Position numbers and translations under genes: made by a program. This document shows positions 1 through 64,000 of a stretch of 64,000 nucleotides of DNA, piece by piece. Under the pieces are notes generated by a model. It worked only from the letters and a program-made list of their open reading frames with translations. It searched no databases and had not been told where the DNA came from. The number at the start of each line of letters is the position of its first letter. The stretch's first letter is position 1. Origin of the DNA: Prosthecobacter gellanilyticus. Its GTDB lineage: Bacteria > Verrucomicrobiota > Verrucomicrobiia > Verrucomicrobiales > Verrucomicrobiaceae. The stretch covers positions 1-64,000 of the forward strand of contig NZ_BKAG01000013.1 in NCBI RefSeq assembly GCF_007992435.1, read 5' to 3'.

Positions 1-29
1 GCCTCTCTGCCACCGCACTCCACGACGCT
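1..29. repeat. Half copy of a dispersed palindromic repeat
   Basis: Bases 10-29 are the exact reverse complement of bases 51829-51848. Bases 1-29 also match 51951-51979 in direct orientation with about four mismatches. The fragment is cut by the window edge, so the full extent is unknown. It lies just beyond the dnaA terminator. Seen directly in the sequence; that it belongs to a multicopy family is inferred from the two locations here. Confidence 0.65.
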
Positions 30-53
30 CCGCGCCTTCAACGTCCACCTAAC

Positions 54-87
54 AAAAAAGGTGGTGAGCCTTCCGGCCCACCACCTT
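54..87 (-). terminator. Rho-independent terminator of dnaA
   Basis: Stem AAGGTGGTG (59-67) pairs with CACCACCTT (79-87). Read on the minus strand it is followed by a run of six T. It lies 24 bases beyond the dnaA stop codon and on the correct strand. Confidence 0.85.
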
Positions 88-110
88 GAAATATCAAATG
101 CGCAGACGAC

Positions 111-1592
111 TCAAGCCTCGAGCAGCTTGGACTGCAGTCGGTCCACCATGCTGCGGAACTCCACAGTTTCGCTCATGCGGGAACTGATGACCTTGCAGGC
201 GTGGATGACGGTGCCGTGGTCACGACCACCGAACTCCTCGCCAATCTGGATCAGCGGCAGCTTCACCATGTGGCGGGTGAGATACATGGCCACCTGACGC
301 GCCTCGGCGATGTTCTTCGGACGACGCGGGCCGGTAAGGTCGCTGACGCGGAGATCATACTCCGTGGCCACGGCACGCTGCACACGGTCGACGGTCACAG
401 ACTTCGCGGGTTCCTCATCAATGACATCGTGAAGAAGCTGGGCCAGCGCGGCATCGTTGGCGATGTGTCCCTCGAGGGACACGTGGGCGGCCACACGCAT
501 GAGAGCGCCTTCCAGGCGGCGGATGTTTGTGCGGATGCGCTGGCCGATGAACTCGAGAATCCAGGGCTCAAGCGTGACATTGTAGTCATTCATCTTGCGG
601 CGCAGGATGGCCACACGAGTCTCGAAGTCAGGCACCTGGATCTGGGTCGTGAGACCCCACTCGAAACGGGAAACGAGACGTGCCTCGAGATCCTTGATGT
701 CACCCGGCGGACGGTCGCTGGCCAGCACGATCTGCTTCTGGCTGTTGAACAGTTCGTTAAACGTATGGAAGAACTCTTCCTGCGTGCTGTCTTTGCCGGC
801 AAAGAACTGCACGTCATCGATCAGCAGCACGTCCACCTTGCGGTACTTCTGGCGGAACTGGCTGAAGGTCTGTTTCTTGATGGCCTCCACGTATTCGTTC
901 GTGAACTGCTCGGAGGTCACATAGCGCACCACAGCGCGCTTCTTCCGCATGAGCACTTCCTGGCCGATGGCCTGCATGAGGTGCGTCTTGCCCAGACCGG
1001 TCGGACCGTGGAAGAACAACGGGTTGTAGATGCGTCCAGGCTTCTCAGCCACAGCCCTGGCCACAGCGGCGGAGTAGCTGCAGTTGCTGCCGACCACGAA
1101 GCTGTCGAAGTTGAACTTGGCGTTCAGACCTGCGTCCGAAAAGGAGCGGATGCTCAGCGAGTCATCATGCACATGCGGGCTCGCACGCTCATCGGAATGA
1201 TTGCGGGTGGAGATGACACGCGCGGCCTTCTTTTCCAAAGAGGCATCCGCAGGCAGCGGACGCAGAGGCTCGCTGGCGACCTCATAATGAATGCTGGCAG
1301 CAGCACCGAGAACCTGCGCCACGGCATCGGCAAAGGTGCCGGAAAAGTTGCTCTCGATGAGCAGCTGATGGATCGGGTTCGGCACATGCACCGTCACGCG
1401 ATGATCATCGCTGATGCGTGCTGTGGTGCCGGAGAAGCAGCGTGTGTAGTTGTCCTTGCCGAGCTTCTTCAGAAGGATGGTGCAGATGCGTTCCCAAGGG
1501 GATGGCAGCACTTCAAGAACGGGCGTCGAGCTTTCGAGGTCGCGGGCATCTGGAGTTGGGGAGGAAAGAGTGGCTTCATATGCGGTCTCCAT
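111..1592 (-). CDS. dnaA: Chromosomal replication initiator protein DnaA
   Basis: DnaA binds DnaA boxes at oriC and opens the duplex to start replication. The 493-residue product has the AAA+ core: Walker A GPTGLGKT near residue 200, Walker B LLIDD near 254, and sensor segment SRFEWGL. The C-terminal box-binding signature GGRDHGTVIHAC lies near 452. The frame is open further upstream, but that extension is low-complexity and reads into the AT-rich promoter region. The ATG at 1592 (METAYEA...) gives the usual family length; no strong Shine-Dalgarno decides it. A terminator follows directly. The next gene upstream, thuA-like, has its own terminator, so dnaA is probably transcribed alone. Family assignment is certain; the exact start is likely. 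Confidence 0.95.
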   Translation of the reverse strand: METAYEATLSSPTPDARDLESSTPVLEVLPSPWERICTILLKKLGKDNYTRCFSGTTARISDDHRVTVHVPNPIHQLLIESNFSGTFADAVAQVLGAAASIHYEVASEPLRPLPADASLEKKAARVISTRNHSDERASPHVHDDSLSIRSFSDAGLNAKFNFDSFVVGSNCSYSAAVARAVAEKPGRIYNPLFFHGPTGLGKTHLMQAIGQEVLMRKKRAVVRYVTSEQFTNEYVEAIKKQTFSQFRQKYRKVDVLLIDDVQFFAGKDSTQEEFFHTFNELFNSQKQIVLASDRPPGDIKDLEARLVSRFEWGLTTQIQVPDFETRVAILRRKMNDYNVTLEPWILEFIGQRIRTNIRRLEGALMRVAAHVSLEGHIANDAALAQLLHDVIDEEPAKSVTVDRVQRAVATEYDLRVSDLTGPRRPKNIAEARQVAMYLTRHMVKLPLIQIGEEFGGRDHGTVIHACKVISSRMSETVEFRSMVDRLQSKLLEA

Positions 1593-1957
1593 AATGCTGA
1601 TGGTTGGTGCTGGACTGACGAGAGAGGTCGTTTCGGGAGAGGACAAACACGGCGCTGCATCGAGAGAAACAGCGCCGCTTGTTTTTTCAAAAATTAACAC
1701 CCCTTGTTTATGGCGAATCTGACACGATTCAAAGTAAAAGTTAAGGGTCTTTAAAAAGACTTGGGAAACATCTTGGGTGTTCCACAAAGTTTTTAACCTT
1801 CACATATCCGAAGCATTCTTTAGCAAGTGATTTGTCGACGAATAATGCTTTGATTATGCCTTCGCAGACATGGCTTTTGAGAGCATCAAACAGGCATGAA
1901 AAAGCCGGGCCTTGTGAGCCCGGCTTTTGATCGAGGGATACGCTGTGAAGCCTGAGA
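1593..1957. promoter_or_regulatory. AT-rich dnaA upstream region, possible origin
   Basis: This 365-base spacer between dnaA and the thuA-like gene is clearly AT-rich between about 1680 and 1860, unlike its surroundings. It must hold the dnaA promoter. One weak DnaA-box-like 9-mer, TGTTCCACA (7 of 9 to TTATCCACA), lies near 1779. No box cluster or AT-rich 13-mer series was found, so an origin is only a possibility. Confidence 0.35.
1899..1929 (-). terminator. Terminator of the ThuA-domain gene
   Basis: Stem AAAAGCCGGGC (1900-1910) pairs with GCCCGGCTTTT (1918-1928) around a 7-base loop. It lies 29 bases beyond the stop of the minus-strand thuA-like gene. A-rich and T-rich flanks on both sides could make it work in both directions. 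Confidence 0.85.
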
Positions 1958-2890
1958 TTACTTGGCTTTGGGCTTCGCAGGTGCTGCTGGCTTCGGCTCG
2001 ATGTAAGGCGGGTTCGTGTAGGCCCCGGGAGCCACGTCCTTGATGTTCGCGGGCACCTCTGCCTGCACTTCACCCAGTGCCCAACGGATGCCACCGATGA
2101 GGATGTCCTGGAACACGGGGTTGGTCCACATGTCCTCACGGTGTCCCATGGCGGTATACCACACACGGCCATCACCTTCCTTGCGTGCCCAGGTGCTTGG
2201 GAAGGCAGGGCGCTTGTATTCATCACCCGTCATCGCAGGTGCATCCATCACGCTCAGCACATGAATGTCCGGGGAGAAGTCTTTGAGTGAATACCACTCT
2301 TCCATGAAGGCATAGTCAGCGCCCACTTTTTCAAAGCCGGGGAACTTCGGATTCACCACCGAGTTCTTCACCACCTGCTGCGCACCGTGCTTGATGAACT
2401 CGCCACCAATGAAGCGCACATACGAGTCAGCCTGCTCACCATGATTGAGATAGCGGTCCGGACCTTTTTTAGACTCATTGTTAGTATGGAAGGTATCACT
2501 GGCGGAATGCGTGCCGATGAAGCCCTTGCCAGCCTTCACGAAATCAAACAGCGCCTGCTTGCCTTCCGCAGACATCGGCGGCTGCTTGTCCGTGCCTTCT
2601 TCAAGCAGGTTGCCCGTGGTGTAAAAGAAGACCGCATCAAACTGCGCGAGGTAGTCCTTGGAGAACTTCGAGCCATCTTTGGAAAACTCGAACTCCCACC
2701 CCTGCTTGGCCCCCAGTTCCTGCAGCACTTTTTCGGCATGGCTGGGCTTGCCATTCTTCCAGGAGATCACGCTGTGCTCGAAGCCGCTGGATTTGCTGAA
2801 GAAGAGGATGCGTGACTTTTTGGCCGCAGGGGCCGCGATCACGAGGCCGATGGCGGCCACAAGGCAAAACAGAGGGGCGAAGATTTTCAT
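1958..2890 (-). CDS. Exported ThuA-domain protein
   Basis: A 310-residue protein with an N-terminal Sec signal (residues 1 to about 19, hydrophobic core then AAP). It continues with a ThuA domain, a class-I glutamine-amidotransferase-like fold: the RILFFSKSSGFEHS start, FVKAGKGFIGTHSASDTF, and FMEEWYSL are typical. ThuA proteins are linked to sugar (trehalose) utilisation, and in planctomycetes and verrucomicrobia they are common secreted proteins of unknown substrate. The frame stays open for about 300 codons upstream, antisense to the nitroreductase gene. The ATG at 2890 is chosen because it directly precedes the signal peptide. It is divergent from the nitroreductase gene and ends at a clear terminator. 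Enzymatic role unknown. Confidence 0.85.
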   Translation of the reverse strand: MKIFAPLFCLVAAIGLVIAAPAAKKSRILFFSKSSGFEHSVISWKNGKPSHAEKVLQELGAKQGWEFEFSKDGSKFSKDYLAQFDAVFFYTTGNLLEEGTDKQPPMSAEGKQALFDFVKAGKGFIGTHSASDTFHTNNESKKGPDRYLNHGEQADSYVRFIGGEFIKHGAQQVVKNSVVNPKFPGFEKVGADYAFMEEWYSLKDFSPDIHVLSVMDAPAMTGDEYKRPAFPSTWARKEGDGRVWYTAMGHREDMWTNPVFQDILIGGIRWALGEVQAEVPANIKDVAPGAYTNPPYIEPKPAAPAKPKAK

Positions 2891-3121
2891 GGTTAGGTAG
2901 TAGTTGGGAGCATCAACGCCGGTCCAGATCAATGGGTAAATCGACAGCCGTCTTTGTCCCTCTCTTGCGTTATCCCTTCCTCTTGCGGTGTGAAACCTTC
3001 CCGTGAAGTCATTCCACGAGCGAGAAGAATAACGCAAGAGGACAGCAAGGCACCCGTTGACGAAACTCGCCCCCCGGCCATGGACTGGAGCGTATCCTGA
3101 TCCCTGCCCAGACCTTTTCCC

Positions 3122-3757
3122 ATGACTGACATCGTCTCCGCCCTGAACTGGCGCTATGCCTGCAAGCTCTTCAACTCCACCCGGAAGATCCCCGCCGATG
3201 TCTGGCAGCAGCTCGAGCAATCCCTCATCCTCACCCCCTCCAGCTTCGGCCTCCAGCCCTGGAAGTTCCTGGTGATCGAGGACAAGGACCTGCGTGAAAA
3301 GCTGGTCCCCCATGCCTGGAACCAGCGTCAGATCGCCGACTGCTCCCATCTGGTAGTCATCACGGTGCCAAAAGTCATGAGCCCCGGGCACATCGATGCC
3401 AACGTCACCCGCATGGTCGAGGTGCGCGGCGGCACTGCCGATGCGCTCACGGGCTTCCACAAAATGGTCAGCGGCTTCCGCGACGGCATGGAGACCAAGG
3501 GCGGCCTGGAACAGTGGGCCAAGCTGCAGAGCTACATCGCCCTCGGCCAGTTCATGCTCGCCGCTGCTCTCCTGGAGGTCGATACCTGCCCCATGGAGGG
3601 CTTTGTGCCTGCCAAGTTTGATGAAGTCCTCGGCCTCACCGACAGCGGTTACACCACCGCCGTCCTCTGCCCCGCCGGCTATCGTCACCCCGATGACCGC
3701 TACGCCGGCCTGCCCAAGGTCCGCTTCGAAGGCAAGGACGTGATCGAGCACCGATAG
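3122..3757 (+). CDS. Nitroreductase family NAD(P)H oxidoreductase
   Basis: The 211-residue product belongs to the NfsB-like nitroreductase family, flavin enzymes that move electrons from NAD(P)H to quinones or nitro compounds in the cytoplasm. It begins with the family's RYACKLFNSTRKIP segment, followed by the FMN-contact region LTPSSFGLQPWKFLVI (about 38-53). The C-terminus has the glycine-containing cofactor segment LCPAGYRHPDDRYAGLPKVR. Length is normal for the family (about 200-220). No strong Shine-Dalgarno precedes the ATG. It stands alone, divergent from the thuA-like gene and convergent with a small membrane-protein gene. The physiological substrate cannot be told. Confidence 0.88.
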   Translation: MTDIVSALNWRYACKLFNSTRKIPADVWQQLEQSLILTPSSFGLQPWKFLVIEDKDLREKLVPHAWNQRQIADCSHLVVITVPKVMSPGHIDANVTRMVEVRGGTADALTGFHKMVSGFRDGMETKGGLEQWAKLQSYIALGQFMLAAALLEVDTCPMEGFVPAKFDEVLGLTDSGYTTAVLCPAGYRHPDDRYAGLPKVRFEGKDVIEHR

Positions 3758-3792
3758 GAGATCGAAAGCCTCGGAGAGGCGAAAGGTACTAG

Positions 3793-3858
3793 CGCATGGC
3801 TTTAGCCATGCGTCACGACGAGCCACGTCCCCACCCATGACAGAGTCCCGGAAGGGAC
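3793..3858. repeat. Two short hairpins between convergent genes
   Basis: CGCATGGC (3793-3800) pairs with GCCATGCG (3805-3812) around a TTTA loop, and GTCCC (3845-3849) pairs with GGGAC (3854-3858) around GGAA. They lie between the convergent nitroreductase and membrane-protein genes. They could act as a bidirectional terminator or be degenerate REP-like elements. Neither has a strong T-tract. Confidence 0.5.
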
Positions 3859-3891
3859 GAAAGAGGCTGACGACTCGTCACAAACCCCGCA

Positions 3892-4359
3892 TCAAAACTC
3901 CGAACGAATCCGTCGGGACAGGAACACAAGCAGCAACACCCCACCCACCACGGCCGAAGGCATCTCCATCGAACTGACCTCGGAGGCCATCACCGTCGTC
4001 GGCACGCCGCTTTCCGAGATGTATTTCCTCTCAGGCTGCGGCCCTTTGACGATGGCCAGCACACTTTCCACGATCAACCACAGCAGCATCACATACAGCA
4101 CGAGGATCGCCCAGCGCCAGCGCCGGATCAGGCCAATGCCCGTGCCGATGCAAATCCACGGCCCGAGGATAATCAGGATGAAGCCTGAAAGCTCAAAGGT
4201 ATTGCTCCCATAACCTCCAACCAGCTGATTGGCACCGGCAATGAGACTCATTGGGGAGGCGATGGCTCCGATCAAGACCAGCAGCCACCCCATCAAGGTC
4301 ACCAAAATGGAGCGTGACGCAGGAAGCGGCGGCGGTAGAGCAGGCTGTTCGGAGTTCAT
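3892..4359 (-). CDS. Small integral membrane protein, unknown function
   Basis: A 155-residue protein with a proline-rich cytoplasmic start (PALPPPLPAS) and about four hydrophobic segments near residues 18-40, 58-80, 84-108 and 134-149. The last is followed by a basic tail (SRRIRSEF). No conserved catalytic residues or recognised family. The coding frame is supported by the clean alternation of hydrophobic segments and polar loops. It is followed on the same strand by ppc read-through distance only, and no operon is evident. Function not assigned. Confidence 0.65.
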   Translation of the reverse strand: MNSEQPALPPPLPASRSILVTLMGWLLVLIGAIASPMSLIAGANQLVGGYGSNTFELSGFILIILGPWICIGTGIGLIRRWRWAILVLYVMLLWLIVESVLAIVKGPQPERKYISESGVPTTVMASEVSSMEMPSAVVGGVLLLVFLSRRIRSEF

Positions 4360-4462
4360 CGTGAATGAACCATCCTACCTCCAATCCCCCGCCTGCAAAC
4401 GCCAGAGTGCCCGCCTCCGCCTAACGTCGGATGCGGATGGCGTAGCCAGCACCTCATCAGGA

Positions 4463-7201
4463 CTAACCCGTCGTCCGCAAACCTGAGGCCAGCGCATTGA
4501 TGGACACCAGCAGATCCGGCATCATCCCCTCCGCCGACTCGATCTGACCAGCCTGAATGCGGGCACGCCAGTCACGCAGCAGATTCACCTGCTGCGCATG
4601 CAGCACCTTCAGAGGCTCCTCACGAATCTCCAGCGTATAGGCCAGACGCGGACGACGAGCCGCAAACGAGCCATCAAAGAGGTCTTCCAGCACCGTGCGC
4701 GTGCGCTCAAACTCCGCCAGGATGATGTCCAGGAAGCGGTCACGGATCTCCGTTTCGGCCACCAGGCTGCTGTAGAGCTTCATGAGCTCAATGTTCGTGC
4801 TCACCAGACTGCTTTCGATGTTCGTGAGCACATAGCTCACGAAGGGAGAGTCATGCAGGCGGGCCTTCAGATCGGCAAAGGCAGCCGCATCCGTGGTGCG
4901 CAGCTTTTCCAGCGCGGCTCCAGCGCCAAACCAGCCCGGCAGATAAAAGCGGGACTGGGTCCAGGAAAACACCCACGGGATGGCACGCAGGTCATCCAGC
5001 GAGGCCTGGCCGGTGCGGCGTGACGGACGCGAGCCGATGCGCGCATTCTCCAGCGCGTCGATCGGTGTGGCCTGGCGGTAAAAGCGCATGAAGTCTGGTG
5101 TCTCCAGCAGCGCGCGATACGCCGTGCGACTGTCACTGGCGATCTGGTCCAGCACCCGTGCCAGGGCCTGGTCTGCCGGCTTGCCATGACGATGCCGCGC
5201 CGTGGCCGAGGCCGCGGAAGCCATAAGCAGCTCCGTGTGATACACGGCGGAGCCAAGGTGCGCGTATTTCTGCGCGATAGTCTCCCCCTGCTCTGTCATG
5301 CGCATCCAGCCACCTAACGAACCCTGTGGCAAAGCCTGCATGAACCAGTGGGTCGGCCCCGCGCCACGTCCCACCGTGCCGCCTCGGCCGTGGAAGAAAA
5401 CGGCTTCCACCCCATGCTTCGCCGTGGTGGCAGACAGGGCTGCCTGGGCGCGATGCAGCGCCCACTGACTGGCCATGATGCCGCAATCTTTGTTAGAATC
5501 TGAATAGCCCACCATCATCTGAAACGCGGGCTTCTCTGCCTTCAGACTGCGCTTGGTGACGGGGTGCTGGAGGAACTCGTCCACGATTCCCGGCCCTGCA
5601 TCCAGGTCGGCCATGGTCTCAAACAACGGCGTCACAGGCAGCGGGCAGCGCAGGCCGCCTTCACTCCAGGTCATGAGACCCGCCTCACGGGCCAGCACAT
5701 AGACCGTCAGCAGGTCCTCCATGTTCCGGGTCATCGAGACGATCAGCGATCCCAGCCCCGCCGTGCCATGAGCGGCGATGTGAGCCGCCAGCACTCGATG
5801 ACAGGCCAGCACCGTGTCAGCCTCAGGTCCGGCAGACATGCCTGCGGCCAGGAAGGGACGGGGCGATTGCAGTTCCTTCTCCAAAAGCGCCCGCTTCTCC
5901 GCCAGCGACCAGTCTTTGAGCGGCTTCTCGCCTAACAAACCAGCCGCGCTCAGAAGCTGCTCCAGCGCCTTCTCATGGAAGGCGGAGTTCTGGCGCACAT
6001 CCAGCGCAGCGCAGTGGAAGCCAAAGGCCTCCAGGCGACGACGGAAAGGCACGATGTATTCCACCACCAGCGCATGATCACCCACGCTCTCCAGCGCCTC
6101 GGCATACGCGTTGATGTCCTGCAGCAGTTCGGCGGGAGCTGTATAGGCACCAGCGCTGCCCGGCTTCTCGAGAGCCGCGATCAATCGCGCCCGGATGAGG
6201 TAAGCGGCGGCACGCCAGGGCTCTTCCTTGTTCCGGTCCAGGATGTAGCCCACATCGGGATTGGCATCACCACCCAGCACGGTGCCGAGGCGGGAGGTCA
6301 GCTCCACCAGCACGGGAGGCGTCTTTTGGAACAAAGAGCTCAGCGGCGAATGATGCGCCAGCTGCTCCACCGCACGACGATGCACCCGCAGAGCATTCTT
6401 GCGCAGCTCACGCAGGGCGTTGGCCGTGACGTCCGCCGTCACAAAGGGGTGGCCATCACGGTCACCCCCGATCCAGGTGCCAAAGCGAATGAGCGGCGGC
6501 AGGGCATCCACACCCGCAGGATCAAACCCCGCACTGATCCAGGCCTCGCGCAGATGGATGTGCGCACGGGACAGCGCCTCAGGAAACACCTCGCGCAGGT
6601 AATGCAGCGCGTTTTGCAGCTCGGCATCGATCGTGGGCCGGGTCACATGGATCTCTCCGGTGCGCCAAAGGTTCTCCAGCTGCACCTCGAGCTGGGACTG
6701 GATGCGCGCCTGCTCACGTGGCGTGTAGTCCTTGTTCTCATGGCGGTTCATCAGTGCGTAGATCTCCAGATGCAGATCACGCACGGACTCACGCTTGGCC
6801 TCGGTCGGGTGCGCAGTGAGCACCGGCTCCACACACACCTCGCGCAGCACCTGCAGCAGGTCAGCCTCGCTCACGCCCAGAGCCTTCATCTCCTTCAAGT
6901 TCTCCGGCCACATGCCCGGCTCAGACTCAGGGCCGCGCTCCTTTTCCCGCAGACGGCGGGTCTGGGAGGCAGCGCGCTCCTCCACGATGTTCAGAAGCTG
7001 GAAGGCGATGGACAGTGCCTGCCCCAGCGCACGGTTCGGCTCCGCCCCCACCGTCTGGCAATGGCCAATCCAGGGCAGCTTCTCCGCCAGCCCACCCTCA
7101 CCCACGCGATGGAGCACGGCAGCAAAGGCCGTCATCAGAAAGCTCAAATCATCTTCCAGGAGGCGGAAGCCGCGCTCCCGCAGGGGGTTGGTGGGGGTCA
7201 T
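4463..7201 (-). CDS. ppc: Phosphoenolpyruvate carboxylase
   Basis: PEP carboxylase makes oxaloacetate from PEP and bicarbonate and so replenishes the TCA cycle. The 912-residue product matches family length. It carries the catalytic histidine motif LTAHPTEAKRES (near 125), the glycine-rich FHGRGGTVGRG loop (near 600), GYSDSNKDCGIMASQ and the GSRPSRR motif (near 720). The start at 7201 is preferred over in-frame ATGs upstream because GGAG lies 8-11 bases before it and the N-terminus then reads as a normal PEPC (RGFRLLEDDLSFL). The protein ends in LRTTG, close to the usual C-terminal NTG. The gene stands alone, divergent from the LEPR protein gene. Allosteric control by aspartate or acetyl-CoA is likely but not readable here. 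Confidence 0.95.
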   Translation of the reverse strand: MTPTNPLRERGFRLLEDDLSFLMTAFAAVLHRVGEGGLAEKLPWIGHCQTVGAEPNRALGQALSIAFQLLNIVEERAASQTRRLREKERGPESEPGMWPENLKEMKALGVSEADLLQVLREVCVEPVLTAHPTEAKRESVRDLHLEIYALMNRHENKDYTPREQARIQSQLEVQLENLWRTGEIHVTRPTIDAELQNALHYLREVFPEALSRAHIHLREAWISAGFDPAGVDALPPLIRFGTWIGGDRDGHPFVTADVTANALRELRKNALRVHRRAVEQLAHHSPLSSLFQKTPPVLVELTSRLGTVLGGDANPDVGYILDRNKEEPWRAAAYLIRARLIAALEKPGSAGAYTAPAELLQDINAYAEALESVGDHALVVEYIVPFRRRLEAFGFHCAALDVRQNSAFHEKALEQLLSAAGLLGEKPLKDWSLAEKRALLEKELQSPRPFLAAGMSAGPEADTVLACHRVLAAHIAAHGTAGLGSLIVSMTRNMEDLLTVYVLAREAGLMTWSEGGLRCPLPVTPLFETMADLDAGPGIVDEFLQHPVTKRSLKAEKPAFQMMVGYSDSNKDCGIMASQWALHRAQAALSATTAKHGVEAVFFHGRGGTVGRGAGPTHWFMQALPQGSLGGWMRMTEQGETIAQKYAHLGSAVYHTELLMASAASATARHRHGKPADQALARVLDQIASDSRTAYRALLETPDFMRFYRQATPIDALENARIGSRPSRRTGQASLDDLRAIPWVFSWTQSRFYLPGWFGAGAALEKLRTTDAAAFADLKARLHDSPFVSYVLTNIESSLVSTNIELMKLYSSLVAETEIRDRFLDIILAEFERTRTVLEDLFDGSFAARRPRLAYTLEIREEPLKVLHAQQVNLLRDWRARIQAGQIESAEGMMPDLLVSINALASGLRTTG

Positions 7202-7318
7202 TCTCCACTCCATAAGCAGGAACAATGCCGCTGCACCTTTCTCGAGTGATGTTTTGCATCTTCCCTGGGACAAAAACCTTCCTGTTTGCCGCCACCCATG
7301 ATTTAAGGGGCCTTCTCC

Positions 7319-9205
7319 ATGAAAACCCCTGCTCAGCAGCCCTCCGCCCTTCTGGAAGCCCTGGAACCTCGTCTGTCCCCGGCCGGGATTGTGACCGTCA
7401 GCGTCGCCGGAGGCGTGCTGACCCTGACGGGGGATGGGGCGGCCAACATGATCGAAATCGTCTCTTCCCATGCCAATGAGTGGCAGCTGCAGGATCCAAA
7501 TCTCGGCGAGCAGGACCCGTCATTGGATACCAAGTTTGTCTTTGCCGGGCAATCAGTCGACACGGCCGTCAAAGATCTGAAATTGCCCACCTACGCCGGC
7601 CTGAAAGTCGTGCTCAACGGTGGCAATGACAAGGTGGATGCGGTCAACCTCTTCACCAACGGCCCGGTGACACTCCAGGGCGGAGATGGCGATGACGACA
7701 TGTTCATCTCCGGCACCTACAACGGCGCCGTGAGCTTTGATGGAGGCAATGGCAACGATGACGTCGGTGTCTACGGCGGCTACATCAACGGCACCGTCAC
7801 GGCCAAAACCGGCGCGGGAAATGACACCGTCTATTTCGGTTCCGGAAACTACACCAAAGGCATCACGGCCGATCTCGGCACCGGGGACAACGTTTTCACC
7901 CTGCTCACCGACAACTCGTTGAATGTCTTTGGCAATATCAGCATCACCACCGCGGGTGGGGCTACCAATGAGCAGGACTACTACTTCGGTATCAAGAGCG
8001 GTGTCATCACGGGGAATGTGACCCTCAAAACGACTGCCGGAGCGGCCTACTACTTCCTCGGGCGGGATGCCAATGACGCCCTGCGCATCAATGGCAGCCT
8101 GAACATCACAGGCAGCGCAGGCGCTGACTCCATGCTTCTCGCAGGCAGCATCTCGATCGGCGGCGCGCTCACCGCCAGCCTGGGCGCGGGATCGAACGGG
8201 ATCTTCAATGGCATCGACACGAACAACAACGACGCCACCCGCCTGGTGCAGCTCACCCTCGGTTCACTGGCCTACACGGGCGGTGCGGGCAGGGACACGG
8301 TCTATCTGGAGTGCCCTGAGGTCGTCATCGGCGGAAATGTCGCCGCCACCATGGGTGCAGGTAAAAATGCCATGAGCTTCTTCAACAGCACGGGCACTTT
8401 CATCGGCGGTTCCCTCGCCTACACCGGCGGCACGGGCGATGACCGGTTCGACTTCGCAGGTGCTGCGGTGACGGTGGGCGGCAAGTTCACCTTCAAAGGC
8501 ATGGGCGCGCAGTCGCAGGATGCCGGTGCCGCGAACACTGACAGCGTCTTCATCTACTCCGACTATGCCGTCCTCCACACCGTGGAACTCATCGGAGGTG
8601 CCACAGGGAGGGACATCTTTCACCTCGGTGTCGCTGAGGGGGCAGACTTGAACTTCACCTCCACCCTCATCTCGGTTCTTGGCGACGTCATCACCAACAC
8701 CGGCGCTGGCTACAGCGATGTGGAGCTCACGGACACAATCGTCCACGGCAAGGTCACCCATACGAGCGCCGTCGCCGCCTCCACGGCTTCCGACTACTAC
8801 TTCATTGAGGATGGTTATGTCACCGGCGCCCTAACCATCAATGCTGCAGGAGCGGCCAATGCCCAGATCGTGATCAATGACACCCTCTGCATCTCCACGG
8901 TGACCATCACCACAGGTGCAGGTGACGACCGCGTGGATTTTGACACCCGAACCACCGAGAGCATCGGCATCTGCGTGTTCTATGGAGCGGTGAGCATCTC
9001 CCTCGGCACCGGCAATGATGACTGGGTGGCAGGCTGGAATCCCGTCACCGATACCGTGGGGAATAACTTCCGGAGCTCCGTCAAAGTCGATGGTGGCACC
9101 GGCAACAATCACTCCTACTACGGCCGCAACAGCAACTGGAACAACACCTTCGTCTACGATCCGGTGTTCCTCGGTGTGATGGCCTATGATCAGGCGGTGC
9201 CTTGA
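7319..9205 (+). CDS. LEPR-type secreted protein with RTX-like repeats
   Basis: This 628-residue protein starts with a short basic region and the motif LEALEPRLSPAG (residues 12-23). That resembles the LEPR N-terminal motif seen on surface-directed proteins of planctomycetes and verrucomicrobia. The rest is a long run of degenerate glycine/aspartate repeats (GGDGDDDMF, GAGNDTVYFG, GTGNDDWVAG) spaced about 20-40 residues apart, typical of calcium-binding RTX-like or beta-solenoid folds. There is no classic hydrophobic signal peptide. AGGGG is placed about 10 bases before the ATG. It is convergent with the DUF1501 gene (7-base gap). Probably a cell-surface or extracellular structural protein; function inferred only from composition. 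Confidence 0.8.
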   Translation: MKTPAQQPSALLEALEPRLSPAGIVTVSVAGGVLTLTGDGAANMIEIVSSHANEWQLQDPNLGEQDPSLDTKFVFAGQSVDTAVKDLKLPTYAGLKVVLNGGNDKVDAVNLFTNGPVTLQGGDGDDDMFISGTYNGAVSFDGGNGNDDVGVYGGYINGTVTAKTGAGNDTVYFGSGNYTKGITADLGTGDNVFTLLTDNSLNVFGNISITTAGGATNEQDYYFGIKSGVITGNVTLKTTAGAAYYFLGRDANDALRINGSLNITGSAGADSMLLAGSISIGGALTASLGAGSNGIFNGIDTNNNDATRLVQLTLGSLAYTGGAGRDTVYLECPEVVIGGNVAATMGAGKNAMSFFNSTGTFIGGSLAYTGGTGDDRFDFAGAAVTVGGKFTFKGMGAQSQDAGAANTDSVFIYSDYAVLHTVELIGGATGRDIFHLGVAEGADLNFTSTLISVLGDVITNTGAGYSDVELTDTIVHGKVTHTSAVAASTASDYYFIEDGYVTGALTINAAGAANAQIVINDTLCISTVTITTGAGDDRVDFDTRTTESIGICVFYGAVSISLGTGNDDWVAGWNPVTDTVGNNFRSSVKVDGGTGNNHSYYGRNSNWNNTFVYDPVFLGVMAYDQAVP

Positions 9206-9212
9206 GCCTCGC

Positions 9213-10664
9213 TCAAACCAGCACATCCTTCACCACATTTGCCTGCTCCACGCCGGTGAGACGGAAGTCCAGGCCCTGCGCTCTGAACGTGAAGCGCTCA
9301 TGCTCGATGCCGAGCAGATGCATCACGGTCGCATGCAAGTCACGCACATGCACGGGCTTCTCAGCCACGTTGTAGCTGAACTCGTCGGTTGAACCATAGG
9401 TTAGGCCTGGCTTCACACCGCCGCCTGCCATCCACATGGTGAAGCAGCGCGGATGATGGTCTCTTCCCGCCTCCGGGCTGTCCCATTTCCCCTGCCCTGC
9501 CACTCCGCGGCCAAACTCACCGCCCCAAATGACGAGGGTCTCGTCTAGCAGCCCGCGCTGCTTGAGATCCTTGATGAGGGCAGCACTCGGTTGATCCGTA
9601 TCTCGGCAACGCGCCGTGCACCAGCTCGGCAGACGGCTGTGATGATCCCAGTCTGGATGGAAGAGCTGGATGAACCTCACCCCGCGCTCCACGAGGCGAC
9701 GTGCCAGAATGCAGTTCGCCGCATAGCTGCCAGCTCTGCGTGAGTCCGGCCCATACATCTCAAAGACATGCTCCGGCTCCTCTCCCAGGTCGGTGAGCTC
9801 CGGCACGCTGGACTGCATACGATACGCCATCTCATACTGACGGATGCGCGTGAGGATCTCGGGATCCTGGGTCTTTTCGAAACGCTTTTGGTTAAGCTCG
9901 GCAAGCCCGTCCAGCATGCCCCGGCGCAGATGGCGCGGCAGCCCGTCTGGATCACTGAGATACAGCACCGGCTCCTTGGAATTGCGCAGCTTCACCCCCT
10001 GATAACGGCTCGGCAGGAAGCCGCTGCCCCAGTAATGATCATAGAGCGGCTGGTCGCTCGGGCGCTGCATCTTCGAGATCAGCACCAGATAGTCCGGCAG
10101 ATTGCGGTTCAAACTGCCCAGCCCATAGCTCACCCACGCGCCCATGCTCGGCTTGCCTGCGATCTGGTTCCCCGTGAGGAACAGCGTCATGGCCGGCGCA
10201 TGGTTGATCTGGTCCGTGGTCATCGACTTGATGAAGCACAGGTCATCCGCCACTCCTTGCAGATGCGGCAGCCACTCGCTGATCGTCGCGCCGCTCTGAC
10301 CACATTGGGAAAACTTCGTGATGCCCGGCAGGATGAGCTGCTTCTGGTTCGCCGTCATCGTCGTCAGACGCTGACCGTTGCGCACGGATTCCGGCAGTTC
10401 CACGCCCGCCCACTTCATCAGGCCCGGCTTGTGATCGTACAGCTCGAGCTGCGATGGCCCGCCGGACTGCGTGAGGAAGATGACCCGCTTCGCCTTCGGC
10501 GCGAAGTGCGGCAGTCCTGGAAGCCCGGGGACACCCGACTCCACCGCCCCTGCGCTGCCCATCATCGAACCCAGCGCCATCGCCCCCACCGAAACCCCGG
10601 TGCATTGCCCCAGGAAATAGCGGCGTGTGGTATGGAGAGATTCGTGCTGAGGGTGATCGAGCAT
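9213..10664 (-). CDS. Tat-exported DUF1501 domain protein
   Basis: The 483-residue product has a twin-arginine export signal (R14-R15 in TTRRYFLGQ, then a hydrophobic stretch to about residue 40). It continues with a DUF1501 body related to the sulfatase/alkaline-phosphatase fold. Typical elements are KRVIFLTQSGGPSQLELYDHKPG, WVSYGLGSLN, GGEFGR and RDHHPRCFTMWMAGGGVKPG. In planctomycetes and verrucomicrobia these proteins normally follow a DUF1549/DUF1553 cytochrome-type partner in an operon. Here neither neighbour is such a gene, so this copy is an orphan. Role in the periplasm unknown; polysaccharide degradation is often suggested from context elsewhere. Confidence 0.9.
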   Translation of the reverse strand: MLDHPQHESLHTTRRYFLGQCTGVSVGAMALGSMMGSAGAVESGVPGLPGLPHFAPKAKRVIFLTQSGGPSQLELYDHKPGLMKWAGVELPESVRNGQRLTTMTANQKQLILPGITKFSQCGQSGATISEWLPHLQGVADDLCFIKSMTTDQINHAPAMTLFLTGNQIAGKPSMGAWVSYGLGSLNRNLPDYLVLISKMQRPSDQPLYDHYWGSGFLPSRYQGVKLRNSKEPVLYLSDPDGLPRHLRRGMLDGLAELNQKRFEKTQDPEILTRIRQYEMAYRMQSSVPELTDLGEEPEHVFEMYGPDSRRAGSYAANCILARRLVERGVRFIQLFHPDWDHHSRLPSWCTARCRDTDQPSAALIKDLKQRGLLDETLVIWGGEFGRGVAGQGKWDSPEAGRDHHPRCFTMWMAGGGVKPGLTYGSTDEFSYNVAEKPVHVRDLHATVMHLLGIEHERFTFRAQGLDFRLTGVEQANVVKDVLV

Positions 10665-10843
10665 GCGTGTCAGGTAGCATCAACGTCCTCCAGCCCCCTT
10701 CAATGACGTCTTGGCTGGATTTTGCATGGTCACGCGAGTTTGCTGCAAGCCCGCCGCGGAACTCGGCCGCACTTGCACACACTGCCCAACGCGGCCACAG
10801 CAAGGACAAGCCAGCGAAGCCCAAGCCCGCTACCGACCACGAT

Positions 10844-11233
10844 ATGAAAAAGCTCCCTTTTGAATCCCTGCCCAGTGTCTCTGAGCTTTTTGATCATGCC
10901 CGGACGCTGGTCAAAGAGGGTAAAGTCGAGGGCAGAGACGCCCAGGGCCTGGCTCGCGACATCATCACGGACGCCGTTCACGACTGGCCTGAGCTCAACA
11001 AGAATGCCTTGATCAACAAGCTGCGGAAGATGCTGGTCATCATCCACCGCCGGGAAGACGGCACGCCGGACAGCTTTGAGGGCGTCATCCTGAACCCTCA
11101 CAACAGCCAGTCTTACCCAGTCTGGGTGAAAGGCCTGGATGGCACCGAGTGGAAGGGTACCTATCACAAGAATCAAGACCCACAGGTGACGCATTTGGAG
11201 CGCATTGAGCCCGCCCCGCCACATCAGCCTTAA
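10844..11233 (+). CDS. Hypothetical cytosolic protein
   Basis: A 129-residue soluble protein, MKKLPFESLPSVSELF..., not recognised as a family. The N-terminal half is helical and charged (DAQGLARDIITDAVHDWPELNKNALINKLRKML). The C-terminal half looks like a small beta domain (VWVKGLDGTEWKGTYHKNQDPQV). The frame is open upstream with an alternative ATG at 10703, but that extension is low-complexity and overlaps the DUF1501 promoter zone. The ATG at 10844 is the better guess, without Shine-Dalgarno support. It is convergent with the kinase gene (13-base gap). Confidence 0.6.
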   Translation: MKKLPFESLPSVSELFDHARTLVKEGKVEGRDAQGLARDIITDAVHDWPELNKNALINKLRKMLVIIHRREDGTPDSFEGVILNPHNSQSYPVWVKGLDGTEWKGTYHKNQDPQVTHLERIEPAPPHQP

Positions 11234-11246
11234 AAGGCCCGTCAGA

Positions 11247-12797
11247 CTATTTCGAGGCGGGCTCCACCAAGGTCACCGACCGCCATTCGACACGATCAAA
11301 CTTTGTCGGGCTCATGTAGGAACCCACGCCTAGCGCTGCTCGTCGCGCCCGTGAGTTCCACTCCCAGGGCGCTGTGGTGTTCAGCTTCTTGCCCGCAAGG
11401 TCGAACTCCTTCTGAAACACGCCGTCGACACTTACCCGCACCACATTCGGCCTCACCTCCAGGAGAAGCTCATAACTGCGCCCATTCTCCAGCGGAAAGC
11501 GGAAGCCGTAGCCCTTTCTCAAGTCCTCATCGTCGATCATCTGCACGCCTGCGAGGGCCTCGGCCCACGCATCCAGCTCCACGCTTCCGGTGGTGCCCTG
11601 AGCCATGAAAAACAACGCCACGGAATACTGCCCCGAGAGCCTCGTGAACTTCATCCGCGCATCATAACTCTCCGGCAGCTCATGCTCCAGAATGATGGCA
11701 CAGATCTGGTCATTGGAACTCAGGATGCCGTTGTCATTCTTCCAGTCACCACCGACCACATCCTCATAGATCCGCGCTCCGGCGATCGCATCGCGCCACG
11801 GTCCAAACTGCTTTTCGACGACCTTCTTCTGTGACTGCATGATCCACAGAGCACCCAGAGCTCCCAAGCCCAGCACAAGCAACATCGCGACGGCTCCAAT
11901 GATGCCCGCACGCGGCAGCCGAAACCGTGTTCGTGCCGGGCGATGCAGTGCCAAAATGAAATCCTCGATCTTCGCGAAGCGCTCCTCTGGATTCGGCTTC
12001 ATGGCGCGCATCACAGCCTCACTGACATGCACCGGCACCTCAGGCCTCACACGATTCGGCGAATCAAAACTACCACGAGGTGTCTGCCCAGTAAGCAGTT
12101 CATAAGCGATGACACCGAGCGCGAAGACATCCAGCCGAGCATCCAGAACGCCGCCCTTGAGCTGCTCGGGAGCCATGTAGTCCACCGTGCCCACTGTCGT
12201 GCCCGTGAGTGTGAGACGTGCGCTGCTTTCATGCAGAGGCAGCGCCAGTCCAAAGTCCGTCACGCGCGCCGTGCCGTCACTCGTGAGCAGCACATTTTCC
12301 GGCTTCATGTCCCGATGAATCACTCCTGAGACATGCGCCACTTCCAGTCCTGCCGCGATTTGCCGCAGGATGCGCAGCGCCTCATCCACTGGCAGCCCTT
12401 TCGGATGCTGGCGCAGCTTCTCACGCAAGCTGCCACCTTCGATGAACTCCATCACGATGGCCGCGCTGCCATCTTCCAGCTTCTGAAAGTCATGCACGGC
12501 CACGATGTTCGGATGTCGCAGCCTGGCCATCAGTCGAGCCTCGCGCTCCAGCCTCTCTAAAAACAGCGGATCATCCGCGAGCTCACCCGCCAGCACCTTC
12601 ACCGCCACCTCACGGTCCAGGCTCACCTGCCGCGCCAGATACACCGCGCCCATGCCACCACGGCCCAGCGGAGCCTCGATCTCGCACCCAGGCACCACCA
12701 CTTCCTCAGAACCAGACTTCGATCCCAGCCCCTGCGCCATCAGCGCCTCCGGGTCCAGCCCGGAGAGTCGGCGATGCGGTGGCGTGCGGTCTGTCAT
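11247..12797 (-). CDS. Transmembrane Ser/Thr protein kinase (Hanks type)
   Basis: A 516-residue eukaryotic-like kinase. The cytoplasmic kinase domain (about 40-290) has the glycine loop LGRGGMGAVY, the VAIK-type lysine in EVAVKVL, the catalytic loop HRDMKPEN (near 157), DFG (near 180) and the YMAPEQL activation-segment end. One membrane helix follows at about 294-318. The rest (about 320-516) would be periplasmic and resembles a concanavalin/LamG-like beta-sandwich (FDRVEWRSVTLVEP end). The layout suggests sensing of an external ligand, then phosphorylation of cytoplasmic targets. Substrates unknown. It lies downstream of the DinB gene on the same strand, separated by a hairpin. Confidence 0.92.
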   Translation of the reverse strand: MTDRTPPHRRLSGLDPEALMAQGLGSKSGSEEVVVPGCEIEAPLGRGGMGAVYLARQVSLDREVAVKVLAGELADDPLFLERLEREARLMARLRHPNIVAVHDFQKLEDGSAAIVMEFIEGGSLREKLRQHPKGLPVDEALRILRQIAAGLEVAHVSGVIHRDMKPENVLLTSDGTARVTDFGLALPLHESSARLTLTGTTVGTVDYMAPEQLKGGVLDARLDVFALGVIAYELLTGQTPRGSFDSPNRVRPEVPVHVSEAVMRAMKPNPEERFAKIEDFILALHRPARTRFRLPRAGIIGAVAMLLVLGLGALGALWIMQSQKKVVEKQFGPWRDAIAGARIYEDVVGGDWKNDNGILSSNDQICAIILEHELPESYDARMKFTRLSGQYSVALFFMAQGTTGSVELDAWAEALAGVQMIDDEDLRKGYGFRFPLENGRSYELLLEVRPNVVRVSVDGVFQKEFDLAGKKLNTTAPWEWNSRARRAALGVGSYMSPTKFDRVEWRSVTLVEPASK

Positions 12798-12860
12798 TCG
12801 TCATACCGCTGCCGCAAACACCCCGCCCCTGCAACTGCGCAAACACCCCCCATCAAGGAG

Positions 12861-12879
12861 CGGGACTTGCCAAGTCCCG
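12861..12879 (-). terminator. Hairpin downstream of the DinB gene
   Basis: CGGGACTT (12861-12868) and AAGTCCCG (12872-12879) form an 8-bp stem with a 3-base loop, between the DinB stop (12897) and the kinase start (12797). There is no T-tract, so it may be a weak terminator or a REP-like hairpin. Confidence 0.45.
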
Positions 12880-12896
12880 TCCGGGGGCCCTTGCCT

Positions 12897-13490
12897 TCAA
12901 TCCGCCTTTCGCAGCCCCGCAATAATCTGCCTGATCTGCGCCCGATGCAGCGCCATGTGCATGGCCGCCACCGCATGCCACTTCGCCGCGTCAAGCGCGC
13001 CGAACCAAGGATGCTCAAAGCGCGACTGAGTCTTCAGATCCTTCACGCTCTCCACCACCGAAAGCACGAAGCCGCAGGACTTCTCATACTCAGCTTCCAC
13101 ATCTTGCGTCACCGCCGGATCAGGCTTCACCGCTGCCGTGCTCGCCTTCCCCGGAGGCACCACACCCTTTGCCAGGCTCTTGATCACCATCGCGAAGGAG
13201 ATGTTCGTGATGCGCAGATGATCCAGCGTCATCCACACCGACCAGTAGCGGCTGCTGTCCTCCAGACCTCGCGGTCGCGGAATGAGCACGCGAGTCCCTC
13301 GCCAAGCAGGATCGCATGAATCCACCAACTCACGGATTGTAGCCCGCTCGCGCATAAAATCAGCCGTGTGCTTCTCTTTGCTTCCGCGAAGGCAGCGCAG
13401 CCCGAACATCAGCCAGGCCATGTAGAGCTCGACGACAGGCAGACCTGCTCCCGGAGGAGCCAGCGTGGGTTCAGCGGTGGTGGTGCTCAT
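12897..13490 (-). CDS. DinB-family protein
   Basis: A 197-residue protein of the DinB/YfiT four-helix bundle superfamily, whose members bind a metal through three histidines and often act as thiol-dependent detoxifying transferases. Candidate metal histidines lie in DHLRITN (near 92) and in the C-terminal helix WHAVAAMHMALHRAQIRQII (near 170-186). The start codon ATG at 13490 lies next to the palindrome shared with the divergent HxlR regulator. HxlR regulators often control detoxification genes next to them, so regulation by the neighbour is a fair inference. The exact reaction is unknown. Confidence 0.75.
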   Translation of the reverse strand: MSTTTAEPTLAPPGAGLPVVELYMAWLMFGLRCLRGSKEKHTADFMRERATIRELVDSCDPAWRGTRVLIPRPRGLEDSSRYWSVWMTLDHLRITNISFAMVIKSLAKGVVPPGKASTAAVKPDPAVTQDVEAEYEKSCGFVLSVVESVKDLKTQSRFEHPWFGALDAAKWHAVAAMHMALHRAQIRQIIAGLRKAD

Positions 13491-13515
13491 GGCAAAGCAC
13501 GGCTGCCATTTTACT

Positions 13516-13532
13516 TTTACTTTGCAAGTAAA
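13516..13532. promoter_or_regulatory. Perfect palindrome, probable HxlR operator
   Basis: TTTACTT (13516-13522), TGC, AAGTAAA (13526-13532) form a perfect inverted repeat. It sits between the divergent DinB and HxlR genes, in an AT-rich patch that must hold both promoters. HxlR-family dimers bind such short palindromes, and the TACT...AGTA core resembles YodB/HxlR-type sites. The palindrome is seen; binding is inferred. Confidence 0.65.
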
Positions 13533-13574
13533 TTAACTTTTGAAATGCAAGCATTCCTAAAGGATCATGTCACC

Positions 13575-13976
13575 ATGCCCGCCGCCAAGAAGCGCCCAAC
13601 ACCCCGCTCCCGCGCCAAGACGCCTCCCCCGCCATCACGCCGATCCCCCTGCCCCGTGGCCTGCGCGCTGGACCTCTTCGGCGACCGCTGGACGCTGCTG
13701 GTGATCCGCGACCTCATGCTCGGCCGCACCAGATTCAAAGACTTCACCGCCTCCCCCGAAAGTATCCCCACGAACATTCTCAGCGACCGCCTGGGGCGCC
13801 TCATGGAAAGCGGCATCATTCACCAAATCCCCGCTGCCGATGGCACCAAGCGCCTCGCCTACACCCTCACCGAAAAAGGTACCTCCCTCAAACCCATCCT
13901 CAAATCCATCCGCGACTGGGGCCTCACCTGGGAACCGGGGACACAGGTCATGCAAGCAAACCCAGCTAACCACTAA
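13575..13976 (+). CDS. HxlR-family transcriptional regulator
   Basis: A 133-residue winged-helix regulator. After a basic, proline-rich tail (1-22) comes the HxlR domain with the conserved cysteine region CPVACALDLFGDRWTLLVIRD (C26, C30), FKDFTASPESIPTNILSDRL recognition region and the wing (KRLAYTLTEKG). HxlR proteins often sense electrophiles or redox state through the N-terminal cysteine. The start at 13575 has AGGA 10 bases upstream; another in-frame ATG at 13545 has no such site. It is divergent from DinB, with a palindromic operator between them, so it probably controls both. The stop codon lies inside a large terminator-like hairpin. Confidence 0.88.
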   Translation: MPAAKKRPTPRSRAKTPPPPSRRSPCPVACALDLFGDRWTLLVIRDLMLGRTRFKDFTASPESIPTNILSDRLGRLMESGIIHQIPAADGTKRLAYTLTEKGTSLKPILKSIRDWGLTWEPGTQVMQANPANH

Positions 13977-14049
13977 TAGTCACTGATGTTCACTTATGAC
14001 CAAGCCATAAAGGTTTGGAACATAAGTGCCTATCAGTGGCCATTAGTGG
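13970..14049. terminator. 80-bp hairpin made of 10-bp units, convergent genes
   Basis: Three outer paired blocks nest in order: CCACTAAT (13970-13977) with ATTAGTGG (14042-14049), CACTGAT (13981-13987) with ATCAGTG (14032-14038), and CACTTATG (13991-13998) with CATAAGTG (14021-14028). CCAAGCC and GGTTTGG extend the stem towards the loop, with one G-T pair. The blocks are separated by small internal loops, and each arm is a series of 10-bp near-repeats. It spans the hxlR stop and lies before the end of the convergent sigma-factor gene, so a bidirectional terminator is likely. Confidence 0.75.
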
Positions 14050-14068
14050 TAAATAAATTCTGCTTCCA

Positions 14069-14791
14069 TCAAGCGACGGCCAGCACCTGCATCAGATACC
14101 CCATCTCCTCATCCACCGGCGCACCATCCGGCTGGGTCTCAGCCACCGCCGACCTCAGCGACTCACGAAACCGCGTGCGCAGCCGGTGCACCGCCACTTT
14201 AAAAGTGTTCGCGCTCATGCCCAGCCTCTCGCCCGCGGCCGCATAGTCATCCGAACCACCTTCACCCGTGAGGAAAGGTCGCATCACCGCAAACTCGGCG
14301 GACTTGCCACGCGCCGTCACATGCTGCTCCACACTCGCCAACGCCTGATCCAGCACCGTGAGCGCCCATTGACGGTCATACATATGATCCGCGCTCTCGC
14401 CCTCGATCTGCTCCACCTCATACCAAGCCTCGGCCTTAGCCGCATCAAAGGAGATGATGTTCCCGCCACCGCGTTTCTGGCGTGATTCCTTCCGCTGCTC
14501 GTCATGCACATGCCGGCGAAACGCTGTGAGCATGAAAGTGCGCAGCTTGCCCAGGCTCGGATCGGCGGCGGCAAAGAGCTGCTTCGTCAGCACCTGCACA
14601 AAAAAACCCTGCACATAGTCTTCCGCATCTTCTGGCGATGCCCCGAATCGCCGGCTCCACGAATACAGCGGAAACCAATACGCCTGGCACAGATCTCCCA
14701 AAGCCCGCGCCGCCAGCTCCCCCTGCCCCTGCGATTGCAGCACAAGGCTCCAGCGGGTGGGTTTAAAAGCAGCGGGGAGGGTTTCAGGCAT
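14069..14791 (-). CDS. ECF-type RNA polymerase sigma factor
   Basis: A 240-residue sigma-70 family protein of the type common in planctomycetes and verrucomicrobia, with the TRWSLVLQ N-terminal signature. Region 2 is AYWFPLYSWSRRFGASPEDAEDYVQGFFVQVL, followed by FRRHVHDEQRKESR. Region 4 is a helix-turn-helix, DDYAAAGERLGMSANTFKVAVHRLRTRFRE. ATG at 14791 (MPETLPA...) is chosen because the motif follows directly; 12 more codons are open upstream. No anti-sigma gene is adjacent. Members of this group are often thought to work with Ser/Thr kinases, one of which lies nearby, but no link is shown by the sequence. Confidence 0.9.
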   Translation of the reverse strand: MPETLPAAFKPTRWSLVLQSQGQGELAARALGDLCQAYWFPLYSWSRRFGASPEDAEDYVQGFFVQVLTKQLFAAADPSLGKLRTFMLTAFRRHVHDEQRKESRQKRGGGNIISFDAAKAEAWYEVEQIEGESADHMYDRQWALTVLDQALASVEQHVTARGKSAEFAVMRPFLTGEGGSDDYAAAGERLGMSANTFKVAVHRLRTRFRESLRSAVAETQPDGAPVDEEMGYLMQVLAVA

Positions 14792-14896
14792 GTGCGGATA
14801 CCCTAGAGCAGAAATTCCGGTCTTCACACTTTCTTAACACCCTTCCGCAGGTCGTTCACTGGTAGCGCGGGGCCGCTGAACAAGGGTGGGCCTGTC

Positions 14897-16840
14897 ATGA
14901 ATGACTCCGACAAGCCCGGTCTCCATAAGCTCTCCACCTCCACCCTCGTCATCGCCGCACTCGGCGTGGTCTTCGGCGATATCGGCACCAGCCCTATCTA
15001 CACATTAAAAGAGTGTTTCAGCCCGCACAGCCCGCATCACATCGCCGCCACGCATGCGCATATTCTCGGCGTGGTTTCGCTCGTCCTCTGGGCGCTGATC
15101 CTGCTCGTGTGCATCAAGTATCTCGTCTTCGTGCTGCGGGCGGACAACAAGGGTGAAGGCGGCGTGCTCTCGCTCATGGCCCTGGCCGCGCACGGCTTGA
15201 GTGAAGCTTCCAAACGACGCGCGGTGATCGTGCTGCTCGGCTTGTTCGGCGCCGCGCTGCTTTTTGGTGATGGCATCATCACGCCCGCCATCTCCGTTTT
15301 GAGTGCCGTGGAAGGTCTGAAGGACGGCGGCCTGCTCGGTCATGCACCAGCAGATCTCCACGCGGCCACCGCCTGGGAACATCATACGCAGTGGCTCATC
15401 GTCATCATCACCGTGGGCATCTTGATCGGGCTCTTTTCCGTGCAGTTTCTTGGCACAGCACGGGTCGGCAGATTCTTCGGCCCCATCACCGCGCTGTGGT
15501 TTGTCAGCCTCGCCGCACTCGGGGTTCCGCATCTTCTGCGCGGACCAGAGATCCTCGCCGCTTTCAATCCCTGGCACGGCTGGCACTTCCTCATGACGGG
15601 TGGTCATGAGGGCTTCGTCATTCTCGGTTCGGTCTTCCTCGCCGTCACCGGTGGCGAGGCGCTCTATGCTGACATGGGCCACTTCGGAGCCAGCCCCATC
15701 CGCCGCGCCTGGTTCACGCTGGTGCTGCCAGCCCTGGCGCTGAATTACCTCGGCCAGGGTGCCATGCTCATGCATGAGCCAGAGCTAGCCCATGCGCCCT
15801 TCTTCCAAATGGCACCTTCATGGGCCGCGCTCCCACTGGTGCTGCTCGCCACAGCCGCCACGGTTATCGCCTCGCAAGCGCTGATCACCGGCACCTACTC
15901 GCTGACCCTCAGCGCGGTGCAGCTCGGCTACCTGCCGCGCATCAGCATCCGTCACACCTCCGAGCACGCACGCGGCCAGATCTACATTCCGCTGGTGAAC
16001 TGGCTGCTCATGGTGGCCTGTCTCGCCCTCGTGCTGGTGTTTCGCACCTCATCCAACCTCGCCGCCGCCTATGGCGTGGCGGTGACGATGACCATGCTCA
16101 TCACCACCATCCTCTTCTACTTCGCCGCACGTTCGCTCTGGCAGTGGAGCATCGCGAAAGCGCTGTTGTTATGCAGTTTGTTCGGCCTGATCGAGCTCGC
16201 CTTCCTCAGCGCGAACCTGCTCAAATTCTTCGATGGCGGCTGGCTCCCCATCGTCGTCGGCATCATCCTCTTCCTGCTCATGACCACCTGGGCCACGGGC
16301 CGCCGCCTCGTGCGTGCCCGCATGGATGAAAGCGCCCTCTCGCAGGAGATGCTGGTCACCAGCCTCATGCGCCGCCAGCCCATCACCGTGCCCGGCACCG
16401 CCGTCTTCATGACCAGCACCAGCGGCCGCACACCCGTGGCCCTTTTGCACAGCCTGAAGCACTACCACGCCATCCATCAGCGAGTGATCTTCATGACCCT
16501 CGTCGTCGAAGACGAACCCTGGGTGCCGCCGAGCCGTCGCGTGCTCGTCGAATCCCTAGGCGAAGGTTTCTGGCGCGTCACGGGTCGATACGGCTTCATG
16601 CAAAAGCCCGATGTCCCGCGCCTGCTCCGCCAATGCGCCGCGCATCACCTCGAAGTCGCCGCCGAGACCACCACCTTCTTCCTCGGTCGCGAGATCATCC
16701 TCCCCAGCTCCAAGCCCGGCATGGCCCGCTGGCGCGGCAAAATGTTCGCCCTCGCCAGCCGCCTCGCCGAACAACCCGCCACCTACTTCCAAATCCCCGT
16801 CGGCCGCGTCATCGAGCTCGGGCAGCAGGTGGAGATATAA
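14897..16840 (+). CDS. kup: KUP-family potassium uptake transporter
   Basis: The 647-residue product is a Kup/Trk-independent K+:H+ symporter of the inner membrane. It starts with the family hallmark LGVVFGDIGTSPIYTLKECF, has about twelve hydrophobic segments, and includes GDGIITPAISVLSAVEGL and GGEALYADMGHFG, both characteristic of Kup. The hydrophilic C-terminal domain (from about residue 480) is complete. A purine-rich stretch precedes the ATG. A KdpD/KdpE-like two-component pair lies about 0.9 kb downstream, across a toxin-antitoxin pair on the other strand, so potassium sensing and uptake genes cluster here. Confidence 0.95.
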   Translation: MNDSDKPGLHKLSTSTLVIAALGVVFGDIGTSPIYTLKECFSPHSPHHIAATHAHILGVVSLVLWALILLVCIKYLVFVLRADNKGEGGVLSLMALAAHGLSEASKRRAVIVLLGLFGAALLFGDGIITPAISVLSAVEGLKDGGLLGHAPADLHAATAWEHHTQWLIVIITVGILIGLFSVQFLGTARVGRFFGPITALWFVSLAALGVPHLLRGPEILAAFNPWHGWHFLMTGGHEGFVILGSVFLAVTGGEALYADMGHFGASPIRRAWFTLVLPALALNYLGQGAMLMHEPELAHAPFFQMAPSWAALPLVLLATAATVIASQALITGTYSLTLSAVQLGYLPRISIRHTSEHARGQIYIPLVNWLLMVACLALVLVFRTSSNLAAAYGVAVTMTMLITTILFYFAARSLWQWSIAKALLLCSLFGLIELAFLSANLLKFFDGGWLPIVVGIILFLLMTTWATGRRLVRARMDESALSQEMLVTSLMRRQPITVPGTAVFMTSTSGRTPVALLHSLKHYHAIHQRVIFMTLVVEDEPWVPPSRRVLVESLGEGFWRVTGRYGFMQKPDVPRLLRQCAAHHLEVAAETTTFFLGREIILPSSKPGMARWRGKMFALASRLAEQPATYFQIPVGRVIELGQQVEI

Positions 16841-16889
16841 AGTGTCTAAAGCATCGATGATCCATCTCTCGCTCCATCTCAGAGGCCAC

Positions 16890-17312
16890 TCAAGAAGGTC
16901 GCTCAACCTTTGGGTCTCCTTCGCGACTGAGGCATTCGAAATCGGAGACGTTGATCGTGATGATCTTGTCTGCTCCAACTTTCTTGGCGGCGATGAAATG
17001 CATGTAGTCGTAGACGGCCCCACCACGAACACCTTGCTGTCGCGCTTGAGCCTGTGCATCCAAGATGTCATCGACGGTGAGTTCAACGAATTGCACACAG
17101 GGACGAATACTTTCTCGGATCATCCGCGCCGCGAAGTCAGCATCGATTCGTGTCCCTAACCTGCCGCCAGTCAGAGTGGCAAAAGTCTCATTGAGGGCAT
17201 GGGGACTTGTCCAGATTCCAGCCTGTCCCATGAGTGCATCGCAAGCCGGATAGTCGGGATCATCGGGCAGAAGCGATGAGACCAGGATTGAACTGTCCAG
17301 ATAACGCGTCAT
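16890..17312 (-). CDS. PIN-domain toxin (VapC-like)
   Basis: A 140-residue PIN-domain ribonuclease. The four acidic catalytic residues expected of VapC are in place: D6 (YLDSSIL), E42 (LNETFA), D102 (VYDYMHF) and D124 (TINVSDF). VapC toxins cleave tRNA or rRNA when released from their antitoxin. The start codon overlaps the stop of the upstream AbrB-type gene by four bases (ATGA), the usual antitoxin-first arrangement with translational coupling. Target RNA unknown. Confidence 0.9.
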   Translation of the reverse strand: MTRYLDSSILVSSLLPDDPDYPACDALMGQAGIWTSPHALNETFATLTGGRLGTRIDADFAARMIRESIRPCVQFVELTVDDILDAQAQARQQGVRGGAVYDYMHFIAAKKVGADKIITINVSDFECLSREGDPKVERPS

Positions 17313-17578
17313 TTGCGGAGGGCACGGTTGGCGAGCGCCTCACGCTCCTCACGCACGGCACTCCCCACATCCATCTGCAATCCTGTCGGGGCGAGCACCA
17401 GACGGCCGCTGGGCGAAAGCATGGCTTCCGTGGCAACTGGAATGTCTTTGACGATCTCGATTCGTCCCGGCGTGACTTCGGCACGGATACGTACACCCGG
17501 TGCCAAGCCAAAGACACGGAGCAATGGCTCCGGGAGCGCGATCTGGCCCGATTGGTCAATGGTAAGGGTCGCCGTCAT
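17309..17578 (-). CDS. AbrB-family antitoxin (VapB-like)
   Basis: An 89-residue protein with an N-terminal SpoVT/AbrB DNA-binding domain (LTIDQSGQIALPEPLLRVFGLAPGVRIRAEV, about 4-35). The C-terminal part is flexible and charged (SAVREEREALANRALRK) and would wrap the PIN toxin. As antitoxin it should neutralise the downstream VapC and repress the shared promoter. The palindrome-rich promoter upstream was not resolved. The pair lies between kup and the Kdp-like regulators on the opposite strand, consistent with insertion into a potassium gene neighbourhood. Confidence 0.88.
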   Translation of the reverse strand: MTATLTIDQSGQIALPEPLLRVFGLAPGVRIRAEVTPGRIEIVKDIPVATEAMLSPSGRLVLAPTGLQMDVGSAVREEREALANRALRK

Positions 17579-17726
17579 AAGGATAAGTTAGGCTTATCGG
17601 ACAAAAGCTCAACCCCGGGTTTGCCCCTCTCAGAGAGGTCCTTGGGTACTCTTGTTTCACAGCTTCTTAACGGCCTAAGCACACCTGTTTACTGGCGGCG
17701 CCATGTTTTAAAGGCACCATGGAACC

Positions 17727-18848
17727 ATGAACTCCTCCGAGACCCACTCCCCCAAGCCACCCCGCCCGCCGGTGCCGGTGGCGGTGGCGGTGGTGGGGCA
17801 GTTTAGCTGGGGGCTGACGACCTTGTTTGTGCTGGCCTCGGCTTGCTGGGCGGTGCTGCCGTACACGGGGCACATGTTTGCGGCGCTGGTGTTTCTGCTG
17901 GCGATCGTGCTGGCGGGCACGCGGTGGAATCGCAGCGCGGTGCTGACGATGGCGGTGGCAAGCGCGCTGGTGTGGAATTTCATTTTTGTGCCGCCGAGGT
18001 TCACGCTGCACATTGAGAGTCCGCAGGACGTGGTGATGTTTGTGATGTTCTTCATCGTGGCGCTGAGCATGGGGCATCTGACGACCCGCTTGCGCGAACG
18101 CGAGGCGGCGCTGGAGCGGCATCATCAGGAGCGCGAGCAGCTCCTGGCGGAGAAGCATCGCGCGGAACTGCTAGCGGAGGCGGAGACGCTGCATCGCACG
18201 CTGCTGGACAGTGTCTCGCATGAGCTGAAGACACCGATCTCCATCATCCGCACGGCGATTGACGGCCTCGGCACCGAGAATCCCTTTGCGCGTGAGATCG
18301 AGACCGCGAACCGGAGGCTGCAGCGGATCGTTGAGAACTTTTTGGAGATCACACGCGTGGAATCCGAAGCCGTGAAACCGCGCCCCGAATGGTGCGAGGC
18401 CACGGATGTGCTGGACCAAGCCACGCGGACACTGAAGCGCGAGCTCGGCGCGCATCCGCTGAAGGTCAGCGGGTTTGCGGATCTGCCGCTGCTGATGCTG
18501 GACAGCCGCCTGCTCGCCCAGGCCGTGAGCAATGTGCTGCACAACGCCACGCTGTATGCGCCGATGGGCACGCCGATTGAGCTCAGCGCCACGCTGGCGG
18601 ACGAGCAACTGGAAGTGCGCGTGCGTGATCATGGCCCTGGTTTGCCCGAGGATGTGGACGACCGCGTGTTTGAGAAATTTTACCGCACTCCTGGTTCGCC
18701 CGCCGGTGGCACGGGCCTGGGCCTGGCCATCTCCCGCGGCCTGATGCGGGCACTGAAGGGCGACATCACCGTGCGAAACCATCCGGAAGGCGGCGCTGAA
18801 TTCACGCTTCACCTGCCGGTCAAAATCCGCCAGTCTCCCGAGCCATGA
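17727..18848 (+). CDS. KdpD-like sensor histidine kinase, shortened
   Basis: A 373-residue kinase matching only the C-terminal half of KdpD. A DUF4118-type four-helix membrane region spans about residues 20-115 (including FVPPRFTLHIESPQDVVMF). It is followed by a coiled linker rich in Glu/Arg/His, the HisKA domain with SHELKTPISII (His near 165), N-box NVLHNATLYAP (near 270) and ATP-lid DHGPGLPED and GGTGLGLAISRGL. The cytoplasmic KdpD and Usp domains that full KdpD carries before the membrane part are absent. The gene overlaps the response regulator by four bases. Probably responds to potassium or envelope state; the signal is inferred from family. Confidence 0.88.
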   Translation: MNSSETHSPKPPRPPVPVAVAVVGQFSWGLTTLFVLASACWAVLPYTGHMFAALVFLLAIVLAGTRWNRSAVLTMAVASALVWNFIFVPPRFTLHIESPQDVVMFVMFFIVALSMGHLTTRLREREAALERHHQEREQLLAEKHRAELLAEAETLHRTLLDSVSHELKTPISIIRTAIDGLGTENPFAREIETANRRLQRIVENFLEITRVESEAVKPRPEWCEATDVLDQATRTLKRELGAHPLKVSGFADLPLLMLDSRLLAQAVSNVLHNATLYAPMGTPIELSATLADEQLEVRVRDHGPGLPEDVDDRVFEKFYRTPGSPAGGTGLGLAISRGLMRALKGDITVRNHPEGGAEFTLHLPVKIRQSPEP

Positions 18849-19510
18849 GCAAAGCCCTGATCATCGATGACGAAACGCAGATGCGCCGGCTGCTGCGCAT
18901 GGTGCTGGAAACTCGCGGGCATGAGGTGTGCGAGGCCGCGGACGGCCAGCTCGGTTTGCAGGAAGCGGCGTTTCATCGTCCAGATGTCGTCTTGTTAGAC
19001 CTCGGGCTGCCGGGGCTGAGCGGCATCGAGGTGCTGAAGCGGCTACGCGAATGGAGTGATGTGCCGGTGCTCATCCTCAGCGTGCGTGACCAGGAAGCCG
19101 TGAAGGTGGAGGCACTGGAAGCCGGGGCCGATGACTATGTCACCAAGCCCTTTGGCACGGCGGAACTGCTGGCGCGGCTGAATGTCATTCAGCGGCGTCG
19201 TTTCACCCGGCAGAGTCCGCAGATCACGGCAGGCGCGCTGGTGCTGGATCTCTTGCATCATGAGGCGACTCTGGAGGATGCGCCTTTAAAGCTCACGCCC
19301 ACGGAGTTTGCGCTGATCAAAGTGCTGGCGGAGCACGCCGGGCGCATCGTCACGCAAAACCAGATCATCCGCCAGGTCTGGGCCGGGCAGAGCAGCGATG
19401 CCAGCGAGGGCCTGCGCGTGCACATCAACCACCTGCGCAAGAAGCTCGGCGAGACCGGGCCGAAGATCGTGAATGAGCCAGGGATCGGGTATCGGCTGGA
19501 GGCGGAGTGA
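18845..19510 (+). CDS. KdpE-like response regulator (OmpR family)
   Basis: A 221-residue regulator with a receiver domain (1-115) and a winged-helix DNA-binding domain (about 125-220). The receiver has the acidic pocket DDE near residue 9, the phospho-acceptor D52 in VVLLDLGLPG and K101 region in YVTKPFG. The winged helix includes LTPTEFALIKVLAEHAGRIV and VHINHLRKKLGE as the recognition helix. It is translationally coupled to the kinase (ATGA overlap). KdpE normally turns on kdpFABC, which is not in this window; the nearby kup gene is a candidate target by position only. Confidence 0.9.
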   Translation: MSKALIIDDETQMRRLLRMVLETRGHEVCEAADGQLGLQEAAFHRPDVVLLDLGLPGLSGIEVLKRLREWSDVPVLILSVRDQEAVKVEALEAGADDYVTKPFGTAELLARLNVIQRRRFTRQSPQITAGALVLDLLHHEATLEDAPLKLTPTEFALIKVLAEHAGRIVTQNQIIRQVWAGQSSDASEGLRVHINHLRKKLGETGPKIVNEPGIGYRLEAE

Positions 19511-19582
19511 TGTGTGGTGGCAGGAAAGATTTTTGAGGGTACCGTGTAACCGCCTGCTGGGTTTGACCAAGAAACAGGAGCC

Positions 19583-22500
19583 ATGCCCCCCCTTTTCTCG
19601 AAAATCGTTCTCTTTCTCGGTCTGACCGTGCCTGCTCTGGCACAGGTCACGACGAGTGGTTTCCAGAACCTGCCGCGCATGGAAGCTCCCGGCACACTGC
19701 TGAGCCATCCCATCACCAACGGCTCCGAGCCGATCGGCCGCACGACTTCCATCAACTATCTGAATGGCTGGATCATCGTGGGCGCGGAACAACCCGGATC
19801 GCGCGGTGGCTCGGACTGGCTGATGCGTGTGTATGACATCAGTGATCCGACGAACCCGATCCGGCGCTATCCTTCGGACTTTGGGCTGCCTGCGAACCAA
19901 TACCCTAACAATTCATGGATCTACGGGAACTACGGCTGGAACGCCCATGGCACGGCTCAGTATGGCAATCTGCTGCTGCCGGATCCCATTCGCGTGAACG
20001 GGTTTGGCGGCATCGTGGAGCGTGGTGGCACGAATGGCATTCCGGACTTGGCGCATCTGCCCGTGTGGTACAATCGCTCAGCTCAAGCAGGACCCTGGAA
20101 TGCGACGCTGCTGTGGTATGACACGGATGACTCGGACATCACCATCAGCCGCTCCTACCTCGGCCAAAACGGCTTTGTCATCAATCGACCGCTCGGCACC
20201 TTTGATCATGTGGGGCCGTATGGCGGCGGCGACTGGCACCCGATGATCTTTGGTGACCTGCTGATCATGGCCCGGAGCGGTGGAGCAGCGAATGACGGCA
20301 TCGTGGTGTATCGGCTGAACTACCTGAACATGGATGACGGCAACGCCGCGAATGATGTGGTGACACCGAGCTATGTCGGATCTCTCAGCGGCGGCTTCCA
20401 GGGCTACTGGCCTAACCTATTTAGCGATGGAACGGGGCTTTTCGTGATCGGCTCGACGACGAACATCCTCATGGGCGCGGACATCACCTCCGCCACGATG
20501 CCAGGTGTCACGCCGAACATTCAAACACTGGCGAGCATGACCGTGCCAGATTTCAGTAATGCGTCTTATCCGGTGTATCAGGACAATTTTGGGTTCATTC
20601 ATAACCGGAAGATCGATATGACCCGCTTCCTGGCGGGCGATGCGAATCCGATTGTGCTTACGCTGAATGAAGCGAATCCGCCGAGGCAGGCCGGTGCCCC
20701 TGCCCTGCCCCAAGGTTCGCTGGTCGGAGTGAACTGCTCGCAGATGTCCCTGCCGCTCGGCAACCTCTGGCTCACAGGTGGTTATCCCATTCCAAATTTC
20801 AACCAGGGCATGGGCGTGTGGGTCCATCAGCAGGCCGCGGACACCACACCACCGCGTGTGAGCTTTCACATCCCGCAGGTGAACCGCACGAACTACTCGC
20901 GGCATGCACCGCTGAGCTTCCTGATTCACGAACATCCGCGCAATGGTGGCCCGCGCAATGGCATCGATTTTACCGTCCGGCCCGTGCAGGCAGGAGACAC
21001 ACTGGGTGCCTTTGTGCCAGGATTCCTCCTGCATGACTTCTCGGGCAACATGACCTTCACGCCGGATGCGAGTCTCGCAGCGGACACGACCTATCAGGTC
21101 GATTTCCATTCCAATCCTGGCCTCGAAATCGGCTTTCGAGATGCGGCGGGAAACTATATCGAACCTTACTCCTATCGATTCTCCACAGGCGGTGGCATCA
21201 ACAGCACTTTGCCGCCAGTTTTCACCAGTCTGACGGCGAGCAACTACCAGCCTGCGCCGAACCAGCAGATCACCGCCACGGCTTCGGCCACGGGCACGGG
21301 ACAGTTGCAGTATCGTTTCAACTTCGATAGCAGTTGGACGACCTGGAGCACGAGCGCCACGGCAAACTTCACTTATACCATTGCGGGCCGCCCGCGCGTG
21401 CTGGCGCAGGTGCAGGATGCGAATGGGAACATCGCCACGAACTCCATGCGGCTGCTGGTGATCACGGCGCTTCCGGGCGGACCTCGTCCGACACAGAGCT
21501 CCACCATGGCGATTGGCGATGATGCAGGTGTGCGCCGTCTTTGGAGTGTGAATCCGGATGCTAACACCGTGACCGTGATCCGTGCGGACACCGGAGAAAA
21601 ACTGCATGAGCATGCCGTGGGTGTGAATCCACGCAGCATCGCGCGAGATGCGAATGGTCGCTACTGGGTCACCTGCCATGGCAGTGATGAGATCCGCGTG
21701 CTGAATGCGGATGGCAGCACGCATGCGACGATCCCGCTGGCGTATGGAGCCGCGCCTTTCGGTGTCGCGCCTTCACCGGATGGGCAGTCGCTCTTTGTCA
21801 CGCTTTATGGTTCGGGGCATCTGCATCGCTACAGCGCGGCGAATCCGGCGGCGGCACCGGTGGTGCGCAGCACATTTACCACGGCACGAGCCATCGCGGT
21901 GAGTGCGGATGGCACACGGGTGCTGGTCACGCGCTTCATCTCACCTGAACTGGAAGCTGAGGTGGCGGAGTTTGCGGGCACTTCGGGGGCGCTGACACTC
22001 ACGCGCACCTTCCGTCTCGCGGCTTCATCGACCATTGACATTGGCGACCGGGCCTCGGGCACGCCTAACTACTTGTCTGGCATCGCAATCTCACCGGATG
22101 GCACACGCGCAGCCATCGTCTCAAAACAGGACAACACACAGCGCGGCACCTTCTTTGGCGTGGGAAACCTCACGCATGAGACCACTTCGCGCGCGGTCAT
22201 TTCCTTGCTGGATCTCGCAAACACTCAGGCCGAGATCCCGCACTCACGACGTGACTTTGACAATAGCGACAGCCCCAGCGCGGTGACCTACACGCCGCTG
22301 GGAGATACCTTGCTCGTCACACTGCAAGGCAACAATCGCGTGGTCGGGCTGGATGCCTTCAGCCTCGCGCCGTTGGTGGAGCAGATCACCACCGGCTCTA
22401 CCTTCACCTCGCCAGCGGTGATCTCGCTGGATGTGGGCACCGGGCTTGCGCCGCAGGGTGTGCTGGTGGATGCGACGAGCCAGCGTGTCTTCACGCAGGA

Positions 22501-25468
22501 CTTCATGGGCCGCAGTATCACGGTGCTAAATGCCGTGCCGTTTCTGGGTCAGAACCAGACCGCGCTGCCGAACCTCGTCACCACGAATGCGGTGAGCAAT
22601 GAACTGCTCAGCACTCAGGTGCTGCAGGGCAAGCGCATCTTCTACAATGCCGCCGATGCGCGCATGAGCGCGGACAGCTACATCTCCTGCGCCACCTGCC
22701 ATGTGGATGGTGGTCACGACGGTCGCGTGTGGGACTTCACCGGTCGTGGTGAAGGTCTTCGCCGCACCACGGATCTGCGCGGTCGCACCGGCATGGGCCA
22801 TGGAGCGGTGCACTGGAGTGGCAACTTTGACGAGATCCAGGATTTCGAACATGACATCCGGGGTCCTTTCGGCGGCACGGGCTTCCTGAATCTCTCGCAG
22901 CAGCAGTTTGCCGCGCAGCATCCGAGTCCGGCGAGCGGCAAGACCGGCCTCAGCGCGGATCTGGATGCGCTGGCGGCCTATGTTTCCTCGCTCACTCCCG
23001 CGCACACACCTCGCAGCCCGGCGCGAAATGCCAATGGCACCTTCACGGCGGCAGCTCTTCGCGGCCAAACCATCTTTGCTTCACAGAACTGTGTCTCCTG
23101 CCATAGCGGACCGTCTTTCACGAACAGCACACTGGTGAATGTGGGCACGCAGTCGACGATCAGCGGGCTGCGGCTCGGACAGACATTGCCAGGCATTGAT
23201 ACCCCGACGTTGCATGGCCTGCATGCCACACGCACCTATCTGCATCATGGCCAGGCGGCGACCTTGGAAGATGTCTTCGGCTATGCCGGAGGCACCTTCC
23301 TGCCGGGCGCTAGTGGACAGTTCTTCGGAACTTCCACAGGACCGATGAGTGATGACAACACCCAGGGCGGAGGCGGTTTCAATCGCGGCATGCTGGCAGG
23401 GGGAGCGGCTTACCTTGGCGGCGCCGAAGGCAGCTCAGGCGTGACCTTCAACAATGTGAACGGAGGCAGCGGTGGCATCGCGAGAGTCGCGATGCGCTAT
23501 GTCCGGCAGTACAATGGCGGCACGGCTTTCCTACGGGTGAATGGAGTGCAGCAGCAACTGACGGTGGAGCGGCAATACCCCGACAACTCCTGGCAGATCA
23601 GCGGCTGGCGCTGGCTGACGGTCAATGTCTCGCTGAATGCAGGGGCGACCAACACGATCGAGGTTGTGAAGGGCAATGGAGATCTCGTGGTGAATGCCCT
23701 GCTGGTCGCGAATGCCCCCCAGCTCACCACCGCGCAGCCGCACAGGTTGGTGCAGGATGTGCTCAACAGCGGTGATCGCAGTGATCTCCTCGCATACCTG
23801 GTGCAGCTCGATGGCCGTGATGCGGCAGGCGTGCCGCTGGCACCTCCGGCAGCGCCTTCACCGCTAGCCCCGAGCATCATCAGCGAGCCCTCCGCGATCA
23901 CGCTCGCCGTGGGGAACACACTGCACTTCACGGTCGCTGTTGGCGGCACGGGTCCTTTTACCTTCCAGTGGAATCGTGGAGCCACGCCGGTGGGCACGAA
24001 CAGTCCTGAACTGACGATTCCCTCCGTGCAGTTGAGCGATGCCGGAACTTACATCTGCACCATCACTAACGGTCAGGGCAGTGTGAGCACCACGGCTGCC
24101 CAGGTCACGGTCAATCCCAGCCTAACCATCACCACGACCACGCTGCCAGCGGCCACGGTCGGTGTGCCTTACCAGGTGAATCTGGCGGCGGTGGGTGGTG
24201 TTTCGGCTCGTACCTGGAGTCTCGAAGGCGGCGTGCTGCCGCCGGGCATCACGCTTTCCGCATCGGGCCTGCTCAGCGGCAGTTCCGTGGCTCCCGCGCT
24301 GTCCGGCCTCATTCTTCGGGTCACAGACACCTCAGGCACGGACACACAGGTGCTGACGCTGGATGTCCAGCCGGTCGCAGGTTTCGTGAGCGATCCCGAT
24401 CTGATCCTGCACTACACCTTTGATGAAGGCGGCGGCACGCAGGTCTGGGACAGCGCCACTGCCGGCAACAACCACGCCACTACAGTAACGGGTGCGCATT
24501 GGGTCAGCAGCGGCCGCTTTGGCGGAGCCTATGGTCCCAGCGATGCCAGCAACGTGATCAACCGCTTCTTCCCGGCCAACCAGGGCGATTTGAATTTCAC
24601 ACCCCGTGGTGATGCCTTTACCATCTCCGTCTGGGTCCGCACCACGGGTGCTGGCGGTTATCGCATGGTCCTTGGCAAGGACGACGGTATCGTCAGCGGC
24701 TATGCCCAGATCCGCATGGGCACGGCGGGCTCCATGGGCATCCTGCAGGGCATTACGGGCGGCCAGTTCAGCGCCCAGTTGGGCATCTCCCCCGCTGTCA
24801 ATGACGGCCAATGGCACCTGCTGACCCTGGTGAACGAGAATGTCTCAGGCACCTGGCGCAGCCGGTTTTACTACGATGGCGGTGTTCAGTTCACCCAGTT
24901 CAATACCGGTCCCGGGAGCACCCACCCCGGCCTGCTGCGGGTAGGAGATACCACCCTGGGCGGGAATCCCTGGCTGGGCCAGATCGATGACCTGCGCATC
25001 TACCGCCGAGCCCTGTCCGCCGCCGAGGTCACTGGTCTTTACACGGCTCCAGACGTGCAAAGCTTCTCCCACTGGCTGACCACGAATCTCACCCCCGCCC
25101 AGCAGGCTGATCCCCAGCTCAATGGCCCCGGCCATGATGCTAATGGCAATGGCGTGCCCAATGCGGTCGAGTTTGCCCTGGGCAGCGCCGCCATGACGCC
25201 CCTCAGCCTCCAGCTCAGCGGACCTCCGGGAAACCAGACCGCGCACCTCTCATTAACTCGCAACAGCCTCGCCCGCGGGCTGACGCTGATCGTGGAATCC
25301 ACCACGGATTTTGGCACCTGGACACCCCTGGCGACGAGCATCAATGGCACGGTGCCGACGGGCCCGGCCGTGATCAACGAAGGGGCAGGCATCATCCGGA
25401 CGCTCAATGTGCAGTCACCGGCAGGGGTTTTGCCCACTTTTTACCGCCTGCGTGTGCTGGTTCCGTGA
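19583..25468 (+). CDS. Giant secreted di-haem peroxidase-like multidomain protein
   Basis: A 1961-residue exported protein with a signal peptide (about 1-20, ending ALA-Q) and a CAGGAG ribosome site. Order of domains: an unassigned beta-rich region (about 30-410); an Ig-like stretch from DTTPPRVSF; a YncE-like beta-propeller (about 650-1000, NPDANTVTVI, SPDGQSLFVT). Two cytochrome c motifs follow, CATCH (C1036-H1040) and CVSCH (C1170-H1174), arranged as in the MauG/CcpA di-haem peroxidase family. A carbohydrate-binding-like module (about 1275-1385) and an Ig domain (about 1430-1510, SDAGTYICTITNG) come next, then a putative-Ig domain, LamG (about 1600-1815) and a DANGNGVPNAVEFALG tail. Probably surface or extracellular oxidoreductase bound to polysaccharide or cell wall; substrate unknown. 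Confidence 0.85.
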   Translation: MPPLFSKIVLFLGLTVPALAQVTTSGFQNLPRMEAPGTLLSHPITNGSEPIGRTTSINYLNGWIIVGAEQPGSRGGSDWLMRVYDISDPTNPIRRYPSDFGLPANQYPNNSWIYGNYGWNAHGTAQYGNLLLPDPIRVNGFGGIVERGGTNGIPDLAHLPVWYNRSAQAGPWNATLLWYDTDDSDITISRSYLGQNGFVINRPLGTFDHVGPYGGGDWHPMIFGDLLIMARSGGAANDGIVVYRLNYLNMDDGNAANDVVTPSYVGSLSGGFQGYWPNLFSDGTGLFVIGSTTNILMGADITSATMPGVTPNIQTLASMTVPDFSNASYPVYQDNFGFIHNRKIDMTRFLAGDANPIVLTLNEANPPRQAGAPALPQGSLVGVNCSQMSLPLGNLWLTGGYPIPNFNQGMGVWVHQQAADTTPPRVSFHIPQVNRTNYSRHAPLSFLIHEHPRNGGPRNGIDFTVRPVQAGDTLGAFVPGFLLHDFSGNMTFTPDASLAADTTYQVDFHSNPGLEIGFRDAAGNYIEPYSYRFSTGGGINSTLPPVFTSLTASNYQPAPNQQITATASATGTGQLQYRFNFDSSWTTWSTSATANFTYTIAGRPRVLAQVQDANGNIATNSMRLLVITALPGGPRPTQSSTMAIGDDAGVRRLWSVNPDANTVTVIRADTGEKLHEHAVGVNPRSIARDANGRYWVTCHGSDEIRVLNADGSTHATIPLAYGAAPFGVAPSPDGQSLFVTLYGSGHLHRYSAANPAAAPVVRSTFTTARAIAVSADGTRVLVTRFISPELEAEVAEFAGTSGALTLTRTFRLAASSTIDIGDRASGTPNYLSGIAISPDGTRAAIVSKQDNTQRGTFFGVGNLTHETTSRAVISLLDLANTQAEIPHSRRDFDNSDSPSAVTYTPLGDTLLVTLQGNNRVVGLDAFSLAPLVEQITTGSTFTSPAVISLDVGTGLAPQGVLVDATSQRVFTQDFMGRSITVLNAVPFLGQNQTALPNLVTTNAVSNELLSTQVLQGKRIFYNAADARMSADSYISCATCHVDGGHDGRVWDFTGRGEGLRRTTDLRGRTGMGHGAVHWSGNFDEIQDFEHDIRGPFGGTGFLNLSQQQFAAQHPSPASGKTGLSADLDALAAYVSSLTPAHTPRSPARNANGTFTAAALRGQTIFASQNCVSCHSGPSFTNSTLVNVGTQSTISGLRLGQTLPGIDTPTLHGLHATRTYLHHGQAATLEDVFGYAGGTFLPGASGQFFGTSTGPMSDDNTQGGGGFNRGMLAGGAAYLGGAEGSSGVTFNNVNGGSGGIARVAMRYVRQYNGGTAFLRVNGVQQQLTVERQYPDNSWQISGWRWLTVNVSLNAGATNTIEVVKGNGDLVVNALLVANAPQLTTAQPHRLVQDVLNSGDRSDLLAYLVQLDGRDAAGVPLAPPAAPSPLAPSIISEPSAITLAVGNTLHFTVAVGGTGPFTFQWNRGATPVGTNSPELTIPSVQLSDAGTYICTITNGQGSVSTTAAQVTVNPSLTITTTTLPAATVGVPYQVNLAAVGGVSARTWSLEGGVLPPGITLSASGLLSGSSVAPALSGLILRVTDTSGTDTQVLTLDVQPVAGFVSDPDLILHYTFDEGGGTQVWDSATAGNNHATTVTGAHWVSSGRFGGAYGPSDASNVINRFFPANQGDLNFTPRGDAFTISVWVRTTGAGGYRMVLGKDDGIVSGYAQIRMGTAGSMGILQGITGGQFSAQLGISPAVNDGQWHLLTLVNENVSGTWRSRFYYDGGVQFTQFNTGPGSTHPGLLRVGDTTLGGNPWLGQIDDLRIYRRALSAAEVTGLYTAPDVQSFSHWLTTNLTPAQQADPQLNGPGHDANGNGVPNAVEFALGSAAMTPLSLQLSGPPGNQTAHLSLTRNSLARGLTLIVESTTDFGTWTPLATSINGTVPTGPAVINEGAGIIRTLNVQSPAGVLPTFYRLRVLVP

Positions 25469-25546
25469 GGGCTGGCTAAAATCTTTCCATCGACGACTTT
25501 AGTTTTGACATCCAAAGTGCGATTCGACATCCTCGCCCCGCTTTTT

Positions 25547-26227
25547 ATGAAAAAATACCTCGCTCTCGCGGCCCTCCCACTTTTCGCCATTTCTTGCTCC
25601 TCGACTCCACGTCCCCTGAAGTATTCTGACATCCCTGAACGTCCGTCCCAGCAGTTCTCTGAGGATGGCACGGATCTCACAAACCGTGGACTCGGCTACC
25701 CAGTGCGCGGCGTGGGCCGTGGTGCCGAAACCTCCATCGACATCGTGGAAGACACCTCTGACTATGGCACTGGCGTCACCACCCGCTTCGCTCGTGACGG
25801 TTCGAACATCATTTTCAAATCCGCCAACCGCGGCACGAACGTGGTCCGCAAGGAAGCCACCCGTCTGGCTGAAGTCGTTTATGATGTGAATGACAGCGGC
25901 ACGCAGTTCATCCATGACGAAACCATCGACAACACGAACTGGGTTCTGAACGGCTATGAGCGCACCATGTATTCCGGCGGCACCGTCGTTTGCGGCGTGA
26001 TGACCACCTACGGCAACATCTGGGACAGCGCCACACGCGGTCTCTTCGGCGGCCTGCTCCGCTGCACCGTGCGTGACACCAAGCCTTACATGGTCGGCAG
26101 CCTGAATGACACCATCGTGGACAACACGATGCCTGGCCACGGCTGGCGCAAGCGTCTTCCAGACCTTTCCGCCTATCAGATGGTGGAGCAGACCAGCGCC
26201 AAGGAAGTCTACACCGGCTCCAAGTAA
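25547..26227 (+). CDS. Hypothetical lipoprotein
   Basis: A 226-residue protein with a lipoprotein signal: MKKYLALAALPLFAIS followed by C17 (lipobox AISC) and SSTP, so it is expected to be lipid-anchored in the envelope. The mature part is polar, with no recognised domain. It alternates short hydrophobic strands and Asn/Asp/Thr-rich loops (DRASN, DDSGTQFIHDETIDN type). The start at 25547 is set by the signal peptide; 14 more codons are open upstream. A strong terminator follows. It is probably transcribed alone. Function not assigned. Confidence 0.78.
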   Translation: MKKYLALAALPLFAISCSSTPRPLKYSDIPERPSQQFSEDGTDLTNRGLGYPVRGVGRGAETSIDIVEDTSDYGTGVTTRFARDGSNIIFKSANRGTNVVRKEATRLAEVVYDVNDSGTQFIHDETIDNTNWVLNGYERTMYSGGTVVCGVMTTYGNIWDSATRGLFGGLLRCTVRDTKPYMVGSLNDTIVDNTMPGHGWRKRLPDLSAYQMVEQTSAKEVYTGSK

Positions 26228-26252
26228 GCTGAACGGTCTAGTTTAAACTTTG

Positions 26253-26283
26253 AAGGCGGCTCCAGATGGAGCCGCCTTTTTTG
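26253..26283 (+). terminator. Rho-independent terminator of the lipoprotein gene
   Basis: GGCGGCTCC (26255-26263) pairs with GGAGCCGCC (26268-26276) around AGAT and is followed by six T. It lies 25 bases beyond the stop codon. Confidence 0.92.
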
Positions 26284-26410
26284 TTAGCAGGCGGGAACTT
26301 CAATGAGGCGAACGAAAGGACTAAAAGGACAGCAAGGGACGCGTAGCAGCTCCCTAAAGGACAATGCTCAACTGGGAACGGCGAACGGAGAACCGTGAAC
26401 TGTTTTTGAT

Positions 26411-27646
26411 TTACAGCCTTTCGCCGGGACCGAGGCGGCGGCGGGTCTCATCATCACTGCCACGTGCGCGGACGGTGATGAAGGCGCTGGCACTGAGGAT
26501 GGCGGCGCCACACCAGATACTAAGGGTTTGAAAACTCATCACCTGCAGAGCGGCGAATGCCAGCGGAGGTGCCAGGAGTCCGCGCGCCCCGGTGAGAAAG
26601 GAGTGCACGCTCATGTATTCAGCCACCGCATGCTTGGGGGCCAGCTTGGTGACCCAGAGTCCCCAGGTCACATTCCCACCGGCATTCGCCAAGCCCCAGA
26701 GGCCCATGCCGAGACACCAGGTGAAGTGACTTTTCCCCAGGAAGAAAATGAGGATGGCGACGGCAAAGATGACATTGAGAATGGAACGGACGGTGAAGAG
26801 CCCCACGCGATCATAGATGAGGCCCCAGGGATAAGAGCTCACCATGCGGAAGGCCACCGGCACCACGCCGGTGATCCAGGCCACCTCACGCTCCGGCAGA
26901 TTGATGCCGTGCTTGGGATTGGCCAGATACTCCACAAACAAACTGGCGGCGATGAGATTACCGATGCCCATCATCATCCAGGAGATCAGCAAGGTGCGAA
27001 AGTCGCGGTCAATCCGCACCCAGCGCAAGGCTGACCACAGGCGGGTGTCACCATTTTCCGTGTTGTCCCAGGCAATGGCGGGAAGGCCATAGGTCCACGA
27101 CCCCGAAATGAAGCCGCTCGCGGCAAAGCACCAGAGAAGCCAGGTGTAGTTGGAGATGTCCCGGTCTAACAACCAGGCGCCAAAGAATCCAAAAGCCACG
27201 GCGGCCGCAGAACGCGTGACACCTGTGATGGAATAAAGTTTGCCACGCTGTGCTTCCGGGTAGTTCAGCCGGTAGATCTGTGTCATCAGCGGGATCTGCA
27301 TGGAGAAGCAGAAGAGCCCGAAGCTGAGGCCTAGAATGAAGACCCATGGCTCATGGGGAAACAAAGCCGCCAAGGCCATGCAGGCACCGCCGAGCATCTG
27401 CACCTTCGCCGCCGTGCGGGCGATGGTGCTGCGGGCGCGCAGCAGCAGAGGCGCGACGAACAAACTGGTGATCAAGCCGCCGCTGGTGGCACTGAGAAAG
27501 ATGGACTTCTCCACGTGCCCGAGATGAAACACGCGCACCGCCACAAGCATGCCAAAGGTGGATGACATGGCATCCAGCACACCTGCGGGTAGCGACCGCC
27601 ACAATTCATTGTGGAAGGTACGGCGAGTGGCTTGCTCAGGCAGCAT
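26411..27646 (-). CDS. Major facilitator superfamily transporter
   Basis: A 411-residue inner-membrane protein with about twelve hydrophobic helices in two halves and a basic central loop (near residues 200-215), the layout of an MFS transporter. A motif-A-like loop, SYPWGLIYDRVGLFTVRS, follows the seventh-eighth helix. It begins MLPEQATRRTFHNELWRSLPAGVLDAMSSTFGM and ends in a basic tail. No substrate-specific motif was recognised, and the neighbours (a lipoprotein gene and a secretin cluster) give no clue to the substrate. It is convergent with the lipoprotein gene. Efflux or permease function is inferred from the superfamily only. Confidence 0.85.
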   Translation of the reverse strand: MLPEQATRRTFHNELWRSLPAGVLDAMSSTFGMLVAVRVFHLGHVEKSIFLSATSGGLITSLFVAPLLLRARSTIARTAAKVQMLGGACMALAALFPHEPWVFILGLSFGLFCFSMQIPLMTQIYRLNYPEAQRGKLYSITGVTRSAAAVAFGFFGAWLLDRDISNYTWLLWCFAASGFISGSWTYGLPAIAWDNTENGDTRLWSALRWVRIDRDFRTLLISWMMMGIGNLIAASLFVEYLANPKHGINLPEREVAWITGVVPVAFRMVSSYPWGLIYDRVGLFTVRSILNVIFAVAILIFFLGKSHFTWCLGMGLWGLANAGGNVTWGLWVTKLAPKHAVAEYMSVHSFLTGARGLLAPPLAFAALQVMSFQTLSIWCGAAILSASAFITVRARGSDDETRRRLGPGERL

Positions 27647-27890
27647 GAAGGGAGGCCCAGGACGGCAGGTTGGAAGCCTCAGGCTTCGTCATGGTCCGCC
27701 AGAGAGTCAAGGAAGGTCGCATGCGTCCCGCGCCTCGTAAGAAGACCTCCTGGAAGGACTGAAGAGACGAGGCGTTTCAGAAATGTCGTTTAGAGATTGT
27801 TGAACTTGAATCACTCAGGCGCTGTCTCCCGCCTTGCACTTAGGGCTGAGTCCTCTAGTATCGCGCCCCTTACTTCCAAAAATCTCTCGC

Positions 27891-29138
27891 ATGAAATCAG
27901 CCGACGAACTCCTCCTTGTGCCACATGAAGAGGGGTTCCGTGCCTGGCGGTCCAAAAGCGGGAGCATGCAGGTCGTGGACGGAGAGTCGCGGAGTTGGAA
28001 GAATGCCGAGTGGGTGGCGCTGCCAGCCCGGTCCTTGGTGAGCGTGCCCATGCGCTTTCTGGGCGTGGAAGGCGCGCGCCGGGACTCTGCCGCGCAGCTC
28101 GAGCTCGAAGCTGCAGGTTTCAGCAGCGAGACCGCCGAGAGTCATAATTTTGAGATCATCTCCCATGATCGTCCGGACGAAAAGGACCAGCCCATCGCCG
28201 CCCTGATCCAGGTGGCGCCGCTGCCCCCGCATGTGCTGGATGCCGCGGACAATGCACGCTTTGTCCCATCCGTCGCTTTTCACCATCTGGAGCCCGGTGA
28301 GGTGCTGATCTGGCGTGAGGCAGGCAGTCTGGCCATGGCCGTTCCAAATGCACACGGCGCGCCAATCCATAGCCAGGGTCTCGCTGCCCGTGTGCTGGAT
28401 TCAGATGCTGCGGCTGAGATCCGGCGTGTGCTGGCCGGCCTGGAGTTGATCGGCGCGCTGCCAGATCTGAAGGCCGTCTGCATCTCCAGCACGACCGAGG
28501 AGGAGGAAATCATCCCCGCCACTTTTGCCGAAGGCCTGGACCTGCCGGTCATCACGCGCCGGGCAGGTCCGCCGGTGATGCCGGAGAAGGCCACACGTCT
28601 GGTGCCGGCACCGGTGGTGCAGCTCCGTCAGGAGCGCCAGCAACGCCGGATGATCATGATGGGCGTGGCCGCCTTCACCTTTGTACTGATCGCCGCGCTT
28701 GGAGCCTTTGCCATGCGCGTGCTGCTGCGCGAACGCCAGCTGGCCGCTGAAGAGCAGCGCTTGAATTCCATCGAGCCCGAGCTGACGGCGATACGCGATG
28801 CGAAAGCCAACTGGGAAGATTTGCGTCCCGCCCTGACCCCGGATCAATACCCTGTGGAGTCCATCTACCAGCTCATCCTGCTGATGCCGCAGACAGGCAT
28901 CCGCGTGACACGCTTTGAGTTACGCACGGATGGAATCGTGATTGATGGTGAGGCAGCCTCGCTGGGGCATGGCATCGAGTTCCGTGACAAGCTGGTGGCC
29001 GCCCCAGCCTTCAAGCGCTGGCAGTGGGACTTCCCTGCCCCGACCAGCCTGCCGGATGGCCGCGCCACTTTCCGTGCAGAAGCACGCCCACCTGAAGCAG
29101 CCGCTGATGGAACCAGCACGGAGGTGACCTCGCTATGA
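27891..29138 (+). CDS. GspL/PilM-N-like secretion assembly protein
   Basis: A 415-residue protein with a cytoplasmic N-terminal half (1 to about 245), one membrane helix (about 251-272, MIMMGVAAFTFVLIAALGAF), then a periplasmic coiled-coil and small domain. That is the topology of GspL or of a PilM-PilN fusion in type II secretion and type IV pilus systems. It starts the operon and overlaps the next gene by four bases. The sequence similarity is remote, so the assignment rests on topology and on the downstream GspM-like and secretin genes. ATG at 27891 (MKSADELLLVP) gives a clean start; 19 open codons upstream are ignored. Confidence 0.7.
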   Translation: MKSADELLLVPHEEGFRAWRSKSGSMQVVDGESRSWKNAEWVALPARSLVSVPMRFLGVEGARRDSAAQLELEAAGFSSETAESHNFEIISHDRPDEKDQPIAALIQVAPLPPHVLDAADNARFVPSVAFHHLEPGEVLIWREAGSLAMAVPNAHGAPIHSQGLAARVLDSDAAAEIRRVLAGLELIGALPDLKAVCISSTTEEEEIIPATFAEGLDLPVITRRAGPPVMPEKATRLVPAPVVQLRQERQQRRMIMMGVAAFTFVLIAALGAFAMRVLLRERQLAAEEQRLNSIEPELTAIRDAKANWEDLRPALTPDQYPVESIYQLILLMPQTGIRVTRFELRTDGIVIDGEAASLGHGIEFRDKLVAAPAFKRWQWDFPAPTSLPDGRATFRAEARPPEAAADGTSTEVTSL

Positions 29139-29659
29139 CCGCCAGTGAACAACGTCTCGCCCTCGGCCTCGGTGTCATCCTCATCGGTGGCGGAGCCTTC
29201 ATCGGCCTGAACAAGCTGAAAACCTGGAAGCAACATGTGGACGGCCATGCCGCGGAGGTTTTCTCCCGGCGCGCTGAAGCGGACGATCTGCTCTCTCGTC
29301 AGGATTTCTGGCAGCAACGCTCCGCCTGGCTGGCGGAGAAGCAGCCCGTGCTCGACACCCCGGGAAAGGCCATCACGAATGTCATCGCACTGGCAGATGA
29401 GCTGGCCTCTAAACACAGCATCGAGATTCCGATCAAGCAGCCCAATGAAGCCGTCGAACGCGCAGGCATGTCCGCAGCAGTCGTGACACTGAAGGTGGAG
29501 GGAGAGATGAAACCGGTGATGAACTGGCTGCTCGAACTCCAGCAGCCAACCAACTTTGTTTCCGTGCCCGCCATGACGATCACTCCGAACGAGGAGAATC
29601 CGCAGAAAATTGAAGTGAACATGAGAGTCGAAAAATGGTTCAGACTGCCTCCGTCATGA
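29135..29659 (+). CDS. GspM/PilO-like secretion assembly protein
   Basis: A 174-residue bitopic membrane protein: a short cytoplasmic start, one membrane helix (about 8-27, LALGLGVILIGGGAFIGL), a periplasmic coiled-coil (about 30-75), and a small alpha/beta domain (AAVVTLKVEGEMKPVMNWLLELQ...FVSVPAMTITP). This is the size and fold pattern of GspM or PilO, which bridge the inner-membrane platform to the secretin. Start and stop overlap both neighbours by four bases (ATGA on each side), so translation is coupled through the operon. Assignment by topology and position. Confidence 0.72.
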   Translation: MTASEQRLALGLGVILIGGGAFIGLNKLKTWKQHVDGHAAEVFSRRAEADDLLSRQDFWQQRSAWLAEKQPVLDTPGKAITNVIALADELASKHSIEIPIKQPNEAVERAGMSAAVVTLKVEGEMKPVMNWLLELQQPTNFVSVPAMTITPNEENPQKIEVNMRVEKWFRLPPS

Positions 29660-30519
29660 AAACACATTGCCTCATCGCCCTTTTGCTTCTGGCCGCCGGC
29701 ACCTCCGTCCGTGCCCAGGATGCTGCGCCTGCTGACGGAAGCGCGCCCGCCGCGCAAACACCTCCTGAAGGCGGCACCACCACCATCGACGCTCCTGCTG
29801 CAGACCAGCCCCCCGCAGCCGAGGAAGATGGTGCAGCCATCCCCATCGCCTATGACATGTCTCGCTACGACTCCGTTTGGGAGAACAACCCCTTCACCCG
29901 CAAAGTGGTGCCCCCCGCCCCAACAGAGAACAACTGGGGCCAGGATTGGGCTTTGGCGGGCATGTTCAGCCATAATGGCAAGATCCGCGTGAGCATCCGC
30001 AACAAGCAGACGAACGAGCTCAAGCGGATCACCAACGAGCCGAAGGATGGTGATGAATTCAAACTCGTGCACGCCAACTTCAATCGCAGCCGCAAGGAAG
30101 CCTCGGCGGAACTCGAGAAAGACGGCAAGACGGCCACGCTGAAGTATGATGAGAATGCCGCGCCGGTGACGATCAATAACACCGCACGTCCTGCCGGTGG
30201 TGGCGCAGGTCAGCAGGGAGTGCCTGGGGCTCAAGCTCTGCCGGGCCGTCCAGGCGGCCAGCCGATGATCACCAAACCACTGGCACCTCAGTCCAATGGC
30301 CGTGTCTTCAACGCCCCCAATCTGCCAGGCGGCATGTCTGCCGGACAGGCGGGGATGGTCCCCGGCATGGGCGGTAATCCAGCCACCGCCGCTCCCATGG
30401 CGAATGGCCAGGTGGTGCAGCCAGGCATGAACCCCAACCTTCCAGGCAACGTGCCCACCATCTCGCGCCGTCGTCAGCTGATCCCTGCGCCTGTTGTCGC
30501 CCCCCAGGGCAACCCTTGA
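29656..30519 (+). CDS. GspC/PilP-like exported protein
   Basis: A 287-residue protein with a Sec signal (1-22, cleavage after RAQ). It has a Pro/Ala-rich linker (about 25-65), then a compact domain with NNPFTRKVVPP and NWGQDWALAGMFSHNGKIRVSI (about 80-120). The NPF-x-W-L-G pattern resembles the homology region of GspC/PilP proteins that dock onto the secretin N0 domain. The tail (about 180-287) is Gly/Pro/Gln-rich and looks disordered. Located between the GspM-like and secretin genes, with a four-base overlap upstream. The GspC/PilP reading is inference; no clear homology was recognised. Confidence 0.6.
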   Translation: MKTHCLIALLLLAAGTSVRAQDAAPADGSAPAAQTPPEGGTTTIDAPAADQPPAAEEDGAAIPIAYDMSRYDSVWENNPFTRKVVPPAPTENNWGQDWALAGMFSHNGKIRVSIRNKQTNELKRITNEPKDGDEFKLVHANFNRSRKEASAELEKDGKTATLKYDENAAPVTINNTARPAGGGAGQQGVPGAQALPGRPGGQPMITKPLAPQSNGRVFNAPNLPGGMSAGQAGMVPGMGGNPATAAPMANGQVVQPGMNPNLPGNVPTISRRRQLIPAPVVAPQGNP

Positions 30520-30568
30520 TTTCACCTCTCTGTAGCCTCCCCCGCCAGCCCACGCCCTTATCTCCGGC

Positions 30569-33145
30569 ATGTCTTCCTTGAACCGCACCTTCATCACCTT
30601 CGGCGCCTTGCTGCTGGCCCTTCCAGGCTACGCTCAAATCCCAGCCCAGCCCGGACGTAACCCAAACACCATCCCGCCGCCCGGAGGCGCACGCCCGTTC
30701 AGCCGCCCAAGTCCTGGAGGTGCTCCAGGGGCCCTGCCTGCTCCTGCACCAACCCCGCCCCGCCCCGCCAATGCCGGCCCTGCGGGTGGCAATACCGCAG
30801 GCGGTGAGAAGAAGGCCATCAATGTGGATCAGGCCATCACGGACGAAGGGGTGGAACTGCAGTTTCCGAACACTCCGATCTCCGAGATCCTCCTGCTGTA
30901 TGAAGATCTCACCGGTTTGAAGATCATCCGTGATGCGAATGCCGAGCAGGCCACGGTCTCCATCGAGACGACTGGCACCCTGCCGAAGGAGAGGGCCATC
31001 CTCTTCATCGAAAAGAGCCTCCTCTTGAATGGTTATGGATTCGCTCCTGCCGGTGAAGGCATGGTGAAATTCCTCGCCGTGGATGCGAAGAAGCCGATCA
31101 CAGAAGGCATCCCGCTCGTCGAGTCCGCCATGGAGCTGCCGCTGACGGACCAGGTGGTGAACTACGTCATCCTGCTGAAGTATCTCAACGCCGAAGACGC
31201 GAAGAAGGCCATCGAGGAAGTGGTGAACCCTCTCCACACCTACGGCAAGATCATCCCCATCCCGAATGCCAAGGCTCTGGTCATCACGGAAAACAGCAAC
31301 ACGATCCGTTCCATCGTGGGACTGATGGAGCGCCTGGACCACAAGCAGGCGGAGACGACCCAGAAGACCTTCCAGCTCAGCCGCAGTGATGCGGAGGATG
31401 TGAAGACGGCGCTCGATGAGATCCTGGGCACGGAAGAAAAAGGCGGCAACGGCAACGGTAACACCCGCACCCCCGCCATTCCGCAGAACACTCCAGGGGC
31501 CATGCCCGTGCAGCCCAACATCCCGTTGAACATACCTACAGGCAACATTGCGGGAACCGCAGGAAGCTCAGCTGAGGCTGCACCGCCGAAGATCATCTCT
31601 ATCGCGCGCCGTAACTGCCTCCTCGTCATCGGTTCCGCCGAGCAGATCGACTACATCGGCAAGCTGATCGAGGAGCTCGATGCCGCGTCCGAGCTGCGCA
31701 ACTTCATCTCACGTCCGCTCAAGTATCTCGCCGTCGATGCGGCCATGCAGGTCATCAGCGATGCCATCACCCGCACCGAAGGAGATGGTGAAGGTGGCAG
31801 CTCTGGCGGCACCGCAGGCGGCACTGGCACGAACAACCAGAACGGCAACAACCAGAACCGGAACAACAACAGCAGCAGCCTGTTTAACAACAGCAACTCG
31901 ATGGGCAGCAACGGGACGAGCAGCGGCTTTGGCAGCAACAGCGGCGGCATTGGTGGCGGCATCGGCGGAGGTTCCTCTGGCGGCTTCGGTGGTGGGGGGG
32001 GAAACCTCCAGCCTCTGCGCCAGAACAACGGCCCGAGCTCCATGCTGATCGGCAAGACGCTGCTCATCTCTGATCCGGTGGCGAATGCCATCTTCATCTC
32101 CGGTCCGCCTGAGCACCTGCGCATCATGGAAGAGATCATGGATGAGCTGGATCATCGTCCGCAGCAGATCATCATCTCCGCTCTCATCGGTGACTACCAG
32201 ATGTCTGAAGGCCGTGGCTTCTCCCTGGAGACCGCCTTCCGCGGCCGCCGCACGAATGGTTCCAGCGGCTTCTTTGGCCAGGCTGGCTCTGCCGCAGGAC
32301 TGCTCGGTGCCGACGTGGCTGCCAATGGCAACAACCCCGCGCAGTCCGCGCTTGACCCACGAAACGTCGTGAGCGCCGCCACCGCCCTCGCTTCGGGCAA
32401 TGGCCTGACTTTCGTCGGCGGCGTGCATGCAGGTCTGGACTTGGTCGCCCAGATGCTTGAGGGCGACTCCAAGTTCAAGGTGATCTCACGTCCCACCGTC
32501 TTCACCCAGAACAACTCCCCCGCCACGCTCACCAGCGGTCTGAGCTTCCCCATCGCCTCCTCCACTCAGAGCTCCCTGGTCAATGGTGCGAACAACAACA
32601 GCTTCCTGTCGAACGTGCAGTATCAGGACATCGTGCTGAGCCTGAACATCATCCCGCTCATCAACTCGGCGGATGAGCTCACTCTGCAGGTTTCCCAGCA
32701 GAACAGCGAGCGCGCGGGCAACACGACCATTGCCGGCAACAACTACCCCATCATCAGCAAGCAGGAGCTGAATACCATCATCGCCTGCCGGAACCAGTCC
32801 ACCGTGCTCCTCGGCGGTCTTGTGCGCACGGATGAAAACAAGACCCGCACCAGCGTGCCCATCATCTCCGCGATCCCCGTGCTGAACAAGGTCTTCGGTT
32901 CCCGCACCCGTGACACCTCCGCCCGTGAGCTGCTCATCTTCATCCAGCCGCGCATCGTGGAAGGCATGTATGACCTGCCACCTAGTGTGCATGATTCCGT
33001 GGGCTCCAGCCCGTTCTCGGAAGAGGCCACCGCAGCCTTCACTCGTGAGCGCAACGTGGCCAAGGAAGCTCTCGAGCCAGTCGCCAAGCCCAAGTTCAGC
33101 CAACGCCTCAAGAAGCTGCTGGATCGGATCTTGGTGAATGACTGA
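30569..33145 (+). CDS. gspD: Secretin (GspD/PilQ family outer-membrane channel)
   Basis: An 858-residue secretin, the ring-shaped outer-membrane pore of type II secretion or type IV pili. Signal peptide about 1-22; a long Pro/Gly/Ala linker to about 85. An N0 domain follows (VELQFPNTPISEILLLYEDLTGLKI), then repeated N1-N3 modules (YLNAEDAKKAIEEVV, IPIPNAKALVITENSNTI). The secretin core (about 545-830) has the VPIISAIPVLNKVFGSRT and ELLIFIQPRIVEG signatures. One N-domain loop (about 405-480) is an unusually long Asn/Gly/Ser stretch. The last gene of a four-gene operon, closed by a strong terminator. The gspD symbol is used loosely; pilQ is possible. Confidence 0.9.
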   Translation: MSSLNRTFITFGALLLALPGYAQIPAQPGRNPNTIPPPGGARPFSRPSPGGAPGALPAPAPTPPRPANAGPAGGNTAGGEKKAINVDQAITDEGVELQFPNTPISEILLLYEDLTGLKIIRDANAEQATVSIETTGTLPKERAILFIEKSLLLNGYGFAPAGEGMVKFLAVDAKKPITEGIPLVESAMELPLTDQVVNYVILLKYLNAEDAKKAIEEVVNPLHTYGKIIPIPNAKALVITENSNTIRSIVGLMERLDHKQAETTQKTFQLSRSDAEDVKTALDEILGTEEKGGNGNGNTRTPAIPQNTPGAMPVQPNIPLNIPTGNIAGTAGSSAEAAPPKIISIARRNCLLVIGSAEQIDYIGKLIEELDAASELRNFISRPLKYLAVDAAMQVISDAITRTEGDGEGGSSGGTAGGTGTNNQNGNNQNRNNNSSSLFNNSNSMGSNGTSSGFGSNSGGIGGGIGGGSSGGFGGGGGNLQPLRQNNGPSSMLIGKTLLISDPVANAIFISGPPEHLRIMEEIMDELDHRPQQIIISALIGDYQMSEGRGFSLETAFRGRRTNGSSGFFGQAGSAAGLLGADVAANGNNPAQSALDPRNVVSAATALASGNGLTFVGGVHAGLDLVAQMLEGDSKFKVISRPTVFTQNNSPATLTSGLSFPIASSTQSSLVNGANNNSFLSNVQYQDIVLSLNIIPLINSADELTLQVSQQNSERAGNTTIAGNNYPIISKQELNTIIACRNQSTVLLGGLVRTDENKTRTSVPIISAIPVLNKVFGSRTRDTSARELLIFIQPRIVEGMYDLPPSVHDSVGSSPFSEEATAAFTRERNVAKEALEPVAKPKFSQRLKKLLDRILVND

Positions 33146-33169
33146 TCGCGAATCTTTTTGATCTTCAGG

Positions 33170-33201
33170 AAGGGTCACACGAGTTCCGTGTGACCCTTTT
33201 T
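33170..33201 (+). terminator. Rho-independent terminator of the secretin operon
   Basis: GGGTCACACG (33172-33181) pairs with CGTGTGACCC (33187-33196) around AGTTC, followed by five T. It lies 26 bases after the secretin stop. Confidence 0.93.
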
Positions 33202-33266
33202 ACATTCTGGTGAAGGAGGCTCGTCTTTGCCTCAGGCCTTCCCTGCTTTGTGCTAGAACTCAGGAC

Positions 33267-33312
33267 AAAAAAAGGGCGCCCTGAGGACTTTCGTCCTGGC
33301 AGAGCGCCCTGA
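33267..33312 (-). terminator. Terminator of the DMT-like membrane gene
   Basis: AGGGCGC (33273-33279) pairs with GCGCCCT (33304-33310) and encloses a second small stem (AGGAC with GTCCT). On the minus strand the outer stem is followed by a run of seven T. It lies 32 bases beyond the stop of the minus-strand gene. Confidence 0.85.
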
Positions 33313-33344
33313 GGAATGAATCTCGAAAAGAGGTGTGTGAGGAA

Positions 33345-33905
33345 TCAGTGCTTCGCAGGCTCGGCGCTCACGGCGGCAGGCTTGTGAGCGGCACCTGCAC
33401 CGGTGTTGGAGGGGGCAAACTTGGCGACCATGAAGGCACCGCACACCGCCAGAACGCAACCGATGATGAAAGGCAGAGGAATGGACTTCATGCCACCTTC
33501 CGGCGGATGCACCAGCATGGCGGTGATCGTGTTCACCACGGGCGCTCCCGCGAAGACGATGGGCATGACAGCCGCTGCCGCAGCGCCTTTAAAGATAGGA
33601 GAGGCCGCACCCAGGGCGAGAACCAAGGTCAGCGCGCCCAAAGCTCCAGCGATGCCAGCCAGCGTGGCCAGCGGAATGCCGTTTCCTTCAGCACCGGTGA
33701 AGCTCCAGTTCGTGCCACGGCTTTTCAGGACGAAAACAGTCACCACGCCGATGGCCGCATAAGCGATGCAGACGAACAAAAAGGCTTTCAAGCTCGCATT
33801 CGGCATCTCAGGGCCCATGGGCATCTTCATTCGGGCGGCGTGGAGGATGACACCATAGACGCCCCAGGAGAGCACGGTGAGAAGAGCATAGGTAAGCCAG
33901 GTCAT
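33345..33905 (-). CDS. DMT/EamA-like integral membrane protein
   Basis: A 186-residue polytopic membrane protein, MTWLTYALLTVLSWGVYGVIL..., with about five to six hydrophobic segments. The start (LLTVLSWGVYGVILHAA) and the following segments resemble half of an EamA/DMT transporter, such as small sugar or drug exporters. Length is about half of a ten-helix EamA protein, so it may dimerise. The C-terminus is a polar Ala/Pro tail (SNTGAGAAHKPAAVSAEPAKH). The ATG at 33905 is chosen for its hydrophobic start; the frame upstream is not protein-like. Substrate unknown. A good terminator follows. Confidence 0.7.
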   Translation of the reverse strand: MTWLTYALLTVLSWGVYGVILHAARMKMPMGPEMPNASLKAFLFVCIAYAAIGVVTVFVLKSRGTNWSFTGAEGNGIPLATLAGIAGALGALTLVLALGAASPIFKGAAAAAVMPIVFAGAPVVNTITAMLVHPPEGGMKSIPLPFIIGCVLAVCGAFMVAKFAPSNTGAGAAHKPAAVSAEPAKH

Positions 33906-34286
33906 GTTGGATTTTTTGGGTGGAGGATTCACGACGGGTGAGAAAACGTTCAGGCGGCCTGAATGATGCGGAAAAGCGCGCCCGGCAATGACTTTGTTCA
34001 GTGCCAGTCCCTGAGGCACGCCGTTGCAATAGCCTCCACGGGCTGTTTTCTGAGACGGTTTGGAAGAGTCACAGCATTTGGCCGCGCCTTTTGCTGCCTG
34101 TCATCAATCATGAAAGGTGGGGCTGGGAGCCTTTTTCAGGGTGGCAGGCATTGCCTGGACGAATCCGGCGATGGGTGTCCCTTACTCCACCCGCGACCGT
34201 TTGAAGGTTCCTGGGTTATGGGACTTCTAGATGAACCGATGAAAATCTTGCGGCATGGAGGAATTTAAGAGAGATTAACTAAACGA
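33906..34286. other. Intergenic promoter region, no gene seen
   Basis: This 381-base stretch between the divergent DMT-like gene and the zinc-ribbon gene holds no convincing coding frame. A short palindrome, TTCAGGCGGCCTGAA, lies near 33949-33963. The stretch presumably holds the two divergent promoters, but no clear -35/-10 pair was identified. Confidence 0.5.
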
Positions 34287-34943
34287 ATGAACTGTCCGCA
34301 TTGCTCCGCTGCCATCTCCTCAGGCCAGGGTGCCTGCCTGGCCTGCGGATTTTCGGCGGGAGCCATCCGGGCTTATCTGGGATCTGATTGGGTGCGGCTG
34401 GAGCGCATCACAGATGTGTCCAATCGCCTGAACCTGCGTGACACACGTCACATCGAGGTGGTGCTGGATGAGTTCGAGCGCCGCTTTCCGCAGTGTTTCA
34501 TGGCCGCTTACGTTGGCGTGCTGCCAGAGACGCTGACGCTGCGTGACCTGGGCTTCTGGCTGATCAATCATGGTGCTTTCCACACGCATCAACTCACCCG
34601 GCGCAATGATTTCGCCATCGTCATGCTGGTGGATCCGCTGCGCGAGGAAGTGGCGCTAACGCTGGGTTACGCCCTTGAACAAATCCTGCCTGAACCGGTG
34701 CTGACGAAGATCCTGGGCGAACTGCGCAGCCCGCTGAAACGGGGCCAGATCGCCCAAAGCATCGAACTGGCATGCACGCGGATCGATCGCGAGCTTCGCC
34801 GCTTAGGACGCCGTGAGAAACCTCGCGCCGAGCGTGCTCCTTCCATGGTGGGAGATGCCTCGGACCTGGGCCTGCAAAGCCTGCGCCCGGGCACGGCGCC
34901 CACACGGCCCGCCTCCAACCCTCTCATCCCCCGTGCGCACTGA
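34287..34943 (+). CDS. Zinc-ribbon protein with TPM-like domain
   Basis: A 218-residue protein with a zinc ribbon at its N-terminus (C3, C6, C17, C20 in CPHC and CLAC). It continues with a TPM-type domain (about 48-165), recognisable from LDEFERRFPQCFMAAYVGV and FAIVMLVDPLREEVALTLGYALEQILPEP. TPM domains occur in envelope-associated or photosystem-assembly proteins of unclear enzymatic role. The C-terminus (about 170-218) is basic, then disordered. It overlaps the next gene by 11 bases and probably forms an operon with it. Location is likely cytoplasmic, since no signal or membrane segment is seen. Confidence 0.7.
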   Translation: MNCPHCSAAISSGQGACLACGFSAGAIRAYLGSDWVRLERITDVSNRLNLRDTRHIEVVLDEFERRFPQCFMAAYVGVLPETLTLRDLGFWLINHGAFHTHQLTRRNDFAIVMLVDPLREEVALTLGYALEQILPEPVLTKILGELRSPLKRGQIAQSIELACTRIDRELRRLGRREKPRAERAPSMVGDASDLGLQSLRPGTAPTRPASNPLIPRAH

Positions 34944-36054
34944 CCTCCATCTGCGGAGTGCTTCTTTCGCGCTGCTCAGCCTTCTGAGCAGTGTGTTCAC
35001 GGCTGGCGCGCAAACGATCGACGATGATCTGCCGCTGCCGCGCTGGGATCAGCGGCCACCGCTGGTGAACGGTGCTCCCGTCCCGCTGGGACCCGGCAGC
35101 CAGTTTAACTCACTGCTTCCTGGAGAGTCACTCGTGCCTTCCCTGCCGGAGGATCCAGGTGCGCTTCAGTTCGGACCGCGGCTGATGGACACGCCATCGT
35201 CTTTGAATCCGCAGTTCGGGGCCACAGATCTCTCACTCTTTCTGCCTGGCAGTCTGCTCCAGCAGGCACGGCCCGCGCAGACACCCCGCGTGCCCACGCC
35301 TGTGATGGCCCTGAAGGATCTGCCTGCGGACATCATCGCCTCTCTCGATGACTCACCGGCCAACGATTACCTCATCGATCCGCAGAATCTTGTCCCTGAG
35401 ATCGCCCGCGCGGACATCGAGCGCCTGCTCGAGTTTCATAACTCGGACGCGCGCATCCGTCTGCACATCCTGGTGCTTGATGCAGATCAAAAACTGCCGG
35501 ACACGCTGGATCCAGCCACGATCGCACACGGTGCGCTAGGACGTCAGCACTCCTGCCTCGCCATCTATCCGCTCGGTGAACCCTGGCGCGCCCGTGTGCT
35601 GCTTTCACGTCCGCTGCATGCCGCGGCGAAGCCTGACATGCTCATGGACATGGTGGCGGACTGCATCCGCGATGCGCAGGAGGCAGATGAGCCGATGGAG
35701 CAGTTTCATCGCTACACCGTGAGACTTTCCACGCGTCTGTTCTGGCTGCAGAAATCCATTCCCACCACACCGGCCTCGCAGGCAGCATCACCCACACTGC
35801 GCGAGGTCACCGCTGGGGGTGAGTCACCTGCCCCGCTGTATCTATGGCTGAACAGCCCCGTCACGAAGATCGTGCTTTCGGGCATCGCCGTGCTCGGACT
35901 GGGCTGGCTGCTGCTTCGCAAGGTCATCAAGCCGCGTCTGGCACGTCAGGCCGGCAGCGAGGTCTGGATGCTGCCGGAACATGAGACGAAGGCGCGGCTT
36001 GGCGGCGCCTTTTCCGCAGGCGCAGGGGCTGCGCTCAGCTACAAGAAGGTTTGA
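34933..36054 (+). CDS. Exported single-pass protein, TPM-like
   Basis: A 373-residue protein starting at GTG 34933 and overlapping the preceding gene by 11 bases. That start places a Sec signal (about 7-24, SASFALLSLLSSVFTAGAQ) at the N-terminus; the frame is open further upstream but antisense-like. The body (about 130-270, RIHILVLDADQKLPDTL, HSCLAIYPLGEPWRARVLLSR) looks like a diverged TPM domain. A membrane helix at about 315-335 (TKIVLSGIAVLGLGWLLL) is followed by a basic cytoplasmic tail. Probably acts with the preceding zinc-ribbon protein at the membrane. No enzymatic activity can be assigned. Confidence 0.62.
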   Translation: MRTDLHLRSASFALLSLLSSVFTAGAQTIDDDLPLPRWDQRPPLVNGAPVPLGPGSQFNSLLPGESLVPSLPEDPGALQFGPRLMDTPSSLNPQFGATDLSLFLPGSLLQQARPAQTPRVPTPVMALKDLPADIIASLDDSPANDYLIDPQNLVPEIARADIERLLEFHNSDARIRLHILVLDADQKLPDTLDPATIAHGALGRQHSCLAIYPLGEPWRARVLLSRPLHAAAKPDMLMDMVADCIRDAQEADEPMEQFHRYTVRLSTRLFWLQKSIPTTPASQAASPTLREVTAGGESPAPLYLWLNSPVTKIVLSGIAVLGLGWLLLRKVIKPRLARQAGSEVWMLPEHETKARLGGAFSAGAGAALSYKKV

Positions 36055-36061
36055 AGCCTAA

Positions 36062-37102
36062 CTAAAAGGGCTTCACGAACAGGTAATGGCTGACGATCCA
36101 TTCCTCGCCATCGCGATAGCCCCACAGCTCGGCGCAGGCCATGAAGAAGATGCGCCAGTAACTCCACCATTTCACGGCCTCATGCTCGCCGTAGGTCTGG
36201 CGGAATAGCGGCATGATTTCAGCCTTGGCCGCATCCATCCGCGACAGCCAGGCTTCTGAGGTTCGGCTGTAGTGCATGCCGTTCACACACCAGTGCGCGC
36301 GGATCTGCAGATGATCCTGGAAGTAGAGCAGGAGATCGTCACTCGGCATCTGGCCGCCCGTGAAGAAGTATTTCGCCATCCAGTCAGCATCACTATGCAC
36401 CTCGAAATGATAGGCATATTCGCGATGGGTGAAGATGTGCACGAAGAGCTTGCCCCCCGGCTTCAGCCACAGGGACACGCGGCGAAGAAGCTCCTGGTAG
36501 TTCTTCATGTGCTCGAACATCTCCACCGACACACAGCGGTCAAAGACAGCCTCTCCACAGCCCTCAAACCTAACTACATTTGCGGTGACGACCGTGAGGT
36601 TCTTGAATCCTCGACGCTCAGCCTCGGCATCAATGTACTCCTTCTGGGTGCGTGAGTTCGAGACGCTGGTGATCTGCGACTCCGGATAATGCTCCGCCAT
36701 CCAGAGCGAGAGTGATCCCCAGCCGCAGCCGAGCTCGAGAATGTGCTGACCATCCGCCAGCTCGGCACGCTCACAGGTCATCCTGAGCATGGCAGCCTCG
36801 GACTCATCAAACGTGGTCGTCTCTTCAGGCCAGTAACCGCTGCTGTATTTGAGGTGGCTGCCCAGGCAGAGCTGGTAAAAGCGTGTCGGCACCTCGTAGT
36901 GCTGCTCATTCGCCTCCTGGGTGGCGATGGCGATTGGCATGGACTTGAGTTCGGCCACATGACGCATCAGCCGCGCCCGCTGCCCCTCCACGCTGGGCTC
37001 CTTGTTCTTCGCGAGCAGACTGGCGAGCCGCTGGCGGATGCCAAAGCGGATCACCGCATCTGGCAGGAGGTCTTTGGCGAGGAGGTCGTTGAGATTGAGC
37101 AT
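36062..37102 (-). CDS. Cyclopropane-fatty-acid-synthase-like methyltransferase
   Basis: A 346-residue SAM-dependent methyltransferase. The SAM-binding motif [15 protein letters not shown] (near 120-134) is followed by [19 protein letters not shown] and [20 protein letters not shown]. It belongs to the cyclopropane-fatty-acyl-phospholipid synthase group, which adds a methyl group across the double bond of membrane acyl chains. It lacks the N-terminal lipid-binding region that the second family member in this cluster (38359-39669) has. It is the last gene of the minus-strand lipid cluster, 117 bases after the DUF1295 gene. It is convergent with the TPM-like gene, only 7 bases apart. Confidence 0.85.
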
Positions 37103-37219
37103 GGGTTGCGAAGAGCCGCCTGATCGTCAGTCACGAAACAAGGCACGCCGTTGTACGCATTGAGGCCCAGAATTGGATTTAACCTCGGGCCGAATTGTCG
37201 CTTTCACATCAAAGTTTAA

Positions 37220-37993
37220 TCAGCGGCGGCGGAACCACGGCACAAAGGTGCTCGTGGTGCGTTGATACTCGCGGTAGCGGTCTCCGCGCTTCTCGAGGGA
37301 GAGTTTTTCGGTGAGCGGGACGCCTGTGACGTTGAGCAGGAAGTGCAGCATCGCCAGCGGTGCGATGATGGAGGTCCAGCCCCAGGGCGCAGGCAGGGCC
37401 ATCAGAAACAAACCCCACCAGAGTAGCGACTGGAAAAAATAGTTCGGATGCCTGCTGTAGCGCCAGAGACCGATCTCGCAGACCGCCATGGGATCATGAT
37501 GGGTGCGCTTGAACTTCGCCAGTTGCGCATCGGCAAGGCCTTCTCCAATCAAAGCGATGGCCCAGACCGCGAGGCCCATGCCTTCCAGCAGTCCAAAGCG
37601 GCTCTCGGTGCGGTCGGCGATCAACCACACCGGCAGCATCAGCAGCCAGACGAGCACACATTGGGCTAGAAAGAACACGAGGAAGGCCCGTGGAGGATTT
37701 GCCGACCACTTCTTCCTGAGCACGGCATATCTGACATCCTCCTTGGGATGATGACTGGCGATGCGTTTCCAAAGAAACACTCCCAGACGCAGGCTCCAGG
37801 CTGCCACCAGCACCGCGATGGCGATGCGTCTCGGCAGCCAGCCATGCCCCGCCACCGCCAGCCACACCGCCACCGGCGCAAAGCTCAATGACCAGGTGAC
37901 ATCCACGAAGGAATAGTTATCAAGCTTCACGCTCAGCCGCCATGTGGCCAGGAAGAGTATGATAAGAATGATGGCAGCGATGAGAAGACTCAT
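37220..37993 (-). CDS. DUF1295 membrane protein (steroid reductase-like)
   Basis: A 257-residue integral membrane protein with about six helices, of the DUF1295 / steroid-5-alpha-reductase-like superfamily. The signature is the C-terminal GLWRYSRHPNYFFQSLLWWG (near 165-185), followed by LLNVTGVPLTEKLSLEKRG, which is shared with isoprenylcysteine methyltransferases and NADPH-dependent reductases. It overlaps the DUF1475 gene by four bases (ATGA), so the two are translationally coupled. In other bacteria this family sits beside cyclopropane-synthase and DUF1365 genes, as here, suggesting a reductive step on modified fatty acids. The substrate is not established. Confidence 0.85.
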   Translation of the reverse strand: MSLLIAAIILIILFLATWRLSVKLDNYSFVDVTWSLSFAPVAVWLAVAGHGWLPRRIAIAVLVAAWSLRLGVFLWKRIASHHPKEDVRYAVLRKKWSANPPRAFLVFFLAQCVLVWLLMLPVWLIADRTESRFGLLEGMGLAVWAIALIGEGLADAQLAKFKRTHHDPMAVCEIGLWRYSRHPNYFFQSLLWWGLFLMALPAPWGWTSIIAPLAMLHFLLNVTGVPLTEKLSLEKRGDRYREYQRTTSTFVPWFRRR

Positions 37994-38328
37994 GCGGGTC
38001 TCCCCCTCAGCAGCACATCCTCGATCTTTGCATCCGCAGGCACTTTGAAGAGCACGATGAGCATGTAGATGGCCATGGCGATGTTACCCAGCAGCAGAAT
38101 GCCCAGCAGCCAGGCAAGCCGGGCCAGCCATGAGGTCTCCTTGTAAGCCACCCAGCAGTAGAAGGTCAGAAAGCCCCAGTAAGTGTCGAGTAGCGTGGCG
38201 ATGAACCACGGATGCGTGGCAACCTCCTGCGGGGTCTTCCACAAGGCGCACTCCATGCTCGCCCACGAGGTGACCGCGAGCATGGACAGCAGCACGAGGA
38301 TGAAGAAAAGACGAAGGACAGTGATCAT
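37990..38328 (-). CDS. DUF1475-like small membrane protein
   Basis: A 112-residue membrane protein with three hydrophobic segments near residues 5-24, 44-62 and 72-93. Features include WASMECALWKTP and HPWFIATLLDTYWGFLTFYCWVAYKE; the family match to DUF1475 is likely but not certain. It lies between the first cyclopropane synthase and DUF1295, with coupling to the latter through an ATGA overlap. No active-site pattern is visible; a role as membrane partner in lipid modification is inferred from context. Confidence 0.65.
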   Translation of the reverse strand: MITVLRLFFILVLLSMLAVTSWASMECALWKTPQEVATHPWFIATLLDTYWGFLTFYCWVAYKETSWLARLAWLLGILLLGNIAMAIYMLIVLFKVPADAKIEDVLLRGRPA

Positions 38329-38358
38329 GAGGCGACGTTTCCGAGGGTGATCTCAAGC

Positions 38359-39669
38359 TCACGACTGCGGCTGCATGGCCTCATGGCAGTAGCGGCTCCA
38401 GGAGGCCTGGACCACGCTGATGTTCCGCGTGGCGAAGGCTGACTCACAGTATTTGAGATAGTAGTTCCACTTGCGGATGAAGGTCTCGCTGAAGCCCTGG
38501 GCGCGAACGTCATCAAGACGAGCATTGAATTGGTTATGCCACTCGCTCATGGTGCGGGCGTAGCCCCCACCCAGGTCTTCCAGAGCCAGCGGACTGAGTC
38601 TGCTGGTCTTGCGAATGACCTCGTTCACGTGGCCGACGGCCAGCAACAGGGAGCCGGGGAAGATGTGCTTCTGAATCCAGTCCGTGCCTTTGGCGAGCTG
38701 GCGGAAATGATGATCCGGGACGGTGATCATCTGCACGGCCAGGATGCCATGCGGCTCAAGCACCTCGGCGCATTTGGCGAAGAAGGTCTCAAGATACTTC
38801 TCACCCACGGCCTCAAGCATTTCGATGGAGGCGATCTTGTCAAACCGGCCCGTGATATGCCGGTAGTCCTGGAAACGGATCTCGATGAGGTGCTCAAGCC
38901 CGGCCTCCTTCACACGCCTCCTAGCCTCGTCAAACTGCTCCTGGGAGATCGTCACTCCCGTGACGCGACATCCATGCTTCCTTGCCACGTGGATGCTGAA
39001 ACCACCCCAGCCGCAGCCGATCTCTAGAACATGGTCGTCAGGCTTCAGGCAGAGTTTGTCACACAGAGCATCATACTTGGCGATCTGCGCCTCTTCGAGG
39101 GTTTGGTCTGCCGACGTGAATTTGGCGGCGGAGTAGGTCATCGTGGGATCGAGCCACAACTTGTAGAAATCATTCCCTAGATCGTAGTGCTCGGCGATGT
39201 TTCGACGGCTCGTTTTGAGCGAGTTCGGCCGCAGCAGATGCTGCATGCGGTTTACAAACCTCAGGAAACCAATCATCTTAAAGCGCTGAGATGAGCCTTG
39301 GAGTTCCGGACTGCTCTGGATGTTGATGATGAACCAGTCGAGCACCGCGCGAAGGTCCGGCGTGTCCCACCATCCGTCCGTGTAGGCTTCGCCGAGGCCC
39401 ACGCCACCATAGCGGGCCACGTGAACGAAGAAGGACAGCGGCTTCCGGATTTGGATGTGCGCCGTCGCTTGAGTGAGGGAGGGATCGCCAAAGAAGAACT
39501 TCTCGCCTCCCGGAAGATCCATCCGGAGCCGGCCTTTTGTGAAGGAGCGCAGCACGCGCAGCACTAACCAACGATGCAGACATCGCCTGGAGATGGCGAG
39601 CGCCCAGCGGTTGCAGGAGAGTGGCATCTCTAGAGGCTCGATGGAGGGAAAGGCTGCGGAAGAGTTCAT
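38359..39669 (-). CDS. cfa: Cyclopropane-fatty-acyl-phospholipid synthase
   Basis: A 436-residue SAM-dependent lipid methyltransferase, close to Cfa. It has the N-terminal lipid-binding region (GGVGLGEAYTDGWWDTPDL), then NIAEHYDLGNDFYKLWLDPTMTYSAA, and the SAM site LEIGCGWGGFSIHVA. IASIEMLEAVGEKYLETFF and the TDWIQKHIFPGSLL segment complete the family signature. Cfa converts unsaturated acyl chains of phospholipids to cyclopropane chains, a stationary or stress response in many bacteria. It lies 6 bases from the DUF1365 stop, so the genes are co-transcribed. A second, N-terminally shorter paralogue ends the cluster. Confidence 0.92.
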   Translation of the reverse strand: MNSSAAFPSIEPLEMPLSCNRWALAISRRCLHRWLVLRVLRSFTKGRLRMDLPGGEKFFFGDPSLTQATAHIQIRKPLSFFVHVARYGGVGLGEAYTDGWWDTPDLRAVLDWFIINIQSSPELQGSSQRFKMIGFLRFVNRMQHLLRPNSLKTSRRNIAEHYDLGNDFYKLWLDPTMTYSAAKFTSADQTLEEAQIAKYDALCDKLCLKPDDHVLEIGCGWGGFSIHVARKHGCRVTGVTISQEQFDEARRRVKEAGLEHLIEIRFQDYRHITGRFDKIASIEMLEAVGEKYLETFFAKCAEVLEPHGILAVQMITVPDHHFRQLAKGTDWIQKHIFPGSLLLAVGHVNEVIRKTSRLSPLALEDLGGGYARTMSEWHNQFNARLDDVRAQGFSETFIRKWNYYLKYCESAFATRNISVVQASWSRYCHEAMQPQS

Positions 39670-39675
39670 GGGGGT

Positions 39676-40479
39676 CTAGGAATCTGTGAGACTATGGTGC
39701 GGGTGGTACAGATCGGTTTGCAGATGGCGGTCGCTTCCCTTGCGAAAGACCTCAAAGCCCCGCCACCAAAGGCGAAACGCCTGCCAGTGGATCTTGGCGA
39801 TGACCTGAAGGGTGAGCGCCGGATAGCGCAGGAAGTAGAAGGCCAGCCGTTTGTCCGTAAGCGGCTGCCTCCGGCCCTGAATCCAACTCGCCAGTGTGCG
39901 GCGGTTGTTCTCCAGATCGTCGACCTGGAGCCGGATTTCTCGGCCAGGCACCTCCAGCTTGAAGTGAAAGGAGGTATCCAGCCGGGAGAACGGAGAGACA
40001 TAAAAGTGCTTCGGCACGATCAGCTCGAAGACTCCCTCCCGCACCGGAGCGGCCAGGAAGTAGGGCTTCATCTCGTGGAACGTGTTCGTCACCTCGCACA
40101 GGGCATGCACCGCCTTCCCGCTGGCGTCGTAGATGAAGTAGAAACACACCGGGTTGAAGAAATACCCCGCGATACGCGGCAACGTCAGCAGCCGGATCCG
40201 CCAGTCGGCCTCAAGCCGCACACTGTGATGTTCCAGCAGCCACTTCTCCAGGTTCAGGCGCAGATGCCCCGCCCCGAGATCGAGATGATCGCCATTGCGG
40301 AAGCTGTACGCATTGAAGCGGTCCACGCTGAAGAGCCGCAGTTCTCGCTCGAGCGCTGGCAGTTCATCAAGCCATAGATCCATGAAAAAGAGATGGTAGC
40401 GAAACCCATGCCGCCGCGGCAGCAGACGCTCATGCACGACATCACACTCATAGAGAGAGGACTGGAAGTCGTGTGGCAT
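39676..40479 (-). CDS. DUF1365 domain protein
   Basis: A 267-residue DUF1365 protein: MPHDFQSSLYECDVVHERLLPRRHGFRYHLFFMDLWLDEL at the N-terminus, then FNPVCFYFIYDASGKAVHALCEVTNTFHEMKPY and FYVSPFSRLDTSFHFKLEVP. The frame is open for another 105 codons upstream but that part overlaps the oxidase gene antisense-free region and is not protein-like. ATG at 40479 leaves a 31-base gap to the amine-oxidase stop. DUF1365 genes accompany FAD-oxidase and cyclopropane-synthase genes across many bacteria, including the RpoE-ChrR regulon of Rhodobacter linked to furan fatty acids. Biochemical role not established. Confidence 0.88.
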   Translation of the reverse strand: MPHDFQSSLYECDVVHERLLPRRHGFRYHLFFMDLWLDELPALERELRLFSVDRFNAYSFRNGDHLDLGAGHLRLNLEKWLLEHHSVRLEADWRIRLLTLPRIAGYFFNPVCFYFIYDASGKAVHALCEVTNTFHEMKPYFLAAPVREGVFELIVPKHFYVSPFSRLDTSFHFKLEVPGREIRLQVDDLENNRRTLASWIQGRRQPLTDKRLAFYFLRYPALTLQVIAKIHWQAFRLWWRGFEVFRKGSDRHLQTDLYHPHHSLTDS

Positions 40480-40510
40480 GGCGGAAAGGGGCTTGATGTG
40501 AAGGCTCGGC

Positions 40511-41803
40511 TCAGGGGGTTCGCAGTGTCCAGGGATCACCGCCGAGAAGATGCTCGCAGGTCTGCACGGCTGACATGAACCCATCCTCATGGAAACCATA
40601 TCTGCCCCAGGCCCCGCAAAAGTAAGTACGCGTCTCGGAGGCATTCTGGCGCAGCTCAGGAAGGCGCTTCTGAGCAGCAATCGCCGCGAGGTCGAAGAGC
40701 GGATGCTCGTAATCAATCCGCTGATGAACCTTGGACTCGTCCAGCGAGTCCGGGGCATTGATGGAAACGAAGTAGTTCCGCTTGTCGGAGACACCCTGGA
40801 GCTTGTTCATCCAGTAGTGCGTGCTCGGGATCATGGTTCCTGCCGAGTCGTGGTCAATGCGGTAGTTCCACGCGGCCCAGCAGCGACGCGTCTTGGGCAT
40901 GAACTGCTCGTCCGAGTGCAGCGTGGCCTTGTTTGACTGATAATGAAACGCCGAGAGCACCTCCTGCTCCATCTGCGTGGGACGAGCAAGCATGCGCAGG
41001 CTGGTGGGCGCATGCGTGGCGAGGATCACATGGTCAAAGGTTTCCGCAGGACCATTTCGTGGCTGCACGATCACCTGGCCATCCCGCCGCTCAATCTGCA
41101 TGACCGGAGTGTTCAGCCGGATGCGGTCGGCAAAGGGCGGGATGAGCTTCCGCACATACTGCCGCGAGCCATCACACACCGTCCACCACTGGCGGCGGGT
41201 GTTCATGGCCAGGAAGCCATGGTTGAACCAAAAGTGCATCAGCGTCCTCGCGGGAAAGTCCAGCATCCGCTCCGGTGGCGTGGACCACACCGCGCTGCCC
41301 ATCGGCAGGATGTAGAGATCCAGGAAGTCCTGCCCATAGCCGCACTCGCGGGCAAACTGGCCCAGGGTCATGCTTTCAAAACGCGGATCATTCATCGCGG
41401 TGAGGCAGTGCGAGTTGAAGCGGTTGATCTGGAGGACGAAACGCCAGAAGCGGGGGCTGAGCAGATTGCTGCGCTGCCCGAAGACCCTGGCCAGTCCGCC
41501 GCCATTCCACTCATAGCCGCTGCGCTGGTGGGCCATGCTGAAGGACATGTCCGTCTTCTTTGTCTCGACCCCCAGTTCCTCAAACAGCCGGCACAGCAGC
41601 GGGTAGGTATGGTGGTTAAAGACCATGAAACCGGTGTCCACGGGCACCTCACGGCCGTCCTCAGGCACCGTCACCGTGTTCGTATGCCCGCCAATGTAGT
41701 CCGCAGCCTCAAACAGGGTCAGATCAAACTTCCGGTGGAGCAGGTAGGCGCAGCCAAGCCCGGAGATACCGGAACCGATGATGGCAAGACGCGAGGGGAA
41801 CAT
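40511..41803 (-). CDS. FAD-dependent amine-oxidase-like oxidoreductase
   Basis: A 430-residue flavoprotein with the N-terminal FAD motif LAIIGSGISGLGCAYLL (GxGxxG) and the GGH segment (YIGGHTNTV). Next come VDTGFMVFNHHTYP and a C-terminal FAD-contact region FCGAWGRYGFHEDGFMSAV. It belongs to the amine-oxidase/desaturase-like group that heads DUF1365-cyclopropane-synthase operons. It is the first gene of the minus-strand lipid cluster, 31 bases before DUF1365. The likely role is oxidation or desaturation of a membrane fatty acid before or after methylation. Substrate inferred from operon context only. Confidence 0.87.
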   Translation of the reverse strand: MFPSRLAIIGSGISGLGCAYLLHRKFDLTLFEAADYIGGHTNTVTVPEDGREVPVDTGFMVFNHHTYPLLCRLFEELGVETKKTDMSFSMAHQRSGYEWNGGGLARVFGQRSNLLSPRFWRFVLQINRFNSHCLTAMNDPRFESMTLGQFARECGYGQDFLDLYILPMGSAVWSTPPERMLDFPARTLMHFWFNHGFLAMNTRRQWWTVCDGSRQYVRKLIPPFADRIRLNTPVMQIERRDGQVIVQPRNGPAETFDHVILATHAPTSLRMLARPTQMEQEVLSAFHYQSNKATLHSDEQFMPKTRRCWAAWNYRIDHDSAGTMIPSTHYWMNKLQGVSDKRNYFVSINAPDSLDESKVHQRIDYEHPLFDLAAIAAQKRLPELRQNASETRTYFCGAWGRYGFHEDGFMSAVQTCEHLLGGDPWTLRTP

Positions 41804-41936
41804 GCCGCCATGTACGCCAGCCGGGACATTTTAGATTCAGCTTCGCCTGATTGGCCATTCCAGAGGCTCCAGGGAGCCCTCCAGAGCATTTCAATCGTGC
41901 AATATGCGCCGGTGTTCCGTAGTATGGGCCAAAATC

Positions 41937-43601
41937 ATGTCGAAAAACCTCAGCGCGCTGTCTTTTCGTAAGGGTGTCGAAAAAAATGTCTTCGAGCGCA
42001 TGGTCGAAGCGGCTGAAAAACATGGCACCGCCGAGAAGAACGATCTCGTGCACAGCATGGGACAGGATCATTTGTTCGGTGATGCCCTCACGCTCGGCGC
42101 CGTGTCCTTCTATGACTTCCTGAAGAAGGAGAACGAGGGCAAAAAAGTCTTCGTCTGCAATGGCAGCGCCTGCCTCTGCGCGGGCACGCAGGACAAGCTG
42201 CATCACAGTCTCGAAACCCACTTCAAGAAGGACGAGATCGGCCACATCTGCTGCCTGGGCCGCTGCCATGAGGGCGGTGCGTTCCAGTATCAGGGGAAGA
42301 ACTACTCCGGACAGACGGACAGCGCGCTGGGTGATCTTTTCAAAACCGGCCAGGGTGATCACATCGATCGTTATGCCGTGGTCTCGCACCTTCAACCCGC
42401 ACAACTCACGGCGGAATTTCCCGGCATCGAAACCTATTATGAGCCTTTCAAAAAGCTGATCACTGCGGGTGATCGTGATGCGCTGGCCACTGAACTCAAG
42501 GACAGCGGCTTGCGTGGTCGTGGCGGCGCGGGCTTCCCGCTGCACTTCAAGTGGTCGAGCTGCCGTGCCGCGGAGGGCAAGGTGAAGTACATCGTCTGCA
42601 ATGCGGATGAAGGTGATCCAGGCGCCTACATCGATAAATACCTGATGGAGCAGCGGCCGCACAGTGTGCTGCTGGGCATGATGGTGGCGGGATGGTTCGC
42701 GGGAGCTGAGACAGGCATCCTCTACATCCGCGCAGAGTATCCGGACTCAGTCACGATCGTGAACGAGGCCATCGAAGACCTGCGCGCTGCGGGGTTGCTC
42801 GGGCAGGACATTCTGGGCACGGGGTTCAACTTCACCCTCAAGAGCATCAAAGGTGCCGGAGCCTATATCTGCGGTGAAGAGACCGCACTGCTCGCCAGTC
42901 TCGAGGGTCAGCGCCCGGAGGTGCGCACGCGACCGCCCTTCCCCACCATCGAGGGCCTTTTCCGCAAGCCGACCATCGTCAACAACGTCGAGACCTTTGC
43001 CAATCTGTACGCGATCCTCACCATGGGTGGCAAGGGCTATGCGCAGGTCGGGACGCCGCAGTCCACGGGACCAAAGCTGCTCTCGCTTGACTCACATTTT
43101 GTTAAGCCAGGCATCTATGAAGTGGCCATGGGCACACCGCTGCAGACCGTCTTTGACCTCGCGGGCGGCTTTAAGACTGCGATCAAGGCTGTGCAGATCG
43201 GCGGGCCGCTGGGCGGCATCGTGCCACTTTCGCACGTCAGCCAGCTCACGGTGGACTTTGAGAGCTTCAAGAAGGCCGGCTTCCTGCTTGGTCATGCGGG
43301 TGTGGTCAGCATTCCAGAGAGCCTGCCGATGATCGAGTACATCCAGCACCTCTTCCAGTTCACCTCCGATGAGAGTTGCGGCAAATGCTTCCCCTGCCGC
43401 CTCGGCAGCACACGGGGCAAGGAGCTCATCGCCAAGGCCCGTGACGACAGCAGCTACAAGATCGACCGCGAGCTCATCACGGACCTTTTGGACACCATGG
43501 AGCAGACCAGTCTCTGTGCCCTCGGTGGCGGAGTGCCTCTTCCCATCAAGAACGCGCTTCAGCACTTCGACGAAGAACTGAAGGGCTACTTCCAGGCTTA
43601 A
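41937..43601 (+). CDS. NuoE-NuoF fusion, FMN/Fe-S oxidoreductase subunit
   Basis: A 554-residue protein combining a thioredoxin-like 2Fe-2S domain (about 1-150; C74, C79, then CCLGRC at C105-C110) and a NuoF body. The body has FMN/NAD-binding LRGRGGAGFPLHFKW, KYIVCNADEGDPGAYIDK and GEETALLASLEGQRPEVR, an SLBB region, and 4Fe-4S cysteines C481, C484, C487 in ESCGKCFPCR. Such fusions are the diaphorase subunits of NAD-dependent formate dehydrogenases (FdsB-like) and of NAD-reducing or bifurcating hydrogenases. No catalytic partner is in the window. ATG at 41937 is chosen over one at 41904, since the region upstream is not conserved-looking. Confidence 0.88.
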   Translation: MSKNLSALSFRKGVEKNVFERMVEAAEKHGTAEKNDLVHSMGQDHLFGDALTLGAVSFYDFLKKENEGKKVFVCNGSACLCAGTQDKLHHSLETHFKKDEIGHICCLGRCHEGGAFQYQGKNYSGQTDSALGDLFKTGQGDHIDRYAVVSHLQPAQLTAEFPGIETYYEPFKKLITAGDRDALATELKDSGLRGRGGAGFPLHFKWSSCRAAEGKVKYIVCNADEGDPGAYIDKYLMEQRPHSVLLGMMVAGWFAGAETGILYIRAEYPDSVTIVNEAIEDLRAAGLLGQDILGTGFNFTLKSIKGAGAYICGEETALLASLEGQRPEVRTRPPFPTIEGLFRKPTIVNNVETFANLYAILTMGGKGYAQVGTPQSTGPKLLSLDSHFVKPGIYEVAMGTPLQTVFDLAGGFKTAIKAVQIGGPLGGIVPLSHVSQLTVDFESFKKAGFLLGHAGVVSIPESLPMIEYIQHLFQFTSDESCGKCFPCRLGSTRGKELIAKARDDSSYKIDRELITDLLDTMEQTSLCALGGGVPLPIKNALQHFDEELKGYFQA

Positions 43602-43854
43602 CAAAGTGGGACAGCTTTTCAACCTGTCTGGTGGAGCGCTGGTCCAGGGAGATGACGCCGCCGGAAGTCATTCGGCATTTTTGATCCACCGGCTGACGAC
43701 CTCGAAATGAAAATTGGAACTGTCGCAGGCAAAAACACCGCCCCAGGCTGAAGCGCCAAGCTCCACAAACAGGCCACCCCGCCTCCGACTTTAGTCGTAG
43801 ATGCTGCCTGGAGGGTGGACAAGCCGTCTGCGTCTGCTTTGTTTTCCGCGACAC

Positions 43855-45081
43855 ATGAGTTCCGAAGCCGAAGCCGCCATCACCAACACCCGCGAAGCCC
43901 TTCTCGATGAAGTGCAGAGCCTGGCCCCCCATGCCGTGGCGGACTTGCTCGAGACCAAGGCCCCGGAGGAAGGCGTGTTTGTGCTGGAGGCGCTGAACCC
44001 CATGGTGGCGCAGCAGGTGCTGCATGAGATGCAGGAGGAGCACCGCTGCAAACTCATCGCCGCCGCGCCGATCGAGAAGGCGCATCAGTGGATGCACAAC
44101 CGACAGTATCCCGAGGACAGCGTGGGCTGGCTCATGGAACCGCCCGTGGCCGTCTTCCGTCCCACGATGACTGTGCGCGACACCATCGAGGCGCTGCGCA
44201 AGCTGACGAAGCGCGCCTTCATCACCTATGGCTATGTCACGGACGAGTCTAACAAACTTCTCGGTGTGCTGGTTTTCCGTGACCTGATGCTCGGCAAGCC
44301 CGATGCCCCTCTGTCCGAGGTCATGTACACAAACATCTTCGCCCTGCAGCCCGAGATGGCGCTGACGGACGCCATGAAGCTGACGGTGAACCGCCACATT
44401 CCGGTGTATCCCATCTGTGATGCACAGGGGCGCCTCCTGGGTCTCGTGCGCGGCCAGAACCTCTTTGAAGCCCGCGCCATCGAGATCAGTGCCCAGGCCG
44501 GTACGATGGTCGGTGTGGAAAAGGAGGAGCGTCTCAGCACGCCCGTTTCCCGCAGCTTAAAGTTCCGGCATCCGTGGCTGCAGATCAATCTGCTCACCGC
44601 CTTCATCGCCGCTGCGGTGGTCGGTGTGTTTGAGCACACGCTGGAGCGCATCGTCATCCTCGCAGCCTTTCTTCCCGTGCTGGCCGGTCAATCTGGCAAC
44701 ACCGGCTGTCAGGCTCTCGCCGTGACCCTGCGCGGCATGACCATGGGCGATCTCGATGCGGGCGATGAGAAGAGGCTCGTCTTCAAAGAAGGACTGCTGG
44801 GCTTCTACAACGGCGTGCTCGTCGGCCTCAGCGCTGCCATTGGCATGTTCATCTATGCGACGATGCAGGGCAATGCCGATGCCATCATGCTCTCCTGCGT
44901 GGTCTGGATGTCCATGGTGGCCAGCTGCGTCGTCAGTGGCCTCTGTGGAGCCCTGATCCCCCTGACCCTGCGCAAATTCGGCGCCGACCCTGCGACCGCT
45001 TCCAGCATCTTCCTCACCACCGCCACGGATGTGGTCAGCATGGGCGTCTTTCTGGGACTGGCGACGCTGTTGATCCGGTGA
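43855..45081 (+). CDS. mgtE: MgtE-family magnesium transporter
   Basis: A 408-residue inner-membrane Mg2+ channel. It has a cytoplasmic helical N domain (about 15-95), a CBS-domain pair that senses Mg2+ (about 100-225, containing EALRKLTKRAFITYGYVTDESNKLLGVL and LTDAMKLTVNRHIPVYPICDAQGRLLGLV), and a C-terminal membrane domain of about five helices. The membrane domain has PVLAGQSGNTGCQALAVTLRG and TTATDVVSMGVFLGL, both MgtE signatures. Length is slightly below the usual 450. ATG at 43855 is used; the 18 open codons upstream are not protein-like. It stands alone, convergent with the GNAT gene (10-base gap). Confidence 0.92.
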   Translation: MSSEAEAAITNTREALLDEVQSLAPHAVADLLETKAPEEGVFVLEALNPMVAQQVLHEMQEEHRCKLIAAAPIEKAHQWMHNRQYPEDSVGWLMEPPVAVFRPTMTVRDTIEALRKLTKRAFITYGYVTDESNKLLGVLVFRDLMLGKPDAPLSEVMYTNIFALQPEMALTDAMKLTVNRHIPVYPICDAQGRLLGLVRGQNLFEARAIEISAQAGTMVGVEKEERLSTPVSRSLKFRHPWLQINLLTAFIAAAVVGVFEHTLERIVILAAFLPVLAGQSGNTGCQALAVTLRGMTMGDLDAGDEKRLVFKEGLLGFYNGVLVGLSAAIGMFIYATMQGNADAIMLSCVVWMSMVASCVVSGLCGALIPLTLRKFGADPATASSIFLTTATDVVSMGVFLGLATLLIR

Positions 45082-45091
45082 GACTGCTTTG

Positions 45092-45652
45092 TCAGTCTTT
45101 GCGGTCTTGGGGAGTGAAGCTCTTCTCCATCCGCACGACTGGCAGTGTCAAGCCGCCGAAAAGCGGGACCTCATAGCGCTCCGCAACGGTATAACCGCAC
45201 GACGCGTAAAGAGGCTCCCCCGTCAATGTGGCAACGAGAACACCGCGGCGGAAACCGGCTGCAACGATAGCAGCCTCACAGGCCACAAGAACAGCGCGAC
45301 CAATCCCGCAACGAGCCCAGTCGGGATGAACGAAAAAGGCGCGGATGCGCGCGGGATCGTGAGCGGGGTCGAGAACAGCCTCATCGGCCAAACGCGAGCC
45401 ATCACCCCCAAAGACGGCACGCCGACGACTCCAGCCACCGCATCCAATGATGATGCCGGAATGCTCGACCACGAAGTAGGTGCCGTCATCGACCAACTGG
45501 CGGTCTACGCCGAACACCGGACCCAGAGCTGCCTCCATCTGCGCAGCGGAATAGACCGATGCTTGAAGCACACGCACGGACATCGGGATGAGAGCCTCCA
45601 GAGCCGCGATGTCTTCGTCCTGTGCCAGACGTATCGAAAAAGACTTGTTCAT
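45092..45652 (-). CDS. GNAT-family N-acetyltransferase
   Basis: A 186-residue acetyltransferase. It opens with SIRLAQDEDIAALEALIP and carries the acetyl-CoA motif A, RIRAFFVHPDWARCGIGRAVL (near 105-125), followed by ASCGYTVAERYE near the C-terminus. It transfers an acetyl group from acetyl-CoA to an amine; the acceptor cannot be told. The start overlaps the upstream DUF1275 gene by four bases (ATGA), so the two are a coupled pair. Similar GNAT proteins often stand near unrelated genes, so the pairing may not be functional. Confidence 0.87.
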   Translation of the reverse strand: MNKSFSIRLAQDEDIAALEALIPMSVRVLQASVYSAAQMEAALGPVFGVDRQLVDDGTYFVVEHSGIIIGCGGWSRRRAVFGGDGSRLADEAVLDPAHDPARIRAFFVHPDWARCGIGRAVLVACEAAIVAAGFRRGVLVATLTGEPLYASCGYTVAERYEVPLFGGLTLPVVRMEKSFTPQDRKD

Positions 45653-46317
45653 TCGGAACGGCGATGACGGACGTGGTAGATGCCATAGGCCAATGAGGTG
45701 ATGGCCGTGAGCGCTGCTGGGATGAACAGGGCCGCATAGCTAAAGTGATGGAAGGCCACGGCACCCGCGATGCCGCCGCATAAAAATCCGCTGATGATGA
45801 GAAAACACAGCCGCAACCGGCGCATGTCCACGGGCAGGCGGCGCAAAGTGTGGCCGAGGAAGATGCCCAGGTCGGTGAACATGCCGGACAGATGGGTCGT
45901 GCGGACGACCGCACCGCTGTAAGTACTCACCATTGCGTTCTGCAGACCGCAGGCGCAGGACGCGGCGTAAATGCCGAGGATGCTGGTGCGCTGGAGCAGC
46001 AAGACGGCGAGGCAAAGCAGAAGCGACTCCAGCAGCAGGGCCAAACCGTAACGGCGACCGAGCTGGAGGACGCTGTCTTGGATGAGAAAGCCGCTCAAGA
46101 CCGTGCCCGCGAGAAACGAACCAATAATGAGAGCGAAGTGCAGAGCCGCCGCACCATCCAGGGATGCCAAAGCCGCCCCCAGCATGGAAGTGGTGCCCGT
46201 CAGATGAGTGACAGCCTGATGCTCGAATCCCAGCAGCCCAACAACGTTGACGATCCCCGCAACGAAAGCCAGTGCCCATGCACCGGTCCAGACCCATCGA
46301 GGCAGCTTAGAAATCAT
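45649..46317 (-). CDS. DUF1275 (YoaK-family) membrane protein
   Basis: A 222-residue membrane protein with about six helices. It opens MISKLPRWVWTGAWALAFVAGIVNVVGLLGFEHQAVTHLTGTTS, the clear DUF1275/YoaK start; the 25 open codons upstream are not part of it. The family is a small-molecule transporter or channel of unknown substrate. The pattern AGIVNVVGLLGFEHQAV and the last helices (LRLCFLIISGFLCGGIAGAVAF) agree with the family. It overlaps the GNAT gene by four bases. Upstream lies a decayed hydrolase fragment, so this operon seems to have been rearranged at its 5' side. Confidence 0.85.
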   Translation of the reverse strand: MISKLPRWVWTGAWALAFVAGIVNVVGLLGFEHQAVTHLTGTTSMLGAALASLDGAAALHFALIIGSFLAGTVLSGFLIQDSVLQLGRRYGLALLLESLLLCLAVLLLQRTSILGIYAASCACGLQNAMVSTYSGAVVRTTHLSGMFTDLGIFLGHTLRRLPVDMRRLRLCFLIISGFLCGGIAGAVAFHHFSYAALFIPAALTAITSLAYGIYHVRHRRSE

Positions 46318-46388
46318 CGTTGATAAGAGGCGGGTAGAGGAAGCAACAGTCCGCGCAATCTGCGGCATTCTTCCGGTCTCTTCAACGG

Positions 46389-46508
46389 TCACTGCGAGGT
46401 GCCTGCAGAGTCATACTCCCAAAACCAATAACTCAGATAGCCGAGGAACTCACGGACCGACGAGTAGATATCCCGACCTTCAAAGATGTGAGCGTGGCCA
46501 GAATCATC
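46389..46508 (-). pseudogene. 3'-end remnant of an alpha/beta hydrolase
   Basis: Read on the minus strand this stretch is open for about 39 codons and ends with TGA (46389-46391). The peptide DDSGHAHIFEGRDIYSSVREF, then LGYLSYWFWEYDS, looks like the C-terminus of an alpha/beta hydrolase (catalytic His in GHAHIF, closing amphipathic helix). The rest of the gene is absent: an in-frame stop lies just upstream, and the membrane-protein gene ends at 46504. It appears to be the decayed end of a larger gene lost by rearrangement. Not supported by a database match. Confidence 0.4.
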
Positions 46509-47133
46509 GTCTCAGTCTGCGAAACAGAATCACATGCATCAGAAGTGCAGCGCAAACGTGAACCGTCGGGAGCCAGACATAAGGAAAATCTGCCACCCAG
46601 GAATTGGCCGGGGTGAGCATCTGGAAACGGGTCGGAAAGCTCAGTGTGGCCACTGACACGACCCAGACGAGGAGGCAGAGACCGAGAATGTTCCAGGCTA
46701 GCAAAACTCCTCTGGGGACCCGCCCGGCAAAGGGTGCAAGGAGCAAAGCTGTCACCCCACTTACAATGTCGAAATTGAGACCAGACCAGGTCATCTGGGG
46801 AGGCGCGATATCCTCTGTCACCGCCTCGTGGATGCATAGCTCCACCAGGATTCGGAACGACTGAAAGCCGACAAAAAAAGGAAGCGGCAGAAGAAGCCAT
46901 GAGGCGGACGCTTTCGAAAGCGCCACCCACATGGTCATGATAAAGCCCGCATAAAAGAGCACAGGAGCCGCCGGTGGCAGCGAACTGAAATCGCGTAGCG
47001 AGCCACGGGCCGCCAGGATGCCGGTGAGCACCAGCCACGCCAGGATCCCGAGCACCACCCACCGGTTGCGTGAGGTGACCGCAAGGATTGCGGCGACTAC
47101 CAGAGACAGAACAATGAATGATGGAGCAAGCAT
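46504..47133 (-). CDS. Hypothetical integral membrane protein
   Basis: A 209-residue protein with about six hydrophobic segments (near 1-20, 23-42, 53-70, 77-97, 125-145 and 146-165, plus a last one near 187-205). It starts MLAPSFIVLSLVVAAILAV and ends VILFRRLRR. Tryptophans and prolines border the helices, but no recognised family or catalytic pattern is present. It overlaps the hydrolase remnant by a few bases at its stop and sits upstream of the DUF1275/GNAT pair on the same strand. Function not assigned. Confidence 0.65.
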   Translation of the reverse strand: MLAPSFIVLSLVVAAILAVTSRNRWVVLGILAWLVLTGILAARGSLRDFSSLPPAAPVLFYAGFIMTMWVALSKASASWLLLPLPFFVGFQSFRILVELCIHEAVTEDIAPPQMTWSGLNFDIVSGVTALLLAPFAGRVPRGVLLAWNILGLCLLVWVVSVATLSFPTRFQMLTPANSWVADFPYVWLPTVHVCAALLMHVILFRRLRR

Positions 47134-47583
47134 GAACGGACGGGAGAGGGATTTGACCGAACGTTCTGGATCAGGCGATGGCCAGCGGGAAGCGTCGGCG
47201 AGACGAGAGATGCCATAGGTGCCACTGACTGCATCCCTTTTGTTCGCCTTCTGGCGTAACTAGATTCTCATTCAGTCTGGCGCTGCTGAACAAGCGCCGC
47301 ATGAAGATAGGTGGCAGGAAGGACAATGCAAAAAAATCGCCATCTCTGGCAGGCTTTGTAGAATGATATCTGGTTAGCCGAAATCAGGTCTCCGGGAGTG
47401 TTCATCTAGCAATGCTTGAAGTCGGCACCATACAACTTATCAGCATATCCTTCTGCGTCTTCGCCATGATTTCTGGCCACATCGCACCGTGATATCGACT
47501 CATGAGGCACAGAATGCCGAGAAGTGGGGGCTTGTCTTTAACTGGCCTGGGGCACCAACGGAGTTTGATGGTGCCGATAACGA
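47134..47583. other. Intergenic region with a decayed copy of ccp 3' end
   Basis: This 450-base stretch holds no complete gene. Bases 47328-47403 are a degenerate copy of the end of the cytochrome c peroxidase gene (see the direct repeat). The right part, up to 47575, contains a short open stretch on the plus strand (AEKWGLVFNWPGAPTEF) with no start, which may be a gene fragment. A hairpin at 47551-47575 (GGCACCA with TGGTGCC) lies next to the YcaO stop. Confidence 0.55.
47328..47403 (+). repeat. Direct repeat copy B of ccp 3' end (decayed)
   Basis: Aligns with 49547-49623 over its whole length, in the same orientation, with roughly ten mismatches and small gaps. Both contain seven A, the terminator stem region and the block TGGTTAGCCGAAATCAGG. 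In this copy the terminator stem is broken by changes, most of them C-to-T and G-to-A, so this is the older, non-functional copy. It borders the YcaO islet on the left. Confidence 0.8.
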
Positions 47584-48888
47584 CTAGCCCGCAAAATCTT
47601 TCAAACTCGCCGGGAAGGTTGACTTGCAGTTCTTAACATTGAAAAAGCGGTCCTCTCCAGTGATGAATGTATGAGTCACTGTGATGCCATTCCCCAAGAC
47701 CCTAAGTTCGCTAGCATACGGCACTTCTCCGTTTTCATAAATCAGAGCAGTCAGTTGGGCCAGATACTCCTTGGGATCGTGTGAGAACGGAAGTGTGGAC
47801 AGATTATCGTACTCTACCGTTTCGCAACCAAGCGTCCGGCATTTCCACCCCATGTCAAACACGGCACAATCTTGATGTAACGGGAGTCCTTTGAGCCTTG
47901 TTTGTATGGCTTCGCTTTTGGATCTCAACCAGTCGAACCCAAAGATGTGCTTACTCAAAAGGAAGTACTGGGACAGTTCGTAAAGACATCTCAAGATCGC
48001 ATGTTCCGCAGAAAGGGAGCAACCATAGCCAGCTATACCAATTTTAAATTCATATTGTTCCATCCAACTGACATAGGCTGGCACGCCAAATTTGTTAGGC
48101 ATTTGGAATACAAATATCCTGCTGGAAATTTCCTCTTCCAGACGGCCAAAAACATCTCGGATGTTAGGCGGCAAGGTTAGCGGGTTGACCATCCGTAAAT
48201 AGTCTTTCTTGTTCTTCAGAAAGACATCTGCCAGGAATTTGGACAACGAAGTCCTTTCAATACCTTCAAGGAGACCGTGGATCACAGCCTCGTCGGCATT
48301 CATCCCGATTGCAGTCCCGGAATTCGTGGAATAGTGCTCCAGGCGCCCGTAGTTAAAGGTATCTTTTCGCCTTAGCTCCCCGTTCAGCAACTGGAGATCA
48401 ATATACTCTGGGCAAGTCAGCGCCAATGGATAGAAGCACGTCTGGCAGCCATTCACAGCGTGGTGTTTTAAAAACGGAATATCAGCACCTTCCCCGCCTT
48501 TTAAGAGAACTAACGGGAGCTGTTCGCACATGGGATTATCCCGACAATAATCCAGACTGTTCATGTAGAATATCTTGTCCGGATCGAGCGAATGGTAGTT
48601 CGATAACAGATGCTCTGTAGCTTCAAAAAGGCTGCCCGCGCGGGAGGCCATTAATTCTCCTTTGCCATTTCCCGAGGCAAGGAACTTGCCGCTCTTTTTA
48701 TCAGTGATGGAACATTTAGCCGTGTGGATAAATTCACCAGCAATCTCAATGTCGTAATTCAAGCCGAGGGCTTCAAGCTCCTCCAGCAACGCTGCTTCCG
48801 CGTCCAGTAAAGAATAAGACCTTTCGATGGGGATACCTGTCATTGAATATGAGACGGGGAGAAGACAAAAAATAACAGAGTCCGTCAT
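47584..48888 (-). CDS. YcaO-family ATP-dependent peptide-modifying enzyme
   Basis: A 434-residue YcaO protein. YcaO enzymes activate peptide backbone amides with ATP to form azolines, thioamides or amidines in natural peptides (RiPPs) or in proteins such as ribosomal protein S12 and McrA. Three family motifs are present: GNGKG with GSLFEATEHL (E89, E92), NSGTAIGMNADEAVIHGLLE with GIER (E208, E211), and YGCSLSAEHAILRCLYELSQ (E304, Q307). The usual Arg after E92 is His (EATEH). No E1-like or TfuA partner is next to it. Base composition and codon use are visibly AT-richer than neighbours, indicating transfer. The start may instead be the in-frame ATG at 48843. Confidence 0.85.
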   Translation of the reverse strand: MTDSVIFCLLPVSYSMTGIPIERSYSLLDAEAALLEELEALGLNYDIEIAGEFIHTAKCSITDKKSGKFLASGNGKGELMASRAGSLFEATEHLLSNYHSLDPDKIFYMNSLDYCRDNPMCEQLPLVLLKGGEGADIPFLKHHAVNGCQTCFYPLALTCPEYIDLQLLNGELRRKDTFNYGRLEHYSTNSGTAIGMNADEAVIHGLLEGIERTSLSKFLADVFLKNKKDYLRMVNPLTLPPNIRDVFGRLEEEISSRIFVFQMPNKFGVPAYVSWMEQYEFKIGIAGYGCSLSAEHAILRCLYELSQYFLLSKHIFGFDWLRSKSEAIQTRLKGLPLHQDCAVFDMGWKCRTLGCETVEYDNLSTLPFSHDPKEYLAQLTALIYENGEVPYASELRVLGNGITVTHTFITGEDRFFNVKNCKSTFPASLKDFAG

Positions 48889-48996
48889 TTTTTGGTGAAC
48901 TGCGGCACACTACACATCCAAGTGCAGCGCTCCTCTCAGTGAAATGAGGAATTTTTTGTTCGGCGGGAGTTTAATACGTGCGCAGTTGCCCAAGAA

Positions 48997-49032
48997 CCGC
49001 GGCTGAACGCATCGAAATCAGTTCAGCCGCGG
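48997..49032 (-). terminator. Strong hairpin between small ORF and YcaO gene
   Basis: CCGCGGCTGAAC (48997-49008) pairs perfectly with GTTCAGCCGCGG (49021-49032) around 12 bases. It lies 20 bases after the stop of the 71-residue ORF and about 110 bases before the YcaO start, on the same strand. There is no long T-tract, so it may be an attenuator or mRNA-stabilising hairpin rather than a full terminator. Confidence 0.65.
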
Positions 49033-49051
49033 GAAGGAATGGCATTCAAAG

Positions 49052-49267
49052 CTATTTCTCCTGACGGAAATCTTTCCCCTCGCGGCAATCTCTTGCTACT
49101 TTCTCTGCAATTTCGTTAATCAATTTTAACATATTCGCCTCAAAACCAGCCAACTCCTCTCGAGAAATCGAATCTTTGCCGCGAGCAGCAATATCGTACG
49201 GTTTCGGGTCATCATGAACTTTGCCGGGCCATGACAGAGTAGAAAAATCATTAACTACGCTTCCCAT
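49052..49267 (-). CDS. Small ORF upstream of YcaO, unknown
   Basis: A 71-residue ORF, MGSVVNDFSTLSWPGKVHDD..., on the same strand as the YcaO gene and 163 bases upstream of it. The second half is predicted helical and charged (EELAGFEANMLKLINEIAEKVARD). It holds one cysteine and few residues of the kind usually modified (Cys, Ser, Thr), so it is not a typical thiazole/oxazole precursor. Its AT-rich base use matches the YcaO gene, not the flanking genes. It could be a precursor, a leader-binding protein or an unrelated small protein. No Shine-Dalgarno is evident. Confidence 0.45.
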   Translation of the reverse strand: MGSVVNDFSTLSWPGKVHDDPKPYDIAARGKDSISREELAGFEANMLKLINEIAEKVARDCREGKDFRQEK

Positions 49268-49604
49268 ATGGATAAAGTTTTTTGATTGTTGGGAGATTTC
49301 TCCTTCAAGCCCCGCTGGTCGATCGCTCGCACTTGACGAGTTTAGTTCATTGGAGAGAAAGAGAGAGGAAGACCCTCATCACACTGATAAGCTAGACCGT
49401 AGTCTCTCTGACTGTCAAGCGCCGTCTTTATTTCCTTGTAGATCCTTTTTCGAGGGGGTGGCATCCGCACTATTTAGAGCCCATTAAAACACTTCAAAGT
49501 TCATCCAACAAAAATCCCCCAACCGAACCATGCGTATCAAGGCATGGCAAAAAAAGCCCGCCATTTCTGGCGGGCTTCGTGGAATGATCACTGGTTAGCC
49601 GAAA
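49268..49604. other. Intergenic region at the right edge of the YcaO islet
   Basis: This 337-base stretch holds no recognisable gene. Its left part is AT-richer and belongs to the islet; it may hold the promoter of the 71-residue ORF (TTGACA on the minus strand at 49413-49418, without a good -10). Its right part has the peroxidase terminator. Confidence 0.5.
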
Positions 49605-49623
49605 TCAGGCCTTCGGGGTGTTC
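49547..49623 (+). repeat. Direct repeat copy A (functional ccp 3' end)
   Basis: The intact counterpart of the degenerate copy at 47328-47403. It includes the last codons of the cytochrome c peroxidase gene, its stop and its terminator. Same orientation as copy B, about 2.2 kb apart, with the YcaO islet between. Confidence 0.8.
49549..49580 (-). terminator. Terminator of the cytochrome c peroxidase gene
   Basis: GCCCGCC (49556-49562) pairs with GGCGGGC (49568-49574) around a short loop. On the minus strand it is followed by a run of seven T. It lies about 30 bases beyond the stop at 49605. Confidence 0.92.
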
Positions 49624-50627
49624 GGACCGCTGGCGGGGAGTTTAGGGACGGCGATGTACTCCTTCGGCAGGTCGCCTTTCAGGGACTTGAGGAAGGTGAC
49701 GATGCTGGTGGTCTCCTCAGCGGTGATGGTCTTGCCAAGCTGATGCTCAGCCATCTTGGAGACCATCTCCTCGAGCGTCACGACCGAGCCGTCGTGAAGA
49801 TAGGGGCCGGTCTCGGTGATGTTGCGGAGGCTCGGGACTTTGAAGTGATGCTTGTCGCTCTCGAGCTTTGTCGTCTCCATGCGGCCGATGTCCTTGAGCT
49901 CAGGCCAGGCTTTGGCGAGGCCGAGCTTCTGATACATGGCCCCGCCGATGGCAGGACCATTGTGGCAGGTGGCGCAACCAGCTTTGGCGAAGGTTTCGTA
50001 GCCCTTCACTTCGGCGGAGGTGAGAGCTTCCTTTTTACCCTTGAGGTAGTCATCCCAGCGGGAGGGCGTGACGAGCTTGCGCTCGAAGGCACCCACGGCC
50101 TTGCCGAAGTTGTTGTAGTTCACGGGGTCAGACTCACCTGGGAAGGCGGCTTTGAAGGCATCCACATAACCGGGCATCGATTTCAGCACGTCGACCACAA
50201 AGTCAGCGCTGGGCATGCCCATCTCGACGGGGTTCAGCACCGGGCCTTTGGCCTGCTCTTCCACGGTGGGTGCGCGGCCATCCCAGAACTGGGTCACGTG
50301 CAGAGCGGCATTGTAGGTGGAGGGGGAGCTGCGGCCGCCGAGCTTGCCTTCATGGCCTGGGGAGAAGGGCAGGTTGTCCTGGCCGTATTTGTCCAGCATG
50401 TGGCACGAGTTGCAGCTCATCTTGCCGCCTTTGGAGATGCGGGTTTCGAAGTAGAGCATGCGGCCAAGGTTGATCTTGGCTTCGGTGAGCTCGTTGCTGG
50501 CCGATGGTGCCTCAGCGGGCAGCGGCTTGAACATGGCGAGGAAGGAATCCGAGAGAGCATCAGCCTTCAGGGACTGGCTGCCCATGGCGAGGGCGGCCAC
50601 GACGAGGAGTCGGGAGGTTTGTATCAT
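49605..50627 (-). CDS. Di-haem cytochrome c peroxidase
   Basis: A 340-residue exported protein of the CcpA/MauG family. Signal peptide about 1-22, followed by two haem-binding sites, C72-N-S-C75-H76 and C218-A-T-C221-H222. Supporting segments are LGRMLYFETRISKGGKMSC, FWDGRAPTVEEQAKGPVLNPVEMG and HHFKVPSLRNITETGPYLHDGSVVTLEE. CcpA reduces H2O2 in the periplasm with electrons from cytochrome c or cupredoxin; the MauG branch oxidises protein substrates. The 3' end is duplicated at 47328-47403. Length matches the family. It is divergent from the sugar nucleotidyltransferase gene. Confidence 0.93.
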   Translation of the reverse strand: MIQTSRLLVVAALAMGSQSLKADALSDSFLAMFKPLPAEAPSASNELTEAKINLGRMLYFETRISKGGKMSCNSCHMLDKYGQDNLPFSPGHEGKLGGRSSPSTYNAALHVTQFWDGRAPTVEEQAKGPVLNPVEMGMPSADFVVDVLKSMPGYVDAFKAAFPGESDPVNYNNFGKAVGAFERKLVTPSRWDDYLKGKKEALTSAEVKGYETFAKAGCATCHNGPAIGGAMYQKLGLAKAWPELKDIGRMETTKLESDKHHFKVPSLRNITETGPYLHDGSVVTLEEMVSKMAEHQLGKTITAEETTSIVTFLKSLKGDLPKEYIAVPKLPASGPNTPKA

Positions 50628-50856
50628 TGGGGGGTGGTCGGGAGGACGTGAAAAAACGCGGGCGCGGAGGCTAGGGTTTCAGTCAAATGAGGCAAGCTGG
50701 GATTTGCTACGGCCATGAAACGGGACCGGGTCACGACAGGCCAATCCCCGCACAGGAGATGACAAGCGGGGACACATCCGCGTTTGACGCGCCCTCTCTG
50801 CCGTCCATGAATCCGCCACAGCGATCACAGCATCGCTCCCCCCTTCCCTTTTCTAC

Positions 50857-51765
50857 ATGAAACCCACTCTTCTCATCCTCGCTGCCGGCATGGGCAGCCG
50901 TTACGGCGGTCTCAAGCAGCTCGACGCCATGGGCCCCTCCGGCGAAGTCGTGCTCGACTACTCGGTCTTTGACGCCATCCGCGCCGGTTTCGGCAAGGTC
51001 GTCTTTGTGATCCGTCGTGACTTTGAAGAGCAGTTCCGCACGCAGATCGGCTCCAAGTTTGGCGACCGCATCGCGGTGGACTATGCCTTCCAGGATATCA
51101 ATGACCTGCCGGAAGGTTTTACCGTGCCGGAAGGCCGCACCAAGCCCTGGGGCACGGCCCATGCGGTGCTGGCTGCTGAGAAGGTGGTGAACGAGCCCTT
51201 CCTCATGATCAATGCGGATGACTTCTATGGCCGTGATGCCTTTGCCAAGATCGCCGCGGATCTCACCACGCCACGTCCAAATGATGGCAAGAGCCACTAC
51301 TCCATGGTAGGCTTCTACCTGAAGAACACGCTTTCCGACCACGGCAGCGTGGCCCGCGGCGTGTGCACCCGCGACAGCAACGGTGCGCTCAGCTCCGTCA
51401 CGGAGATGACGAAGATCTTCAAGACGGCCAATGGTGCTGAGAACCGCGAGACCGATCCTGCTCTGCCGCTCACCGGTGAAGAAGTCGTCTCCATGAACTT
51501 CTTCGGCTTCACGCCAGACATCTTCGGCCACCTGCGCACTGCCTTCACCGGCTTCCTCAAGGAGAACGGCCAGGAGCAGAAGTCCGAGTGCTATGTGCCA
51601 AAGGAAGTGGATGTGCTCATCCAGACCGGCAAAGCGGATGTGAAGGTGCTGGAGTCCAATGATTCCTGGTTCGGCGTGACCTACCCTGAGGACAAGGCTG
51701 ACGTGGTGGCCTCCATCCGCGCGCTGGTGGATGCAGGTGCTTATCCGCAGAACCTTTGGGCGTAA
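50857..51765 (+). CDS. Sugar nucleotidyltransferase family protein
   Basis: A 302-residue NDP-sugar pyrophosphorylase-fold protein. The N-terminal nucleotide-binding motif LLILAAGMGSRYGGLKQL (near 4-21) is followed by the PWGTAHAVLAAEKVV segment (near 95-110), the metal-binding MINADDFYGRDAF (near 112-124) and SMNFFGFTPDIF. The family includes glucose-1-phosphate uridylyl- and thymidylyltransferases, but the specificity cannot be read. Substrate likely a sugar-1-phosphate for envelope polysaccharides. The gene is alone; the next region is a palindromic repeat, and the rlmD gene is on the other strand. Confidence 0.85.
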   Translation: MKPTLLILAAGMGSRYGGLKQLDAMGPSGEVVLDYSVFDAIRAGFGKVVFVIRRDFEEQFRTQIGSKFGDRIAVDYAFQDINDLPEGFTVPEGRTKPWGTAHAVLAAEKVVNEPFLMINADDFYGRDAFAKIAADLTTPRPNDGKSHYSMVGFYLKNTLSDHGSVARGVCTRDSNGALSSVTEMTKIFKTANGAENRETDPALPLTGEEVVSMNFFGFTPDIFGHLRTAFTGFLKENGQEQKSECYVPKEVDVLIQTGKADVKVLESNDSWFGVTYPEDKADVVASIRALVDAGAYPQNLWA

Positions 51766-51828
51766 TTTTAGTTAGGCGTATTAGATGTGTCTCGTGATCG
51801 TCACGGGACACATCATGTATTGCGCGGC

Positions 51829-51979
51829 AGCGTCGTGGAGTGCGGTGGGAAGCGCTCAGGCGCGACACCGCTGTGTGCGCAGAAATGATCTGGCAAATTG
51901 GAGACGTCGCATGCGAACGCTAGCGGTGTCGACGATGCACGGTGGCCCGTGCATCTCTGCCACCGCACCCCGGGACGCT
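51829..51979. repeat. Palindromic intergenic repeat element
   Basis: The 151-base element is bounded by 20-bp arms, 51829-51848 and 51960-51979, complementary except for a short central mismatch block. An inner pair, CGACACCGCT (51863-51872) and AGCGGTGTCG (51922-51931), is perfect. The RNA or single strand would fold into a long hairpin. It carries no gene. A half copy matching the outer arm is at 1-29, so the family recurs 50 kb apart. Resembles a MITE or REP-type element; no flanking target duplication was seen. Confidence 0.7.
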
Positions 51980-52025
51980 GGCGCGACTTCGGCGGACCAT
52001 GTCGTAATGCCGTTTTTCCAAACCG

Positions 52026-52043
52026 CCGCGAGGGGACTCGCGG
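52026..52043 (-). terminator. Hairpin after the RlmD-like gene
   Basis: CCGCGAG (52026-52032) pairs with CTCGCGG (52037-52043) around GGGA, one base beyond the stop of the minus-strand gene. It has no T-tract on the minus strand, though AAAAA lies within the next 15 bases. Probably a weak terminator or end-protecting hairpin. Confidence 0.5.
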
Positions 52044-52044
52044 A

Positions 52045-53259
52045 CTACGACTGCTTCGAGAGCGTCATCACGCACTCGAGATGCTTCGTCTGCGGGAAAA
52101 GATCGAAGGGCTGCACCTCGCCAAGATTGTAACCAGCTTCAGAGAAGAGCACGAGGTCACGCATCTGGGTGGCGGGATTGCAGGAGACGTAGACGACAAG
52201 CTTCGGAGCAAAGGCGAAGAGCTGCTGGAGGAACTCCGGACTGCAGCCGGCACGCGGTGGATCAATGATGACCACCGTTTCACTGCCCACATGCGGCACC
52301 TGGGCAAAGATGGCGGTTGCATCCGCTGCCAGGAACCGGCAGTTGGTTAGGCCGTTGATCTCGGCGTTGTGCGCAGCCTTCGCCACAGCGGTCTCGGAGA
52401 TCTCCACGCCGATCACCTCTTCAAACTCAGGCGCAGCACAGATGCCGAAGAGGCCGCTGCCGCAATAGGCATCCACCAGATACTTCGCGCCGCTGGCCTT
52501 GGCTTTGCGCACGGCATAGCCCACGAACTCGGGAAGGATGAAGGGGTTGTTCTGGAAGAAATCGCCTGCCTGGAACTCGAACTTCATGGACCCCACATGC
52601 TCCACGGCGATGGCATCGGGCCGAGTCAGCACGCCATTGTCTGCAGCACGCAGGAGAATGGTGGCGCCGTTTTTACAGCTGCCAGCGCGGGCGGCTTCGC
52701 GGGCCTTCGTGAGCGCCGTGTTCAACTGCGGCATGGCGATGGGGCACTCCTTCACGTCCACCATGGCATTGCGCGTGCCGACACGGAGGAAACCGATCTC
52801 ACTCAGCTCACCGTCTTTCGGCCGGTGAAAATGCGGGGTGATCTTTGAGCGATAGCCATACTGCTTCGGCGAGATGATGACCGGCAGCACGGGATGATCG
52901 ATCTTCGCCATGTGGTGGAGCAGTTCCTCCACCTGACGGCGCTTGCCCTCCACCTGCTGGTCATAGGACAGGTGCTGGTACTGGCAGCCACCGCAGGTGC
53001 CGAAGACGGCACAGACATGCTCCACACGGTGCGGTGAAGGCTCGATGACCTGGACGATGTCGGAATCGCTGTAGTTCTTGTGGTTCCGGAAGATGCGGCA
53101 GCGGACGAGCTCGCCCGGCAGGGCAAAGGGCACAAACACCACCCACCCATCCACACGGGCCACGCCCTTCCCCTCATTGGTCAGGTTCTCGATACGGACA
53201 TCAAGCTCCTGATGATAGGCAAAGGGGTGGGGATTGAACTTCCTGGGCGGTTGGGACAT
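52045..53259 (-). CDS. 23S rRNA (uracil-5-)-methyltransferase, RlmD/TrmA-like
   Basis: A 404-residue RNA methyltransferase. TRAM domain (about 20-75, VRIENLTNEGKGVARVDGWVVFVPFALPGE), then a 4Fe-4S site (C83, C89, C92 in CAVFGTCGGC; the fourth in VKECPIA). The SAM site is YLVDAYCGSGLFGICAAPEF, with the catalytic nucleophile in VYVSCNPATQMRDLVLF near the C-terminus. These features fit RlmD (m5U1939 of 23S rRNA) or TrmA/RumA homologues; specificity cannot be decided from sequence. ATG at 53259 (MSQPPRKFNPH) gives the full TRAM domain. A hairpin follows the stop. Confidence 0.9.
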   Translation of the reverse strand: MSQPPRKFNPHPFAYHQELDVRIENLTNEGKGVARVDGWVVFVPFALPGELVRCRIFRNHKNYSDSDIVQVIEPSPHRVEHVCAVFGTCGGCQYQHLSYDQQVEGKRRQVEELLHHMAKIDHPVLPVIISPKQYGYRSKITPHFHRPKDGELSEIGFLRVGTRNAMVDVKECPIAMPQLNTALTKAREAARAGSCKNGATILLRAADNGVLTRPDAIAVEHVGSMKFEFQAGDFFQNNPFILPEFVGYAVRKAKASGAKYLVDAYCGSGLFGICAAPEFEEVIGVEISETAVAKAAHNAEINGLTNCRFLAADATAIFAQVPHVGSETVVIIDPPRAGCSPEFLQQLFAFAPKLVVYVSCNPATQMRDLVLFSEAGYNLGEVQPFDLFPQTKHLECVMTLSKQS

Positions 53260-53392
53260 CCAGGGCCTTTAGCAGCATGGCGGGGGAGATCAACCCCGGG
53301 GGTGATCCGCATTGCCTTGTCTCATCTACAGGAGTTCACAATGGCGGTTGCACAAATCCGCCGCACCGCTGAAATGGAAGCCGCTTCAACTC

Positions 53393-56002
53393 ATGGACTG
53401 GGCCCACCCGAAACTGCTGCTGCTGGCGCTTCCCGCGTTTGCGCTGCTGCTTTGGTTTGAGAGCCGGTCCGTGCATCCCATGGCGGGTTTGCGGAAGCGG
53501 CTGCTGCTGATCGTGCGGGCGGTGATCGTGCTGCTGGCACTGCTGGCACTGGCAGGACCGGCGCGGGTCACGCAGACGGGCAAGAAGGCGCTGGGGATCA
53601 TCGTGGATGCCAGCCAGAGCATGGGTGAGGAAGGCCTGACCAAGGCGCTGAATGCGGCGCAGGCAGTGCAGAAGCAGGCCGGAGGGTCGGCAGAAACCTT
53701 TTTGGTGCGGCTCGGCAGCCAGCCGGAGCTTTTGAATACGGACACCCCGCTGGACCTGAAGCAGCAGTTGCAGTGGCAAAAGGATCGTGGAGGCGACAGC
53801 CACTACTCGGCGGCGATTGATTATGCCTTGGCACTGTTTCCAGCCGGAGCCAGCCGTGATCTGGTCGTGATCGGGGACGGGCATGAGACACGCGGGAGCC
53901 TGCTCGCCGCAGCACGAGATGCGGCGGTGTCTGGAACCAGACTGCACGCCATGCCCATCGCCGGACCGCAAAAGCCGGATGCGCGGGTGCTTCAGCTCGC
54001 GCCGAATCGTTCGCGACTAACTGAAGGTGCGACTCTGAAACTCACGGCTCAACTTGAGTCGACGATCGAAGCGCAGGGCACGCTGAAGCTCTATGAAAAC
54101 GGAGTGCAGGTGGAGCAGCGCAGCGTCTCGCTGAAGCCGGGCAAGCCACAGAGCGAGACTTTCACGCGAACACCAGGCGTGCGGAACATCTACAAGTATC
54201 GCGCGGTGCTCGAAGGCATCGCGGGAGACACCTTGCCCGCGAACAATGATGCACTGACGCTGGTGGATGTGCGCGGTCGCTTGAGACTGCTCTACATCGA
54301 GAGTGATCCCACGGAAGGCCAGTATCTGATGCAGGCCATGGAAAAGGAAGGCGTGCAGCTCGAGCTGCGCCAGCCGGGTGGCATCCCGAGCACGCTGGAT
54401 GCGCTTTCGGGTTATGACGGCATCGTGATCAGTGATGTGCCTGCGCATCAACTGGGTGAGCCGACCATGAACGCGATGCGTGACTATGTGGACAAGCTTG
54501 GCGGTGGTTTGGTGATGCTCGGTGGGCCGCAGAGTTTTGGCGTCGGTGGTTACTACCGCACGCCGATTGAAGAGATCCTGCCGGTGCGACTGAAGTCTCC
54601 TGATGAGGAAGAGAAGCAGAGCGCGGCGGTGGCGCTGGTCATCGACCGATCCGGCTCCATGGCCGGTGAGAAACTGGAGATGGCGAAGAGTGCTGCGATC
54701 GCGACAGCGGAGGTGCTGGGCAAGAATGACTTCATCGGAGTATTCGCCTTTGATAGTGAGGCGCATGTGGTGGCACCGATGACGAGGCTGACCTCAACCG
54801 CCGCCGTGGCGGGGCAGATCGCCGCTGTGGCTTCGGGTGGTGGCACGAACCTGCAACCGGCCTTTGAGCAGGCGCGCACGGCACTTCAGCGAGTGAAGGC
54901 GAAGGTGAAGCACATGATCATCCTCACGGATGGCCAGACCTCAGGCGGTGGCTATGAAGGGCTGGCATCGCAGTGTCGCGGTGAAGGCATGACGGTCTCC
55001 ACGGTGGCCATCGGCGAAGGCTCGCACGTGGCGCTGCTGCAGGCGATCGCAAGCGCAGGCGGCGGTCAATCCTACAGCACGATGGATGCGGCCACGATCA
55101 CGCGCATCTTCACGCAGGACACGCTGATGCACACGGGACGCATGATTCGCGAGGAGCCCTTCCAGTCCAAGTATGCTGAGAAGCATCCGATGCTCGCGGG
55201 TTTTGACAACTGGGAGACCACCACCCCTGCCCTGCTCGGCTATGTGAAGACACTGCGCAAGTCCACCGCGCAGATCCCGCTGGTCACCGATCTGGGTGAT
55301 CCACTGCTGGCGCACTGGCGCTTTGGCCTGGGCAAGGTCACCGCCTTCACCAGTGATGCGAAAAGCCGCTGGGCCTCGCTATGGATCACGCGCTGGCCGG
55401 GCTTCAGCCGCTTCTGGTCCCAGGTGCTGCGTGAGACCGCACGTCCGCCACAGGGCCGGCACATGGATCTTTCCGCCGAGACCGATGGTGATGAAGCCAG
55501 GCTGCGCGTGGACCTCCAGGAAGATGCTGGCACGCGAGCCAATGATGCACGGGTGGATGCCGAGATCTTTTTTGTAGCGGCAGATGCGCTGGGTGCACCT
55601 CTGAAGATGCTGCAAAAGATCCCGCTCAGCCAGAGCGGCCCGGGTTTGTATGAAGGCAGCTTCCGCCCGGATCAGCCCGGTGTGTATCTGGTGCGCGCGC
55701 AAAGCGGTGCAGAGATGGTGTCCGCAGGTCTGGTGCATAATCCCAGCTCCGAGGCCAGTCTCGGCACGGTGAATGAAGCGCTGCTCCAGGAAGCCGTGAA
55801 GATCACGGGTGGCACGCTGATGACCAGCGCCGCGCTGCCGGACCTGAGCACCACGCGCGCGGTGCAGTATGTGGAACTCTGGCCGCCGCTGGTGATTGCA
55901 CTGCTGCTGCTCTTCCTGCTGGATGTGGGCATCCGCCGCTGGGAGCATGTGCAGGGCATCTGGGAGATGTTCACCGCACGTGGCAAAGCCAGCACGCCGT
56001 GA
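53393..56002 (+). CDS. Membrane-anchored VWA-domain protein
   Basis: An 869-residue protein with two N-terminal membrane helices (about 6-19 and 33-52), as in BatA/BatB-type proteins. Two von Willebrand A-like regions each show a DxSxS metal site: DASQSMG (near 67) and DRSGSMAG (near 418), the second followed by GVFAFDSEAHVVAPMTRL. A glutamine-amidotransferase-like region lies between (about 290-395, LRLLYIESDPTEGQYLMQAM, GGLVMLGGPQSFGVGGYY). A helix near residues 830-850 closes the protein. ATG at 53393 has GGAAG 12 bases upstream. Likely an envelope complex or stress function; partner genes of the Bat type are absent. Confidence 0.85.
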   Translation: MDWAHPKLLLLALPAFALLLWFESRSVHPMAGLRKRLLLIVRAVIVLLALLALAGPARVTQTGKKALGIIVDASQSMGEEGLTKALNAAQAVQKQAGGSAETFLVRLGSQPELLNTDTPLDLKQQLQWQKDRGGDSHYSAAIDYALALFPAGASRDLVVIGDGHETRGSLLAAARDAAVSGTRLHAMPIAGPQKPDARVLQLAPNRSRLTEGATLKLTAQLESTIEAQGTLKLYENGVQVEQRSVSLKPGKPQSETFTRTPGVRNIYKYRAVLEGIAGDTLPANNDALTLVDVRGRLRLLYIESDPTEGQYLMQAMEKEGVQLELRQPGGIPSTLDALSGYDGIVISDVPAHQLGEPTMNAMRDYVDKLGGGLVMLGGPQSFGVGGYYRTPIEEILPVRLKSPDEEEKQSAAVALVIDRSGSMAGEKLEMAKSAAIATAEVLGKNDFIGVFAFDSEAHVVAPMTRLTSTAAVAGQIAAVASGGGTNLQPAFEQARTALQRVKAKVKHMIILTDGQTSGGGYEGLASQCRGEGMTVSTVAIGEGSHVALLQAIASAGGGQSYSTMDAATITRIFTQDTLMHTGRMIREEPFQSKYAEKHPMLAGFDNWETTTPALLGYVKTLRKSTAQIPLVTDLGDPLLAHWRFGLGKVTAFTSDAKSRWASLWITRWPGFSRFWSQVLRETARPPQGRHMDLSAETDGDEARLRVDLQEDAGTRANDARVDAEIFFVAADALGAPLKMLQKIPLSQSGPGLYEGSFRPDQPGVYLVRAQSGAEMVSAGLVHNPSSEASLGTVNEALLQEAVKITGGTLMTSAALPDLSTTRAVQYVELWPPLVIALLLLFLLDVGIRRWEHVQGIWEMFTARGKASTP

Positions 56003-56054
56003 GGCTCGCTCTTGAGCTTGCGCAAACATCCGGCCCGCCCTTAGCTTTAACCCC

Positions 56055-56753
56055 ATGGACACCCCGAAGCCCACAGGACCGCGCCGTGAACTGAAATCCC
56101 GCAACACTGCCTGGGCGCGAGCCGTGGCCAAGGCAGCCTGCGCCTCCGGCCTAACACCGAATGCGATCTCGGTCATCAGTATCCTCTTCGCCGCAGGTTC
56201 GCTGGTCTTCTATCTCCTGGCTCCGGAGATGAAGACATCTGGAGCAACAGCGCTCATGTGGTTTGGTGCGGCCGCCTGCATCCAGTTTCGACTGCTGTGC
56301 AATCTGCTGGACGGCATGGTGGCTGTGGAAGGTGGCAAGGGCTCGGTGACGGGTCCCATCTATAATGAAGCGCCGGATCGCATCGCGGATGTCCTCATCC
56401 TCGTGGGTGCCGGCTACAGCACGAATGTGGAGCCGGGGGTGATCAAGCTCTTTGGCGAACTGCCGCTAGGCTGGGCCTGCGCCGTGCTGGCCATGGGCAC
56501 GGCCTACATCCGCCTGCTCCAAGGCACCCTCACCCATCAGCAGAGCTTCATGGGACCGATGGCGAAGCAGCACCGCATGGCCGTGCTGACCCTGGGCACC
56601 TTCATCGCCATCGGCGAGCAGCTTTTCAGTCCAACCATCGCCGGTGCGGACATTCGCTTTTTGAAGATCGCGCTCATCGTGATCTTCTTTGGCGCCATCG
56701 TGACCTGCGTGAGGAGGCTTTCGCTGATCGTGCAACAGCTGCACGGCCGCTAA
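56055..56753 (+). CDS. Atypical CDP-alcohol phosphotransferase
   Basis: A 232-residue membrane protein with about five to six helices and the CDP-alcohol phosphotransferase spacing. The expected motif is D1xxD2GxxAR then 8 residues, GxxxD3xxxD4. Here it reads N83xxD86G87xxA90V91, 8 residues, G100xxxN104xxxD108. So D1 and D3 are Asn and the Arg is Val, while D2, D4 and both glycines remain with exact spacing. The enzymes normally use CDP-diacylglycerol or CDP-alcohols to make phospholipids; loss of two metal ligands suggests altered activity. Adjacent to the VWA gene (52-base gap) and to exbD. Confidence 0.8.
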   Translation: MDTPKPTGPRRELKSRNTAWARAVAKAACASGLTPNAISVISILFAAGSLVFYLLAPEMKTSGATALMWFGAAACIQFRLLCNLLDGMVAVEGGKGSVTGPIYNEAPDRIADVLILVGAGYSTNVEPGVIKLFGELPLGWACAVLAMGTAYIRLLQGTLTHQQSFMGPMAKQHRMAVLTLGTFIAIGEQLFSPTIAGADIRFLKIALIVIFFGAIVTCVRRLSLIVQQLHGR

Positions 56754-56829
56754 CCAAGATTGCGGCTGCCCTGCGGGTGACCTGTGGAAGTCCACCCCAA
56801 GAAACCTTCACGTCGGGAGTCAACCTGGC

Positions 56830-57300
56830 ATGAAGAAGACTCGCCTCCACACCGCCTCACGCAAAGCCGCTCAAACTGACGACGCCCCTCCGAGCTTCCA
56901 GATCGCGCCGATGATTGATGTGATCTTTGTGATCATGCTCTTCTTCATGGTGATGGCAGGCAGTGTGAAAGTGGAGCGTGAACTGAGGATGAAGCTGCCT
57001 GGTGGTCCTGCGGCGGATGCCACCTCACGCATGCCCGATGCGGAGATCCTTCTCGGTGTGCATGAGGATGGCACGGTGACTCTCAATGAGGAACCCATGG
57101 ATCATCCCTGGGACAAAAACCTCCCAGCCTTGACGGCCACCCTGAACCGGCTCGCGCAGGCCTCGATGCGTGACCGGAGCCACATTCTGGCCACGGTGGA
57201 AGCCGAGCCGGCAGCCTCCTACAGCCGCATCATCGATGTCCTGGCCTCCCTGCAGCGCGCGAGCATTCCTGACGTGACTTTTACCGTGGGCGGAGAATGA
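56830..57300 (+). CDS. ExbD/TolR-family biopolymer transport protein
   Basis: A 156-residue bitopic protein. It has a basic cytoplasmic start, then FQIAPMIDVIFVIMLFFMVMAGS (about 23-45), the ExbD/TolR membrane helix with the essential aspartate at D30. The periplasmic domain (about 50-156) is typical, ending in SRIIDVLASLQRASIPDVTFTVG. ExbD pairs with ExbB/TolQ to use the proton gradient for driving TonB-type transport or Tol-Pal. No ExbB gene is adjacent, so its partner must be elsewhere. It lies between a phosphotransferase and the alpha-2-macroglobulin gene. Confidence 0.88.
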   Translation: MKKTRLHTASRKAAQTDDAPPSFQIAPMIDVIFVIMLFFMVMAGSVKVERELRMKLPGGPAADATSRMPDAEILLGVHEDGTVTLNEEPMDHPWDKNLPALTATLNRLAQASMRDRSHILATVEAEPAASYSRIIDVLASLQRASIPDVTFTVGGE

Positions 57301-57560
57301 GCTGAACTGAGCCAAGCTGGAGAACCACATACTTGGTTAGCTTCGCCTCGACGCCCGCTCTCGCAGGTAGCTGGAAACGCCACAAACGGAGCTTTCGCGT
57401 GCGCTGCTCCCTCCTCCCAAAGTCGGATGTCAGGAAGTTGTCACGTGCTGGCACTGCCCTTATCCAAAGGTAGTAGTCCAGCCTGCCGAAAAATTTCAGC
57501 AAAACTGCCCTCGCGCTTTCCGAGGCATGCTATTCTCAGACGCGCCTTCCCCGCACCCCC

Positions 57561-60500
57561 ATGAAACTGCTTTCACGCTCCGGGCTCACGATAGCCCTTT
57601 GCCTTGCGATCTTCATGCCGCTTTGCCTGACCCAAGCGGCACCGGCTAAAAAAGCCAAGACTCCACCAGCCCCAAAACCTGAGCCTGTGCTCGAGGCGGA
57701 GTTCACCATGAATCCGCCGGAGCTGTCTCCGGCGAGCACGATCGAGGTCGTGTTTCCCACGCCGATGATCGCGAAGGAGCGAGTCGGCACCACGGAGACC
57801 GATTCACCGCTTGTGGTCAGTCCAGCGCTCAAGGGTGACTTCCAATGGGTGAGCACGCGAAGCGGTCACTTCAAACTCACGGAGGCACCGAAGTTCAACA
57901 CGGGCTATGAGTTCGCACTGCGCAAAGGTTTGACAGATCTCGCGGGCAAGGCGCTCTCCACGGATCAACTCGCTTCTGTGAGCAGCGCGCAGTTCCGCGT
58001 GATCGATCAATCGCCGAAGTGGTTTGATTCCAGTGATGCGAACCGCACGCCGAAGTTTGTGTTCGAGTTCAATGATGCCGTGGATGTCACGAAGGCTGCG
58101 GCGGGCATTCAATTTGTGTCGGAGAAGCCGCCGCTCAAAGTAGGTGCCAAGGTCCGTCATGCCACTGGCAAGGATTTTGGCACCGGTGTGAATCCGCAAC
58201 CGACCTGGGCGGAAGAGATCGCCAAGGTGAAACCCACGATCACACCGGAAGCGGCACGCTTGAGCGCCATCGTGGTGGAGCCAGCGACTCCCCTTGCTGT
58301 GGCGACGAACTGGAAGCTCACCATCGCCACCACCCTAACCAACTCTTCTGGCCATGACACACTCGCGCAGGGAGACGACATCGCGCTCGGCGAGGTGCGA
58401 CCTTTCGGCGTGAACAGCATCACCGCGCACACGCCGTTTGATTCGAGCTACTACATCGACATCGACGTCAACAAGGCGCTGTTTCCAGATCGTGAGGAGG
58501 AATGGAAGAACGAGGAGCTGGAACCCATCGCACAGAAACTGGCGGCACTGGTGGCCATTGAGCCGAATGTGGCGGTGAAGCCCACGCTCACGCGCCGCAC
58601 GCTGCGTCTGGAGGGCAATTTTGAGCTGAACAAGCCTTACCGCATCGTGGTGGATCCACGTGTGGCCTCTGCTGACGGGCTGGCTCTGGAGAAGCCTGAA
58701 GAAAAAGAGATCACCTTTGTGCCGAACCCACCCTATGTGGCCGCGCCTGCCTTTGTGCGCGCGCAGCTGGCGAAGGGGCTGGGTGATTATGAGATCTCCA
58801 CCGCGAACGTGCGCGAGGTGCGTGTGCGTGTGAAGAAGCTCACGGGCCCTGAACTGCTTCAGGCGATGGGCAAGTATTTTGAGTACCGCACCAAGTACTG
58901 GGTTGAGGATCAGAAGAAGCAGGGCTTCAAGCCGGTGGGCATCGATGAGTATGCAGGCACCCAGATCCTGGACAAAACTTTCCCGATCAACAAGCCGCTC
59001 GACAAGAGCGAGTTGATCAAACTGAACTGGAAGGAGATCCTGGCAGGTGCGCCTACAGCGCCGTTGTTCATCGAGATCGAAGGCCGTGCCGCGGAAGGAC
59101 TGGCGCAGAAGGGTGTGATCACACAGTCGCTGATTCAGTTCACCGACCTTGGTTTGTTGCAGAAGAGCAACGGACGCGAGACGATGGTCTTCGCGACCTC
59201 GCTCTCCACCGGCAAACCGGTGGCTGGCGTGCGCATGACCATGGTGGATCATGAGCAGAAGCTGCTCGGCTATGCGGACACGGATGCGAATGGTCTCGCG
59301 ACGCTGAAAGGCAACGAGCCTTCCCTGGTGTTGGCGGAGAAGGATGGCGACAGCACGGCCATCCAGACCTATGACTCCGGCATCAATGGGGTGATCCCGT
59401 ATGACATTCCCACGGCCTGGCGGGATGTCTGGAAGCCTGCACGCCGCACCTTTGTGTTCTTGGACCGGCCGCTCTATCGCCCCGGTGACACCGCGCATCT
59501 CAAGGCTCACACGCGCCTGAGCAGCGGCGATGATTTGACGCTCGATCCTGAGGCCGCAAAAGCGCACCTCGTCATCCGTGATGCACGCTATCGTGTGATC
59601 TTGGACAAGGAGATCAGCTTCACCACGAACGGCTCCTGGGCTGATGATGTGAAGCTGCCCGAGTCGCCGCTCGGCTGGTATTCCGTCAACATCCGTTTCA
59701 ACAGCAGTGAGGACAATCCGAATGACATGTCCGGAGGTGACTACGGCTTCCGTGTGGATGATTACAAGCCGAACACCTTTGAGGTGAAGCTGGACAATGA
59801 GAAGGTACAAATCCTGGCGGACCGCATGAAGCTGCCCATGAGCGCGAACTACATGATGGGCAAGTCACTGAGCCGCGCGAAGGTGAGCTGGAGCGCCTCC
59901 TCCATGCGCGAATACACGCCGCCGGAAGCCTTCCAGGACTACCACTTCGGTGATGCGCCGCGTTGGGCGCACTATGGCAAAGATCGCGATGCTGATGGCT
60001 ACTACGACGACAGTGACAGCGATAACGATCCCGAAGGTGAGTGGTGGGTGAATGGCGATCTTTCGATCGATGATGACGGCACGGCCACACTCGAGATGCC
60101 GATGCCACCGCCGGACCGGGCTTCCCTGCCGCAGCAGGTGCGGGTGAGCGCGGAGGTGACGGACATCAATCAGCAGACGATCACAGCCTCCACGCAGTTT
60201 GAGGTGCCTGGGGCAGACTTCATCATTGGTCTGAAGGGCCCGCAGTTCTTTGGCCGCTCCGGTCAGGACACCGCCGTGGAGATCATCGGCATTGATTCGA
60301 AAGGCGCGCCTGCTCCAGGAGCCAGCAAGATTGATGTGCGCATTGAGCGCCAGGAATATCACACGCTGAAAATCGCCACCGCTGGTGGTGGCAGCACGAC
60401 GAAGGACCAGGTGATCCTGCGTGAAGAACTGAAGCAGCAGGTCGACCTGAAGCCCATCAGCGCAGGCAGTGCCCCGAGTGCCACCCTGCCCTTCAAGCCA

Positions 60501-63479
60501 GCTCGTGGCGGCACCTACTTTGTGACCGCTGAAACCACGGACAGCAAAGGCCGCAAGGTGCTCTCACGGATGCCGCTTTATATCATCGGCGGTGATGAGT
60601 TCCCCTGGGCCATGGAGGACGGCGCGCGTATCCTTTTGCAGCCGGAGAAGAAGAAGCTGAAGCCGGGTGAAGAAGCCGTGATCGTGGTGAAGACACCGAT
60701 CGCCGGCACCGCGCTGGTGAGCGTGGAGCGCAACAAGATCCATCACCAGTTTCTCACGCAGATCTCGCCTGAGCAGCCGGTGATCAAGGTGCCCGTTCAA
60801 GATGCGGAAGCGCCGAATGTGTATGTCTCCGTGATCCTTGTGCGCGGCAGCGATGCCAGCCCGAAGAAAAACAAGATGCCTGAATACAAGCTGGGCTACT
60901 GCGAGCTCGAAGTGGAATCGCATGTGAAGGAGCTGAAGGTCACGCTGAATCCCTCGAAGCCCGAGGTGAAGCCTGCGGAGCATTTCGCAGTGGCTGCGAC
61001 GGTGACGGATCATCAGGGCAAGCCAGTCGCGAATAGCGAGATCACCCTCTATGCCGTGGATGAAGGTGTACTGAGCCTGATGGACCATGAGACACCGGAT
61101 CCGAGCTCGTTCTTCCATGCGCCCTCACCGCTGGCGATTCATAACTATGCTTCGTATGATGACATCCTGCCTGAGGAGTTCACCGCGCGAGAGCGTGGCA
61201 ACAAAGGTTTCCTCATCGGTGGTGGTGGTGATGAGAACGATGCGCCGGTGAAGCTACGGAAGAACTTCGTGGCGACCCCGCTGTGGCTCGCCACGGCGAT
61301 GACGGACGCGAGCGGCCAGGTGACGACGGACATCACGGCGCCGGACAACCTGACACGTTATCGCCTGATGGCGGTGGCGGTGCATGGAGCGGATCGTTTT
61401 GGGAAGGGCGAATCAGCCTTCAAGATCAACAAGCCGCTGATGGTGGAGCCGGTGGTACCGCGCTTTGCACGTCTGGGTGATGAGACACTGCTTAAAGCCG
61501 TGCTGCACAACACCACACCAGCTTCCGGCGAGGTGGAGGTCACGCTGGAGCTCGATGCCACGGCTGATTTCATCCGTGAGGAGCGCTTCTTCATTCCGGC
61601 GTCCATCAAGGCGCCTGAAGATCCGAAGGTGTGGAAGCAGAAGGTGGCGCTGAAGGCGAATGAGACCGCTGCCGTATCCTTCCCGGTTATCTTCACCAAG
61701 CTCGGTGATGCCAAGTGGAAGTGGACCGCCCGCACCACGACCTGGAGCGGACCTGCGCTGGATGACGGCACGGAGTCCGTGCTGGCGGTGAATCATCCGG
61801 TGCCAGAACTCCGCGAAGTTCGTTATGCCCGACTTGGCAAGGATCCGGTCGAGAACCTGCTGGCGAATGTGAATCCGAGCGTGCTTGAGGGTGAAGGCTT
61901 GATCTCGGTGAGTGTCAGCACCTCGCGCTTGTTTGAGGCGCGTGATGCCCTGGAGTATATTTTGCAATACCCGTATGGCTGCGTGGAGCAGACCAGCTCT
62001 GCCACCCTTCCCTGGCTGGCGCTGGGCGGATATCAGCCGCTGTTCCCCGATCTGCTGAGCACGGACAAGACGAAGGAAGCGGTGCAAAAGGGTGTGAACC
62101 GTCTGCTGACCATGGTCACGGATGAAGGTGGTCTTGCCTACTGGCCGGGTGGTCAGGAGTCGAGCTTCTGGGGCAGTGCTTATGGCGGCTTCATGCTGCT
62201 GCGCGCACGTGATGCGGGCGCCAATGTGCCGAACGAGGTGATCGACAAGCTCACAGCCTATCTCTCCAAGAAGCTGCGCGGCCTGGAAGACGAGAAAGAC
62301 CTGTACATCACCACAGACTCCGCGCTGGCTCTCTACACGCTGGCCAAGGCGAAGAAGCCTGAACCGGCCTACCAAAATTTGCTTCATGCCAAGCGCGACC
62401 GTCTGCCTGAGGCTGCCCGTCTCTACACGGCCCTGGCCATGTGCCTGAGCAACACGCCGGATGCGCAGATCAAGGAGATGCTCGGCTGGAAGCCGCCGGC
62501 TCCTCCGCCTGCAGCTGACAAGAAGACGGCCAGTAACAAGGCCAAGAAGAGTCCGAGCAAACCTGCCGCGAAGCCTTCCACACCTCCTGCGCCCGCTTGG
62601 TCGCACTGGGCTGGCAATGGTGCGAACCGCGCGCTGCGTCTGATCGTTTACACGCACCTCGGCCTGACCAGTGATGCGGAAGAACTGGCGAAGACGATCC
62701 TTCAATCGCGCAACGGTCGCGGTGAATGGGGCAACACGTATTCAAATGCGTGGACGCTCACGGCACTTGCCGCCTATGAGCGCAGTCTGAAGAAGACCTC
62801 CGAGCCTGTGCTGGCCAAGGTGCTGTGGGACACGCAGCAGCCTGAGCTGAACATCCCGGCGCATCCGGGCAGTGCGAAGGTCAGCTTCCCGATTGATCCG
62901 AAGCTCACGGCCACACCGATGAAGATCGAGCTGCCTGCCGGTCGCGAGCTGTTCTCGCGCATCGATGCGCGCAGTCATCCGCAGGATCGTGAGTTCAAGG
63001 GCGAGAACAAAGGTTACGCCATCGAGCGCACCTATGAAAAGGTGCTTCCCGATGGCAGCGTGGCTGAGGCCGAGGATCTGCGCGTGGGTGACATGGTCGT
63101 GGTTTCTCTCACGATCGACATCGGTGGTGGTGATCGCTATCTCGCGATCAATGATCCCCTGCCCAGCGTGCTGGAGGCCATCAATCCAGAGTTTGAAACG
63201 CAGAACAGCCGTGGTGAAGACCAGCTCCCCGAAGGCATCGAAGCCTGGTTCTGCGATCATCGTGAGATCCACGCGGACCGCGCGCTCTTCTTCACCGACT
63301 ACGCGCCGCAAAAGGGCAAGTTCCAGCTCCGCTACCTCGCCCGAGTCATCGCCGAAGGCGACACCATCGCCCCGCCCGCGAAGATCGAAGCCATGTACCA
63401 GCCCGACAAATACGGCCTCAGCCCGACCCAGCATCTCCGCACGCTGCCAAGCGGTGGCGGGCAGGTGGCCGGGAAGTGA
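57561..63479 (+). CDS. Alpha-2-macroglobulin family periplasmic protein
   Basis: A 1972-residue bacterial alpha-2-macroglobulin, a protease trap of the periplasm. Signal peptide about 1-27; then macroglobulin-like domains. It has MG-type segments (FLDRPLYRPGDTAHLKAHTRL, near 635-655), the bait/A2M region (ATPLWLATAMTDASGQVTTDITAPDNLTRYRLMAV, near 1240-1275) and the intact thioester motif in YPYGCVEQTSS (Cys1474, Gln1477). AYGGFMLLRARDAG and a C-terminal receptor-like domain follow. No lipobox is seen, unlike many homologues. The usual partner penicillin-binding protein PbpC is absent from the window. A hairpin follows. Probable role is protection against host or competitor proteases. Confidence 0.92.
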   Translation: MKLLSRSGLTIALCLAIFMPLCLTQAAPAKKAKTPPAPKPEPVLEAEFTMNPPELSPASTIEVVFPTPMIAKERVGTTETDSPLVVSPALKGDFQWVSTRSGHFKLTEAPKFNTGYEFALRKGLTDLAGKALSTDQLASVSSAQFRVIDQSPKWFDSSDANRTPKFVFEFNDAVDVTKAAAGIQFVSEKPPLKVGAKVRHATGKDFGTGVNPQPTWAEEIAKVKPTITPEAARLSAIVVEPATPLAVATNWKLTIATTLTNSSGHDTLAQGDDIALGEVRPFGVNSITAHTPFDSSYYIDIDVNKALFPDREEEWKNEELEPIAQKLAALVAIEPNVAVKPTLTRRTLRLEGNFELNKPYRIVVDPRVASADGLALEKPEEKEITFVPNPPYVAAPAFVRAQLAKGLGDYEISTANVREVRVRVKKLTGPELLQAMGKYFEYRTKYWVEDQKKQGFKPVGIDEYAGTQILDKTFPINKPLDKSELIKLNWKEILAGAPTAPLFIEIEGRAAEGLAQKGVITQSLIQFTDLGLLQKSNGRETMVFATSLSTGKPVAGVRMTMVDHEQKLLGYADTDANGLATLKGNEPSLVLAEKDGDSTAIQTYDSGINGVIPYDIPTAWRDVWKPARRTFVFLDRPLYRPGDTAHLKAHTRLSSGDDLTLDPEAAKAHLVIRDARYRVILDKEISFTTNGSWADDVKLPESPLGWYSVNIRFNSSEDNPNDMSGGDYGFRVDDYKPNTFEVKLDNEKVQILADRMKLPMSANYMMGKSLSRAKVSWSASSMREYTPPEAFQDYHFGDAPRWAHYGKDRDADGYYDDSDSDNDPEGEWWVNGDLSIDDDGTATLEMPMPPPDRASLPQQVRVSAEVTDINQQTITASTQFEVPGADFIIGLKGPQFFGRSGQDTAVEIIGIDSKGAPAPGASKIDVRIERQEYHTLKIATAGGGSTTKDQVILREELKQQVDLKPISAGSAPSATLPFKPARGGTYFVTAETTDSKGRKVLSRMPLYIIGGDEFPWAMEDGARILLQPEKKKLKPGEEAVIVVKTPIAGTALVSVERNKIHHQFLTQISPEQPVIKVPVQDAEAPNVYVSVILVRGSDASPKKNKMPEYKLGYCELEVESHVKELKVTLNPSKPEVKPAEHFAVAATVTDHQGKPVANSEITLYAVDEGVLSLMDHETPDPSSFFHAPSPLAIHNYASYDDILPEEFTARERGNKGFLIGGGGDENDAPVKLRKNFVATPLWLATAMTDASGQVTTDITAPDNLTRYRLMAVAVHGADRFGKGESAFKINKPLMVEPVVPRFARLGDETLLKAVLHNTTPASGEVEVTLELDATADFIREERFFIPASIKAPEDPKVWKQKVALKANETAAVSFPVIFTKLGDAKWKWTARTTTWSGPALDDGTESVLAVNHPVPELREVRYARLGKDPVENLLANVNPSVLEGEGLISVSVSTSRLFEARDALEYILQYPYGCVEQTSSATLPWLALGGYQPLFPDLLSTDKTKEAVQKGVNRLLTMVTDEGGLAYWPGGQESSFWGSAYGGFMLLRARDAGANVPNEVIDKLTAYLSKKLRGLEDEKDLYITTDSALALYTLAKAKKPEPAYQNLLHAKRDRLPEAARLYTALAMCLSNTPDAQIKEMLGWKPPAPPPAADKKTASNKAKKSPSKPAAKPSTPPAPAWSHWAGNGANRALRLIVYTHLGLTSDAEELAKTILQSRNGRGEWGNTYSNAWTLTALAAYERSLKKTSEPVLAKVLWDTQQPELNIPAHPGSAKVSFPIDPKLTATPMKIELPAGRELFSRIDARSHPQDREFKGENKGYAIERTYEKVLPDGSVAEAEDLRVGDMVVVSLTIDIGGGDRYLAINDPLPSVLEAINPEFETQNSRGEDQLPEGIEAWFCDHREIHADRALFFTDYAPQKGKFQLRYLARVIAEGDTIAPPAKIEAMYQPDKYGLSPTQHLRTLPSGGGQVAGK

Positions 63480-63491
63480 TTTTCAGTGAGT

Positions 63492-63517
63492 GCAGCGGGA
63501 GTTTCAGCTCCCGCTGC
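63492..63517 (+). terminator. Hairpin after the alpha-2-macroglobulin gene
   Basis: GCAGCGGGAG (63492-63501) pairs with CTCCCGCTGC (63508-63517) around TTTCAG, 13 bases after the stop codon. There is no T-tract, so it may be a Rho-dependent or weak terminator. Confidence 0.6.
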
Positions 63518-63567
63518 GGTCTGAAACGGGGCGTTGCAAAATGGCGATGTTCCTTCATACTTTGGTT

Positions 63568-63768
63568 ATGGCAAAGGCCTCGAACAAACCCGCTGAAAAA
63601 GCAGCTACACGAGTGGCTCGGACTCCAGTGTCCAAGTTCAACGACCTTTCTTTACAAGCACGTCGGAAGAAGCTCAGGGCATTTTTTGACGCCGCTGAGG
63701 CCAGTTGGGCCGGGAAGCCCGACATCGATGCGACATCTGTCCTGGCGAAAATGCGTCGTGGCTCATGA
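63568..63768 (+). CDS. Probable antitoxin of second toxin-antitoxin pair
   Basis: A 66-residue basic protein, MAKASNKPAEKAATRVARTP..., with a helical C-terminal part (LQARRKKLRAFFDAAEASWAGKPDIDATSVLAKMRRGS). It is followed by a PIN-domain gene with an ATGA overlap, the hallmark of antitoxin-first modules. No strong DNA-binding fold is recognised; the N-terminus may be disordered. Alternative upstream ATGs at 63490 and 63541 would add a tail. Assigned by context rather than family match. Confidence 0.65.
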   Translation: MAKASNKPAEKAATRVARTPVSKFNDLSLQARRKKLRAFFDAAEASWAGKPDIDATSVLAKMRRGS

Positions 63769-64000
63769 AGCATTTTGCGGATGCCAGTTTCTTGATCTCC
63801 TTCTGCGTGCGGGACAAGCATCGGCGCAAGGCACGTGAGTGCTGGGAAAAGCTGGGAACGACCATGTATACGAACCGGCTTGCCTATTTTGAAGCGGAGA
63901 ATGCCATCCGCGTGCTCCGTGTTGGACGCAGCATTACACCCGAGGAAGAGCTCGAGGGACTGGAAAAACTCAAACGAGCCGTGCTCGAAGGATTCGTTGA
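63765..64000 (+). CDS. PIN-domain toxin (partial, cut by window end)
   Basis: Starts with ATG at 63765, overlapping the antitoxin stop by four bases. The first 78 residues read MKHFADASFLISFCVRDKHR..., matching a PIN domain: D6 in FADASFL and the acidic site in RLAYFEAENAI (E47 region). It runs off the right end of the window in frame with no stop. The remaining acidic residues expected near 95 and 115 are not visible. VapC-type ribonuclease is the likely identity. Confidence 0.78.
   Translation, partial: MKHFADASFLISFCVRDKHRRKARECWEKLGTTMYTNRLAYFEAENAIRVLRVGRSITPEEELEGLEKLKRAVLEGFV

Follow-up and report, generated by a model that had tools for sequence, protein, structure and literature searches.

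The window, a stretch of 64,000 nucleotides, belongs to contig 13 of a genome of 7.65 Mb, the relatives of which are recorded as Prosthecobacter and other Verrucomicrobiaceae. It contains a gene for a standalone YcaO-domain enzyme and a small open reading frame (ORF), which together occupy an islet behind an intact gene for a di-haem cytochrome c peroxidase (ccp). The far side of the islet is marked by a truncated copy of the ccp end, followed by an integron attC site and further gene remains. The features are, in the order of their coordinates:

46392..46508, minus strand: C-terminal remnant (39 codons) of a DUF218-type gene, fused to the ORF209 end
46504..47133, minus strand: ORF209, without a Pfam match or an attC of its own; its ATG follows the attC site by 20 nt, as in cassettes
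47153..47249, minus strand: integron attC site with R'' (47242-47248), R' (47156-47162) and a bulged L''/L' stem
47328-47403, minus strand: left repeat copy, a 5'-truncated and decayed ccp end with terminator
47404..47583, no strand: spacer from the ycaO stop to the left copy, with a 16-nt imperfect inverted repeat
47584..48888, minus strand: standalone YcaO-domain enzyme of 434 aa (PF02624, E=3.2e-18)
48997..49032, minus strand: hairpin formed by a perfect inverted repeat of 12 bp, located between the 71-aa ORF and ycaO
49052..49267, minus strand: 71-aa ORF beginning with MGSVVNDFS, the proposed precursor with an N-terminal core and a C-terminal follower
49522..49528, minus strand: GTTCGGT, equal to the R' box of the attC site; possible cassette border where the AT-rich islet ends on the right
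49547-49623, minus strand: right repeat copy, comprising the last five ccp codons, the stop (49605-49607) and the terminator
49605..50627, minus strand: intact ccp of the MauG/CCP family (Pfam PF03150, CCP_MauG, E=4.5e-53)
50857-51765: nucleotidyltransferase gene, the upstream neighbour of ccp, kept in six distinct relatives among those checked

The islet and the duplicated ccp end

The first-pass annotation had described an AT-richer islet with a YcaO enzyme and a small ORF between two copies of a gene end, in agreement with the composition of its parts (44-51% G+C compared to a window mean of 60%) and with the presence of ycaO and the 71-aa ORF. Besides ycaO, no ORF of the islet exceeds 92 aa, and it therefore contains no ORF of integrase size. 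The YcaO protein is a member of the YcaO superfamily on the basis of its domain and of the GxGKG, ExxEH and NxGxAxG...EAxxHxxxExxER residues, which are retained in a four-way alignment with homologues and which we take to form the ATP/Mg site. Judged by alignment, translation more likely starts at Met16 (48843). Relatives of the enzyme were detected neither in 95 other related genomes (E<=1e-3) nor in 386 other genomes of a phylum sample partly overlapping with these 95 (E<=1e-6); pattern-seeded scans of genome contigs and viral contigs and a search of phages were likewise negative, and the own genome contains no second match at E<=1e-3. Matches were found in the plasmid collection, where eight records from Nonomuraea, Streptomyces, Pantoea, Acinetobacter and Vibrio share 26.6-28.6% identity with the islet enzyme. 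The low G+C content and the lack of YcaO relatives in the related genomes and the phylum sample sustain the earlier view that the islet is foreign.

That 47328-47403 directly duplicates the end of ccp with its terminator at 49547-49623 was also borne out, the two copies being 84.6% identical over 78 alignment columns (66 matches, 6 transitions, 3 transversions and 3 gap columns). A repeat finder delimited a core of 67 nt at 84%, and a looser local alignment extends the pair to 47319-47403 and 49539-49623. The alignment score of 50 is to be compared with a maximum of 18 for 2971 random 100-mers from the window. The left copy was rightly called decayed because its coding end carries a 1-nt insertion causing a frameshift and its terminator stem is damaged, and its changes are indeed mostly transitions (6 of the 9 substitutions). 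Six of the differences are G/C in the right and A/T in the left copy, and two have the opposite direction. Recurrence of the repeat across the genome, named beforehand as an observation speaking against an insertion, was not encountered, as one search of the own assembly returned these two copies only (E<=0.001). The sequences following the two copies are not similar to each other.

The surroundings of ccp are conserved on the upstream side only: in none of the relatives read are the downstream neighbours kept, and the downstream DNA was unlike that of the window in every case. The ccp proteins of the nearest relatives are ca. 85% identical to that of the window. An empty site was not found upon searching the ccp protein in 56 genomes and the genome contig collection, the downstream region being too variable. 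In 21 loci of relatives (19 of them distinct and two fetched twice), no direct copy of the ccp end exceeding 19 bp was displayed in addition to the first, which fits an insertion in the lineage of the window without showing an empty site.

Four short translated fragments yielded no Pfam match. The spacer 47404-47583 was considered and rejected as a small transposon or second attC site, given a fold z-score of -1.97, no target duplication detectable by eye and no further copy among the matches listed from 56 genomes. An Rfam search over 45-51 kb returned a sub-threshold CRISPR-repeat match as the sole result (E=0.44), which was dismissed.

Integron remains beyond the islet

The attC site lies ca. 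80 bp beyond the left repeat copy in the orientation of the islet genes. When the DNA segment 46900-47600 was searched in 56 genomes, many matches were obtained besides the repeat to a 90-bp stretch left of it, which are clustered in arrays in relatives. The aligned family has GGCGAAC...GTTCGCC boxes and a stem of the form CGGAT(G)CAGGC/GCCTGATCCG. A covariance model built from 35 attC sites of relatives, the window copy being left out, recognized the site with 77.7 bits (E=2.6e-20) as the sole match of the window at E<=10. Folded alone as single-stranded DNA, the site is no better than shuffled sequences (z 0.12 and -0.80), and the assignment therefore rests on the model match. It agrees with the R''/R' boxes, with the imperfect L''/L' stem bearing an extrahelical base and with the cassette arrays which the family forms, together with an integrase, in relatives. 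The recombinase adjacent to an array in a relative has IntI4 as its best solved match (E=7e-70) and is, by this match, an integron integrase. At 1e-5 the attC family is present in 43 of 48 genomes of the genus, and in 41 cassettes the ORF starts at a median of 18 nt after attC and the sites are spaced by a median of 639 bp (range 434-3092). Several array loci, among them L064, L065, L067 and L086, are chromosomal integrons with short cassettes, and several fetched contigs end near attC. An intergenic-looking repeat containing CATGGGTACCAGGGTAGCCTCG straddles an attC site at L229:5989-6300 / 7809-8119.

In the own genome, one search found no integron integrase and returned partial matches to three tyrosine recombinases only, of which the two read (303 and 296 aa) look Xer-like to us; the combination of attC sites with an integrase in the same genome, as in a complete integron, was accordingly not encountered. 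The attC matches comprise the window site, a site on contig 10 (E=1.2e-9), a weak third one (E=0.02) and two at chance level, 150 of 5692 first-look candidates having been scored. The contig 10 site (147825-147917; L094:5826-5918, plus strand; 48.3 bits) is a second lone attC, followed after 16 nt by an ORF of 141 aa, and no direct repeat was found in the surrounding 12 kb.

ORF209 resembles a cassette gene in its start shortly after attC. An attC of its own is missing here and is present directly behind the 53% identical homologue of one relative (G020), the only strong homologue among 96 genomes. A homologue (L101) of the adjoining DUF218-type gene matches PF02698 with E=5.7e-27. A reading frame with its stop 19 nt ahead of the window attC was discarded as a truncated cassette ORF, since a stop so near is likely to occur by chance. 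The attC site, the cassette-type ORF209 and the broken DUF218 gene together identify the left flank as integron debris and, from its position only, we infer that this debris is at least as old as the islet. The arrangement resembles a CALIN or single attC in its R''/R' boxes, bulged stem, array-forming family and a cassette ORF 20 nt on; it differs in that the window has one attC, the genome has no detected integron integrase, the attC of ORF209 is lost and a gene-end duplicate adjoins. Insertion of cassettes into genomes at attG sites is mentioned in passages of PMC12444791 and PMC12901181, which cite it. Integrons in Verrucomicrobiota have already been described at the level of the phylum in a passage of PMC8618304, and among publication titles of the open-licence literature none was found on Prosthecobacter integrons or on integron gene cassettes with YcaO.

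Gene-end copies in relatives and the route of entry

A self-comparison of 1.80 Mb in 96 sequences (0.87 Mb of the own genome and 0.93 Mb of relatives, with 60 attC loci fetched) revealed 32 unique direct pairs at a distance of 0.5-8 kb and no unique inverted pair. The direct pairs include several attC pairs or gene families. Four of the 32, that of the window and three in relatives, share one layout, in which an intact gene is followed by an islet and then by a 5'-truncated duplicate of the 3' end of that gene. The three copies in relatives are:

L197:2407-2638 / 5632-5865
L202:4049-4140 / 6029-6120
L114:2780-3011 / 4089-4320

The genes concerned differ, being ccp, an FAD oxidoreductase gene, a squalene-hopene-cyclase-like gene and a DUF1592-type gene. 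An attC site is present in the islets of L197 and L202 and absent from that of L114, and the idea that such copies are specific to attC loci was dropped on account of the latter. Via the nearest orthologue of the L202 gene no empty site was found, the downstream DNA being different again. At L087 (10788-10930 / 16259-16401), the region around the 5' end of a gene (490-aa ORF) is copied several kilobases away with attC sites in between. The same layout at four unrelated genes points to recombination at arbitrary genes rather than at one att site.

We tentatively favour a scenario, which we consider quite possible if still short of probable, in which the islet represents a two-gene module of horizontal origin, with bottromycin-like chemistry, that entered by one-sided homologous recombination at the ccp end. 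The incoming DNA would have shared the end of ccp, and this homology would have been used on the ccp side, while the far side would have been joined without homology or by a single crossover of a circle. The outcome would be an intact ccp with the new genes behind it, next to the decayed integron remnant of attC, ORF209 and the broken DUF218 gene, and with the recipient's own ccp end left as a truncated copy that has since decayed. The repeat is read as such a left-over of the recipient gene because truncated 3'-end copies beyond islets also occur in the three relatives. The route of entry and the order of events are those we infer from the present arrangement. A donor of the module was not found, and the small number of gene-end copies (4 of 32 pairs), the lack of attC in L114 and the existence of a 5'-end copy in L087 count against the scenario. 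A related process, homology-facilitated illegitimate recombination, is described in parts of PMC3240628 for three naturally competent species, one end being homologous and the other not. Its likeness to the window lies in this asymmetry, here deduced from the end products only; the literature behind the comparison differs in that it covers no Verrucomicrobiota.

The R' box GTTCGGT at 49522-49528 is not needed by one-sided recombination in the recipient, which leaves it unexplained; a former cassette state of the module in its donor would account for it naturally. This heptamer has 5 matches in the 64 kb on both strands, and in 40 nt of one strand the exact R' 7-mer is expected 0.0016 times and a loose R' pattern ca. 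0.03 times. Entry as a gene cassette, inserted beside the ccp terminator by an integron integrase, with its 5' border between the G and TTCGGT (49528), the attC at 47153-47249 as its recombination site and the ccp-end copy picked up inside, appears rather unlikely. It would account for the exact 7-mer at both borders in the same orientation and for the common minus-strand orientation of attC, 71-aa ORF, ycaO and ORF209; an average cassette G+C of 0.535 and the many attC sites of the genus standing alone in fetched stretches are further compatible with it. However, the ycaO stop is 335 nt away from attC, compared to a median of 22 nt in the 41 cassettes (8 of 41 exceeding 130 nt), and the first ORF starts 255 nt past the border instead of a median of 18 (5 of 41 exceeding 255), and there is no evident reason why a cassette should contain a ccp end.

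A local tandem duplication of the ccp end with neighbouring DNA, followed by deletions and without DNA entering at that time, the YcaO genes having arrived earlier or otherwise, is improbable to us. Direct duplication is evidently common here, as the 32 unique direct pairs are confronted with no unique inverted pair, but the dissimilar sequences following the two copies and the absence of relatives of the islet gene from the phylum sample speak against it. Quite improbable is the reading of the first-pass annotation, namely that an element integrated site-specifically at the 3' end of ccp and that the two copies are old attL and attR. Such an event would leave the 3' end of a gene directly duplicated on the far side of foreign DNA, as is seen here, but the islet has no integrase-sized ORF, the copies are only 84.6% alike and the genome search revealed no further copy of the repeat, no empty site and no second genome with the element turned up, and the similar gene-end copies in relatives involve unrelated genes. 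The foreign origin proposed earlier is supported and the att-like integration is not; the attC site next to the left copy had been overlooked, as had the cassette-type gene that follows.

A putative two-gene macrocyclisation module

The 71-aa ORF has no Pfam, NCBIfam or PADLOC match. In all of seven YcaO loci from five divergent lineages, the window included, the nearest upstream ATG ORF of 25-110 aa starts with Met-Gly; the tally covers six of the eight plasmid records, all but H3 and H5, whose score equals that of H4, and the upstream ORFs of L317, L318 and L319 are unannotated and were picked by position, all ATG candidates of 25-110 aa being listed. Among the small ORFs of the window, 14 of 304 (4.6%) start with Met-Gly. 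Both this pattern and the positional resemblance were recognized only in retrospect. The ORFs of the window and of Nonomuraea have MGxVV in common, a resemblance which is positional, as their general local alignment is not significant (352 of 2000 shuffles equal or better); alignments with the other four ORFs are worse. The hairpin at 48997-49032 could set the ratio of precursor to enzyme.

The bottromycin precursor itself starts with M-G-x-V-V. The small Met-Gly ORF beside a standalone YcaO corresponds at the sequence level to a bottromycin-type arrangement, the role of precursor being deduced from it, and the 71-aa ORF is predicted to encode a bottromycin-like precursor with an N-terminal glycine that the standalone YcaO would cyclise. 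The enzyme would use ATP to activate a backbone amide of the peptide which, after removal of the methionine, would be attacked by the N-terminal glycine to form a bottromycin-like N-terminal macroamidine, and the C-terminal part of the peptide would serve as follower. In analogy, excerpts of PMC5103208 propose an attack of Gly1 on the Val4-Val5 amide in bottromycin, catalysed by a YcaO protein and a partner protein, and according to excerpts of PMC7136475 bottromycin originates from the N-terminus of a precursor with the follower behind it, and two standalone YcaOs act without partners. The islet resembles this system in a small M-G-x-V-V ORF upstream of a standalone YcaO and in the absence of an E1-like partner. 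In contrast to it, the islet encodes one YcaO instead of two and no methyltransferase, P450 or hydrolase, the 71-aa ORF has no Cys near its N-terminus, and the partner protein of the macrocyclising YcaO, as described in the excerpts of PMC5103208, is absent. With the second YcaO and the methyltransferases missing and no further enzyme-sized ORF in the islet, the locus is not a bottromycin cluster; it may work like a bare bottromycin-type macrocyclisation unit. The streptamidine-type amidine RiPPs of Actinobacteria carry a YcaO-dependent N-terminal amidine such as the one proposed here (in part of PMC8442711), but streptamidine clusters need genes for AmiB, a hydrolase and a dehydrogenase, and their core (HLSAT) follows a leader.

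Possible, if on the doubtful side, is a still wider interpretation, in which a Met-Gly precursor and one standalone YcaO make up a minimal macroamidine RiPP family outside bottromycin clusters. The family would span Actinobacteria, Gammaproteobacteria and Verrucomicrobiota. As a small module it would travel on plasmids and reach chromosomal sites littered with integron remains, through recombination in which the old end of the host gene stays behind. In this genus, as the findings suggest, attC sites and cassette genes can persist after their integrase is gone. The gene-end scar, encountered at four unrelated genes in one genus, would be a readable mark of how small foreign genes may become added behind intact genes without an integrase. 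If the proposed chemistry is right, macrocyclisation by YcaO could be tested on the two-gene unit with a single substrate and a single enzyme, independently of the remaining bottromycin pathway.

Follow-up and report, generated by a model that had tools for sequence, protein, structure and literature searches.

A stand-alone YcaO gene and a small Met-Gly reading frame in Prosthecobacter gellanilyticus: a possible minimal bottromycin-type module

The amidine-forming YcaO pathways characterized so far are few, namely those of bottromycin, klebsazolicin and streptamidine (PMC8442711). In bottromycin biosynthesis, BtmF acts with BtmI to form the macroamidine, Gly1 attacking the amide at Val4, the follower of the precursor seems to be needed, BtmE is implicated in the thiazoline, and the MGP start of the precursor needs a dedicated peptidase (PMC5103208). 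The streptamidine system (AmiA/AmiD) also forms an N-terminal amidine in a YcaO-dependent manner; there a hydrolase takes off the leader, the gene set includes the E1-like partner AmiB as well as a dehydrogenase and transporters, and the C-terminus of AmiD is proline-rich (PMC8442711). Stand-alone actinobacterial YcaOs have already been mined for RiPPs (PMC8442711, PMC4603692), and one of these two reports warns that such mining overlooks clusters in which a stand-alone YcaO goes with an unusual precursor.

Here we describe a pair of genes in a 64,000-nt stretch of DNA from Prosthecobacter gellanilyticus (hereafter the window), which we tentatively read, with a probability of roughly 0.45, as a minimal bottromycin-type RiPP module, a leaderless precursor with an amidine-forming YcaO that closes an N-terminal ring. 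The features of the locus, in window coordinates, are as follows.

47330..47396, no strand: left direct repeat copy, a truncated second copy of the 3' end of mauG
47397..49550, no strand: low-GC island with both genes, the stretch between the direct repeats
47584..48888, minus strand: YcaO gene (434 aa), stand-alone, predicted ATP-dependent peptide modifier; alternative start Met16 at 48843
48997..49032, minus strand: hairpin, 12-bp perfect, between the precursor-like ORF and the YcaO gene
49052..49267, minus strand: 71-aa ORF, probable leaderless precursor, with N-terminal core (Met)GSVVNDF... and follower-like C-terminal part (ISREELAGFEANML...)
49551..49617, no strand: right direct repeat copy, native, consisting of the terminator and last codons of a MauG/CCP-like gene (PF03150, di-haem peroxidase)

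The YcaO protein matched PF02624 (3.2e-18, 66.6 bits against a cut-off of 25.7), which places it in the YcaO superfamily. The three ATP-site motif pairs that the first-pass annotation had read in it, E89/E92, E208/E211 and E304/Q307, are present and were invariant in an alignment of six members of its family (see below). The AlphaFold (AF2) model, with 28 family sequences as input, had a pLDDT of 88 and a pTM of 0.91, and the significant PDB matches of a structure search with this model were without exception YcaOs or YcaO-domain cyclodehydratases. Model confidence was low at residues 1-17, and therefore the real start may be Met16. According to a whole-genome search, this is the single YcaO of the genome, and its identity to family members is about 22-30%. 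In single-protein scans, the genome, viral, phage and plasmid collections gave no relative nearer than about 30%; a search of the protein against 56 relatives yielded no further member, and neither did family profiles run against 388 genomes from the phylum and 387 from the order. Neither the YcaO nor the 71-aa ORF matched a defence-system library.

Distant relatives of the YcaO, gathered by tblastn and pattern scans, occur in Actinomycetota, Pseudomonadota, Bacillota and Paceibacterota. Under fixed criteria, an upstream small ORF with a Met-Gly start was present at 31 of 40 family loci against 2 of 46 other YcaO loci, and any second residue other than Gly was found at three loci at most. The window is itself one of the 40 loci and fell outside the 31; of the other exceptions, two had GTG starts, one had a weak ribosome site, one (L033) started with MS, two were mycobacterial, and a further two lacked a candidate. 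In the relatives, the Met-Gly ORF often overlaps the YcaO start. The peptide reads MGNVVDYVxVESLDRxxQHLTxAELxRLEELL in Nonomuraea and its kin, MGNSNSNGxSLLKPDG in Streptosporangium, and MGxKRSEIN in Vibrio, with a similar one in Ligilactobacillus. Because such short peptides link at 30% identity, independent Met-Gly cases are uncountable by clustering, and common descent may lie behind part of the conservation. In 18 actinobacterial loci, a conserved NACHT/STAND NTPase gene of roughly 700 aa lies downstream of the YcaO gene, usually close to it, so that a three-gene module of Met-Gly peptide, YcaO and NACHT is seen in Actinobacteria.

7277-9481 of L018, same strand as the YcaO gene: NACHT/STAND NTPase; also in L003, L009-L012, L015, L017, L019, L021-L026, L028, L029 and L035

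PF05729 was found in the three NACHT proteins that were scanned, and the PADLOC matches were weak. In the literature, supplementary tables aside, we found neither the cross-phylum Met-Gly family nor the peptide-YcaO-NACHT arrangement described.

To place this Met-Gly (MG) family relative to bottromycin, two bottromycin clusters were located with NF033414 and both YcaOs of each were read, the second after the precursor being taken as BtmF and the first as BtmE by gene order. The family HMM scored the YcaO at the BtmF position at 174 bits, which is within the range of the MG family, and that at the BtmE position at 14-21 bits; scores were 24-34 for the SagD rows, 17 for E. coli YcaO and about 50-73 for archaeal YcaOs. 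In a 41-row maximum-likelihood tree, a branch supported at 96/94 separated the window YcaO, the MG family and the BtmF-type proteins from E. coli, SagD, archaeal and TfuA-partner YcaOs, where the SagD rows were those ending in PxPxP (verified rows end PHPFP) and the TfuA-partner rows were five YcaOs with verified TfuA neighbours. A 71-row tree agreed for the E. coli, archaeal and TfuA-partner YcaOs (97/97). The window YcaO thus lies on the BtmF-type side, where BtmF is not its sister and the exact sister is unsure; it sits on a long branch, and its nearest neighbour, L033, whose small ORF starts with MS, is weakly placed and also on a long branch. The phylogeny that the first-pass annotation had recommended as a check gave no grouping with ribosomal-protein or housekeeping modifiers.

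With the YcaOs on the opposite side of the tree (E. coli, TfuA-partner, archaeal McrA-thioamidation YcaOs and SagD), the window protein shares the fold and the ATP-site residues. With regard to the TOMM azoline-forming class, it has no adjacent E1/Ocin-ThiF partner, its C-terminus lacks PxPxP, and the SagD model gave 44 bits against a cut-off of 219. The model for McrA-glycine thioamidation (TIGR03266) gave 37.5 bits against 365, and NF040716, for the RimO-partner (S12) class, gave no match. The first-pass annotation had seen no E1-like cyclodehydratase, TfuA or transporter nearby, and this was borne out at the adjacent genes, where E1-like, TfuA (PF07812), leader peptidase and peptide exporter genes were sought and none was found. 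The neighbours are housekeeping genes, encoding MauG/CCP, DUF1275, GNAT, MgtE, NTP transferase and RNA methyltransferase proteins and a Pfam-less membrane protein.

The 71-aa ORF was, as the first-pass annotation had it, like the YcaO gene in strand and base composition: both are on the minus strand, its GC of 0.44 is in line with the island, and its codon usage resembles that of the YcaO gene (equally good shuffles, 0.3%). Judged by these features, the ORF reads like a real gene. It has no Shine-Dalgarno sequence, and the same holds for 26 of the 35 presumptive genes of the window, the other 9 having one. Its N-terminus, MGSVVNDF, shares G-x-V-V with the bottromycin precursor (MGPVVVFD) and the Nonomuraea-type peptides (MGNVVDYV). 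When 1,329 small ORFs were ranked by mean N-anchored score against 32 family precursors, it came first; shuffled versions scored as well in 19 of 2000 cases with M fixed and in 185 of 2000 (9%) with MG fixed, and the chance of a Met-Gly start is about 7% per ORF. A precursor HMM run on the window and the genome did not detect it, and NF033414 gave zero matches at E <= 10 against it and five relatives. In addition, the peptides of the relatives are shorter, at 34-60 aa, and a 163-bp gap with the hairpin, without translational coupling, separates the 71-aa ORF from the YcaO gene. Although the relatives keep a small upstream ORF, which answers the first-pass doubt that homologues might never retain one, the 71-aa sequence as such was not found elsewhere, and its likeness to the family is limited to the start, the position and the follower-like part. 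Kinship with the family precursors is therefore stated here as suggestive, and we consider it on balance likely that this ORF is the substrate of the window YcaO. Another candidate precursor, a 27-aa TTG ORF (MGNCARIKL..., 48910-48993, minus strand), was rejected; it begins directly past the hairpin, has no follower and had a mean score of 1.3 versus 5.5.

Compared with bottromycin (precursor BtmD, NF033414), the window ORF has the same Met-Gly start and, if it is the precursor, a similar layout of N-terminal GxVV core and C-terminal follower, would be leaderless, and has a putative core that is not rich in Ser, Thr or Cys; the stand-alone YcaO lies on the same side of the 96/94 branch as BtmF. 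The window differs in having one YcaO instead of two, which is only about 24% identical, in lacking adjacent radical SAM methyltransferases, P450, O-methyltransferase, M17 peptidase and amidohydrolase, and in a putative precursor without Pro2 and without an NF033414 match. Streptamidine likewise has a precursor that is not Ser/Thr/Cys-rich, and its amidine would have a counterpart in the window by analogy; the leader, partner, dehydrogenase and transporters of that system, and the proline-rich C-terminus of its YcaO, set it apart from the window. Like the Nonomuraea-type operons, the window has an upstream Met-Gly peptide and a homologous stand-alone YcaO, whereas those operons usually have the stop of the peptide gene overlapping or directly next to the YcaO start, with the NACHT/STAND NTPase coming next, and the window has neither feature. 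The small ORF, with its few modifiable residues, had been proposed as perhaps a new kind of substrate or partner. The substrate role is supported by the small ORFs of the family, and the residues are few indeed (5 Ser, 1 Thr, 1 Cys); the substrate is probably not wholly new, being bottromycin-like, and the scarcity is what is expected of bottromycin-type precursors, whose core is the N-terminus and in which the amine of the first Gly closes the ring in place of Cys, Ser or Thr.

The bottromycin-type reading, in which amidine chemistry, ring size, follower trimming and the substrate role of the ORF are all drawn by analogy, would proceed as follows. The 71-aa peptide would be translated without a leader and its Met taken off, exposing Gly1. 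Methionine aminopeptidases cleave well before G-S but not before the G-P of bottromycin, and with Ser in place of Pro at the third position an ordinary methionine aminopeptidase should suffice. The C-terminal half would serve as the follower bound by the YcaO, which with ATP would activate the carbonyl of a backbone amide a little way into the peptide (Val4 of G1-S2-V3-V4, if bottromycin is a guide); the Gly1 amine would then attack the activated amide to give a (macro)amidine ring, and host proteases would later trim the follower. A leaderless amidine design would account for the few Cys, Ser and Thr residues and for the missing partner and leader peptidase, and together with a Met removable by an ordinary aminopeptidase it means that two genes could suffice. 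The weakest point is the amidohydrolase: formation of the amidine in bottromycin requires BtmI as well, and no BtmI-like gene is adjacent here. The first-pass idea of a minimal peptide-modification system gains support from the retention of a small upstream ORF in relatives and from the position of the enzyme outside the housekeeping YcaOs.

The same pair might instead perform other chemistry, the YcaO converting a Ser, Thr or Cys of the 71-aa peptide to an azoline, or installing a thioamide in it. The YcaOs have one ATP chemistry in common, the other stand-alone YcaO of bottromycin makes a thiazoline (PMC8442711), and the peptide does contain the residues for it. Nevertheless, the window YcaO is apart from the SagD azoline formers and the TfuA-partner thioamidating YcaOs in the tree, the BtmE-type score with the family HMM is low, and both an adjacent TfuA and a PxPxP tail are lacking, and we regard this alternative as unlikely.

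It is also conceivable, if rather doubtful, that the YcaO has another target, either a cellular protein or a peptide whose gene lies elsewhere, and that the 71-aa ORF is an unrelated passenger of the island, as its lack of coupling, the failure of the precursor HMM and the frequency of chance Met-Gly starts would allow. Against this, a small upstream ORF is family-wide, the two genes share island, strand and codon usage, the YcaO is outside the housekeeping clade, and in the rest of the genome the precursor HMM gave no hit with an E-value below 0.8. It seems improbable that the pair is a relic, left from a larger RiPP cluster whose exporter, immunity and tailoring genes did not come along, and without any product. 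The other pathway genes are absent, a single species among those sampled in the order has the pair, and the branch is long, but the YcaO frame is open, its catalytic residues are complete and its model is well folded, and codon structure is maintained in the small ORF.

GC content is 0.46-0.49 across roughly 47250-49500 and about 0.60 in the flanks, and the island is flanked by the direct repeats (67 bp, imperfect, 84% identical). The mauG-like gene and its terminator are kept in two relatives (L142 and L144), with collinearity stopping at 49546-49549. From the low GC, the bracketing repeat and this end of similarity, the two genes probably came in together on a cassette some 2.2 kb long, and the YcaO was probably acquired horizontally. 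The list of ORFs showed no integrase or transposase inside the island, and comparison with the relatives gave no exact empty site, since mauG and the terminator are shared but the downstream DNA differs. The hairpin between the genes (fold of 48885-49060, minus strand, z = -3.85) has one copy in the genome, which rules out a repeated element, and is not a classical terminator because it has no T-run; it is possibly an attenuator or processing site favouring the precursor over the enzyme.

If the reading as a leaderless precursor with an amidine-forming YcaO is true, one enzyme and one peptide would make the simplest amidine-forming system, easily assayed and useful for N-terminal ring closure. 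A Met-Gly peptide beside a BtmF-type YcaO would also be a simple rule for precursors overlooked by Ser/Thr/Cys-based genome mining, and the family would connect NACHT-type genes of Actinobacteria with enzymes of the bottromycin kind. Because a NACHT NTPase follows many actinobacterial members, the peptide, once its ring is closed, may serve inside the cell as a signal or conflict effector, not as a secreted antibiotic; the full proposal, with a complete two-gene amidine RiPP outside Actinobacteria and a large undescribed cross-phylum family of Met-Gly peptides with a single BtmF-type YcaO, is speculative and rather unlikely.

Several family loci have other genes in context. In Streptomyces regalis (L020, 2270-6019), a P450 and an O-methyltransferase, tailoring types as in bottromycin, adjoin the MG-peptide YcaO. 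Loci with MGxKRSEIN-like peptides have a Fic protein in a Paceibacterota bin (L034, 5792-8504), a LytTR regulator in Ligilactobacillus (L040, 5644-7781) and an ABC transporter in Vibrio plasmids (L006 and L007, around 7700-10500). In the two mycobacterial loci (L013, 5841-5960; L032, 5828-5962), a follower-like LTxAEQ peptide is N-terminally extended and lacks a clear Met-Gly start, and these peptides are possibly leader-bearing. A related YcaO fragment from the viral collection (L008, 1-797) lies at a contig end, which cuts off the upstream ORF, among phage-like genes, hinting at prophage-linked transfer.
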